Shown here: positions 1 through 64,000 of the stretch, piece by piece
Numbering within the stretch: the first letter of the stretch is position 1
How the letters are laid out: every line of letters begins with the position of its first letter
Source: Branchiostoma floridae
Taxonomy: Eukaryota > Chordata > Leptocardii > Amphioxiformes > Branchiostomatidae
Length of the DNA stretch: 64,000 bases
Reading direction: 5' to 3'
Assembly: GCF_000003815.2 (NCBI RefSeq)
Contig: NC_049983.1
Coordinates: 18,553,231 to 18,617,230, forward strand
Translations under genes and position numbers: made by a program
Notes under the pieces: model-generated
Seen by the model: the letters and a program-made list of their open reading frames with translations, nothing else
The model's database searches: none
Told to the model about the DNA's origin: nothing

Positions 1-2617
1 CATGTTATGCTACATTTGCTCCAAAGCATTACTTTTTATTCAGCATATACTTCAACAATCAAATATAAAATTGCTTCGAACAGGAAATTGGACCATTTTG
101 CGCAGACACGCTTTCATTTCCATAAAATGATGGCTGTTGCATGTATATTTAGGCAGGGTCAGAATAAAGCGTAGCATATTTTGGGGTACCACTATAAAGT
201 ATGGTGAAATGACGAGGAAAGAAATCATTATCAACGTAACATTAACATTTTCAGAAATTGCTATATAAGTAAATATATTATTTGTTACACATTGTAATAT
301 ACATAGTAATTTTCATGGGGAATAGACGTCTAATTGTTGCTTTGACAGTTTAAAAAAAAAAAACATGTCGGAACAGTAACTTTCGCGCCCAAAAATGTTT
401 ACGTCTCGTTTGTATTTTTACCTTGATATGTAAACAATGAGCATCCTCACGAGTTTTTATATCCAATTTGTTATAAATGGCTATAGTTCAATATCTGCCA
501 ACACACATTTCCTTTTTTTTATATCCCAGAAGTGCATAACTTTTTATGATATGAACTTCGTTTAAAAGGAAATGAATTTTTGATAGATATTGCCTCAAGG
601 AAATTTCAAATCTAGGACATTATTTAAAAAGTCACTACCCGGTAGTATCAGGGGGCACAAAGGTAATTGCTTCGAGTCTGCAACACCCATTCATGGCCAT
701 GGCAATGATGGCATTGTTCTCGTGTAAATTATCATTTGAACTGGAATTTGAGTGGAAAGAACTAAAGGATTTTGCCACATTTAATAGGGGTTGTTTTACC
801 TTTCTTATTAGACTCTCTGCCCAAATTGAAGTCAAAGCATATGAGTTCGATAAAATAAAATATTAGATCAGGGTTGCTATTGAAAATTCGTATGAATGAT
901 AAAAATAGTATTGTGACAGAGGGGCATATTGCAATATTGTTAAGTATGTGGCTGCTATTGTTCTTGAATTTTAGAGTCAAATGATGAAAATTGTTTTGTC
1001 AGTGGATTCAATCTGAGAGGCAGGTGTGCATAATTTGGAATATAAAAGAAAGCTTTTAGGGGAATTGAAAATGATAGAACACATAGCATATTCAAAAAAA
1101 TGATATAGCAAAATATAGTACAATGTATTTGTTATTAGTTTTTCTTGTTGCTATTGCCCGAATTTCTGCTAATGTTAGAGACAGGTACTTTGCGAAAAAT
1201 TTGTGAAAAGAAGATCTATGTTGCTGCCATTTTTTATTTGCTAGTGATTTGTCATGGGAAATAGGAAAAGGTACCAGTAATGCATCTGTAACACAATAAC
1301 CATGCAAGACTAATATTGTTCACGCAGTTCCACTGCATATGGGATGACTTTAATGAGGAAAGATAGAAATATATTAGAATAGAAGGCAGCTTCATTTACA
1401 GATATGGCAGACACTCTTCTACTTTGAATTGCATCCTTCGTATAAGTAACATATATAGAGGTAAATGATTTTCGAATATTGGAGCTCACTATATACACCG
1501 AAAGCAAGGTGGTTTTATCAAGGTTATGTACTTTAATCAGTTCCTTTTTACTAAAATGGATATCTTACTTGACGTAGAAAAACATTGTACTACTAAGGTA
1601 AGTGTATGAAACTGAAATATGGTGTCATTTTACGCTCTTACTAGTAGATACTGGAAATTCATTAAGTTTTGGAATAGTTTTATTTTGATGGTAGTAAAGA
1701 ATTTGAAGAAGGTCACTTAATTTTAGCGGTGTGAAGGAGGCGCCAAATTTTCAGTCAGAGTCAGAGTTGTGTACTTTAGTATATCCTCACTTTTCGTAAA
1801 TGTCAAGAGTGTGCTATTTACCATGTGCTAATAAACAATACATACAACTGCCTTTAACTACACAAATAGTAGGTGTACCCACATTCCGAAGTTAGTTCAT
1901 GGCCCAAATTTTGGTAGGACAAAAGTGTGCAATCATACTTGATTTTAATGAAATTGATATCCATGTGTGTCTGCTTTAAAGTGGAAAAACTACAAAGGTG
2001 CAAGAAATGACAGTACAACTAGACCTGAGTATACACTGTGGTTATAGCCTGACATTTGGCTCCCATAGAAAAGTAATGTGTCCACTGAATTTTACATGAG
2101 TTCCATTACCGGTCACCAGGCACTGTGGCTGGGGTCAGGATAGTGTTATGGGGCCACAATGGTTCGTCTCCTTGCAGAATTCTGTGCCAAATTAGCTAGG
2201 AAACGGGTTTCTCCATATAGGAAACATCTGTACATGAAAAATTTGCCCATGAAAATATAGTCAGTAGAAAATCTTAAATATGCTAGAAAATGTAAATGTA
2301 TAGAATAAGAATTTTTTCTTAACGCTATTCTTCCACAGTTTCTCCAAAGCATGTGAAAATGATTGAAAAATCACTGGAAAATTGGCAGAATGTGGTTTTG
2401 TAGCAATATAACTTTATAAAACTTTGTTCAATTTCTCATCATCATTTTTAAACTACGGTAAACGGCAAAAAGCTTATAGCTGCTAACCATAACCAGGATC
2501 AGCTAATTTGCATATTTTCACATGCAAATCGTATTTTAACTGATTTGAATGACAAAGAACACAAGGATATTGAATTATTTCTGTGTCGACATATTGCTTT
2601 GGTCTAACAAGTAACAA
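1..2617. other. AT-rich spacer, no gene recognised
   Basis: I see no exon here with convincing coding content and splice sites. The missing first exon of NICN1, expected to encode about 40 residues on the + strand, was looked for and not found. It most likely lies upstream of the window. Open frames in this stretch are short and AT-rich. Confidence 0.6.
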
Positions 2618-3710
2618 CTAGAGTTCGGCGACCTCATACCTCCATGAAAATTTAGAGCTTTCGTAAATTTCATGCAATTGACTAACACATTAACATAATT
2701 TATGCATGGTATTGTTCATAATTGACTAACGTACACATGTCACAATTATAAAATTCCCAATATTAATCATAAAGCGGTTTTGCAATTTTACATAAATTAT
2801 GCAAATAAGTTCTTCATTATCATATTTGGTATCAGCTTATATTCCACCTATCATAATTTACATGTGTTACATTTATTGAAGTCCAGTTATTGAAAACAAT
2901 GGAATTATACAATTTCCTCATTAATTATGCAAATTAAGTCCTCATTTGCATAACATGTATATCATTATGAACATCTTTGCCTAAGGTACCCGCATGCCTA
3001 ATATGATGCCAATCCATCAATCCTTTCTGCAGTTATCCTCTTTAGAATGTCTTGACAAAAACGCCCCTGCAGTTCCGAAATTAAATGTTAGGGGGCTAAA
3101 ACCTGCCCCACTTTGTCATGACACTGCAAGCTATCTACCAGCCAAATGTAAAGACCATATCACATCCAGGACAAGAGATACATTGAAAAAACTGCCATGA
3201 TATAATATCCTCATTAATTATGCAAATGTACTCCTATTTTGCATAATTAGTATCTAATCTTGTACAAAATTGTCTAAGGTGCCTACATACCAAAAATGAT
3301 GAAAATCCGTTGTTCCCTTCTTGAGTTATCCTCGTCAGAAGTTTTTGACAAAAATGCCCCTGCTATTCCCAAACTAGACGCTAGGGAGCCCAAACTTACT
3401 TAATTTTTTTCCTGAGCACAAGAGCTATCTAATACTTAAAAATCTTGACCATAGCATGTTCAGAACACCGAGATAGCAAAACCGGAAGTTGCGCTGCAGT
3501 ACCAAGGCCACACACCAGGGGGCCCAAAATTGACCTTGACCTTCGTCTTCCCAACCCCTACCTACATACCAAATATCATCGTAGTCCATCAAGAGGTTCT
3601 CAAGTTATGATGACCACAAATATGCGGACACACAGACACACACACAAACACACACACACACACACAGACACACTCAAAACTATACCTCCATTTTTTCATG
3701 GAGGTAACAA
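2618..3710. repeat. Interspersed repeat, family A, copy 1
   Basis: The stretch begins CTAGAGTTCGGCGACC and has short inverted ends (ACCTCCATGAAAA on the left, TTTTCATGGAGGT on the right). It shares its internal order with 18486-19402: AT-rich blocks with ATGCAAAT octamers, then a conserved block containing CTTGACAAAAA and CCAGGGGGCCCAAA, then ACCAAATATCA and TTGAGTTAT. It carries no convincing protein. It looks like a non-autonomous mobile element or a decayed transposon. Confidence 0.7.
3628..3676. repeat. CA microsatellite
   Basis: An interrupted (CA)n run sits inside the right part of repeat family A, just before its terminal inverted end. Confidence 0.85.
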
Positions 3711-3749
3711 TGTATTTTAATCATGTCTTTATCATGATGCTTTCCACAG

Positions 3750-6700
3750 ATAGGTGAAATCACCTTTAAGAACAACTACACAGCCCTCCTGTCTATCAAA
3801 CTCAAGGTCAGGGAAGAAAATGAAAAAGGTAAGTTTTACCTTTACTTTACTAAGTCTTTAGCTTGAAAATGATAGTTTCTTTGTTATTTCATTGCTTTGA
3901 ACTGGATGCTTCCTTTTTTTCTTAATTTGCCTCTTTTCGTAATGAAAAGTGAACTTGTAGCTGAGATGTTATAGAGAGTAACTGTCAGCTGGAAACTTTG
4001 TCTAAGTGTGTTGGTAGAAATTCTGAACTCAACTGTTACTGTAATATGTGATTTCTGGACCGGTACCTAGATTTTTTACCGTTCAACTGAATGCCAGACC
4101 TTTATTAACAAAGACTGGAGCTGGATGGTAAAAAATTTGGTATATTTTAGCCTAACTTTTGTGTTAGAAATTACAGTCCGACTTGAGAATGGCTTTAAAA
4201 AAAGGGTCGTCTGACAAAGACACAACAGTCAATACTCCGTCTTGTCAGACCTTTTAACTCAATGTCACCTTAAATCAAGATCACCCATTTTCTGTCAGTC
4301 AAGAAGGTTTGATGTCCTCCAAATCAATAAACAGTCATTTGCAGGATATAGCCTACAGCCCTCAACAAGTGAAAAGGGCTATCAATATGTATTAGTTTAA
4401 ATGTGGAATGAAAGTGTTACATACCTGTAATAGCAAGGGAAGATGCAATCACCACTCCAGAGTTGGTACTAAATTGCCATATGCCAAGTGTGAATTTATA
4501 CCACCTCTGCAATCATCTACTTGATAACCTTTATTACCTCCATGTACAGAAGTTTTGTTATCAGTGAGTGTGTTTCCATTTGTTTGCTGGTATGTCTGTA
4601 GTCCTTGAAAACATTCGAGTGGCTTGCTTCCATATTCTGGCTGTAGGCATATTGGGGACACTGTCAGGTGGTTAGGTCAAAGGTCCCAAAATAGGTCATA
4701 TATCATTTTCTTGCTTCATTTTACTGCTATAGGCATGTCTGCTACCTTATGAGAGACAGTGGTATATTATGCATTAGACAGAAATTCACAACATGAACAG
4801 GCAAAATAGATTTTTAAAAACTGGAAATATCAATTATCACAGAGGTATGATAATTCTTTGATTTCAGGTGTTTTTGTAAATTCTCACTTTTTCTTCCAAA
4901 GAAAACTGTGACTAGCATACAACAATATTGATTTTTGACATCTTACATTCAGGCAGTATTCCAAAAAGGCAATGTAAAAAAAAAAAATTGCAAACTTATT
5001 GCAAACTCATTAATCTTCACCCATCAATCTTTCAGTGTGCAAAAGTGGCTGTTTGGCACCAAATTTGTACAATTGTTTACCAGGTTCGGAAGCCTAAAGA
5101 GAGAGGACTTTTTAAGGTTAGAGACGGTGCGCACAATACTGTTCCACCCTTTTCACTTGGGTTCATCATTAGGAAGCAGGGAGAAGGTTAATGCTTTACT
5201 ACCACCAGACACGGGTGTATCAATGAGAACTCTATCAAAGCAGACAGATCTTCATCCAGGGACATCATTATTACTCTCCCTATGGGCCTGTTAGGACATC
5301 TCATCATGGCTGAGCCTGTGGAGATGGCGCCAGTGATTCACAATTGCACCGTCATTATCAGCGCCTGCGACAGAGCTGCAGCAGTCACTGCAATGACACG
5401 ATTCATCTGACAAGTATAAGAATTACTGTCAATAGGACTAAGAGATACATATAACTGTCATTATATTGAACATATATTACACACTACTTTTTCTCATGTA
5501 TTCTGCCATGTCCCACCAGTACCAGTGCTGAATTTATCAGACATCATACTAGTAGCTGTAGCATTAAGCATTATGGGCTTGCCTTTAGAATCTAGTTTTA
5601 TTTCAGTTGGCCACAAAAAGTTTGTATCATTGTGCCTGAGGTTTTGGCATAAAAATAAAAGACTTTGGCAGATTAAAGTAATCACACATTGTAATCTATA
5701 ACAATTCAACATTACTGGTACCATTAACACGGTATAGTAACCACATACATGTACATTGTATAAGATTATTCTGATCTAGTTTGTATAGAAAATGATATGG
5801 CATTTATGTCATAAGCTAGTTCAAGGTTTGAAGTGCACATGTGCAGCATGATGCATTGTGAGTAATATGGCAAAGTTGAATGCCCCAGGCAATACAAAAA
5901 TATTGTCCAGGAGCCCTCAACTTTACTGTGCATCATGTTTCATACGACACGTACATTCAACGACACGTACATTCAACATTCACAGTTCAACTAGCTTATT
6001 GTTATGTTTCAGTGCATTCTCTCTAATGTTGTCTAATAAGACCACCTTCATAGGCATTAAACAATGTCCTCTATTTTGTCCTTAATGCTGTCAGAAGAGG
6101 AGGAGCCAGCTGAAAGTGACGGTGTCTACATACTTTATTCTGCAGTATATTCTCTACTGTCCATTAGGAAAATTAACTCACCATGACAGAAAGATTTATG
6201 GCTAATCAAAACTGACACTTTTTGGTGCACACCTTGAACCCATTTTCTCACATACCAATAAATGCTCTTGAGAAAATTGCAAGCTTTTTGTTATACATAG
6301 CTCTGTGCAGGGTTCTAGCCAGCGTCCGTTATTACGTCCTTTGACAGACATAAATTTTGTCCATTCCGTCCTCTATGGTGGACAGAAATTGTATTAAAGC
6401 AGATGCTATTGAACCAAGTAAGTCATCAAGGAAAATTTACCCCTCAAAAAATGCAGAAACCGGTTTCAGAGGGTTTAGATTTAAAAATTTCCAGGAACAT
6501 GCTCCCAGACCTCCTAGGATCGTCTCTCAACAGGATTTTCACATCCAAAATCCAGGGGACAGAAAAAAAATTCAGGCTGGCTAGAACACTGGCTCTGTCC
6601 TGTCAATAAGCAGTCCCAAAAGCCCCTGTCGCACATTCAGGACCTAAAATCCCACTTCCTAACCAAGGTCAATGCTGGGTTGGTAGTAGCCTGGGATCCA

Positions 6701-9700
6701 TTCTATCCTTAAAGCTCCTCTGATCACATTCAAAGAGAGAATGACTTTCCCAAAAAATCTTTAGTGGTCTGGACTCTGGAGCATATGATTTTTCAAGACT
6801 AGTAGGCAACCTCAGATGACCTTCGCTGGACTAATTCTCAACCACGGTCTGGGGAAGGTTGTGAGGTCATGGTTTGCTATGTGTGACAGGGGCTCAATCT
6901 TGGTACATAAACACTTCTGGTTTATTTTTGTAACACTATCTAAGTCTGCACTTTTAGGCACGTGTACCATGCACTCTGGCAACCTTCAGCACTGTTCAAC
7001 CCAATTAATCTATAATTTCCAACTTGAGACTGCACAAAGCAAAAATAAAATCACATTTCCCTCTAAAATTGAATCAATTTAGTACATACAGTAATACAGT
7101 AACTGTAAATGCAGACATGTTCGCAGTGGTTTTATGTTTGCGGTTTTCACGGTAGTCACTCCACCGCAAACTTAAAACCACCGCAAACATTTTCTCATGA
7201 TAGTTTTTTACTACAGTCTATGGCGCTACTGCACCTCGAACACTCCATTTATCCGCTTCGCGAAACTAAAACCCCCAAACTTAAATGCATTTACAGTAAT
7301 TTATTTCACACTGTAAATCATAGTCTCCAAATGGTGGTCTACAAAATGTTTTCATCAGATGAAGATGCACTTTATAATAAGAAGCACACACACACACATA
7401 TGCTGTGGTAAAGTATGATTGAGGATGCTGTCCCAGTACATATAATGACATGCCCTATGAACCTACAGGTGAGACCACCCTGACATGGGTGACAGGGCTG
7501 AAGAACGTACAGCTGATGCCAGACCCACACTGCGAGGATCGCGCTCAGAGCTACTACCGCATCAAGAGAGAACAGGTAAAAACCGTTTCTGTATTTTGTT
7601 TGTTTCCTCCAGGTCTATGAAATGGGAGGTGGCATTTTTGGTGAGCGTCTTTCCACACTTATTTTCACATACTAGGCAAAGCGAGGACACTGATAGGAAG
7701 TTAGGTCAAAGGTCCTAGAATACAGATTATCAAAGGTTGTCTCATTTCCTTTCTTCAATTTCCTGCTGTATTCGTGTATGTTGCGTTTTGGGGAGCTAGG
7801 GGAAAGACAGAATCAGCAGGAAATTCACAATAAAAGATAAAACAAGAAATTCACTAAAATTCTAAATATACATGTATTACAGAGATGTGGGATCCTTGAT
7901 TTCTTGTTTCTTAGGAATTTGTCTAAAATCAAATGGCTCCTGGAGTTAGAAATTACTTGAGTAAAGGACCAAGATGTTGTTTTTTTTAGTTTTCAGATGT
8001 AACATTACAAGTACATGTACTACATTGATTTTGTATTTTCTGGTTGAAATTGCAGCAGGACTTATTACAGCATTGCATCAAGGGGAACGGGTTTTCTGCG
8101 CGTTAAAAATCTGCGCGCGCGTTAAAATCTGCGCGTTAAAAAATTAAGTTGTGCATTGATAAATTCTTAGTCAGAAAAATGTGACCCCATTATATGATTT
8201 TCCCTCTGCTACCTGAATTTTTGGTATGAAAAGCCCCGGATTTTTTTGTCCCTTGGGAATAGGTTAATTTACATATCCAGAAGATTTCAAAATCACTTGA
8301 ATTTGACACAAATACATGGAAAAATTACCAATATGAGGCTTTGCGTTGTAAAATGTAACTGCTTGAGGCTTTTCTCCATTCTACAAGCTTCATTTCATCT
8401 TTTCTCAAGCAGATTGTTTCACATGCAAATGTCAACCTTTGTTGCGCGTTAAAACTTAACATTTAAAAATCACTTTAAAACTCCTGGAATATTTACAGAA
8501 AGGGATATTGTACTCTAGAATGCAACAATATGATACTTAATTTCATTTTGTGTTATCATATTCAAGCTTTTGAGTTAAAAATGGCAAGAAAGTTTTCAAA
8601 TCCCAAGGGAATCAGCTAATTTGCATATTTTAACGCGCAGGTTTTTAACGCGCAAGTTTTAACGCGCAAATTTTAACGCGCACAAAACCCCAACCCGCAT
8701 CCAGTTTACGTATATGAGCCATGTTTTGGAACAAAAAAAGCTCTTTTCTCAGAAAAACAAAGAAGCAGATGGCATAAAATCTCGACCACATCTGCCAATA
8801 TAGATGGAGGATTACATACAGCAGGGTGTAATCATAGTTAATGCTTGCACCGTGCCATGATTCATACAGATGATTTTATCTATGCTACGTTCAATACATT
8901 GCCTGTTCAATATATTACACAGATATTGCCCAGGATTGTTGCTTACATGATACATGATACATGTATTACCCAATAACTGTAAATCATGATTACTGACACT
9001 GGTGATAGTCTATGTTGTAGATTAGTTGTGTGAGTGTTTTTGTGAAGTACATGTAAGTGCACTTCAGCCACAAGCTGCAGTGAGGCATTCCTAATAGTAC
9101 ATGCTTACCAGTTGGTGTTGAATGAAAAATAGGACTGGTACATATTTTACTGTACATGTACTTTGTTTTCGTAAACTGTTTTTTTCTAGATGGCAATCAC
9201 TGAGTGATCACCTATTGCACTTGATGTTATAATTTTGCAAAAGTATGATTTGAAAGACAACACAACACAAAATGTTTGGAAAATTGTTCTTTCTCTATGA
9301 AAATTTGTCAACTTTTTTATTGTTGGTCACAGCTGGTGACTAAGGTTGGTAAGCCTAATGTAATGTCCCCTTCCTTGCAGAGATGAATAAACAAGAGCAC
9401 ATGATGTTGTCAGTTCTTTTTACGGGATTTTGGCTTGTTATTGTAGCAGTTCAGTAATAGAAAGTTTAAGTTACTGTATTTTCAAAGTATTTAACCATGG
9501 AATGAAACAGATTTATCAGGGGCAAAGGTAGTATCCAATTAGTTCTTTGGATACTACATTTGCCCCGATATGGATCTACTTGGAGTAACCTACCTATAGC
9601 TACATCACCCTAAACGTTGCTGTTGTATCACAGCTGCTGACACCTCCTGACAATGTGCTGTCTGTCAGGCTGGTCCTGCAGCAGCCCTCGCCTGTCTGGC

Positions 9701-12682
9701 TGTCCTTTGGGCTGGACGACATCAAGTTCTACTCACCAAAGGACGAGGTGGGCTGCTGAAATGTCATTTGATTTTGCATGGACTTACTTATGCTGTAGGA
9801 GAGTAAAGGGGTTTTTAAAGTGTGTTTTTTTTAACACCGGGAAAAAATTACAATTCTGTACTTCAATAATTGGAAAGCATATTCCCAGTTTTGATATGGT
9901 GAGTTCACATGACTTTGATAACGAAATTCAGAATGAGCAGTCATGCAGATGATTTTTTAAGACTAGTAAGCAACCCTGTAGACCAGCTCCCAACTGCAAA
10001 TGACCTTGTGCAGCCATGGTCTGGAGAAGTTTGAGGTCCTGGTCAACTATGTGTGATGACTGATGAGGACTGTGATGTAGCCTTGTTTATTAATTTGTTT
10101 CACAAATGCAGAGATCACATGAAATAAGAGCAGTCTTGCAGCCGAGGAGGCTGAATTGTGCAGCTTTACAATCACAGCAGCGGCTTTTTATGCAAACACG
10201 ATTATAGCTAAATTACAAATGCAAATTACTGGTATACAGGTTACTGCTAGATACATATGCATCATATACAAACTATGTCACATTTGAAAATGAACATTGT
10301 TAGGTTCAATCAACCTCTCTATCCACCCCTCCCCCTCCCAGACCTCGGAGCTGATGCTGTCAGAGCTGGTGAACGGAGACATGCCAGCTGACGATGAGGC
10401 CATGAACGACATCAGGAAGAGGGTCAAGGAAAACAAGGTCAGCTTAATGATGTAGAGATAAGCCTTTGCTTCAAAAAACAAAATTGTGCATTGCCTATTT
10501 TAACTGTCTTATTGCAGCATTCCTCAAAATTGAAGTGGAGAAAGAATTAGATGACATGATGAGGACCTTACAGACAGGGGATGCCAGCACTTGGTCATAA
10601 GTGCCAGGAAGTTAGATACTGCCTCTGTCTCTTATGACCAATTTCTGACATCACACGGGACCTCAACATCCCATCTGTGAGGACCTCCATAACCAAAGCT
10701 ATGTGTAGGTCACTTCCACCTGGGTGAAGTTAGCAAGTAAATGTAAAGAGCCCCTTTTCATCAGGGTGCAACATTTGGGCCTGTTTGGGATTCGTAGCCT
10801 AGAGTCCAGCCTTGCTACCCATCAATGACCTTTGGGAGCATGGACTAAAGCAAACAAGGCTGGACTTCAGGCTAGGGATTCGAACCTGGGACCTTTAGAT
10901 TCTAAGTCAACAACTCTGACCACAAGATAGACCTTGCCATTTGTACCGGTATGTGTCTGCATTGTATACAGGACATCCCACCTGTAGAGGAGATCTCCAC
11001 ATCGCTGCAGCAGATGTGGGCCCTGTCAGAAACCGCCAGGATCAACCAGACAGAGGCCTCCCTCGGCAGGTTTGATGTAAGTACATGTAGTCAGCCTTTC
11101 AGGAACTGTTTGTTCTGCTCATAAGCTAGTTCACGGGTTGAGGTGCATATGCACAGTATGATGCATTGTGGCCCCTTGGCCCCGCCCTCCTTTATGTATT
11201 GATAGGGGCTTTCAACTTTGACATTATATTAACCACAATGCATCACACTGTGCATGTGCACTTCAAACTGGGAACTAGCGTATTAAAACTTGTCCATGTC
11301 AGGTTATACCTTTAGAGAAGCAACAGAGAACTATATGTGCAATGTGTTTTTTGCCATGTTATCAGCTGAGATACACGCGAGATACACTACAGATATGTAT
11401 AGCGCATGACGACTTGTCAGTTTTTTAAAAAATCATACAGTTGGACTAGGCTGATGTTTCGTACCTTCCTATCATAGAGTGTTTCAACATAAGTTTTTCA
11501 TACCTGGCACTGCTAGTTCATGGATTTTTTGTTTGTTTTATTTGTTTTATTGTGATACATAAACAAACTGCTAGTTCATGGATTGACAAGAGTTTTAACT
11601 ATGTACATGAAAGCTGTATGGTTTACTACAAACTAGACTAAATGTTTTACCAATTGTTTTGGCCTCTGCCTACGTATAGAGTGGGGAAGGGGAGTGGGAC
11701 GCTGAGGATGGGTCAAAGGTGAGAAGAAGTGGGCTGTGTTGGAGTTTGGTCATTTTTGTGCCTCTTCTTACCTGTATTATGTGTTTTGAGGTGCATCTAT
11801 CTTTCTAAACTTTTTAATAATAATAATGAAGTTTATTTGCAAGTTCGTGCCCGAGGGCTAATTGCAAGTACATAGTATACACATAGAGGGCTGGGCCTCA
11901 ATGGAGAGAGGTCTATAAGACGTTACTCATCTGGTTGTTTGACTGAAGAGGAAAGAGCTCTTTACGACAAGTTACAATGTACTCAACCTGGTTGCTCAAA
12001 GTGGTCAAATCAACAATATGACCAAAAAAAAGGCCAGAACAAATTTATCAAGGCCACCAGCATTTTATTTTGTTTTTGGTGTGTTGGTGTTCATGTGTGG
12101 TGACTTCTGATTAAAAAGGGTGTTTCCAAGTTTTGATATTGTGCGATGATATGGTTTGGTGACCAGATAAAATGTATAACAGTACTGAGATGGACAGGAA
12201 GGTAAAAGCCCCTGTCACACATAACCGACTTGTATTCATGAGCAAGGCCATTTGTGGTTGGGACTTGATCAGCAAGGTTGCCCTCCAGTTTTCAACCAAC
12301 CGACAATGAATTTTAACAACATAATCAGAGGAGTGAACTGGAGCAAAAGAGGGTGGATTCTAGGTGGATTCAAGACTACATGTACCCCCAACCCAGCACC
12401 AGCCTAGGTTGTGTTGTGGTTGAGAACAGAATTGTGGGAAGGTCCTGAATGTGTCGACATGGCTCTGAGAAACTCAGTGTCAAGCCAAGACCATGCAGGG
12501 TACTTTTATACAGGGTAACTTCCACTGCATTAGGACTGTTTTCTAAGACAAAAAGGGCAAAGAGGTTCGGGTTCACATGTCCGATATCTTCATTTAGTTT
12601 TAAGAACCACAAGGTGACAGACGTTTTTCTTTCATTCCAGGTTGATGGGAGTTATGACATCAACTTACTATCTTACACCTGA
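3750..12682 (+). CDS. NICN1: Nicolin-1, 3' exons (partial at 5' end)
   Basis: Nicolin-1 is a subunit of the tubulin polyglutamylase complex, which adds glutamate side chains to microtubules. Six exons join in frame: 3750-3828, 7469-7575, 9634-9747, 10342-10437, 10972-11076 and 12641-12682. All have GT-AG sites, and the joined frame ends in TGA. They encode 180 residues; vertebrate nicolin-1 has about 213, so roughly the first 40 are missing and probably lie left of the window. Recognised family motifs are EITFKNNYTALLSI in the first exon, QLMPDPH in the second, QQPSPVWLSF in the third, LQQMWALSE with GRFD in the fifth, and the C-terminus VDGSYDINLLSYT. A possible extra in-frame exon sits at 11680-11718. 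Identification rests on remembered family sequence. Confidence 0.93.
4665..4865 (+). repeat. Diverged direct repeat, copy 1
   Basis: This block, with GGTTAGGTCAAAGGTCC and later GAAATTCACAA, recurs in the same order at about 7690-7905. Both copies lie in NICN1 introns. The element type is unknown. Confidence 0.5.
5811..6000. mobile_element. MITE, AAGCTAGTTCA family, copy 1
   Basis: The left end reads ATAAGCTAGTTCAAGG and the right end reads CAACTAGCTTATT, in inverted orientation. GATGCATTGTG and TGCACATGTGCA lie just inside. Related copies are at 11121, 27424 and 39121. It lies in NICN1 intron 1 of the visible gene. Confidence 0.7.
6308..6591. mobile_element. hAT-like MITE (CAGGGTTCTAGCCAGC), copy 1
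   Basis: The 284-bp element begins CAGGGTTCTAGCCAGC and ends with its inverted counterpart GGCTGGCTAGAACACTG. The flanking 8-mers GCTCTGTG and GCTCTGTC match at 7 of 8 positions, as expected for the 8-bp target duplication of the hAT superfamily. A near-equal-length copy lies at 61074-61358. Confidence 0.8.
7098..7299. mobile_element. MITE, TACTGTAAATGCA family, copy 1
   Basis: The inverted ends are GTAACTGTAAATGCAG and TAAATGCATTTACAGTA. CGCAAACTTAAAACCACC is a typical internal motif. Related copies are at 36553-36767 and 50929-51106, with shorter relatives elsewhere. Confidence 0.7.
7690..7905 (+). repeat. Diverged direct repeat, copy 2
   Basis: This is the partner of 4665-4865. It shares GTTAGGTCAAAGGTCC, a CTTC(A/T)ATTT(C/T) block and GAAATTCAC in the same order. 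Confidence 0.5.
8081..8696. mobile_element. Inverted-repeat element with GCGCGTTAAAA clusters
   Basis: The 616-bp element has ends GGGTTTTCTGCGCGTTAAAA on the left and, inverted, TTAACGCGCACAAAACCCC on the right. Three + oriented GCGCGTTAAAA motifs lie near the left end, one near 8442, and four inverted copies near the right end. The flanks GCATCA and GCATCCA may be an imperfect target duplication. No protein is encoded. Subterminal motif clusters of this kind usually bind transposase. Confidence 0.7.
9519..9566. repeat. Short hairpin in NICN1 intron
   Basis: The left arm GGGGCAAAGGTAGTATCCAA pairs with TTGGATACTACATTTGCCCC at one-mismatch quality across a loop of about 7 nt. It lies 68 bp upstream of NICN1 exon 9634. 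It may be a small palindromic element. Confidence 0.7.
10873..10937 (-). repeat. tRNA-derived SINE head or pseudo-tRNA
   Basis: On the - strand the sequence contains a tRNA-like B box (GGTTCGAATCC) preceded by TTGTGGTCAGAGTTG, which resembles a D-arm. I cannot fold a clean acceptor stem. A SINE fragment is more likely than a functional tRNA. Confidence 0.5.
11121..11283. mobile_element. MITE, AAGCTAGTTCA family, copy 2
   Basis: The left end ATAAGCTAGTTCACGGG and the right end GGGAACTAGCGTAT form inverted termini. GATGCATTGTGG inside the left arm pairs with CCACAATGCATC on the right. It starts about 45 bp after NICN1 exon 10972-11076. Confidence 0.75.
11680..11718 (+). CDS. NICN1: Candidate NICN1 cassette microexon (39 nt)
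   Basis: A pyrimidine-rich acceptor ending TATAG precedes 39 nt that are open in the gene's frame (SGEGEWDAEDGSK). A GTGAGA donor follows. Both flanking introns are phase 0, so inclusion adds 13 residues between GRFD and VDGSYD without a frame change. Remembered vertebrate nicolin-1 lacks this insert. It could be a lineage-specific or alternatively spliced exon, or chance. Confidence 0.5.
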
Positions 12683-13640
12683 CTACTGCCAGTACTGGGG
12701 ATGGAAAGAGTCATGCTACTGGTTACCATAGTGACTGTACTCTGGTGTACACTGTTCTCATCTCACACCATTCAAGAAATAGTCTATGTATTACTAAGCT
12801 GCTTCACAGTTTGAACTGCTCCTGCTCAAGGTCAAAGGGCAGTTCACATGTTTGGTTTATGTCTCAAGGTTCTTCAACTTTGACTTTAATATTACCCTTT
12901 GTATTTCATGCACAATCCAAACTGTGAAACAGCTTGATGCTGCAGCCAGTTTTCACACAAATATTGTTTGGGTCCAACATGTTTTGTTATGTTTGATATT
13001 GTAAAATATATTGCACTATTTTTGCATTAATGTGTGGAAGATGTACATATTTGAGTACCACATAATATGAAGAGATCATGGAGTATATATAGTGTATATA
13101 TAGAATGTGTTTGTGTGTGTTGTGTAGGAAATTATCACTCATTCCGTTACAATGGCTCTATGCCAGGTAAATTTTATACAGGATGACATCTGTGAAAATA
13201 TGTTGTTCCTTGAGTGTGCTTCTAGATGTATAAGAGGTATGGTAGCCTTGCAGTGTAGTTGCACAGATTCTAGGTGTCAGTAAGGAGCACAAGACCTATC
13301 CTAACTGTCCATCAACCAATGATATTCAATGGCAACTAGCACGTATTTCAATTTTTATGTTTTTATTTTGTATTTCTATGTTTTCACAGATGTAGCCTGG
13401 AATATTCTATTCACTGCACCATGTATTAGTTTCAGCTAGTACAAAATGTAGTAGTGACCTTGTGGCCATTCCTTAAATTGTTGTGAGCAACCTGTTGCTT
13501 TTATACTATTTGCATACCGTTATGCAAGGTGAAATGGAATATAAGCATTGTAAATACACAGAGAGTACATGGTTGTACCTTTTAGTTGAAGCTACATGAA
13601 GCATTGTTTGATAATTTCAATAAAAGAAGACACAGTATTG
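12683..13640 (+). other. NICN1: NICN1 3' untranslated region
   Basis: This non-coding stretch follows the NICN1 stop codon and reaches the AATAAA at 13619. I see no other gene in it. Confidence 0.6.
13619..13624 (+). terminator. NICN1: Candidate polyadenylation signal for NICN1
   Basis: AATAAA lies 937 bp after the NICN1 stop. It is the most plausible cleavage signal I saw on this strand before the next gene. Confidence 0.55.
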
Positions 13641-14261
13641 TCTTGTGGGGTTGTGGTTATGTTAGAAGTGACCGGAATGAATTATTGCAAATGCCATGTA
13701 ATTTTCCCCTATACACTAATTGTCGTGCAAACAAAAACAGCACGAAAACATGTGATAAAACTTGGCTAACCTGACTTGTGAAGGGTAACAATGTTGGGTT
13801 ATTGTACCCTTCAGTGAATAACTGTACACACCTTTCTGCTTACTGCAAATACAGTCTTTTCTCTGTATGTTTGTTTACCGGTTTGCAGTGTTTCCACAGT
13901 ACACTTGACTGACTTGAGTCTACACCGGTCTACAACAACGTGGCAAGTGTCAAGGTAGTTCCAAAGAGACAAATTCAAGGACCATAATGGATGATATGCT
14001 TCATTTTGAAGAAAAAAACAGGAACAGCAATTATTATTTTGTAATATACACATTTTTTTTAAATCCCATAAACCAACTTTTTCTCAAATGTTTAAAATAT
14101 GAAAAAAATCTGTCTTCGTGGGCTGATTATTGAATGTTGATTTGTCTATAGAGGAGCTACAGCTGCAATGATACTAACATATGATGTTCCATGTCATTTG
14201 CAGCTGCTACAAAATTGGCTGAAGCATGACAGTACTAGCTAAGCCTAATTTCAAAGCAGAG
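13641..14261. other. Spacer, nothing recognised
   Basis: I see no exon, RNA gene or clear repeat between the end of NICN1 and the MITE at 14262. Confidence 0.5.
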
Positions 14262-14407
14262 CCTACGGTAGCATAAGATAGTATCAAAAGCTGACAGAGG
14301 AGTAAAGCCAGCCTTGGAGTGTGTATGCTACCGATGCCCTTCTGATTCCTTTAGGCCAGGCGGCTTTACTCTTGCCAGCTTTCGATACTGTCTTATTGCA
14401 CCGTAGG
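14262..14407. mobile_element. MITE, CCTACGGT family, copy 1
   Basis: The left end CCTACGGTAGCATAAGATAG and the inverted right end (read out as CCTACGGTGCAATAAGACAG) pair over about 45 bp. The inner part includes AGTATC(A/G)AAAGCTG. Related copies are at 20346-20500 and 31976-32064. Confidence 0.8.
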
Positions 14408-14740
14408 ATCTGTTTGGAGATTAAGGTTAGCCCAGGTCTGTGCAAGTAAGGTCTGTGTGGTGACTCCACTGATAGCATAAAGCCCTGGTCACAAATCAGA
14501 ACTGAGTTCAGCAGACTTTGCTAGCTACAAATGGGCAGAACGGACAACAAACGTAGCCTTCTGCTTCAAATATGTAGAACTATTGTGTGATTTCCAGGGA
14601 AACAGATCCGGATTATCGGCTGTTGCCTCTATGCCTTGTTGATATCTTTTCTCTGCGCCTGTATTGGATACTACAATGTCATAGTTCTCGGAACTTGAAT
14701 GCAAAGAGTAGGCAGACAGAATCATTACTTAGTGTGACTG

Positions 14741-14964
14741 TAGCCTGGGTACCATCATCTGCAGTAACCGCTAGCTAACACATTAGCGGCAAGCGTAAAG
14801 GTTGAGCTAGCGGTACTACGGAGGGTGGTACCCTATTCTCCAAGCAGAGGTTAGGCACCGGCGGACGTCAAGAAACATTACAAAATAGAAAGCCTAAGCG
14901 ACTATAAAACGTCAAAAAACAATTGTAGCCTAACCTCTGCTTGGAGAGTATGGTACCCAGGCTA
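14741..14964. mobile_element. Nested inverted repeat, CAAGCAGAGGTT family, copy 1
   Basis: Perfect 15-bp outer arms TAGCCTGGGTACCAT and ATGGTACCCAGGCTA enclose a second inverted pair centred on TCTCCAAGCAGAGGTTAGGC at 14836 and its complement near 14930-14949. The inner core recurs at 41955-42088. One element may be inserted into, or have rearranged, another. Confidence 0.7.
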
Positions 14965-16762
14965 GTGACTATGAGCGCGCCCCTTGAAATACCCTTTATC
15001 TTTCGATGCTTGGAAGTGGTTCAATTAAAGAACTTGTGACATTTCGCCACAGCGGCGACGCCCATTTTTGGATATTCAACGCTAGTCATAAACGTAGTCA
15101 TCATCATCATGAACATAATACCGAAGTCCTATCGTTACCCACTCCTAAAAATCATCAGTTAGGGGCCTGGTCACATTTGTTGCACTACGATTAAAAACTC
15201 CGTTATTGGGATAGAAATACAACAATGTTGAACTCACAACTGCTGGCAAAGTCATACTGTACAAGCTGAATCAGCATGAAATGGACGGAAAGGTTTGCCA
15301 AAATATTTGCCAGGAGGTGGAAGATAAGACGAACACTCTCCGGTAACGGCGAGATAAAGGAGTCAGCCGCTGTATGATTTTGGTGTAGACTTTTCGAGCA
15401 GGCTGTGCATGTGACAGAACCAAACATTGACAGGTATCCAAGACATCCCTCACCCTTTCGTAACAAGGCACGACACATATACCACTACCGGGGACGGTGC
15501 AGACGTCGGTTTCCTGTACATGGGCAGGTGTTCTAATAAAACTGATCTCACACTGTAACGTTAAGGGTTGAAGTGTCCAGTTTTTACATTATGTATTTTA
15601 CACTTCTTCATACCGCTTCCTTCCCATTATTTATCGGCAGAAATACTGACACAGGGAAAAGTTACGTCGTTTCGGTTGACACAGTGAATCGGCCTCAGCT
15701 GCAGCTTTAGGGTCTGTACTCTGAAGGGTGTTTTTTTTTCTTCTGATGGCATCTATTAGTTCACATTGTGCTCGGTTTCTTATCCACTACGGAGACGGGC
15801 CACACACGTTTTGAACAAGTATACCTCAAAGAAAAAGCAACACATTTTGATAAAACAAAGCCACCCTTAAAAGCCGACTGCCAAATTAGGCTTAAAATAC
15901 AGACAATCTAAGTGACCCTCTCAACAATTCCTGAACTAGCCCCGCTGGGCGTTGCTGTGTTGGACAAGTTAAGCCGAGACACTGTTGTTGAAGTAAATAT
16001 CAAACCAGGCGTGGACAAACAGATATTTGACGGGAAAAGGCCAGTCCTTTGTCGTACCTGTACTAGTTCTATACATACGGCACAATGGTGCTCTCGTCGA
16101 AAGGTTGTTTTCCACTTCCTCTGTCGTTATGAATAGGTATTATCCCTGGAAAGTGATACTCGGCTTTTAAAAAAGTGCTACTCGGCTTTTAAACTCGGAG
16201 AAGTGGGGGTATTTCTGGTTCTACTTTGTTTCGGTCTTTTGTTCCATCTCTTAACAGAGAATCGAAAAAAAAGGCTTGACAACCGTTTACACAATGTATT
16301 CTTTCAGTCATTCAACTTCCAATAAAGAAGCCCTCTTTTATAATTCAGAATGCCTGTATTTACAATTTTTTTTCATGAAACAACTATGTGTGTTTCCAAT
16401 AATGAGACATTTTTGGAAGGTGGCTTAATAGCTATAACGATTCTTTGGTAGACTTTGGTTCAAATGTACACATGTAAACAGGTATTAATTTGTGGTACGT
16501 TTATGAAATTAGCTAGACATAGCGGTAGTTCAAACATCAGCTCAGTTTTGTTCAGGAGTTTCTACGACGCGGATTCAGCTTTGACATCAACAGGTCATGT
16601 CCAAAAAAACGAAATGTGCTCAGGGAAATATTAAATACAAAGCACAATGCGGATAAATATGTACCTTAGTAAATCATTCAAAAGTAATTTTTTTTTTGTT
16701 ACGTGCTCTTAGTGACAACGGCAGATTACTTTATCACGAGAACACAGTTATAAATACATCTC
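14965..16762. other. Spacer, no gene recognised
   Basis: No convincing exon is visible. The part nearest 16762 is probably 3' UTR of the - strand coiled-coil gene, but I saw no clear AATAAA complement here. Confidence 0.5.
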
Positions 16763-17872
16763 TCACAAGATGGTACAAACTGTCGATTGTTCGTTGTTTG
16801 TTACAGAAGACTCTGCCTCAGTCTGTGTCTTGTTAGCTTTGATATTCCGCCGTGCCTCCTCCACCTTGACCCTGTCCATGTGTTCTTCTAACTGAGTCAC
16901 CAGCGCTGTAACGTCTCCAAGTTCCGCCTGTAACTGACTCAGCCTCTTGTCTTTCGCCTCGTGGTCCTTGGTCGCTCTCTTCAACCTCACGTCCAGGTCG
17001 TTGATTTTCTGCTCGTCCTTTTCTTTCTCCTCTAACATGTCCGCGATGGTTTGCCTCAGACACTCCTCCGTGCTCTTCCCCTCGCTGTACTGCCTGACCA
17101 GAAAGTCCCTCTCCAACCGTAGGGAAGCAGCTGCCTTCGCCTTCTCCTTGATATCGCCGCTTCCTTGGGACGCCAAGTCGTCGTCTTGCTGCTTCCTCAG
17201 CAGTTTCTGCAGCTCTTTGATCCTTCTGGCTTGCTCTTCAACTCTCTCCTTCTCCTCGTCCAACTGGAGTTCCAGGATTCCGACTTTCTCCTCGTAGTCT
17301 CCTCTCATGGCCTTCAGCTTCTCTTTCAAACTATCGTTCTCTGACTGCAGATCCGTGTCGTTCTTGGGCGTAGTAGGATCTTGTGTTGTGTCTGATTCTG
17401 AAGGTTTCGTGTCGTCGCAGTTAGCAGTGCTCGAATCCTGTACAGACTCAGCATCAGCGGGCTGAGAGTCGAGCTGAGGAGCCGGTTGTGCTTGCACTGG
17501 TGCGTCCTCGACGACGAGAACTGGACCCTTCTCGGCAACTTGAGCCTTGGGCTCTTCTGTGGTGGAACTCGGCGACGGCTGTGGATCCAGTCCGATCCCG
17601 GAGTCCCTCAGACTAACCTCCGGCTCCATTTCGTCTTCAACCAGCTCATCCAGTATAGCCGCCGAGTCCGCTTCGTCCACCCCTTTACTCCCGGCACCTG
17701 CCGTGTCGGGCACGTCTCCGGCCGCTGCAGGCGGGCCCGACACGCCATCGTCAGGGGACGCCTTGTTGACTATTGCCGTCTCGGGCACTTTAGAGTCTTC
17801 CACCGCAGGCGTGGACGCACTTTCACCCGTCTCCTGCTCGAATCCACCCGCATAGGTGCCCGAATCATCCAT
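16763..17872 (-). CDS. Acidic coiled-coil protein with C-terminal CaaX box, intronless
   Basis: One uninterrupted frame encodes 369 residues. The start ATG at 17872 has a good context (A at -3, G at +4). Residues 1-170 are acidic and rich in Ser, Pro, Thr and Ala, so probably disordered. Residues about 172-232 and 249-345 are heptad-rich and highly charged, as in long coiled coils. The chain ends CTIL, a CaaX motif with Cys366; a terminal Leu usually favours geranylgeranylation. That suggests a membrane-anchored coiled-coil protein. I do not recognise the family. Paralemmins share the plan of coiled coil plus CaaX, but not sequence I can align by eye. The Ala- and Asp-rich, low-complexity N-terminus weakens any homology guess. 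Confidence 0.8.
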   Translation of the reverse strand: MDDSGTYAGGFEQETGESASTPAVEDSKVPETAIVNKASPDDGVSGPPAAAGDVPDTAGAGSKGVDEADSAAILDELVEDEMEPEVSLRDSGIGLDPQPSPSSTTEEPKAQVAEKGPVLVVEDAPVQAQPAPQLDSQPADAESVQDSSTANCDDTKPSESDTTQDPTTPKNDTDLQSENDSLKEKLKAMRGDYEEKVGILELQLDEEKERVEEQARRIKELQKLLRKQQDDDLASQGSGDIKEKAKAAASLRLERDFLVRQYSEGKSTEECLRQTIADMLEEKEKDEQKINDLDVRLKRATKDHEAKDKRLSQLQAELGDVTALVTQLEEHMDRVKVEEARRNIKANKTQTEAESSVTNNEQSTVCTIL

Positions 17873-18485
17873 CCTGTCGTGCTGTTAACAACTTGCAATG
17901 TAAAGGAATGTTCAGAAGAGGGCGACGATCCTGAGAAAACAAAGGTGAAAAGTTTTGGATACTGAACAAGTGCGTAGTCTCCCAGGGTAGCCTTTAATAG
18001 CCGGGTGTACTTTGACCTTAAAACAACCTACTAAGATGTCAGTGGAAGGAACCTTTAATTTCTAAGGAAGGGGTTGACTCAATCTAAACGCGGAGACATT
18101 GCTTAGTCACATTCGTTTTTACCCTAAAATTTCGCTGGGTTTCTCTATAGACAGACTGTAAGTGGTAAAACAAAAACATAGTATAATCTTTTTTAATCAT
18201 AGACACTACAGATCACATGATAATCTATACGTCTTGTACTGTTCCACCCCTTTCATCTTTGCCAAAGTGGTTCGCGCAGGTGCTTGGTAACCCAAGACGA
18301 CCAGTGTTGATTACCGTTCCTTGGAAACTGTATGTACTTTCGCGGCGCCCCCAGGTACATGTATGCATGGGTATGCACAATAGGCCAACAAAGGGCAATG
18401 GGCAATGGGTCAGCTGTGGCTTAGATGAAGCATAAGCTCTAGCTTCGTTGGTGATGGAGCGATGGTTGGAGAGAAGTCAAGATAA

Positions 18486-19402
18486 ACTAGAGTTCCACGA
18501 CCCCATACCTTCGCCAAATATTCCTACCTTTCTTTACAACTGCTGCTTTAATTGTTTATCATTGATTATGCAAATAAGGTTCTTATTTACATAAATTGTA
18601 TCAGTTGATCATCTCCTCTACCAGACACCAGACGTACACAATCTATGTTAAGAAAGAAGGCTTTTATCGCATTTTCTGATAATTTATGCAAATGAGACCC
18701 TCATTTGCATAATTAATGTTCAACGATGTTCACCCGTACATAACTTCCAAATGCTACAAGTAAGAAGTTACTGTCATTTACGACAATAAAATTGTAGCAT
18801 TTTCTCATTAATTATGCAAATTAGGTATTTATTTTGCATAATATATATCAATCAATATTCTTCTCCTTCTCAGTTACAGGTGTCACATGTTGCAATGGTC
18901 CCATACTGGAACTGAGCATGTTCATAAAATTTCATAATTAATCATGCAAATTAGATAAATATTTGCATAATTAATATGTCATTATATGAAGCATCACTTA
19001 AGCTATCCACATACCAAAAATCATAACAATTCGTTAACCCCTTCTTGAGTTATTCCCGTTTAAAGTCTGACACTAAACCCGCCATGCAGTTCCAAAACAA
19101 GCCACCAGGGGGCCCAAACCTACACCACTTACTCTCGGCATCAAGAGCTGTCTACCACTCAAAAATCATAGCCGCAGCATGTTTAGAACTCGAGATTTCA
19201 AACCAGGAAGTTCCGCTGCAGTACCGTAACAGGCTTCTATGGGGCCCAAAATCTAATCGTTTCCAGGTCTCATCAAGACCTACCCACATACCAAATATCA
19301 ATACAATCCATCCAGGCGTTCTTGAGTTATCCTGGTCTTCTACATACATACAAACAAACAAACAAACGCTACCCAAAATATAACCTTCTCGGCGAAGGTA
19401 AC
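18486..19402. repeat. Interspersed repeat, family A, copy 2
   Basis: The copy begins ACTAGAGTTCCACGACCCC and ends in CTTCTCGGCGAAGGTAAC. The motif ACCTTCGCC near the left is the inverted counterpart of that end. Internal order matches 2618-3710, including paired ATGCAAAT octamers, CAGGGGGCCCAAACC, CATACCAAATATCA and TTGAGTTATCCTG. Confidence 0.7.
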
Positions 19403-20205
19403 AAGATCAAAGACTGAATTACAGTTTGCTCTTGCGTCCTCAACAATAGCAGCACACCTGACGCCGGCTAGCCTTCACCAGGCCGGGCAGGCCCCTCTGT
19501 GCTCCTTGCAAACAAAACATACAAAGGTGCGCCCCGGCGGACAAAAGTTTTTCCGATCTGTCCAACTTCAATGACTGAACCAAACCATAGGAAATACTAA
19601 AATCCTATCCTTACTTTCTTAATAGCCTGATAATTCCCCATTCAAAATGTTTAACCCAGATCCCTGTTTTGCCCAGTTTTACTGAAATGTTTTGCCCAGT
19701 TTTTCATCTTTCGTAGGCCAAAACTGCACAAATACACACGTACACAAGCATGAAGAGATTGAAGACATTTTACTACAGAACATTCCAATGCGCGAAACTT
19801 GGCCTCAGAGCCTGACAGATACGTGCGTGACTTTTTGCGCTATTATTGCTGGATACACATGCATCTACAGGCGAATTCGACAAGGAATCGAAAGAGGTCT
19901 ACTCTACTCAACTTGATGAAAAAAAACTTGCACACACACTTACACCGTGACACACAAAAGCATGAAAACCTATCATTAATGCAAAGACAGAAACAAACCG
20001 TAAGAAACGAACAAGTTGATAAACGGAACAATTATGAACGAAATCCAACTTTCTTGGATGATGGCTTCTGACTGTCAGTTCCGGGTAATGCACCGATCGC
20101 CCTCTTCCCTTAGTCTCTACCAGGCAGACTCCGGATCGCTGGAAAAATCGTAGAAATGGAACAAGTAGAGGAGTAAGCCAGCCAGAGAAATATAGCCGGC
20201 TAGGG
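19403..20205. other. Spacer before assembly gap
   Basis: No gene is recognised. Inverted fragments close to the gap (TAGTCTCTACCAGGCAGACT at the left, CTGGTAGAG to its right) suggest the gap lies inside a palindromic repeat. Confidence 0.5.
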
Positions 20206-20305
20206 NNNNNNNNNNNNNNNNNNNNNNNNNNNNNNNNNNNNNNNNNNNNNNNNNNNNNNNNNNNNNNNNNNNNNNNNNNNNNNNNNNNNNNNNNNNNNNN
20301 NNNNN
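20206..20305. other. Assembly gap (100 N)
   Basis: A run of exactly 100 N, the conventional placeholder for a gap of unknown size. Confidence 0.99.
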
Positions 20306-20345
20306 CTGGCTGGTAGAGTCTTCCCTAGTCTCCAACTCCGGCAGA

Positions 20346-20500
20346 CCCTACGTTGCCTAAAGATACTGAGTAGTATCAAAGCTGGCAAAGGAGTACAGCC
20401 GGCTCCGGTGCCCGTTTGACTCCCTGGCCGGGGCGGCTATCTCTCCTTGGCCGGCTTAACTCCTTTGCCAGCTTTGATACTATCTTTAGGCACCGTAGGG
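20346..20500. mobile_element. MITE, CCTACGGT family, copy 2
   Basis: The left end CCCTACGTTGCCTAAAGATA and the right end TATCTTTAGGCACCGTAGGG are inverted. AGTATCAAAGCTGGCAAAGG lies inside on both arms. It is the same family as 14262-14407. Confidence 0.8.
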
Positions 20501-20749
20501 CGACTAGGGTCTGCTTGGAGACTACCTCTTCCCAGGAATCCCACAGATCCCAAGGATTTCAAAGTTACGGTTACCCTAAAAATACAAGCTTGGATGTAAG
20601 ACGGACGGTCGAAATAGATAAATAAAAGCCTTGGTGTAACGTTATGGTATCTTCATAGACCAATAAGTTATTGATGTCAATAAACTTGACTTATTAAGAG
20701 TAACCCTTCCTTTTTTTTAAATCTTTGGACAACACGAATTTCAAAGCGC

Positions 20750-21074
20750 CTTCTCTGATTGGCTGATAGTTGACTAGTGGCGACGCCCCCAGTTGTAGAT
20801 AAGCAGATAAAGCAGGTCACGAACCCTGAGGTCGAACCTAGCGGTGTGCTGGGGCGCAGGTTCAAATCTGCGTAGCAGAATGGAGAAACCAGAACCTGTG
20901 AAAAGCTATGATTTAATAATTCATAGCCGGAATGAGGACACACGCGTTCACAGATGATTTTAACGACGTCATAGCCCAAATGTGTTCTGCACACGGCACC
21001 GAACAACCGCAGTCGAGCCGTGCGCAAAACACGTGTAAGTGGTGGTACGCACTTTCTGAGTTCCCGACGAACAG
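20750..21074 (+). promoter_or_regulatory. CNBP: Candidate CNBP promoter and 5' UTR exon
   Basis: A CCAAT box in reverse orientation (CTGATTGGCTG near 20755), a palindromic E-box CACGTG at 21030-21035 and locally higher CpG precede an exon-like stretch. That stretch ends CCGACGAACAG followed by GTAAGATT, a strong donor at 21075. CNBP's coding exon at 22955 has an acceptor (CCCTCAG) two bases before its ATG, so an upstream non-coding exon is expected. This is the best candidate, by inference only. Confidence 0.4.
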
Positions 21075-21968
21075 GTAAGATTTTCCCACATTTCTACCTT
21101 CAATCCGCCAGTGTCACTCGTCTAAAATGTTCCACAGGATGTCAAGATCACTTTGTACATTTTGTATCGCTCCTTTTTGCTCTAGTTTCTGGTTTAATCC
21201 GAATTTTCTGTCAGGATGTCAAAGGTCGCTGACCGGAACTGACGACTTTCTGCTCGAAGTATCGCCACCAAGTTCACCTCAGTTTTCCCTACTTATCTCA
21301 GTATATTTCAAATGTTGACGAATTCCCGTTGTATGCTGACTAACTAAGGACACAGGGGACGAATTTAGCGTAGGTATTTTGGCTCTGCGTTTCGTAGATT
21401 AGAAGTGAAAGACGGTTGCCATATGGCGGGAACCTCTGCTCAACCATCGCCCCTCCCACCACAAGGCACAGTCCATACGTGAGCACACCCACGCCCTGCA
21501 TGGACGGGCTTCGATTTTCTGAGGGGAAAAAAAAATCATCGACCAGAGTATAAACATGGCACCACTGGGCACAGATACAAGCACCCGTGGATGAAGTCAT
21601 GACGGCACTAAAAATATGTTCTGGAAGGAGGGAGGGAGAGAAATTTTATATTTATGTTACTAAAGCCGAACCAAACCTTGATGTCGTTCGAGAAAAGGCC
21701 CATCGACCACATATCTATTGAAATTTGAAGGAATAAATTCTCCATCAAAACCCCCAAAGTATAACCCTGCTGTTGAAAATTAATAGATTCAAAGGAACGA
21801 AACTAGGTACTTGTAATTCTGAAAGTGGTTGTCCTGGATGGTTTAAATTATAGGTCAAGGACTTTATCCTTGGTTAGGCTAGATACCAGTTGATTTTCTT
21901 TCTGTTGCTATCCTGGAAATTATACTCATTGGCTCCCAGTATCATTTAGGCCATGTTGATTTCATTAC

Positions 21969-22215
21969 AGTAGAAGCCAGTTATTTGCATGTCAGATAAC
22001 CGCACGCTTCGGTCAATTGCACGGAATCCCCAAATTCCAAACCAGCTCCCATTCACTCCATTGTTAGTGACTTCACTTATCTGCATGACGAACAGTCATC
22101 AAATGACCAATGCCGGACATTTGCCAAAAAATTTGTGAAACGTCCATGTCAAATTGACTGAAAATGTGTGCTAAAATCAGTACAAGTGGTACAATTAGGC
22201 AGATAACTGACTGTG
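21969..22215. mobile_element. Possible pogo/Tigger-like MITE
   Basis: The left end ACAGTAGAAGCCAGTTATTT, followed by repeated GATAACCGCA and CGGTCAATTG patterns, resembles Tigger-type termini. The right side (CAGATAACTGACTG) is a partial inverted match. It is low-confidence and lies in the presumed first intron of CNBP. Confidence 0.35.
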
Positions 22216-22954
22216 TAAAGCGCAATACCGACAACATGTATAAAAATGTTATAAGTAGCAGAAGAAAGCGATATATTATGGGAAGTAATGCGCCAATAAT
22301 GTGTGTTCTCTATCTGACCATTGTCTGATTACTACAATTGCATTTAAGGTCGCGGGGGAAGTAAACAAATTCGCAGAGGGTTATTTTAAGTTCTTGGCAG
22401 CCAGTCTGAAACCACACAGAGACCCTGATCCCACAGATGGACATATCAGTCGCTTTGCAAAAATAGATATCGGAAATGTACTACAACTAGATGTAAGTGT
22501 AAATGTCATAGACCATTAAAAGGTCAAAGAAGATGTGAAAAAAACAAAAATGAAGAATCTGTTGTTTGGTATACTATATTCTGTGTGTTCAGTCATTTGT
22601 TCAACCTTCCTGACCACTTTGATTTCATAATGAGGGCAATTTATTTTTCCCAGAGGATGTCATCCACATGATCAAATCAACATGGCCTTATTGAATAAAG
22701 TATTGAAGTATTGCTTGAAAATACCTTCCTAATACTAGTAATAGTAAAGTAGTAGTGCTACTAACATTCTGTCCAACCACAGAATTATAAGCTTCAATTT
22801 CTGTCAATAGAAAATGTGGCTTGTTATAATTCACTCATTCATAATCTGGAGTATGTCTCTGCTTTGATGAGTATAACTAGTATCCTTAGGATTGTGGTAT
22901 ATTTACCTCTCTAATGGTGCTATTTCATCCACTCCAGTGCTGACTGCCCTCAGA

Positions 22955-25900
22955 ATGAATAACCAGGACAGGCAGGAGTGTTACAGGTGCCACGAGATTG
23001 GCCACTATGCCAGGGAATGTCCCACTGAAGGCGGTGGACCCAGACGTGGCGGCTACTCGTCACGCGGCGGCCGTGGCGGCGGCGGCCGTGGCAGGCGCCC
23101 AGATCAGGGTCAGTTGTTGTTTTTTTGCTTGAAAATTCTGGTGGTGGTCTAATGTCCCACCACTAGGGCTGGGTTCCGGTACAGAAACTTAAGGTCCAGG
23201 TTCAGTTCAGGTCCAGAGGTTCAGGTCCAGAGGATCAGGTCCAGGTCCGGACCTGAACCTGGACCTGATTCAGTATGTGAAAACTTGTGAATGGACAAAA
23301 TTCAAAACAATGGTCCATTTCACTGGAAAGAAATCTGTAAATCTATTCGACTCCAACTGGCATTTTAAACCCTACAAGGCTAACTGCGTCTGTACGATAA
23401 GCTATAAACCTTGGTAGAAACGACTATAGACTCAACGCTACTTTGCTCTTGCTATTCTCAAAAAACCTGTGAATGCCCGATCATACAATCTATTCATTTT
23501 CCAAAAGATCCAACATCCAGTCCACCAAATTTTTTCAGGTCTGGTTTTTCCGGACCGGTCCAATAAGAAAAACCGGTTTTGTACGGGTACACTGTACCGG
23601 TACCCAGCCCTACCCACCACCATTGTATACAATATTGACATATCACGTACAGTCCTGACACAGCCCGCGCAATGTNNNNNNNNNNNNNNNNNNNNNNNNN
23701 NNNNNNNNNNNNNNNNNNNNNNNNNNNNNNNNNNNNNNNNNNNNNNNNNNNNNNNNNNNNNNNNNNNNNNNNNNNNNNNNNNNNNNNNNNNNNNNNNNNN
23801 NNNNNNNNNNNNNNNNNNNNNNNNNNNNNNNNNNNNNNNNNNNNNNNNNNNNNNNNNNNNNNNNNNNNNNNNNNNNNNNNNNNNNNNNNNNNNNNNNNNN
23901 NNNNNNNNNNNNNNNNNNNNNNNNNNNNNNNNNNNNNNNNNNNNNNNNNNNNNNNNNNNNNNNNNNNNNNNNNNNNNNNNNNNNNNNNNNNNNNNNNNNN
24001 NNNNNNNNNNNNNNNNNNNNNNNNNNNNNNNNNNNNNNNNNNNNNNNNNNNNNNNNNNNNNNNNNNNNNNNNNNNNNNNNNNNNNNNNNNNNNNNNNNNN
24101 NNNNNNNNNNNNNNNNNNNNNNNNNNNNNNNNNNNNNNNNNNNNNNNNNNNNNNNNNNNNNNNNNNNNNNNNNNNNNNNNNNNNNNNNNNNNNNNNNNNN
24201 NNNNTTGTTATTGTTATTGGAGTTGGCCGACTACTCTCTCTTAGCAGCCGGGGGCTGAATTGCGAAGAGCTTACAATAGGTAGTGCTGCGTACCGAAGCT
24301 CACATTCCGGTTCAGGTCTGGACTCGAGTCCAGAAATTCCGGTTCCGGTCTGGACTTATAAATTCGTTTTATGACGGCCGCTAAATTTGCTCTATGCGAG
24401 GTCCCCCAGCGTATCTGGCGACCGCGACCACCCCTCAACTGGGCCGCATGCGATAAAAAATATTGCCGAAGACGACTGCGTCATTTTCAAAGGTCTAGCA
24501 TCGATTTTTAATGATAACTGTCGGGAAATCACGGTAAAATACGGCTTTTTCAGCTTGTGTTTTGACGGCCCGAAATATTAGCATGGCCCTTGCGAGGTTA
24601 ATACAAGGTCAAATTTCTCCATTTTCAGAAGGTATGGGACTTCAAAACCCATACCAGGAGATAAACAAAATCACAGACGTTATTTTCATGGGTAATATCA
24701 CTTAAGTGAACCAGTCATTTTTGCCGCGTTGTCGGATGTTGAAAGAAGGTTCCGGTGGCGCGACCGTGTGCTAATAGCCCGTTCGTGGTGGTAGGACTAT
24801 TTATGTATTTTTTCGGGCCTGTTGGCTGCTGTTAATAAAGAAACATAGGTATCTTCCATGATGATACTAGTATACAACAAGAAAGACATTTCCAGTTTTC
24901 CAGAAAACCGGTTTTCGACCTTCTGAACCCATTACCTCTGGGGCCTGGGTCAAACACTTTACCGATTGCGCTACCTGATGCCACATGATGCATGCCTTTC
25001 TATCCCACAGATCGCTGCTACAGGTGTAACCAGAAGGGACACATTGCCCGTGACTGTCCGTTACCTGATGGTAAGGCTTACTGAAGGGAAAAGCTTCTTG
25101 TTTTCTGTGGAATGTTTTTAGTATTACATATGGGGGATTGAATAGAATGTCAGGCATCTCTACATTGTGGTTAAAATGTAGGGGTTAAGAGATCAAAAAG
25201 CATAAAATACTGTTAGAAATATATGTTTGTTGCAGGTGCATATGCAATGCCATTACAGTCTCTAAATTGCAAGAAAATCCTATCTAGCATGGAAGCTCAT
25301 GTGTTGGTAGTGATCATAGTGCGATGCTAAACTTTCTTCAAACACAATGGTATACACTGAAATTTTGAACGACAACTACCACCTTCATGGTCATTATTGA
25401 TCCTAACATCCCTGTCACATAGGGAAAATTGATCGGGCGATGATACTGCGGCAATTGCTCGAGCCTCGCTTATAACAATAACTTTATTGAACAACAATTG
25501 TACAAGGTACAAACATGAAACAGATCTGTTGTGATTTGTGAAACTCGCATAATAGACTTTTTTCATCAGCAAATAGTATATAGCATCATCTGACTCTGTT
25601 TTACCATTACAGATGTGTGCTACAACTGCAAGGAGTCGGGCCACATCGCCCGCAAATGCCCCAACCAGACATCTGATGAGCGTAAGTGATGAATTTGTGC
25701 AAACTTTGTTACATGGTAGAGGGTGAAAGAAGGTTTTTGTGATGATATAAGCTCCCCATTGAAACAATTCTGCTCATTTACTGTGCCATTAACTGCAAAT
25801 GGAGAAGGTAACATAAAAACCAAGATTTAAGGTAAGGTTGCTTCGGAAAGGATTGCATAAGATTGTGAGAGACTGAAGCCATGAAATACAAAACCTGGAG

Positions 25901-28900
25901 GAGAAAAGTACCAAATGAAAAAAAGACATTAATTACCAGGACATTTACTTACATATACAGAAGCAGTTTGTGCTGTTCACATTTGGATAGGGTTGGAAAC
26001 GCCAGTGGGAGTCAGACGCTCCACCAAACCTGACCAAACCTGATTCATTTGTTGCAAAATGGACCGTTGTTTCGTTTATTGTCCATTCACAAGTTTTCAC
26101 AGACAACCAGGTTCGGACTTGAACTGGACCTGAATTGTCTGTACTGGTACCCACCCCTGATACGGATGATTGACCAGAGTTTTATGATGTCATAGCCTGC
26201 TGCTACTCCTGTGGGGAGCCTGGGCACATCGCCCGTAGATGCACCAACAACTCGCAGGAGTGCTACAACTGTGGGGTTGTGGGGCACTTGGCCCGTGACT
26301 GCCCCAGTGGAGGCGAGCGGCAGCGTCGCAGCACCGACACCCGTAGCTGCTACAACTGTGGAGAGACCGGCCACATTTCGAAGGAGTGCCCCGAGGCGAA
26401 GGTCCCTGGCAAGTGCTTCAAGTAAGGAGTCTTCTCTCACCTCCAATCTTGGCAGAAAGTATACAGAATGAAATGGGTTGCTGTTGATATTGAGGAAGAA
26501 CTTATCTCATAAAAAAGTACAAAACTTTTCAATAGTGAAACAGGCACTGTAAAGTAAAGCTTCTGGCAGGAAAAGTTTGAAGGGCTGAGAATGAAAATGG
26601 CATGCCTCAATAAATGTTACAGTGGGACAATATGGATGCAAGCCCTTTGCAGTTAGACTTTTTCAGGAATTACTTCGGGCAGGTTGTAAAGAAAAGGAAA
26701 TTTGCCCTCGTGTCAGGAAGACAGAAACTCATCTGTCAATGCAAAAGTCTGCTAGTTACGTTAGGATTAATGGAGTAATTAGACTTGTACCTGTCAGTTA
26801 TAATGAACTGAAAAATGCACAGTAGCACATGATACAAATTGATAACCCAAGTAGTTGAGGTTAAAACATCACATTTTTTGTTGCCTTTGGGTTGGAAATG
26901 AAGAGTTTCAAAGACATTTGCGAATACAGTTTACTGAATGGAACTAAACCTGTTGATCGCTTGGTGCCACAACCATGGAAGTGCTTTGTGACGATTTAAT
27001 CAAAAGTTATATAGATACAGATCTAGATTATAAGAGGGTGACTCGTCTTGTGAAAGATGAAGATATGCTAACCTGTTACAGAATAGGACATAAGGTATAA
27101 GGTAACCTAATGAATTGAACAGAATCAGCCGCATGGCTCTAGAAATGAAAAGTTATTTTTTAATGGAAGAAATACTACAAGTACAACAAAAAAGAATCCT
27201 AAATCTATGTAGCCCCCTCCCCTATAGCTTATCCTAGTGTGTAAAAAAACAATATTATCATTCTGTCTTGGTTCCGTAGGTGCAACGAACTCGGACACTT
27301 TGCCCGTGAGTGCGATAAAGAGGAACAAGAACAGGTGAAGACAACTTCATCCGTGCTCAGTACAGGAAACTTGTCCTGCAGGCCAAATGTGGTTCATTAA
27401 GGCATATGGCAAGAGTGAAAGCTGGCTCATGGTTTGAAATGTGCATGCATGGTGATGCTTTGCGGGTGATTTGTCAAAGTTGAAGGCCAGGGAGACAAAG
27501 ACAAACTATGTCAGATCATGTATCAAGCTTGGTCTAGACAGAACTATTTACAAGTCAGGGGCCTTGACCTTTGACTTTGCACATGCTCAGTACAAACTGT
27601 GAACTGACTTATTGTTCCATGTGGCCACTTGGAGCACTTTCCTACTTAAATCCGTATGCTGCAAAGGGGCAGATATACTGCTTGGCAGTGCATATAAATC
27701 TGTTGGGTGATTGAAAATCTGAGAATGATACTGCCCTGTACTACTACAGACCTAGAGCTGAATAAACGGGGGAAAAATACAACTAAAAACTCCCAAATCG
27801 AAGTTGTTACAATTTGCTGCACTACCTAGGAATTCATGTCAACTGCTGAGAATAGAGATTGAACAAAATGGGGGAAAATGCAAATAAAACTTCCAGTTGC
27901 TATTACAGCCTAGCTTTTACGACAAGGTTTAAGGGTTTTCTTTTACACAAGCAGCAAGTCTCACCTGCTTTTGTTTCAATACTGTCTGATAGGCATCAGG
28001 TGGAAAAGAAAACTATATGTTCGACCAAACTGATACAATTATTTTCAGAAGTACCAGGGCTCGAAATTCATTTTTGGGATTAGGTGCACTGGTGCACCCA
28101 ACTTAAGAAATTGGGTGCACCAAAAATTTTTTGTGTGCACCACTTAAATTGAAGTAATAACTTAGTAATAAAACTTAGTTATATAGACATTTTTATTATC
28201 TTTCTAACACTTAGATGTCAAGAATATGATGTATACTAGTATACTTTGATATCTTTACATACGCAACCTAAGAAAATATTTGGGTACACCCTGTGCATCC
28301 ATAGAAAATAATTGGGTGCACAGCTTCAATTTTGGGTGCACATGCACCCAGTATTTCGAGCCCTGAGTACCTATAGGGACAGTTATGTAGGTCCCTAAGA
28401 AGACTTACTGCTTGTGCGACTTGCCTTCATGAACCATGTCTGGCCTGAAAGGCGTTCCAGGGTCCAACAACTTGGACAGTTTAACAGTTTTAACAGTGAG
28501 AGAGTGAGAACAGCTCCAACTAGTTATCATCTTGTTTGTCTTTCCTTCAGTTTGGCTCTTTCACAAAGTGTTCTTTGAGTTTAAATTTGCAATTTTTTTT
28601 TGGGGTGCTCTATTCTTTTTTTTTATCTAACTTTATTTTGTTTCATTAGTCTATTTAAGAAGGTTGGGCAGGTAAAAGAATGCAACATATGTATGGGGAG
28701 GAAAAACATTTACATATCTCTTTAACAAGGAGTTCAGCAAGATTTCACTGGTCTTGGAAGTATGAAGGATGAGTAGTGGCTAGTCAAGAATGTCTGAATA
28801 TTATCTATGTCTTGAAACAGAACAGTTGAATAACGCACTCATCCTATTGCAAAATAACAACAACAACAACATAACATGAAAATGAAGATATTTGATATTC

Positions 28901-30537
28901 AGTGACTCTCATTGCCATTTGGTTGAAACAGTGGAGAGCCCACAAAAATGAAGCAGGGCACAGTTGATGCTGTAGTGTACTGCTAGTCCCAAACTATCCC
29001 TTTCTGGTTTATTCTGTAGTGAGCATGTGACATATATCAGTTCCTGTGTCAGGGCTCGAAATACCACCTGCATATGCAGGTTAGTGCAGAGGTAAAATTG
29101 GAGCTGTGCAGGTACTAGTATTTCTGGTGTCTACCTGCACCAAACCTGCACTGGGTTTTATACATAAATGTCATATGATGTAGGTGTATCTGGATTGTTA
29201 TTAGCTGTGTTGAATGTTGCCACCTATGAAGTACAAATATACAACAGAAAAAAATAGCAATGGTTGCTGAACAATTTCAATATGATCCATACTTCCTAAA
29301 TTCAGTAGTGCAGGTAAAATTTGTCTGGTGCAGAAAAAAGTATTTCAAGCCCTGTGTGTGCTCTTTTGGGCATTTTCCCACTCCCAAATACTCAGCCTAT
29401 CTCAGAAATTAGAGAACCTTTTGTGACCAAACCTTTGACTCAATACTTTTTGGTGTGTCAATAACTTTCAAACCCTCTAAGCTACCTTTGGTGATGGAAG
29501 ATCACATTCTTGGGGTCAGGGTTGGACAAGTCTACTAGTCCGATTGTCCCGGATAAGTGAAAGTGCCCATCGGGCAAGTGTATGACCTAAGACACTTGCC
29601 CGATCGGACAAGTAAAATTTTTCCATGAGATTTTGATATACTTGTTGATTATCACAGATATCGCATCAAGCATTGGTCAACACAGAAAAATAGAGGCAAT
29701 ATTAAAAGAATTCCATTGCTGGATGTGAAAGTACATGACTAGTGAAAATGTTACTTGAATTTTGGGCAAGCGGAAAGTTAGTTCGGGCAAGTAAATTTTG
29801 CATGTACTTGCCCGATAGGACAAGTGAATTTTAGAAAACTTGTTAAACCCTGCGGGGTGGAGTACAGTTGTCAGCTTATAGTGAATGTTGAGCTTTATCC
29901 TCACATGAACACATCATACTCTTAGCCCTCCCAAAGGTCATAAAAAGGTATACACTGTTAAACTAGATGGTATTAACATTAGTTTATAATTATAATTTGT
30001 TCCCTGCCTTAATAGAGCTCTCAGCATTCTGCTCACAATAAGTAGGCACAAAAACATGGTCACAGTGTTGTTATTTGAAGTTATTTTGCTAATATGATTG
30101 TAATATTTCATGTTCAAGGAAAAACATACATGTTCTCAACAAAGCTTAATTCTTATAGAATTTTGTCACACTTTTTGACATTCCTGAAAAGTATTAAGAA
30201 TTATGGCAAAAGTACATATGATGTTCATAGTTAAATTTCTGCAGCCTACAGAAAATTGTGATATTTCCAGACCTTTGGCAGGTCTCTATGAAATTTGTCA
30301 GACTTTTAGATGTTTGAGCCAAAATGTATGACCCAAGTATTGTTTGAAAGCACATCAGAAGAATATCAGTAGCACTATGTAGTCATAGCAAGCAGGAGAT
30401 GGTAACGTCTTCCATTTTTCTGTTCCAGATGTAATGAACCTGGTCATGAGGCACGCAACTGTCCCACCGTCAACTCCAATTGCTATAATTGCGGTGAGCC
30501 CGGGCACTTGGCTCGTGAGTGCTCGTCGGTTGCGTAA
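22955..30537 (+). CDS. CNBP: CNBP-like CCHC zinc-knuckle nucleic-acid-binding protein
   Basis: CNBP (ZNF9) binds single-stranded G-rich DNA and RNA and acts in transcription and translation. Coding exons 22955-23108, 25011-25070, 25613-25681, 26196-26421 and 30429-30537 join in frame (phases 1, 1, 1, 2) into 205 residues ending in TAA. Eight knuckles of the form C-x2-C-x4-H-x4-C are seen: one each in exons 1, 2 and 3, three in exon 4, one split across the last junction ([14 protein letters not shown]), and a final [14 protein letters not shown]. An RGG-rich linker follows the first knuckle, as in vertebrate CNBP, which has seven knuckles and about 177 residues. The start has A at -3. An alternative exon at 27280 changes the C-terminus. 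Introns are full of MITEs, and intron 1 holds a gap. Confidence 0.92.
23164..23612. mobile_element. hAT-like element with perfect 8-bp target duplication
   Basis: The 449-bp element has ends TAGGGCTGGGTTCCGGTACA and, inverted, GTACCGGTACCCAGCCCTA. It is flanked on both sides by CCCACCAC. The 8-bp duplication is the hAT signature. The interior has repeated CAGGTCCAG motifs and no transposase. It lies in CNBP intron 1. Confidence 0.85.
23676..24204. other. CNBP: Assembly gap (529 N)
   Basis: A run of N inside CNBP intron 1. The non-round length suggests an estimated gap size. No coding sequence needs to be in it, because the exons on either side join in frame. Confidence 0.99.
24915..24990 (-). 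repeat. tRNA-derived SINE head, second instance
   Basis: The - strand reads CAGGTAGCGCAATCGGTAAA (A-box-like), later GGGTTCAGAAGG (degraded B box). Spacing is tRNA-like, but the B box is imperfect. It lies about 20 bp before CNBP exon 25011. Confidence 0.45.
25466..25520 (-). mobile_element. LINE 3'-tail-like fragment
   Basis: On the - strand the sequence reads TTGTACCTTGTACAATTGTT followed by CAATAAAGTTATTGTTAT. That resembles the 3' ends of CR1/L2-type retroposons in invertebrates. A similar fragment lies at 34036. Confidence 0.5.
26020..26159. repeat. Right-end fragment related to the 23164 hAT element
   Basis: GGTTCGGACTTGAACTGGACC and the terminal GTACTGGTACCCACCCCT echo the interior and right end of 23164-23612. 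The left end is not recognisable. The fragment ends 36 bp before CNBP exon 26196. Confidence 0.5.
27280..27400 (+). CDS. CNBP: Alternative CNBP knuckle exon (5a)
   Basis: After acceptor TTCCGTAG the sequence completes the same split knuckle as the exon at 30429 ([14 protein letters not shown]), so both exons accept the phase-2 donor at 26421. Two outcomes are possible. Use of the donor at 27334 (CAG|GTGAAG) leaves phase 0, and joining to 30429 then gives ATG TAA, an immediate stop. Reading through instead reaches TAA at 27398-27400 and gives a 209-residue protein lacking the last knuckle. The strong match to the knuckle consensus argues for a used exon. Confidence 0.7.
27424..27610. mobile_element. 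MITE, AAGCTAGTTCA family, decayed copy
   Basis: GGCTCATGGTTTGAAATGTGC on the left and GCACATGCTCAGTACAAACTG on the right are inverted relatives of the family termini. AAAGTTGAAGGCC is shared with the 39121 copy. Confidence 0.5.
28055..28365. mobile_element. MITE with CAGGGCTCGAAAT ends, GTGCACC variant
   Basis: The 311-bp element has perfect 13-bp inverted ends CAGGGCTCGAAAT and ATTTCGAGCCCTG, flanked by AGTAC on both sides. Inside are many GGGTGCAC motifs in both orientations, including the palindrome GGTGCACTGGTGCACC. Confidence 0.85.
29050..29354. mobile_element. MITE with CAGGGCTCGAAAT ends, GCAGGT variant
   Basis: The 305-bp element has ends CAGGGCTCGAAATAC and GTATTTCAAGCCCTG, flanked by TGTGT on both sides. 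The subterminal repeats are ACCTGCA/TGCAGGT, with the palindrome ACCTGCATATGCAGGT. Termini match the element at 28055 but the internal motif differs. Confidence 0.8.
29517..29852. mobile_element. Inverted-repeat element, CTTGCCCGAT variant
   Basis: The 336-bp element has ends CAGGGTTGGACAAGT and ACTTGTTAAACCCTG. Repeated inverted ACTTGCCCGAT and GGACAAGT motifs fill the termini. A right-end fragment of the same family lies at 60985-61028. Confidence 0.75.
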
Positions 30538-30660
30538 AGATTTCGACCTCTGACTTGGGATCAGCTTTTGGCATCACGGCTTCTACGGACGACCCGCCGC
30601 CCCAAGAGTTGTGGAGGGTGCAGTCGGTATGGCGGAGCTCGCACAACGGAAGTGTATAAG

Positions 30661-30666
30661 AATAAA
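30661..30666 (+). terminator. CNBP: Polyadenylation signal for CNBP
   Basis: Overlapping AATAAATAAA starts 124 bp after the CNBP stop codon, a normal spacing for a short 3' UTR. Confidence 0.75.
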
Positions 30667-30689
30667 TAAACTTACAAACACCTGATGTT

Positions 30690-33600
30690 ATGTTAAACTT
30701 GATTATATGAGCCTCTGTATAATCTCGACAAAATTTTTGTGTAGGGGGAGTGGAGTGGTCAGAGAGCAGCTACTATTTTGCAGTTTGTTGATTGTATTGC
30801 ACCGTTTGGTGCACAATGCACATGGGGAGGTGTGTGCACATGCACTTCACGCATGTGCAGATGCTAACTGCAAAGTGCAGGTGTTACGAGGCGGTGAACC
30901 AACTTAATTTTCACATTTGTGGAGTGAGGGGGAGGGGAGACCCGAAGTTCTCCGGGGTTAGTAGGCTCCTTTGGACCGATGAGGACTTCTGTGGTAGGGT
31001 GGATACTGGAGAAACTTGGCTTGTTTGGACTATTTTTTTATTCTCCACATAGCACATGGGATATTTGGAGTTATAATCTCAGCGGAAGTTGGAAGCTTGG
31101 CCCAGTGGGCCTTATTCCCTCCCAAAGCCACAGAACTCTCATTACTTCAAAGGACGTAGTTGGAAGAATGGCAATCCTTGGTGAGGTTGCATTGCATCAG
31201 CCATTTTCTTTGTGATTGACAGTTTGAAACAGTGGGTATCCTTTGTATCAATAATCCTTTTGAACATTTAAACTGTTATCTTAATAGGTAGTATTTGCAC
31301 CGCTTCAGTTGGCATTTGAACAATTGTGACAACTACATTAGTATTGCCATGGAAAGTTGCATGTGGATTTTGACAAATGCAGTATACTAGTAATTAATTA
31401 CCAATATTTCTACTGTTTTTCCCACCAGCATGAAGCTTAGACAAGTCATTTATTTTCACAATTTATGTAGTGATGGTATGATATGCTTTAGTGATCGTAG
31501 GAGGATAGGTATGAATGTATCACACGTAGAAGTCGAGTATAGTATTCAGTGCAGTCTAGAGCCTTTGTTAAGGAACCGTAATGCTTTAAGGCAACAGTTA
31601 AGACATTTAAGAAGTTGTTACCCCACAAGTTTATACACATGAGTGGTGGAGAGTCAAGAGCACTTTGAGACTGGAGACCTCTGGAGACAATATGCAAAAA
31701 CTTGTTTGACAATCTTTGATGCAAGGGGAAAAACATGTGACCACACAATTGCCAGTCTAGCCTCTTGTTGGCCATGACTTTACTTTTAACCTACTCTTGG
31801 TTTTTATCCAATGCAGATTTTGAAGAGTGGAAAATCCCTCTGGAGGAAGGGGGTTATTACTGTTATATAAATATCAAAAGCTGAAATCCTGTGTAACAAA
31901 CTTTTCTCAACATAAGAAACATAAAATCGAACCAGCAAAAAGATATGTTCTGACTAATCTCTAAGCAGATCTTGCAGTGACATAAGATATAATCATAAGC
32001 TGGAGAAGGTGGCCAATGTAACTGCTAAACTCATTCCCCAGCTTATGATACTATCTTATGCCACCAAGATTATGTTCTGATCATAACGCTTTTTCCAGAT
32101 CATGCTCCCCTTTCTCTTGTTTGCTTTTGCATAGATTGTCTCCAGTGGTCTCTAGTATAATTGTTTCATTCATTTATGGTCTGAGGTAAGGAGACCAGTG
32201 TTTTTGCATTGTAACCATTGAAGTTAGATAACCTCTAGCTTCCTTTGCAGCCTTCCAGGGTGTTGGTGTTTGTTGTGGTTGCAATTTTCAACATCGCAAT
32301 CAGGTTTCTATGCTGAGAAGCTGCTTGAGCTATAAAGTTGTGTTTCCACTTAATCGTTTTTCCTCTTTCTTGTGGAAACACGACCTTTTGGCATAAGAAC
32401 CTTCCTGGATTGAAACTTGACCACGATGATGTTGAAAATCGCCAGTCAGTGCTCCCACCAACAGTTAACACCAGCACCCGTAGAGGACAGCAAAGGATTC
32501 TAGATACCTTGCTGCGGCAGCAGCAGAGTTTCCTAGTACTATTGTTGTGGCAGGAGTAGTGTCAGGAGGCGCCTAGCAGAGAATGCTCCGTACTCAGGAA
32601 AGTTTATCATCTGTGTTTTTCGAACGTGGCTCCCGTGTCGAGCTGAGGAGAACTTCACACGTGTTCTTGTGCCTATCATTACCAATGTATCGGCCTGGCC
32701 TTCTCTGCCATGAGGGCGAGGCTGCTACGTCGGGAGCCATGTTTGAAAGTTGTCTGTTGTGAGGCAGACGAGGGGGTCGCAATTTCAAATGCCTTTTTTT
32801 CCCAGCCTGCCTGAAATGGCGACCCCTGGAGGAAGGAGAGGTGGAAATAAAACAGTTCAGTGCAAATATTTTGTTTGGGGTGATTGGCATGATTTACAAC
32901 AAAGAACTAAAATCTGCATGTGCAATTTGAAATTCGTTTTGTACATGAAATTGCTGTCAAGAATATTAAGAAAATTGCACTTGTAGCCTTGTGACTTCAT
33001 TTTAATTTTCCGTTCACCATATATTTAGAGTTGGCATTATCAAACATGTCCAACCGTTAAATTGTCAGTCATCCCAACAGGCTTTGTTGGCTAACTGTTC
33101 TGGTCAAAGTCTCAGTTTAGCACCCCTGCTGCCAGTCTTGGCCACAGGAAAAAATGGCAGGGGGTGTTAAATTCTACTGTACTAAAGCGGTACACAAAGA
33201 CACTACGGTGTCACTGTCATGTTTGGAGGAGTGTACTAAAGTGCCATGGACAAAACTTTAAAAAAAATCTTGAAGCTACTGTATGTTGGAAGGAGTGTAC
33301 CTGGTGAATTCTGTATCAGAGCTCTTATTTTGTTTACAGAGCACTATTGAGCACAGATTTAAAAGAAAAAATTGTAAATTATTTTTGGACTAGTTTAGCT
33401 GGACACCTATGGAGAGATGGAGGAGCGATAGGATGCAGGTACCGATATTGTAGTTATGTCTGCTTTGCTGGGGAGACCACAAACCTATTTTATATCAATA
33501 AAGTAGGCGTTGGAGGAGCTTGTATTGTCCAGTGTGGGTTTTATGCTTTGTGTGATGATTTGATCTCCGAGCAGATGTAAGGATCTGTTTCAGCAACATT

Positions 33601-34030
33601 TAGTACTCTTTTCGAGGTAAGGCGCAATACCAGTACTAGACAAGACCACTATTGGTACATGTCAATGTTGCAAAAACACAAGACAGAATGACTCAATCCT
33701 TATATAAAATACAAAGCACTCAAGAGAGATGACTTCAGATACATATAGCAACAGCCAACACAGATCTTTGAATAGAACAGCTTGATACAGGTGTAGAAAA
33801 GTGTTCATTCTGCATTAAAATAACATGACTAGAAATTTAATAGTAGGCCAAGGAAATTAAGTATCTTTTCCTTCAAATTAGATTAAGGAAATGAAAAACA
33901 ACATTAGTCAGACAATGTCAGAAAATGTATTTAATGAAGTGGCACTATGGAATTAGGAACATTACCAGGCTTGCAAAAAGACTTGTGTTTTCAATCAAAC
34001 AAACAAACAAATAGTTCTGATATGTTATGA
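30690..34030. other. Spacer, no gene recognised
   Basis: I could not identify a conserved exon on either strand. Open frames are short and have no recognisable motif. A MITE lies at 31976-32064. The stretch 32500-32900 is more GC-rich and CpG-bearing and might hold a non-coding or untranslated exon, but nothing supports that beyond composition. Confidence 0.45.
31976..32064. mobile_element. MITE, CCTACGGT family, short copy
   Basis: CATAAGATATAATCATAAGCTGG on the left pairs with CCAGCTTATGATACTATCTTATG on the right. It keeps the subterminal part of the family but has lost most of the CCTACGG end. Confidence 0.7.
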
Positions 34031-34035
34031 AATAT

Positions 34036-34110
34036 GTAGATAGAACTTTATTGCTCGACATTTGTACATGGTACAAAGTATGGCAATGACTGTTACACAA
34101 AGTACAAAAT
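34036..34110 (-). mobile_element. LINE 3'-tail-like fragment at PEX26 3' end
   Basis: On the - strand the sequence reads TTTGTACCATGTACAAATGT followed by CGAGCAATAAAGTTCTATC. It parallels the fragment at 25466 and contains the AATAAA that serves PEX26. Confidence 0.5.
34047..34052 (-). terminator. PEX26: Polyadenylation signal for PEX26
   Basis: AATAAA on the - strand lies 97 bp after the PEX26 stop codon. Confidence 0.65.
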
Positions 34111-34148
34111 AGGTGTAGAGAATAAGACTATGTGTACAAGTGCCTTTA

Positions 34149-37100
34149 CTAGCTATTTGCCAAATGATATGGTGCAAACAGTTGCTGCCACAGCCAGGCC
34201 AGTTTTCCACCCAGGGTAGTCAGCATGTCCTGTCTGCTGCCTGTGGTCGCTGCTGGGGAAGGACAGAGACGATAGAAAATCAGATTGTTAGGCCACACCA
34301 ATTTAATCTGTAAGCTCCCAGATTTAAAGAAAAGTATGCCTACATGTAGTTGGAAAAACAAAGCCAGAGGACCAGGTTTATGCCTTGGTAAATGTACTCT
34401 GTTTTATGTAGTGAATACAGTCATATTCAACTTTTCCTCCCTGCCCTCTACTTTTGTGATGTAAACTTGCAATATTTCCAGCTTAAAATGTCCAAAAAAA
34501 CAAGAAAATAAAGATTTGCAGCCTATTTAAAAGGATGAAGTTGGTGAGCAGAACATTGACAGAGTTTCTCTTTTTTTACCTCCTTGGTAGATAAAATGAA
34601 AGATTGCCGAGTCATGTTTGTAAGCTCCCATATGATAATTTTTTTAAAGGCTTCTTTCTGCCACAGGGACTTGAAAAAGGGTCTGTCAACAAATTTACAT
34701 ACAAGGCTGGACCAGGTTTTTACATACAGGACAAAGACAAAGATATCTGAACATGAGACTAGGTAGATTCAAGCACGAGCGTATAGTTGCCACAAAATGA
34801 CAGAAAGCAGCCACAAAGATCAGGTACATGTAAGCATTTCAGAAAAGAAGAATACAGATTGACTTACTGAAATGGTTAACTGATCACCAAATGAGTTGAA
34901 GGAAAGCTGAGAATGGAGGAAAATTAAGGCAAACAGAAGAAATCAGCAGTGCCCATATTGATCTAAACATGATTTCAAACTGGAATGTGACATATTCATT
35001 GTGGATACTCCAAATATTGATCGTTATATGACATGAAACTGATGAATGTTCCCAAGCCAATAAAATGACAGATATAGCAACAAAAATTGAAACATGGGCT
35101 CTCAAACAATGAGTGGGACAGAAAAAAATTAAAGCTGGAAACAGCCAGCCAGTGACAGGCAAATGATCCGCTAACTAAATACACAGCAGAGGCTGACTGA
35201 AAAAAAAAAACTGGTTCAAATATTAAAGTCACATACTTCGCAAAGTGTACATCTAAGAAAAGAAAAGCATGAATCTGTCTATCTGACTAGTCCATTGTAT
35301 GATTATTCACCTTTTCTTTTCTTGAGTGTGAGAGCTAAGACAACCCCGATCACTGCCAGAAGTACTGCTGTAGTCACATGTCTGGATGGACTTGTGTGTG
35401 ACACGCTGGACTTGACCCATGACATCATGGCTACCCATGCACCATAGCTGGCACCTGCAATTTTCAAACAGGGTAATCACATGGCATCTCCGTGTGCATA
35501 ATTGATTTTAAAAAAATACCCCTTCAGCAATGGTTACAGGAAAGTACTGAAAATGGGAAAGTATTTTGTGTAGTAGCACTGTTGAGGTAGCCATGAGTGT
35601 AGTTGTGGAAGTGAAACTAATTTTGTAGTTGTTGAATAGTGTGGTAGCATTTCTGCGCTTCTTAAATAATTAACTACTTGTTGGCTGTGATACTTTTCGA
35701 TGTTTTGTCACTTCACATTAGCTTTAGAGTCTGCAAGGGATATTTTCCATAAAATTTACTTCCTGTTGCCTAATCAACAAAGCACCACCGTGACAGTTTT
35801 CTCTTTAAAATTGATTATAAATATCTTTCATTCAGTTGGATTGAAGTGTTGCCAATTCTCCACAAAAAGGCATTGAACGTAACGTTTGATTCTCTTGCAG
35901 ACTGTGCCTCACCTTGTTCCTTGTTTGCGGATGCTGCACCTTGACAACGGGTCTGGAAGAGAAGATAGCAAATGAAAACATAACCTAATATATAAAATAG
36001 TAAAGTAATATCAAACACATTGCAAGGACTTTTTATCACTGCTGAACATCTACCAGCAACACTGCCCCCAGATTTCTTGTTCCTTAGAATATTTACAACA
36101 TTATTACTGTGGACCAAATGATGCAAGGGACCACTCTAGTTGTGAATGAACCACACCTGGTCTTCTCTCTCCACCACAGATCTATCCTCAGTCTCGACCA
36201 ATTGGAGAAAGGCTTTTCTCTTGTCCTCCATGATGATTGGATGACCCTCCACCAGGGCCCTGATGTCATCAAACTTGCTGTGTGGCAGCAGCACCAGTAG
36301 GATGTAGGTCTCAGCCACCCTGGTCAGGCCCCCTGCTTCCTGGTTACCGGGGGCTGCCAGCCACGCCTCCGTCACCATGGTGATGGGGGCAAAGTCTTGC
36401 ATTTTGGCATGAAGAGCAATGCTGGAGGAAGCAACAGCAAGACTGTTATGAAAATACATTAAGAGCACACCTATAGCTTTTATGGTCTGGAAGACCAAGA
36501 CTTACATGAAGGTCAAACGTGAAAAAAGACCCATGTAACTTATGATGTAAGGTATACTGTAAATTCATTTAAGTTCGCGGGGATTTAATTTCGCGGTAGC
36601 GGGAAAATGGACTTTTTGCGGTGGTTTTAATTTTGCGGTAGCACCATGCACTGTAGTCTCTTACTGTTATGGAGAAATATTCGCGGTGGTTTTAAATTCG
36701 TGGTGAAGCAGCCGCCTCGAAAACCGAGAACATTAATCCACCGCGAACATTTCTGCATTTACAGTACATACTTCAGATGTTTAGGTGTCAGACCAGATTC
36801 TTTTTTATGTGGTGGTATTATGGCACCTGGTGCAATTAGAGAATAATGTAACTACTGTACTACAAAATTGTTTCAACTGCAAATTTAAAACACTGCAGAA
36901 ATCTCTTGTTCCCTGTTACAACAAAATAAAACCACCACAAAACAAATTTTCAGTATAGTATCTTAATGCCACTGGAATGGATCATAAAAAATCTTTTCCT
37001 GGCCTGTGGTGCAGGCTAAATGAAAGTACTGGATCCTGACTGACCACAGCTGCAGCACTTGTGGGGGGATCTTCTCCAGTCCACCGAACACGTCCTGTAC

Positions 37101-37840
37101 AAAAGGCAGGACCTCCTGCCAGCGATTCAGCTCGGCAAAGGCCTGGACTGCTACAACTGACAGAGACTCTGCCAACCTGCTATCTCTGGAAGTAGAGCAA
37201 GATATTCAAAGCACAAATTGTCATTTGTGATAATTACATGTAGCATAAACAAAAAGATGAGTACCAGGCATCTTTAGTACATCTATACTTCTTTTTGTCT
37301 TCCTAATATTCCAGCATCAGTAAATCGATCCTGGTTGTACATCACAGTTAGCAGTTCAACCAATTACAGTAAGACAATTGGCAGTTCGACCAATGAGAGA
37401 ATGGCTGCATGTCCGTGAAACATTTGCATTTGCTCTGTTTTTATTCTGCACTTCTACTAAGCTTTGATGAAGGTGGACGTACCTTATACAAATGTATAAT
37501 GCCAGTCAGTTATGACACATTCTTCAATCATGTATAAGAGGATGACATGCCTGTAATTATACATGATCCTTGGGTTAAACATAAATTTCAACCTTGATTA
37601 CATGAAGTGATTTTTGTGTTTTCATCATCATGAATGTGATAGACAAATCATAATTCTAAAATAGCCTTCATAGCTCATGATGTTCATTAATTGATGCTTG
37701 TACCTCTTGTCATCTGGAAGGCCTTTCAGTTCGTTCTTGGAGAGATCCAATGCCTCTTCAAACTGCCCCAAAATGAGTAGGTCATTTGCTGCTTTCAGTG
37801 TTCCCATCTTGTGTTCCAGGGCCAGGTCACATGGTACCAT
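34149..37840 (-). CDS. PEX26: Peroxisome assembly protein 26
   Basis: PEX26 is a tail-anchored peroxisomal membrane protein that recruits the PEX1-PEX6 AAA ATPases, which recycle the import receptor PEX5. Exons on the - strand, in order: 37840-37704, 37185-37045, 36421-36157, 35952-35913, 35454-35311 and 34252-34149. They join in frame into 276 residues ending in TAG (human has 305). Matches to the vertebrate protein include AELNRWQEVL, PPQVLQLCIALHAKMQ across the second junction, EAWL..PGNQ and VLLPHSK. A hydrophobic segment at residues about 222-238 followed by KKRK is the tail anchor, then a short lumenal end. The first ATG has a TGA two codons upstream. The next ATG (residue 12) has better context (A at -3), so the true start may be there. 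An acceptor-like TTCTCCTAG just upstream suggests a 5' UTR intron. Confidence 0.92.
36553..36767. mobile_element. MITE, TACTGTAAATGCA family, copy 2
   Basis: The ends TACTGTAAATTCATTTAAG and CTGCATTTACAGTA are inverted. GTTCGCGG and CCGCGAAC and repeated GGTGGTTTTAA motifs lie inside. It lies in a PEX26 intron. Confidence 0.8.
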
Positions 37841-38085
37841 TCACTCAGATGTGTTTCTAGGAGAAAGAAGTATAACAGCAACAATGACTTGTCTATCTTA
37901 CTGAGACATTCCAGGTTGTGGGGTCAATGGAAGAGGCTACTTATTCATAGGGAGGCATCAATTTCTTACTGCTTGTTTCTGTGGGTTTTTTTTTACAGTT
38001 TTCTATTTCAAGGTATTTCACTTAGCCTGTCTCTCACTGGCTGGGGTTAATGACCCCCTCCCCTCCTGGGTGGTGGCAACTATAA

Positions 38086-38409
38086 GGCCCAATCTAGACA
38101 CAGTTTTTACCGATATTTGTGGAGATGACGGGAGGGATCTGGAACGTTGGGGTCATAAACAGCTATATAGCCTAATGAGCCCGCGTTATATGCTAATGAG
38201 CCCTCCCGAAGTCAGGACGCATCTACAAGCGCGCGGAAGTTGTTGGGGACCCCTGCTAAGCTATCGGGCGAATACTCCGGACCTTTCGGGAGAAATTTTG
38301 CCGATATCTTAATGGTGATATTGCAGTGCCATCTAGACGCTGAAAAAAAGCTGTCAGTGAGAAGTTGTCGGCTCGCAGATATCGGGAAAAACTGTGTCTA
38401 GATCGTGCC
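38086..38409. mobile_element. PIF/Harbinger-like MITE with TAA target duplication
   Basis: The 324-bp element has about 31-bp inverted termini starting GGCCCAATCTAGACACAG on the left and GGCACGATCTAGACACAG read from the right. It is flanked by TAA on both sides. The 3-bp TWA duplication fits the PIF/Harbinger superfamily. It lies between PEX26 and DNAJC21. Confidence 0.8.
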
Positions 38410-38782
38410 TAAGGCCGGCAGCTAGGAGTGCAATTTTAGTCAGGCTAGTAATTCACTGTAGAATGAGATCTCGAACTTTGTTATCTACTGTATTTAACAG
38501 ACTATTATTAAGTACATGTATGCGTGGCATATTTGAGCTAGTAGTGGTGTACTGGCCGTTTGTGTTTCTACTGTGGGCCAGTGCAGGTTTGGGTGGTGGT
38601 AAATATTTGGAGCCCTATGGAAAAATCTAAGATATCTCAGACTTTCAAGTCTTCAACTTGCTGTCCTGTTACTAGAAGGCATATTAAAGAAGGACATTGA
38701 AGGCCACTTACAAGTACAATTGTACATTGTATACAGAATGGCAACATGAAAAAGTTCAGACAACATGTTCATAGCAAAGTGC

Positions 38783-38788
38783 TTTATT
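38783..38788 (-). terminator. DNAJC21: Candidate polyadenylation signal for DNAJC21
   Basis: AATAAA on the - strand lies about 730 bp after the DNAJC21 stop. Another MITE copy sits within this presumed 3' UTR. Confidence 0.45.
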
Positions 38789-39120
38789 CATTTATGATTT
38801 CTTACTTCTTTTCAGCAATGAAATGATCTTGTGGAGTAACACATTTCACAACGGACATATTTGCATGATAATCAAATCTAACAAATATAACGTTAGGGTT
38901 CATACAAACATTGACAAACAAATTTTCAGCACAACCCTACTTAAATGGTTTTCTTGATGAAGGCATCTCAAACAACAGAGCATATTTTTTCCCTTAACAC
39001 GTTCCACCGCAATGTGTAACATAGGCAGACATCAACAAAATTGCTTACTTCCACAAAATAAAATTGAAACTGTTTTCTCTAATGTCATATTCATAATTTC
39101 TATATCTAAAATGCTTGTAA

Positions 39121-39477
39121 AATAAGCTACTTCATGGTTTGAACTTTGAAGTGCATACAATGATACATGCAATGTGATTCATCGTGGGTAATGGTATATG
39201 TGTTGTTATCACCAAGCACAGAAAAGGGGCATCTTCGCTGGATATAGGGTGTGGTTCAGTGTTATAGAACCTGCTGCTGCTGCACCGCATTCCTGCAAAG
39301 CTAGTGTGTTACGCAGAAGGGCTGTTATACCAGTTCTATAAATACAAATACAGATATAATATCAAATTGAAGGCCCCTGGCAATACACAGGGAATGGCAA
39401 AAGGCCTTCAACCTAGACATATTACCCACAACCCACTGCATTGCACATGCGCAGTTGAAACCATGCCTTAGCTTATT
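39121..39477. mobile_element. MITE, AAGCTAGTTCA family, copy 3
   Basis: AATAAGCTACTTCATGGTTTG and CAAACCATG-like GAAACCATGCCTTAGCTTATT are inverted ends. TGCAATGTGATTCATCGTGGG pairs with CCCACTGCATTGCACATG. It lies immediately downstream of DNAJC21. Confidence 0.7.
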
Positions 39478-39515
39478 GCATTACAACTTACTGCCAACTA
39501 ATAGAACTAGACTAG

Positions 39516-41168
39516 TTACTGCCTCTTTCCTTTCCTTTTCCCCTTCTTCCCCCCCTGGTCCCCTCCCCCATCCCCCCTGGGCTGCTGCTGGGAGGAGAGG
39601 TGTAAGGCGTGTCCTGTGGACTTGATATGGTCAAACAGTTTGTTACGGGTTGCAAACTCAAACATGCACACATTACAAACGGTCGCAGGCTGGGGCACGT
39701 CCTTGGCAACGTTCCTTTGTGACGTTCCTTTCGCTCCTTTAGCAGCTTTCCTGGCCTCCTTGGCTTTCCTCCCTGTCAGTTTCTTTGCCTTTTGGTTGTT
39801 GTCTTTTTCCTGTGAATCCACTGGTTCAACACCCTCAGGTACATTACCTTCACTATCCTTGTCTGTGGTGACGTGCACATTTTCTAACTCTACCTCCAAC
39901 TGGTCGATTGAATCTTCTTCAAAAGTCTGGTTTTCTCTCTGTTGTTGCCGTCTCCTTTTCTTCTGCTTTTTTGAAAGTTTGGGTTTCGGAGTGTTCTCTT
40001 CGCACGCTGCCTGCAATTCATCTTCTTCTGATTCTGCATTGACATCTACATCAGGCGTGTCAGTGGATGCCTCTGCCTCCTCTGTTGCCATGGTTACCTC
40101 CTCCTCCTCTTCTTCCATCTGTTGCTTGAGTATGGCAACTTTCTCTCTGTGCTTCTTGGACTGTTCGTGATTGGCTAGTGCTTTGTCTGTCTTGAAAGCC
40201 TTGTTACAAGCCACACAGTAGAGATCATCGTACATCTCCTCCTCTTGCTCCTCCTCCTCCTCCCCCTCCCCACTGCAATCCCCATCCTCCTCCTCTTCAT
40301 CTTCCCAGCTCTGGTCGCTGTCTCCGAACTCCTGCGCCACGCGAGCCTCCAGATCAGCCAGTTCGTCCTGTAGACCCGACGCGCACATCCACTCCTGTTC
40401 TTTGTACCCCTCCACTTCCTTGGCCTGTTCCCTTTTCAAACGTTCCTGCCTCTCAGCTGCCAGCCTGGCCTGCTCTGCTAACTTCTCCTCCACCCGCTTC
40501 TTATGCACCTGGACCCTCTTGTCTCTCTTTTTCACAAACGCTACCAGTTGTCGGACCGTTTCGTTGTACTCCTTCTTCCCCTTGTCTCGAAACTTCTTGT
40601 TTTCCTTCTCCATCAGCCGAGCCACCCTTCGGTTTGGCGCCTCTCTCGTGTCATACTTCTCTAACCACACAAATGACTTCTTAGTGCAGTAACTCTGCCA
40701 ATAAGCGTAGAATGGTCTTACAGACTCCTCATACACAGAGTCTGAGGTGCCGAAGTCTGGCGCCTTTTCCTCATCTTCATCTGGCTCCACAAAACGAGCG
40801 TCTTCTTCGGCAATCTTCTTGAAGACGTCTCCGTACACTGCATAGAAGCCCTTGTGATCATCACCATAGCCAGAGAACACGGCACTGCTGAAGTACTGCA
40901 TCAAGTCCTCACTGTCATCTTTGTAATCCTCGCCTAGCCCTCCCCTAAGGATAGCCTCCCTGTGTTTATCATACCAGGCTCTCTCCTGAGGGTCGCTCAG
41001 GACATCATAGGCCTGCTGGATCTCGCGGAAAGTCTCGGTGGCCTCCTCCACATTGTCCGGGTTCTTGTCTGGATGCCATCGGAGGGCAAGTTTTCGGTAG
41101 GACTTCTTCAGATCGTCGTCTGTGGCGTTCCTCTGGACGCCGAGAACCTCGTAGTGGCACCTCGGCAT
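39516..41168 (-). CDS. DNAJC21: DnaJ homolog subfamily C member 21, single exon
   Basis: DNAJC21 (yeast Jjj1) stimulates Hsp70 during late cytoplasmic maturation of the 60S ribosomal subunit. The 550-residue frame is uninterrupted. Residues 1-68 form the J domain with HPD at 32-34. A charged helical region follows. An acidic stretch near 288-312 precedes a C2H2 zinc finger (Cys318, Cys321, His334, His340). Lys/Arg-rich tracts near 398-410 and 460-480 lead to a second C2H2 finger (Cys498, Cys501, His514, His520) and a basic tail. The order matches the vertebrate family and the length is comparable. The ATG has A at -3. Vertebrate DNAJC21 has many introns, so the intronless state here is notable. 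Confidence 0.96.
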
Positions 41169-41954
41169 CGTGGAACTGTCTTTTACTTTACCCGATGGTC
41201 AGAAATTTACTGTTCCTCAATATCAATCGTCTGGGCACAAAATTGCGCAACACGTGCGTAACGTAGGTCACCTGTTTCGGTTGTACACTCGATGGTATCC
41301 ACTCGATTACAGATAGATAGTCTTTACAATGATGAATATGTCTGACGCGATCAGTTTGGACGCTTGACAGCGTTTTGAAACGAAGATCTTTGCTGAAAAG
41401 CGTGCCGATTTGCCGGGTGCCCCCCCAACACCAAACACCGGTCCTCGCCTCACTGGAAGTAACGGGGCATGCGCCGTGCATGGAAGTTTCCGGAAGTGCA
41501 CAAACATCCCTGCAAAAAGGGCTGCATTTCACCTCAAAACAGACACAGAAACACATACCTTAGATCACTGTGCTGTGTATCATATTCTTCTGGAAAAGCA
41601 CAGTGGAAGAGAGTGTTGAGCAGCCGGGAAATCAGGCACAAAATCGTCAGAAACCTTCACGAGTCAAGAAGCAGTGCTTCCAGGTCAAAGGTGCCCCATA
41701 GTCTTTGAACGCCACCCAGCGATATGATTCAGAATAGCCGTATAAAGTTAACGCTGAGGCGACCAAGGACTTATTGCCCTTGAGGTAACCAAGTACATTG
41801 TGCATTACGTGCCCTTGGCGTAACCAAGCTTAGAATTTCCCATCCTTTATGAGTATCCCACAGAGGGAAGATAATAAGCCATAGGACATTTACTAGCCAT
41901 GGTGCTGAAGAGGATTCATTCGCATTCCTCTTCCTACTAAAGCTGACACATGGC
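41169..41954. other. Upstream region of DNAJC21
   Basis: The first few hundred bases are CpG-bearing and probably hold the DNAJC21 promoter and 5' UTR. I see no TATA box or second gene. Confidence 0.4.
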
Positions 41955-42088
41955 TACTCTTAAGCAGAGGTTGGGCTACTGGTTGTTTTTGACGTGTTTT
42001 GGGGCCTTTAACTGGGATTCCATTGTCATGTTTTTCTTCTGCCTTCTGTCAAAAAACAACACAGAGCCCAACCTCTGCTTGGAGAGTA
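41955..42088. mobile_element. MITE, CAAGCAGAGGTT family, copy 2
   Basis: TACTCTTAAGCAGAGGTTGGG and CCCAACCTCTGCTTGGAGAGTA are inverted ends about 24 bp long, followed on both arms by TTGTTTTTGAC-like sequence. The core is shared with 14741-14964. Confidence 0.8.
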
Positions 42089-42354
42089 ACACATGGATGC
42101 TGATTGGGCGGGTTTCTCTGCTTTCTCTAGAGCGGTTATGTGCTTTTTGGTGACAGCTTGCCAAAAATATACCTGTAACTGTGTAACCACCCTTCGGCAT
42201 GACACACCAGCTTCGGCGACACACAAATATACGTACTGCCAATTTAATATACCAAAGATAATTTTTCATCACAAACTACATGACCCACTCTAGGCCAGTG
42301 CTATTGCGTACATGAAAACTAAATGATGACCAATGATGAACAGGTTCATAATGA

Positions 42355-42360
42355 TTTATT
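42355..42360 (-). terminator. SLC25A3: Candidate polyadenylation signal for SLC25A3 distal isoform
   Basis: AATAAA on the - strand lies about 530 bp after the stop of the distal last exon (7b). Confidence 0.5.
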
Positions 42361-42888
42361 TGTCTGTAATTTGCAGTCAACATACTAGTAGAAGTTTCCT
42401 AACACAAGATCAGTATACACACTTTCCTGTAGGGTCTATACATGCCAACATACACACTATATACAATTACCACTCCATTTTGATTTACTTTTTCACAACG
42501 AAGTTACAATAAGTCATATAACGTTATTTTAGATCAGATTTTTGGGCACAGAAGTGTCTGTAGTTTTTTAATCATTCATTGTTAGTCACCCAGTAATGAA
42601 GACTGTGTGGAACATAGGGCAGCAAATGTGGTTGCTTTCACAAATTACATTGTACATGATCCAAATCTTCTGAAGTCCTTTTGGTAAAGTTATAACTAAG
42701 TCTTCTGGTGGCCTAACCATCTGATTTTAAAGGCAAATTTTCATATCAAATATCAATCATAGCACGAAACTACCTTTTACATGTATACCACATCTCTACG
42801 CAGCGCTTAAATCCTTTAATAACACCCCCCTTTACCCCATCCCCTCAGGATTGACACTGGCATGTGCACTGCACGTCTGGTGCACCTA

Positions 42889-43055
42889 TCACAGCTTGCC
42901 GGCAGCCTCCAGCTTCAACTTCAGACTCTCGGGCATCTCAGGCGGCGGCGGGCGTGGCAAGCGGAACTGAACTTTGACCAGGTCATAGATGAACCACTGG
43001 AGCGCCGTCAGGGTACCGATCATGAGGATACGCACACCCAGGCCTCGCCACAAGC
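42889..43055 (-). CDS. SLC25A3: SLC25A3 alternative last exon 7b (distal)
   Basis: This 167-nt exon has the same length and phase as 7a. It encodes [20 protein letters not shown] and the proline-rich end [23 protein letters not shown] before TGA. It differs from 7a at six residues: V for A, L for I, L for S, Q for V, K for R and L for K. The acceptor GTACGCAG is intact. At A/V, I/L, S/L and R/K-K/L it is further from the human sequence than 7a is. Confidence 0.85.
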
Positions 43056-46000
43056 CTGCGTACAGGAATTTTGTCACAACAAACAAAAACATAAATGAAA
43101 TCAGCGTTGGTGACACAAAAGGTCAGGCTGTTAAAGAAACGCGTGGAGTAACACTCCAAACTGGCTTGTCTTCAGTTGAACAACCAGCCAGAGAAAAATC
43201 CTCAACTTCAATGATGAGGATACTGTACACAACCCCAGACCTTGCCACAAACCTGCGTACATGGAATTCCATTGCAATAAACAAAAAGATCAATAAAATC
43301 AATGTTGGTGGGACAATAGGTCAGGCTGAAGGGGAAATCATTTATTTTGTTGAGTAACGCTGCAGACTTGCTTGTCGTCAGTTGAAAAACCAGCCAGAGC
43401 AAGATCCTTAACGTTCGATGATGAGGATACTGTACACAATCCCAGGCCTCGAAACAAGCCTGCGTACATGGAATTTCATCATAACAAAAGGTCAGGTAGA
43501 AAGAAAAAAAATGTATCTGGGTTAAATAACACCACAGCCTCGCTTGTCTTTAATTGAAGAACTGGTCCAAGAAAGATCCTCAAGTTTCAATCATGAGGAT
43601 ACACACACCCAGGCCTCACCACAAGCCCGCATACATGGAAAATTTGTTGCAATTTACAAAACATCAATAAAATCAATGCTGGTAGGCCAAAAGTTCAGGC
43701 TGAACGAGAAAAGCAAGGTTATATCTCTATATACCCTCCTTGGGAAAATGTATTTGGGTTGAGTAACATTGCAGCCTTGCTTTTTGTCAGTGGAGCAACT
43801 GGCCTGAGAAAGATCCTCAACCTTCAGTCAAGAGGATATACAATCCCAGGCCTCGCAACAAACCTGCTTATATGGAAATTTGTTGTAATAAACAAAAACA
43901 TCAATAAAGTCAACGCTGGTGGGCCAAAAGTTCAGCTCAGGCTGAAAGGGAAAATGTACTTGGGTTGAGTGACACTAGTCTTGCTTGTTGTCAGTTGAAC
44001 TGGCCTGAGATCCTCAACCTTCAGTCATTAGAATACGCAACAAGCTTGTGTACATTTCATTGCAACAAACAAAGCAGTAGTATCCAGTATTTGATTATAC
44101 TGCTGCTGGAATCCCTGACACGGGTAGGCAGCAGTCGGCTAGTCTTCACACCACACTTGCATGCGGCTGTCCAACGGGCTCACTCTAGTACTACATTTTG
44201 TAGTTAGTCCGCACACCTTGATGTCCCAAATATCAATAAAATCAATGTTAGTTTAACAACAGATTAGGCTGAAATGGAAAATATGGTTTCAGTAACACTG
44301 CAGCCTTGCTTGGAGATGGATTGTCTTCGTGGTTACACACCTGCACTGTAAGGGGTCCACTGTTGGGGGTGGAGCTCAATAGCTACTATAAAGTTGATAT
44401 TCTTTGCAGGACTACTGCACTACAGAATTGTTTTTACCATTAACATTACAAAAAGTGTTTTCCTCCAAAATTAAAACCACTGCAAAAGAAATAATTCTCA
44501 CTTATTTGGGAAAACATACTAATCAAAACCATTGGTGGTGATGGTGTTTTGGATTTGGGGCCCATGAAAGAGGAGGAAAAACATAACAGCCTCTATACAT
44601 ATATGAATCACCAGGACTGAAATGGCCATTCATAAGTAATTTCATCACCTCTTACATAACTTACCATTTTTCAAATCAGCTGCCAAAAGTGTCTTTTCTG
44701 AAAGAGTGTAACATATGGGCATACTGCTTTATGCACCAAAGAAAAACTAAACTTAAGACAAGTGAAGGATCCAGTCATCTACACATTTGTCCAATCTCTT
44801 TATTTTCACATCATCAAAACAAACATGTTTCAGAGCAGCCTTCCTACATAGTCGTATTTCATAAATACTGGTAAGGGTGCAGGGGATATCATGCCATCTT
44901 TACATCTCAATAAAAATGACTTTTATTTATTTATAGTTACAACTTTGATCAAATTGATGTTGATGCTAAAATTCCCCTGATTGAATGAAAATGACAGACT
45001 AATGACTTCTTTATCCCACTGAATTCCATAACTAAAGACGGAAGATATTTTTGCCGTCTACTCCATAAGGTCCTAATGTACATGGACAGAGTTCACTCAA
45101 AACAAGGCAGCAGGACTGGAAGAAAGGTGTTTAAAAGTTTGTATATTCATCTTAAGATCAGGTATCACATTGAGAATGGGACTTGCCTCAAGCAACTTTT
45201 CCCAGGTTCATTACCGTTATGTGGAGTCAGATTACATCCTACTTATAAAAAAGGATTTACAGTCGTCCCAGTGGTAAAAATGAGATTTGTTATTTATGTC
45301 AGACTAGCTCACACCTGTCGTTTTTTTTTTCTTCCATCTAGAAACAAGAGTTCTTCTTGACCATTTCTTGCAAGCCTAAAAATCACAGCATGACATGAAC
45401 AGCATCACATCAACAGTTGAAGATATGCTTAAGACAAAGAATGGACAAGAAGAAGTCCGTTCCCAGTCCACACCGGGCCCATGTTCGGTACGTTACAGCT
45501 TGCCGGCAGCCTCCAGCTTCTTCCTCAGGCTCTCGGGCATCTCGGGTGGCGGCGGGCGGGGCAGGCGGAAAACGACCTTGACACTGTCGTAGATGAACCA
45601 CTGCAGAGCTGTCAGGGTACCGATCATGATGATACGGGCACCCAGGCCTCTCCATAAGCCTGGTTAAAAGAAAACAAAGTGTTAGGAAGGAAATATATAT
45701 CGTTGAAAGTATGTCTAAGGGTTGATAACTAAAGCCTGGGAAAATTGTATGGCAAGCGATTTTTCACAGGTATCTGATCAAAAACTTGTCCAAAGAGGTT
45801 TTTGCTTGCATCCACTAGTTAACCATAAGCCCCAAACATTTTTCCCAGGTTCAAGAAAGCAACCTACAGCTCTGCTTTTGAAATTCTACAAATTAGCTAT
45901 GTTTACATCCATTAAGTGTAGATAATGTGTCTAATGGCTAATGTGGGCAGAGCCACTGCACAGACTTACATAAAACCAGCATCCTGCCCTAACTAACATG

Positions 46001-49000
46001 CAATTACGTAATAAAAACAGCAAACATTAACCACGTTACAAGATTACTACAGTTTCTACATCTACCCACAACTCCTGTTGTTCTACTGCATTTCAGAAGC
46101 GGCTCATGTCATTTCTTTTATAATGGGCCTTTTTAAATGGCTATTTACAATGTCATGCCAAACAAGTACACAAAGGACATGAGCAAGGCCAGACAAGACT
46201 GGACATGAAGCACACTCTCCTCACCTGGCATGACTCAACTAAAAAACTTTCTTGATGCTTTTCAAACTGCACTGTTCCAATCTGCTCAAAGACTTTCACA
46301 CACTATCTTATCTTGTTTTGACTTATCTAAAACTCTCAACTTTGTGCTATGTATATTAACCTAGCAGAATAAACCTTCTGGCTTTCTAAGATTGAAATTA
46401 CATACAAATCAAGGAGAAATGGATAAGAAATATAAAATGTAGGTAAGCTTGAAGGGTTAGTACAGGCAATGTCATTGTTGAAAAAAGGCAATCATTGAAA
46501 GATGAATTACACTGTTTGATTAATATTTATATTAAAGAAACTGTATATGAGAATAAAAAATGAGCATGAGGTGTTGTTAATAGTGAGAGAGAGAGAAAAT
46601 GTCAAAATAGGAGAACATAAGAAGATTCAGAGAAAGCAGTGATGAAAATCAAGCAATGTGATAGGAAAGAAAGCCATGAAGAGTTACTATTAAGAGAAAA
46701 TAGAATAAGGATGTGAAAGCAAATAGATGAGAAGTATACAGTTCTGGATTACAATAACTATATAATGATAATCCAAATTTCTGCAGTGGTTTATGTTCAT
46801 GCTTTTCCTGGTGACATCTTCACTACTAAATAAGCGTTTAAAAGTATTACTACTGTACTACAGAATTATTTCAACCACATATTAAAAATGCCATCAAACC
46901 TCATTTTCCTTCCTACCGCGAAATATAACCACTGCAAAAGTACCTGAATTTACAGTACATCCAAACCTCATGAAAATAGCAACTATTGTGCAAGGTGAAG
47001 TGACATACCCTTCATGCCCAGAGCCTTGGCAGCCTCGATGGCCGTGCTGCCCTTATCGTTGTTCAGCTTGGAGACCACGCTGTCGGCAGGATGGGACACG
47101 ATGGCGCAGAACACACCGGCTGCGAAAACAAGGGGGCAAAGGTCACAAACATACTGCAGTAGGACGTTATACATAGACCTAAGCTTCGTCTGCACAAGCT
47201 ATTTGGGTTTGAAGGACCTGCTCTAAGTTAGAGTCTAACAGACCAATACTTCCTGTCCATTACAATTAGCAGTTCATCCAATGAGAGAATGACATTTAGC
47301 AGTTTCAAAGGGACACCGGCTATGTGCCCATCAAATATTTACATCTTTAGTCTTTATTCTACCTTTTGGTGTAAGTGGGCAGGGCTATGGGATCAATCTA
47401 TTGCATGAATCATAGGCCAGGCTGGCAGTGCTTGACTGTGACAAACAGGCCAATATAACAGAGCCTTACCGATGTAACCAGCAACGAAGGTCACCACCAA
47501 CTGCTCGCCCTTGTTACAGTCAGCCCTGGGCTTGGGCACCACATGCTTGTACAGGGCCTCCACCGTTCTCTCGAAACAGGCAAACTTCATCATGGTGTAG
47601 GGGATCTGCCTCATCCACAGTGGGGGCAGGCCCTTGTACAACCTAGGAGAACATGAGGGATATTTCAGCATCAGAAATGAGGTGTGTATGCAGTGCAGTA
47701 AAATACAAAGTCCATTGCAAGAGTTTTGAAGCTGGCAAGACTGTGTTTTAATAATAATTGTTTATTGATTGTTGTTCCATCAATACCTAAATACATTGCA
47801 GCACTGTAGGGTGGCAAGGATATGCTTATGGCTAGGGTTAACCGAGACGTTGTACCCCTAGGAAAGGCACTAAACACCTATTTTCTCGTGCGAAACAAAG
47901 AAAGATAGAGTCTTCAAGAACCAGTGTTCTGTTAGGATATTAGGATGGATTTTTTTTTCACAGAGAGCATAACTTAATAACAGGACTGTGGGACTCACCC
48001 GTTGATTCCCTCTGCATTGTAGATCTTGGGGAAGCCTTCTCTCAGGGTGTTGGCAAACCCAGGCATGGTCTGGATACGCACCTTGGTAGCCTCCCATGGA
48101 GCCAGCAAGATGTCGGCGAAGAACTCAGCACTGGCGCTGGCAGCCAGGTACAGGGAGGTCCGGTATGTGTAAGAATATTCCTGGGACACGGAAATAAAAC
48201 TTAATGTCACATACAATACATACATTATTGATCATGACAAAACAGCGTCTTACGAACATACATTTTATCTTCTGTTCTTATAAATACATGTAACAAAAAA
48301 TCAGCTTAAACTAATGGCTACTAAGAACTGGAAATCTTACCTCTCCCAGGAGATTTCCATAGAAGACCTTGAAGATTTCGTAGAAGCCAAACTTGCCCAG
48401 ACCTTGTAGGGAGTAGCCGATGAAGGTTGGGGCCCAGCCCTTGGCCAGGGCACGAGCACCCTCCTCCGTAAACGTAAGTCTCAGACCATAGATGAGGTTC
48501 CTGTACTTCCCTGGGTCAACCTGCAGTGGTTCATTATACAGTACATGGTAAGCATAAAAAGCTAAATTAGAGACAGTTGGACTAGTCTTGAATTTAACTT
48601 ACATTAAAATTACAATAATTTTCAGCTGTTACCTTTTACTCCTCACAATCACACTATGCAATACTTTATATTTCAAGGGAGTTGACTAATGTACAGTAAT
48701 GAAACTTGTGCTGACCTGAATGCGGCATTTCACCAGATCCAGGGGGACGATGGCTGTATGTGTGAGGCCACAGCTCAAGATGCCTCCAAAACCACACAGG
48801 GCATAGTACTTGGCACTCCCAAACTCACAGCTATCTCCTAAACAGAAGAGAGAGACAAATTATTACAAATGTTGACATTTTTAAGGTGGTTAATTCATTA
48901 ATGTTCACATTTAACACTTATGCCCTCTGCAAAAACACTTTCTTCTGTCCTCCTGTCCCATAGTTTCAAAACTCGAATACACTGAATTTTTTTCCTACAG

Positions 49001-49967
49001 CAAAATCAACTTGTGGCATTGTTAAAGGCATTTACAGTAAGTTTATTTCATTTTATACGATTTAACGCTGATAGTCACAATCTTATGAGAAGTCCTCACC
49101 ACCCCCACAAATCTCAATCCCTGAAAAATTCCTATGAAAGGTCTGGAAGAAGGTTATCGCGGAACCAATGAAAGCTCATTCAATTATCAGACAGACAAAA
49201 TTATATACAAAATGAATGTTTATTGTCTTTCTAGTCCAACAAAAGAGTTTGGGCTTCTTTTTGCCGTCACCTTGGGGGGAATCCTCAAGTTACATTTACA
49301 AAAAACAAACACAAAAGCAGTTTCAGAAATATCATGAAAAATAATTTGCACAGACACAGTACTAGATACAAGCTGTGACCTTTGCAATAAGGTTAACGGT
49401 CAAAGGCACGTGGGTTGACCTGAAATGTTGGACTTTTGCCATAGACAGATACCCAGGTCATGTTGCACTGGGCGGTCACCCCAAAGTCAGCACAATATAA
49501 GGTGACCCAGCAATGATCTCTAATAGTAATACACATTTACTCACGTAAAAATTTATTGAAACACAAAATATACATGTTGTGAAGGTTCACGAGTAATAAT
49601 TGTACCAGAAGCCGTAGTTTTGCAGATGGACGGAAGCGTTTCTACCCAAAAATTTCCACGTGTGTTCCACTGGATAATTATGGCGCGCTACACGGCCCAT
49701 GAAAGAACAGAAAAGTTCTGCATGTAGAAGTGCCATGAAAGCTTTCACAGGCCGCATGCCGGCAAATACTGGTACATATCCTTGGCTGTAGGAACAGTAG
49801 TACAGCTACTAGTCGATAAACCACTGACCTTCCGCGGCCGCAGCAGCGCCAAGACTTCTTGTTGGAACTAGGGCGCCATCTTTCGCCGGTGCCCTCCCCT
49901 CGCACTGCGCCTGGAACGGGCTGAAGAAAGGGTTGCATTTTGCGACCTCTCGGAACGAGGAAAACAT
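42889..49967 (-). CDS. SLC25A3: Mitochondrial phosphate carrier, two alternative last exons
   Basis: SLC25A3 imports phosphate with protons across the inner mitochondrial membrane for ATP synthesis. Exons on the - strand: 49967-49829, 48837-48716, 48520-48341, 48180-47999, 47642-47470, 47119-47009, then either 45659-45493 (7a) or 43055-42889 (7b). Either choice gives 357 residues in frame (human 362). The first 46 residues are a presequence-like extension beginning [15 protein letters not shown]. Carrier signatures are P-L-D-L-V-K at 78-83 and P-W-E-A-T-K at 175-180, with the third-repeat [11 protein letters not shown] in exon 6. [13 protein letters not shown] and [13 protein letters not shown] match the family closely. 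The ATG has A at -3. The gene shares an upstream region with PDHB. Confidence 0.97.
43056..44330 (-). repeat. SLC25A3: Tandem array of partial exon-7b copies
   Basis: Units of about 170-240 bp begin around 43024, 43216, 43423, 43595, 43832 and 44031. Each includes the first 35-45 nt of exon 7b with its acceptor region, plus intron sequence with AAAATCAA(T/C) and CAGGCTG blocks. Acceptors are kept in the copies at about 43250, 43460 and 43870 but lost in the one near 43630. No copy keeps a full exon, and frames are broken soon after the acceptor. Confidence 0.85.
44922..44927 (-). terminator. SLC25A3: Candidate polyadenylation signal for SLC25A3 proximal isoform
   Basis: AATAAA on the - strand lies about 570 bp after the stop of exon 7a and before exon 7b. 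Transcripts using 7a could end here. Confidence 0.5.
45493..45659 (-). CDS. SLC25A3: SLC25A3 alternative last exon 7a (proximal)
   Basis: This 167-nt exon starts [20 protein letters not shown] and ends KKLEAAGKL before TAA. It is closer than 7b to the vertebrate sequence (RIIMIG, YDSVKV) and so probably represents the ancestral exon. The acceptor is TTTTAACCAG. Confidence 0.93.
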
Positions 49968-50475
49968 CTTGACCTCTGCGGGAATACCTTAGGTAGCTAC
50001 TGACAGAAAATGAGTCTTCGGAATTCCTTAGGAACCGATGTAACGAGCAGAAAGGTTCAACCTTCACCGCAAGGTTACGACATACAATATGGCGTCCACC
50101 CGGTGTGAACAGGAAGGACAGAGCGACGTCACAGCCGGCACGAGCTCTGATTGGTCGGTATAAATAGAGCTACAGCCTTTGCGCTTGTTGGATTCTTCCA
50201 TAGCTGATGCGGGGGAAAATGAAATCATGTGTAAAATATTTTATCAAAACAACATATAAAATAGAGTAATCTATACTTAAAATAATATGTTTATAATCTA
50301 GTTTTAAAATGACAATGAATTTTTTTTAATTTATTATCATTTTGAGATACAATTAGATTTCTTAATATCTTTGAAATCACTTTTATGAATGCACTGGCCC
50401 AGGCGTCGACTACAGCGTAACCTGGAACTGAACTTTATGGCGTGATGCATGGTGGGTAACATCAGCAGACGAAAC
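49968..50475. promoter_or_regulatory. Shared SLC25A3/PDHB upstream region
   Basis: The two start codons point away from each other across 508 bp. The region nearer SLC25A3 has a CRE-like CGACGTCA at 50124-50131, an inverted CCAAT box (GATTGG, 50149-50154) and TATAAATA on the + strand at 50159-50166. An AT-rich stretch (50215-50390) separates these from PDHB. The segment just before PDHB, GTGATGCATGGTGGGTAA, resembles the terminus of the AAGCTAGTTCA MITE family. Roles are inferred from motif type and position only. Confidence 0.6.
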
Positions 50476-55297
<4,822 letters not shown>

Positions 55298-55934
55298 CAC
55301 ACCCTTAAATATAGGTCATAAATTACATTACATGGAGGGGGGCACAGGCTTCATCTTAATTGTTTAAATTATCATATCAAATGAATGTCCTTCCATGATA
55401 ATAGTATATTTGAAGATGTCCCTAACCCTGTCAGTGTTGTTTTCACAGGCAAATTTAACTAGTGCATGGTTTGTACAAAGTCCTTTGGCGACAGTTTATA
55501 AAGTAGCAATATTCTAAACACAGAGACAGAAGTTTCCATGTTGTAAGATGACTCAGGTGCTATCAGGAATCTAGACTACATGAAACTGATGTTATAGTCT
55601 TATATGGCTGATAGTTCTGTTATACACTTCAGTCTGGGAAAAGACAGTAATTTTGTCAAAAATTCACATTAGCTTGAACAAAGCCTTGTTCCTGAATATT
55701 TGAAAGATTCCACAGTCCACTACATGTAGTGACAAAAAGGCAATCATAAAAAAGAAGTACCTTAAACCAAATTCTGGAAGAAAATTATCACTCTGTGGAT
55801 ATAGTTTTTTGTTTCTTACTGTCAGACAGACATGCACAGAAAACTGATTCTAAGTGTGGAAACCTGTTGTATCTAATTATAAGATATTCATGAATTTTTA
55901 TGGATAAAAATATGCTCATGTCTTGGGGCGATCT
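55298..55934. other. PDHB 3' UTR and spacer
   Basis: Non-coding AT-rich sequence follows the PDHB stop. I saw no AATAAA close by, so the cleavage site is not assigned. Confidence 0.45.
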
Positions 55935-56087
55935 TAACAAATAACCAATTGCAAACTGAGTGTATTTCAGATTAATTAGAGAGTTAACAGATTTAACCAC
56001 CAGATCTCTGACACAGTAGGGACAGTTTAGAACTTCTGAAGTCTGTTGTTTTGCTGACAAACAGGACTTACAGTAGTTCTGGTAACA
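55935..56087 (-). pseudogene. Half-RING finger relic (TRIM-like)
   Basis: On the - strand a frame reads NCYQNYCKSCL, then 12 residues after the last Cys of that pair, CPYC. Spacing is C-x-Q-x2-C-x2-C-x12-C-x2-C. That is the second half of a RING domain (C3-x-H4-x2-C5-x2-C6...C7-x2-C8) with His4 replaced by Gln. A TRIM-like hydrophobic stretch (FAIGYLL) follows. The first CxxC pair is not present upstream in the frame, so this is best read as a decayed fragment. It could be chance. Confidence 0.35.
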
Positions 56088-59000
56088 GTTGAGAGCAGCT
56101 GAAGACATACATATAATCTGTGTAAGGTAGACCAAGGGAAATTGTATGAAGAAAGCATCTCCAAGGAACATGTTTTGTACAATTATTAGAAAAATATATG
56201 TGAGTGTTCTTTGTTGAATTTTAAGGCAATATAGATACAGCATACCATTCTATGTGAACCAGAGGGTTTGTCAGACTGTGATATTATTAGTGACATGTTC
56301 AGTTTTCCCAACAATATGATTACAACTGGATGAAGACCACTAGTGAAAATCTTTATTCTGTTGTCCTCAGTGAGTAAAAAAAAAAAACGACACGATTTTT
56401 GATTGGTATAATGTCAGATCTGAACAGATTGTGTACCATCGATTCAGGTCAAGACTTGTTGTGGAAGACATTTATTTGTGGGGAATGCATGCAGGTATTT
56501 GTGTGAAGGGTAGGGTTTCAAAAAGAAGTCACAAATGCTGGTTTTACTTGGTCCATTTGTGTACTATATTGCTCTGGTGATATCCCAGTGCAGAAGAAAG
56601 GAGACCCTGTATTAAATTCTACAGTGATGATATTCTCGTCTTCACTTTTCTTTCCAACTCTACAACTTTTATAAATGTTATTTTTTTCCCAACATACATT
56701 CCAGATAGACATACATATTAAACGTCAAATATGTGTTGCTGTAATGTCCATTGCACACTTTCCACGCCATCATTGGATCATCCTTTATGGCTTAAGGCAG
56801 TGCCTGAGTCACGTGGCAAGGCCAAATCCCTGCAAACCAGGTTGATACAGGCAATTGGCTTCTATTTCAATAATGTTGTTTCATAAAATACCCCTTACCC
56901 CCTCCTCTGGGAAAGACCTAACACCACGCTATCAGACATAAATTGCAAATGGTTTCAACAATTGTATGTTATCGGTCACACTATTATATACACCTGTAGT
57001 GCTGCGATGACATCATGATAGATTGATCCAGTTACTGTGCAGTATCAATAGAGCTGTACTATTGATGTCCCTTCGATGGCCGAACATTGCAGTTTAATGG
57101 GGGACAATCTGAAGTTGCCAAACACTAAAACAGGTGGATGACTATGCTATCAGTTACTGGAAATGCAGATATTTGTGCTGTTTTATGTTTGCAGTTTTCA
57201 CCATGAACTGTTGACCACAAACTAAATGTGAAAATTTTTGTTGTCTTCTACCCAGCTAAATCTGTTTCATCTGCAAACTTAAAATGGCCGAAAACACAAC
57301 TGCAAAATCAAATCCCTGTGAACTTATCAAAGTCATCTTTCTTTACCTTACAGCACTTAACATTCGATTAGGAAAACAAATAGGAAAAAACACACACGAC
57401 TCGTGACTTGTTCATTTTCTCAATATATTTCAACATTGCCTGTTGAAGCAGAAGAACAACTTGTACAGTGGAACTTAACGCTTAGCCATATTAGGTGAAA
57501 TAAAGTGCTCTTCATATCCCATCACTCCCCACGGTACCACTTAAAGCTTCTTGTCCATTCTTGGATTTAAAATTCATCTTTCTTGAATTTATTATGGTGG
57601 AGTGGTACAGTTGGACATTATTATGTAGTTGGTGACAACATGGAGGCTTGAATAGACCTCCTTGGTAGTGTATTCTACCACCATTGATAAACATGGGTAG
57701 CATAGCTTTGTGGGGGTGCACTCCCGTTAACTCCTGCTAGATGGCGCCTGACCACTTCACATGAGTGGTTCTTTTTTTCTTCTAAGGAATTTCTTGGCAA
57801 TGAGCATCGCATAGGGTAAGGGGACTTGGCTCAAGTAACTGGTGCAAGATCTACTTCTACTCAATATTTCTTGATTCCATAAATGTAAAGAGATGCTTCT
57901 CAAGTTATCCATATGCACTTACAAGGAGTAATAACCATACATGAACATACAAGCCTCATTATCAATTAGAAGGATAGTCATGAGAGTCGTTCCTACATTG
58001 CGTTTTAGTCCATACTGGTAAAATACAGGTACATGACTTTCAAATATTAGCTGGTGAGCAAAGTGTCTCCCTCCAACCCAACAACACAATTATACTGGTC
58101 ATATAGATAGTGACAAAAAAAAATGAATATAGAGTGACCCAAAGCTTCATTAGGTAATCTGGGCCTCGCAATATTGACTCTTTACTATTTAAAGCAATGG
58201 GTGGGTCCCATAATGTAAATGTATCATTAATGCAATCTACCATTATTATATATATATGTTTTACAAACAGTGACTTTTAATGTGTAATCTGTGTCAGCAA
58301 GGTGACAACATATTTTACCATTTTTTTAAGTCGTTGACAAGTGGATAAAATCCAGAGGCTCAACATAGCACAAAGGTATTCTTTCCTTGAAATTGTCTAA
58401 CTTGGACCGTTTAACAAGCCGCAACTATGTCTACATATCTGTGAAGTACAACAAGAAAACCATGTTTGGTTTCAACAGTTAACCATCTCATGCGTGGGGG
58501 AAGATTTCTTTAAAACATCTTCACATCCAAGGAATGGTTCAATCATCACACGAGCGACTACTACAAGTTGGGCCAAATATTAATATGTAAATACTGATCT
58601 AAAGTCTGTTGTCCATGTCAATACAAGTCCTCAGTGGGTACATATTGAGATCAGTAGACTAGGACAGTGAGGTTCAGTGCCTCCGGTCAGAATAAAACAT
58701 GCTGGTTAATACTATTCTCTGGCTACTCATACAAAGGAGGTCCCCACTCCTGTAGCCATATACAACACCTGCAGTAACAAACACTACTAGAGCCATCATT
58801 TCAAAGCATTTAGTAACATTAATATCATGGTATGGAGGAAACAACATTCTTCTGTAGTCAAGTTAATTGGTTTCCAAGTCTACGGGCAAGACTCAACATA
58901 TCATGTACATACAATTCTCTCACCAGCCTTCCCCATACTGAGTACCTCTCATGAGTGATAAACATTGTATGCAAGAATATCAAGTTTGTGAAAGGGCAAT

Positions 59001-59925
59001 TGTCAGGAATTTTCTTGGAGGTTCTCCAAAAAGCCCCTCTCAATCAATCAATCAATCATCTAAAAGTTCTGGTATGCAACAACCAGTTCAGGTCTGCCCA
59101 GTTAATAGTGAGTCAAACATTTTCTGTGTCTGAGCTTATTTTTCCTTCCCTTGGTGTCTCAGATTGGTAAACAGAGTGGGTATTTCTATAAGAAGTGCTT
59201 TCTGGAACCCACCAAGGTCAAAAATGTGTCCAAAACTTTCCATGAAATCTACGAGTGCAAATTACAAGCATAGAATAGTCACGTGCAACAATGAAAAACT
59301 ACCGATGCCATCAAATCACTTTCCTACTACAGAAGGTCATGTGACCTCAGTGCTTAGCCATCATTGGCTCTTGTCCCCTTAAAAAGGGTGAAATTTTTTA
59401 ACCACGTTATAATAGCAGTAGGCCTGTAAACCACATCATGGCTCTACTTCAGCGCAAGCATTTATCAAGTTTCCTTAACCGTATTCGGGTTGGAGATTGT
59501 CATTAAAAATGCAGCTTTGTGAGAGGATTTTTTTCACTACTAGACTGTGAATGTTTTGTGAGCTTGTGTTTTCTTTTTTTGGTGTTCAATCTGTCCCATG
59601 GTCTATAGGGCCTTCTGAATGGATTGATTTTAGCCAAAGGAAGCTATGAAACCATCCTTTAGGTGTCAGTTCCCTGCGGGTCTGGGCGCCCTCCCAGCGT
59701 GTGGGGGAGCGTGTCCACTTCCCAACCTCAAATCAACAAAACCAAAACCAAATGGCAGGCAGGAACCTGCATATTTTATAGTCCCTTCGGCTTCAACAAG
59801 CTTGTTTTTTCTTTTTTCTGTTTTTTTTTTTAGTTTTTGTACAAAAATCTGTGAAAAACATAGATATCTATTATATATATAATATCCTCTCTCTTTGTTT
59901 TTGCTTTTTTTTTTAACAGTCATCA
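56088..59925 (-). other. Probable long 3' UTR of FAM120A-like gene, plus spacer
   Basis: No coding exon is recognised on either strand. AATAAA complements on the - strand at 57588-57593, 56471-56476 and 56352-56357 are possible ends for the FAM120A-like transcript, implying a 3' UTR of about 2.3-3.6 kb. A decayed TACTGTAAATGCA-type fragment lies around 57160-57330. Confidence 0.45.
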
Positions 59926-62900
59926 TTACCCTTGCACCTCCTGTGAGGTGGCAGTGTCGGTTAGTGAGGAGGCTTTCTCCGGCGTGGAGTGATCGCCCAG
60001 CCCGCTGTCGGGGCTCATGACGTTCCCGTTCTGCAGCTCGACGCTGTCCGTGCTCAGGTCGTGCTCCGACCCCTCCAGGAGCGAGGCTTTGCTCAGCGCC
60101 GCGTCCGTCTCCAGATCGGCGATGGTCACGTCCACGGTCTCTTCCAGACATGCGCTGCTCACCTTTGTATTAATGGGAAAAATTGATGTTGGCATGGAAT
60201 CACAATTAGTGAATTAAATTTACACTGTTTATTTACATTTATATACAATATTTACAATTATCCCTTATGATATTAGAATCCACACATTTTGTAAAAAATC
60301 TAATACCTGAATTGTTGGATTTCTCTTCTCGTGCAATATTGACATGCGATATTTAAAAGTGCAGTATTGGAAATCATCATCTACTTAATCACGTTTTAAT
60401 CTTATTGTAAACTACAGAATGCGACAATTTCTGACTTTTCAACCCTTTTATACCGTGTAGTGCGTACGATAATTGGGTCCATGTAAATGTTCACCGCAAT
60501 TCAGTCCTATGACTGCAAGAGTGATGTTTTGTTTGTGATCACTATGTAAAATAAATAAACCATCATCATTACCTCCGAAGCTTCCTCCAGCTCCGTGCTG
60601 GTTACCGTGGCAACCTCCTCCAGCACCGTACTGGTTACCGTGGCAACCAGGTCCTCCTCGTCCTCGGAGTCATCACTGCTGCTGACCTCCACATCGTCAT
60701 CTGCGTTCTCAACAGCAGCCGCGTCCAGCTGCTGGGGGAAGCAAACATCGGCTGTTGGTTTTCTTTTTTTTAATTCACAGTTGTTTAAGGTTGCAGGATT
60801 AGAAAGGAAGCAGCACTGATTATCTATGTCTTCTCATTACACATGAACAACAAGGACACACATACAAGACTACGAATACTGATAATGACATGGAAATAAA
60901 CAAGGAATCAAACAACAGAGTGATGTGTAGCTGGCATACAGGTTGGTGCCTTGTGAAAGGAAGATTTTACGCTTTTATGTACTTGCCCAATAGGTCAAGT
61001 GAATTTTAGAAAACTTGTCCAACCCTGCATTGGTCCTAATCAGCAACATCTGCAAAATACCCTATGTAACCTTCAGGGTTCTAGCCAGCGTCCGTCCTTT
61101 GATGGAATTTTGCTTGGGAACGGACAAAAATTTTGCCCATTCTGTCCTCTGTGATTGACAAAAATTGGCAGGTACAGATATTCATTGAACCAAGCTGAGT
61201 CTACCAGCAGAATTTGCCCATCAAAATACAGGAAATGGCATTTCAGAGGGTCTAGATTTAAAAATTTTCTGGGTTGGGCCTTCGACAGGATTTTTATTCA
61301 AAATACAGGGAACAGACATAATTTCAGGCTGGCTAGACTGGCTAGGCTGGTAACACTGGTAACCTTTAAGAGAACCATGATACAGCTAGAGCCTGTTCCC
61401 CATAACCCCATTATCTGCAGTACCGGACTAACCTCTGTGAGGTCCCCATTAGCTGTTTGTTCCACATCCTCCTCTTCTGTTGCAACATCTTTCATCTCCC
61501 CCGCCCCCAGCTGGGACACCGGGATGGCCCCGCCCCCGACCTCCGCATCGCCCGTCTCCACGGTGCAGCCACGCCCGCGCCCTTTACTTTGGACCTGAAA
61601 ATTGTACAATGCATTCAAAATAAGGCTTGTAAAATCACAATCATGTGAGTATTTCCTTTCTTCCTGGAATTCTCAACATCAAGTTTAAGTTTAAAGGTCA
61701 CCTTATACAGGTAATCCATCGTTCATGAGTGTCAAATTCAGTTTCCATTCGTCAGCCCAGACAGTAACAAAATTGACAATCATCTACCCTACAGCTTTCC
61801 TTCATGTACATAAAAATTCAAAATGTTGATTGCCAAGAAACAGCATCAAGATTAGGTGGTGATTGGCTAAGCATCAAGCATCATTGAAGGAGTAGCAGAG
61901 CAGTAAAACACAACAATGCGGCAGGCAGCCAGAAAATTAACGGCCAGGCTTCAGTGGGGACAAAGCCAAGATCAGTCCCAGTCTCTTAAACAATGCAAGC
62001 CTTTAGAGAAGCTTGTCATGAGTAAACTCACTACAATTACTCTGAAAGTCTCTCCTTTCAAAAGCAAATCTTGAGTGTAATTTCAGATGGGCATTGTATT
62101 GATTGCTGCTACATTCAACACATTTCAAAGAAAAATGGTCTTGTTTAATCAAATGTCTCTTAAGCCACACTTTAATATTGTGAATCATATTTCAATTATT
62201 TTGTTTGAACCTTTATTTATTCATGAGAAGCTCAAATGAGCCGACTTTTCATTGAGGTCATGAGGGAGGTAAGGGTCAGATAAAATATAACAGGGATGCA
62301 GATTATAGGATCAAAGGTGAAACAAACTCAATTCTGATCACTTAAAAGTTGCTTGGCAAATGCAGTCTGGTGGAAAAGGGGCCTAACCTTGTTTCTAAGG
62401 GCCAGCGTGATCCCTGCTAACTGAGACGAGGCATCCCCAGCCTCCCCCACTCCCCCGGCCCCCTGGCCCTGCTCCTGTACCTTCCCCCCCTTGTTGTTGT
62501 TGCCCTTCTTGTTTTTCTTGTTCTTCTTGTTCCTGTACTGCTGGCCGGGGAGGGGGTAGGTCCCCATGTAGTAAGGAGCAGCCTGGCTGTAGTCATAGTA
62601 CATCTGCAGTGGCAGAAAGGAAAGAAACAAGCTTCTTCAGGTCAAGTGCAAGGGCAAGGAAAAGGCATCTCGATGGTGCAATAAAAGATGCAAAGCAAAG
62701 ATGCGAGACAGCAGTTTAAAAAAATAGCTTAAACACTTCCTAATCTAGAAAGTACAGCAGTGTCAAGGACACAGTAAGATGTACCCAGCTTAGGGAGTAT
62801 CTGGTATTGACTGTCAGACAACTACTTAAGCCATTACAGAATTACTAAACATTTTAGTTTCTTGGGTCGTTCAGGATATACCCCACTTTTGCAGACACAA

Positions 62901-63623
62901 TCTCCAATATTCCTGGTCAGAAAAAAAGTTGTATCAGACAGCTGTGGTCAAAGTTTTATTATTTCAGGTGTCAAACCAAAGTTTGTGCGTCGCACAAGAG
63001 TTCTAGGTATCAGACTAGAGTTCCAGGTGTCACAGTGCAGACTCACCCCCGGGTCCTGGATGCCCCAGGCTGCTGCTGACCTGGCCCCATGATACATGGG
63101 GTGCATTGCACCTCGCCCTCGCATTGCCATCCCGCCTCGCGACATTCCCCGGCCACGCGGCGGGATCTGGTAACTCACACCCCTGGACAGACGAGAAAAG
63201 AAAACCATCAGCACCAAGAGATCGTTTTGAACAGGTAAAGATAAGACAGGTATCTATCAAAAAAAATAAAATTACTCAAAAACTTGTAGTGAATGCTGGA
63301 TGTCAACACCTACAACATGTTGGCAGCTGCTAAATCTGAATAGAAAGTCTGAATAGCTTTCAATTGTTATCTTTTCTTGTTTTTCTCCTTCTCTTACTAA
63401 CTGTCAGTAGCCGCCACGCATCAACTTATGATGCAAGCAAACGATTAATTACACCATTTCAGAAAAACAAAAATATTTCAAAAACAGACTCACTTCCTGT
63501 ATCCCCCCACGGAGGTGACCTGAGGCGGCTGGTAGTTCCCCACCCCTGAGGGGTTGCCTGCCCACTCCCCCACGGGGATACCTGCGATCTGCAGCTTGCC
63601 TCCCCTGCCACTCACTGGCTTAC
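59926..63623 (-). CDS. FAM120A-like protein, C-terminal exons (partial at 5' end)
   Basis: FAM120 proteins (constitutive coactivators of PPAR-gamma-like) are RNA-binding scaffold proteins. Exons on the - strand: 63623-63494, 63182-63047, 62603-62388, 61594-61433, 60731-60573 and 60162-59926, ending in TAA; together 345 residues. The gene continues past 64000. The first exon here, RGGKLQIAGIPVGEWAG then QPPQVTSVGG, aligns with the human FAM120A segment QGGKLEIAGTVVGHWAG then FPLQVVSVGG. RG-rich sequence follows, as in that family. The next exon is Tyr-rich then Lys/Asn-rich (RNKKNKKNKKGNNNKGG). Later exons are acidic and low-complexity, with a 33-bp internal duplication. The last acceptor is AAAG, slightly unusual. 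Assignment rests on one conserved exon and on remembered sequence. Confidence 0.75.
60985..61028. repeat. Right-end fragment of the CTTGCCCGAT element
   Basis: ACTTGCCCAATAGGTCAAGTG and AAAACTTGTCCAACCCTG match the right terminus of the element at 29517-29852. The left part is missing. Confidence 0.65.
61074..61358. mobile_element. hAT-like MITE (CAGGGTTCTAGCCAGC), copy 2
   Basis: The 285-bp element has end CAGGGTTCTAGCCAGCGTCC and the inverted GGCTGGCTAG...CACTG at the right, flanked on both sides by GTAACCTT. The perfect 8-bp duplication confirms hAT-type insertion. It lies in an intron of the FAM120A-like gene. Confidence 0.88.
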
Positions 63624-64000
63624 CTGCAAGGAAACAAACATACAAGATCAGAAATATTGAGAAAAAGGATGACAGCAGCTTGTTGCTTTTAGATATCAAG
63701 AAATACACATGGAAATATAACTGCTACACAAGATGAATAAATGCAAAAAGACCAAAAACAGGAAAATACTTAAATGAAACATCTCTATCATATCAACTTG
63801 ACTAAAATAGTTATCTTCCAAAAATCAGAATATTAACAATACATGTATAAATGGATTAAGAACATGAACATCACTAATATTCTAACAAAATCTACAAAGA
63901 CTTTTTCTGTCACACTCAACGTTTGACTCTGTAATATATTCTTAAAAAAATTAATACAAATTCTTCAGCAAATTCATACAAAAACTACACTGCATGGAAT
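63624..64000 (-). other. Intron of FAM120A-like gene
   Basis: AT-rich sequence upstream of the acceptor at 63624. No further exon is visible before the window ends. Confidence 0.6.

Follow-up and report, generated by a model that had tools for sequence, protein, structure and literature searches.

A duplicated last exon in an amphioxus gene resembling SLC25A3 and a row of decayed exon copies beside it

The locus described here raises the question of whether a single mitochondrial carrier gene of Branchiostoma floridae, whose last coding exon is present twice, makes two proteins with different C-termini. The window, i.e., the whole stretch of DNA analyzed, comprises 64,000 nt (contig NC_049983.1, positions 18,553,231 to 18,617,230), and all coordinates below refer to it. 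Spliced translation revealed that the frame running through the six upstream exons continues into both last exons, 7a and 7b, so that two proteins of 357 residues are predicted.

Gene structure and the two last exons

The exons and poly(A) signals are as follows:

49829-49967, minus strand: exon 1, with the start codon at 49967 (supported by an open frame, a consensus donor, and spliced translation)
48716-48837, minus strand: exon 2, single copy in the window (spliced translation, tblastn)
48341-48520, minus strand: exon 3 (spliced translation)
47999-48180, minus strand: exon 4 (spliced translation)
47470-47642, minus strand: exon 5 (spliced translation)
47009-47119, minus strand: exon 6, with a donor G/gtatgt (slash, splice position) that would serve both 7a and 7b (spliced translation)
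45493-45659, minus strand: exon 7a, proximal last exon, 167 nt, own stop (sequence, acceptor scoring)
44799-44931, minus strand: poly(A) signals of 7a, AATAAA occurring three times (first bases 44931, 44927, and 44804)
42889-43055, minus strand: exon 7b, distal last exon, 167 nt, own stop (sequence, genome search)
42355-42360, minus strand: AATAAA poly(A) signal for 7b (sequence)

Both predicted isoforms carry three Mito_carr repeats (PF00153; E 6.6e-49 and 2.6e-48), which places them among the SLC25 mitochondrial carriers. The name SLC25A3 (mitochondrial phosphate carrier) is our assumption, based on likeness to vertebrate SLC25A3; the six PDB matches are other carriers. A search of the genome (513,431,437 bases in 431 contigs) with the 357-residue protein at E up to 0.001, in which only the best candidates were scored, resulted in 11 listed matches, namely eight exons of this gene, including 7a and 7b, and three other carriers with 28-31% identity. 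Among these listed matches there was no second close gene, and exon 2, presumably the counterpart of vertebrate SLC25A3 exon 3A/3B, occurred a single time. Likewise, when exons 1-6 and 7a were compared with the window by tblastn (E up to 0.05), a second copy was detected for exon 7 only, so that a duplication of the N-terminal-side exon was not found in the window. This agrees with the earlier note on this DNA, which had placed the choice at the C-terminus and not at a pair of the vertebrate 3A/3B kind. Altogether, the locus is likely to be an animal SLC25A3 gene with a tandem-duplicated last coding exon.

The coordinates of the pair, the length of 167 nt each, the shared entry phase, the own stop codons (TAA and TGA), and the six residue differences, all given before, were correct on re-check. 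The end of exon 6 at 47009 contributes one base of the codon split with the last exon. Counted from this codon, 25 of 165 nucleotides differ between 7a and 7b, 14 of them at codon position 3, and 6 of 55 residues are changed (A8V, I11L, S26L, V30Q, R46K, and K47L). At the DNA level, the match is 85% over 168 nt, with a BLAST E of 1e-50 in the window and 8.7e-46 in the genome, a likeness far beyond chance; searched against the genome, the DNA of 7b matched itself, 7a, and one fragment of the decayed copies described below (U2). Homology stops downstream at the stop codons and ends upstream 3 nt (BLAST) to 13 nt (ungapped extension) before the acceptors, beyond which the intron tails differ at 39 of 74 aligned sites. 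Thus, the two are tandem homologous last exons of the same phase and similar length. The motif [FY][DE]xx[RK] is kept in both as YDSVK and YDLVK, with S26L lying inside it; we take the YDxxK motif to belong to the gate that these carriers have on the cytosolic side.

Judged by consensus sites, each last exon has an acceptor, a stop codon, and a poly(A) signal of its own. Acceptors were scored with a matrix not trained on this species; with it, 7a scored 8.36 (rank 6 of the 245 AGs between 46990 and 42889) and 7b 7.56 (rank 10). The five remaining acceptors of the gene span 4.26-10.53, which includes both values. A CTAAC branch-like site and a U-rich tract precede the 7a acceptor, and the pyrimidine tract is poorer in 7b (47%) than in 7a (82%). 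The downstream AATAAA previously reported for each exon is present, though calling it nearby was generous, since the distance is 562 nt past the stop of 7a and 529 nt past that of 7b; in 7b, ATTAAA occurs in addition 69 and 317 nt past the stop.

Decayed partial copies between 7a and 7b

While the earlier account of the pair was borne out, it had missed a tandem array in the spacer. Between 44340 and 43133, five decayed partial copies (U0-U4) follow each other with a spacing of mostly 170-240 bases. Each unit resembles the end of the intron before 7b (roughly 75 nt) together with the acceptor and at most the opening 43 nt of 7b (28 of 43 nt in U0); the remainder of a unit, some 60-120 nt, is without a match to the exon. 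In detail, the units and the adjoining intron tail are:

43947-44340, minus strand: U0, split by sequence private to this unit, with AA in place of the acceptor AG; the exon-like part lacks 15 of 43 nt and has an in-register stop after 10 residues
43705-43946, minus strand: U1, with the intron tail, an AG preceding 43863, and 43 exon-like nt; the frame stops after 15 residues
43502-43704, minus strand: U2, acceptor AG changed to GG, stop at the fourth codon
43331-43501, minus strand: U3, AG before 43459 retained, exon-like part with an insertion of 5 nt
43133-43330, minus strand: U4, AG before 43252 retained, with an insertion of 5 nt where U3 has one
43056-43132, minus strand: intron tail of 7b, homologous to the units, with a second acceptor-like CAG/CCTGA at 43127

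All five units are broken as exon copies. Five sites in the first 43 nt differ between 7a and 7b, and at these, 22 of the 23 cells readable in the units agree with 7b; the one exception, in U2, has a letter found in neither exon, and U0 is gapped in two cells. Therefore, the array derives from 7b after its split from 7a and is younger than the exon pair. The tail of 7b itself is about as different from that of 7a as unrelated DNA. Among each other, the units differ by 11-37% without the badly aligned tail of U3 and by up to 51% with it, and we read the array as probable debris.

A dispersed element was rejected as the source, since a 425-base array query gave five matches in the genome, all at this locus, in a search that skips very common words. 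Full-length exon copies were likewise rejected: beyond the first 43 nt, comparison of the five units one by one resulted in P 0.27-0.65 with 7b and 0.06-0.33 with 7a. For a hand-made consensus, the comparison with the rest of exon 7 gave uncorrected P values of 0.035 (7b) and 0.0055 (7a), so that the unit remainders may have a faint relation to it. No RNA family matched at its gathering score.

Apart from the exon-type acceptor, a second acceptor-like site, CAG/CCT, was identified in five of six units when the tail of 7b is counted (minus strand, 44268, 43941, 43699, 43325, and 43127). In four of these units, the distance from this site to the exon-type acceptor downstream is 72-78 nt, and in the interrupted U0 it is 223 nt. 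By the same matrix, these sites rank 1, 2, 3, 8, and 9 of the 245 AGs between 46990 and 42889, i.e., above 7b. Joining exon 6 to any of the five leads to an alanine followed by a stop; such use, if it occurred, would give a carrier without the last helix.

Constraint on 7b and the weighing of explanations

Comparison of 7a with 7b according to Nei and Gojobori resulted in a dS of 0.495, which is not convertible to years here, and a dN of 0.084. Since such a low pairwise ratio could stem from 7a alone, we simulated one copy as fully constrained and the other as free. At 25 nucleotide changes, six or fewer residue differences were reached with P 0.0007 (3000 draws per setting, three transition biases); with the two triple-change codons taken as one event each (21 events), P was 0.002-0.008, and with every multi-change codon counted once (19 events), 0.007-0.031. 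In these pairwise simulations, both exons are thus under purifying selection (P 0.0007-0.031), while a 7b held more loosely than 7a (ratio 0.3 versus 0.05) is also compatible with the data (P 0.11-0.21). Hence, 7b is probably constrained, perhaps less than 7a, and probably a used exon, though gene conversion between the copies could mimic constraint by lowering divergence. Relatives for polarizing 7a versus 7b were not found in genome_contigs or viral_contigs, as expected for an animal gene.

The 7b branch was examined separately with the decayed units as yardstick; U3, which aligns badly there, was left out of most tail columns. Polarized with 7a, columns private to 7b numbered 0 of 43 in the exon and 10 of 77 in the tail, where polarization is not possible (P 0.013), or 0 of 43 and 7 of 74 after dropping three gap-adjacent tail columns (P 0.046). 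Unpolarized, the counts were 3 of 43 and 10 of 77 (P 0.37), and by majority 7 of 43 and 16 of 77 (P 0.63).

Taken together, we consider it probable, at roughly three chances in four, that the gene makes two versions of the protein by alternative last exons. This reading, already proposed before, remains the best one, given that frame, acceptor, stop, and poly(A) signals are intact in both exons and a wholly unconstrained 7b was rejected in simulation, but its support is partial. We infer that both exons are probably spliced in vivo and that the products may differ in function. In the simplest model, the donor of exon 6 would join 7a as the default and the transcript would end at the poly(A) site of 7a; alternatively, as a regulated choice, 7a would be skipped, its poly(A) site passed over, and exon 6 joined to 7b, 2.6 kb downstream. 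The six residues that distinguish the two carriers would then lie in the last membrane helix and the tail, and our guess is that this would tune kinetics rather than confer a new substrate. After the duplication, both copies would have been retained by purifying selection; a later tandem amplification of the 7b acceptor region (some 75 intronic nt, at most 43 nt of the exon, and roughly 60-120 nt of other DNA) would have produced five extra copies, which then decayed as debris.

Alternatively, 7b might be a relic, i.e., an old duplicate out of use that stayed open by chance or through gene conversion from 7a. Such an origin seems rather unlikely, because a free copy should have accumulated more residue differences (P 0.0007-0.031) and the frame, stop, acceptor, and poly(A) signals of 7b are all intact, even though its poorer pyrimidine tract, the decayed copies preceding it, and the 7b-branch tests that are not polarized (P 0.37 and 0.63) speak for it. 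The stronger acceptor-like sites with immediate stop in the array and the 7b tail, as scored with the matrix above, also count against two isoforms. Against a recent conversion, the 7b letters shared with the decayed copies persist in the first 43 nt and were not wiped out by 7a. An assembly artefact, with two alleles or a misjoined paralogue set in tandem, is hardly credible: the assembly is in 431 contigs and the window contains 629 N, but 7a and 7b have unrelated flanks and are 15% different from each other, and among the genome matches listed exons 1-6 are present once and no further copy of exon 7 lies on another contig.

The array could also be functional in itself, with its acceptor-like sites acting as decoys that restrain splicing to 7b or giving rise to a truncated carrier without the last helix. 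Several features would suit such a role, namely the exon-type AG kept in three of the five units (two score 7.35, close to the 7.56 of 7b) and the CAG/CCT sites in five of six units, all among the top nine of 245 AGs and each with an immediate stop. Moreover, duplicated exons are described as controllable through 3' splice-site features, as in U2AF1 (PMC5224494). We nevertheless consider this quite improbable, as features common to the units are expected from common descent, a divergence of 11-37% (up to 51% with the tail of U3) fits decaying DNA, the exon-type AG is lost in U0 and U2, and the matrix was not trained on this species.

Comparison with known systems and neighbouring features

In vertebrate SLC25A3, exons 3A and 3B are reported to be mutually exclusive internal exons towards the N-terminal end (PMC7226361, PMC5740500). 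By our own assignment, the amphioxus gene belongs to the same gene family, but its duplicate is the last exon, so that poly(A) sites would take part in the choice as well, and there is one copy of the exon 2 region. The layout of a last-exon pair is shared with KRAS 4A/4B, described as two alternative, mutually homologous final coding exons whose exchange affects the C-terminus alone, in an unrelated protein; for 4A, the same preprint suggests an origin from NRAS exon 4 and not from local duplication (PMC9882654). Among human events of tandem duplicated exon substitution, 77 of 236 are reported to swap homologous C-terminal regions, with terminal events enriched (PMC9741552). The main text of that study mentions neither SLC25A3 nor amphioxus, lancelet, or Branchiostoma, and in the passages considered here no array of decayed partial exon copies is described. 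In the open-licence literature, covered mostly as titles and beginnings of abstracts, no title on this exon pair was among the matches listed. Homologous alternative C-terminal exons are an already known class, to which 7a/7b appears to add a fairly well supported case, while the row of exon fossils beside 7b is unusual.

Should both isoforms exist, exon duplication would have diversified one essential carrier gene at different places in two chordate lineages, and the contribution of the last helix and tail to transport could be compared directly. That amphioxus acquired a last-exon switch independently of vertebrate 3A/3B and in addition uses the array at the 7b acceptor as decoys to tune the choice is a speculation to which we give very little credence. 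In any case, the locus records an order of events, with an exon duplication that survived followed by a younger amplification that failed, leaving decayed copies beside an intact exon.

Further features were observed in the window. About 1.2 kb past the poly(A) signal of 7b, and in the same direction, a frame (41198-39519, minus strand) encodes DnaJ, zuotin-like, and C2H2 zinc-finger domains and, as we assume, resembles DNAJC21. On the other side, a gene with transketolase-type domains (52328-54644, plus strand), presumably similar to PDHB, is directed away from the carrier gene; its span encloses 9.8 copies of a 30-bp repeat (53907-54199). In addition, we detected a Pex26 domain fragment (36501-36139, minus strand) and a frame with three CCHC zinc knuckles (26174-26422, plus strand).
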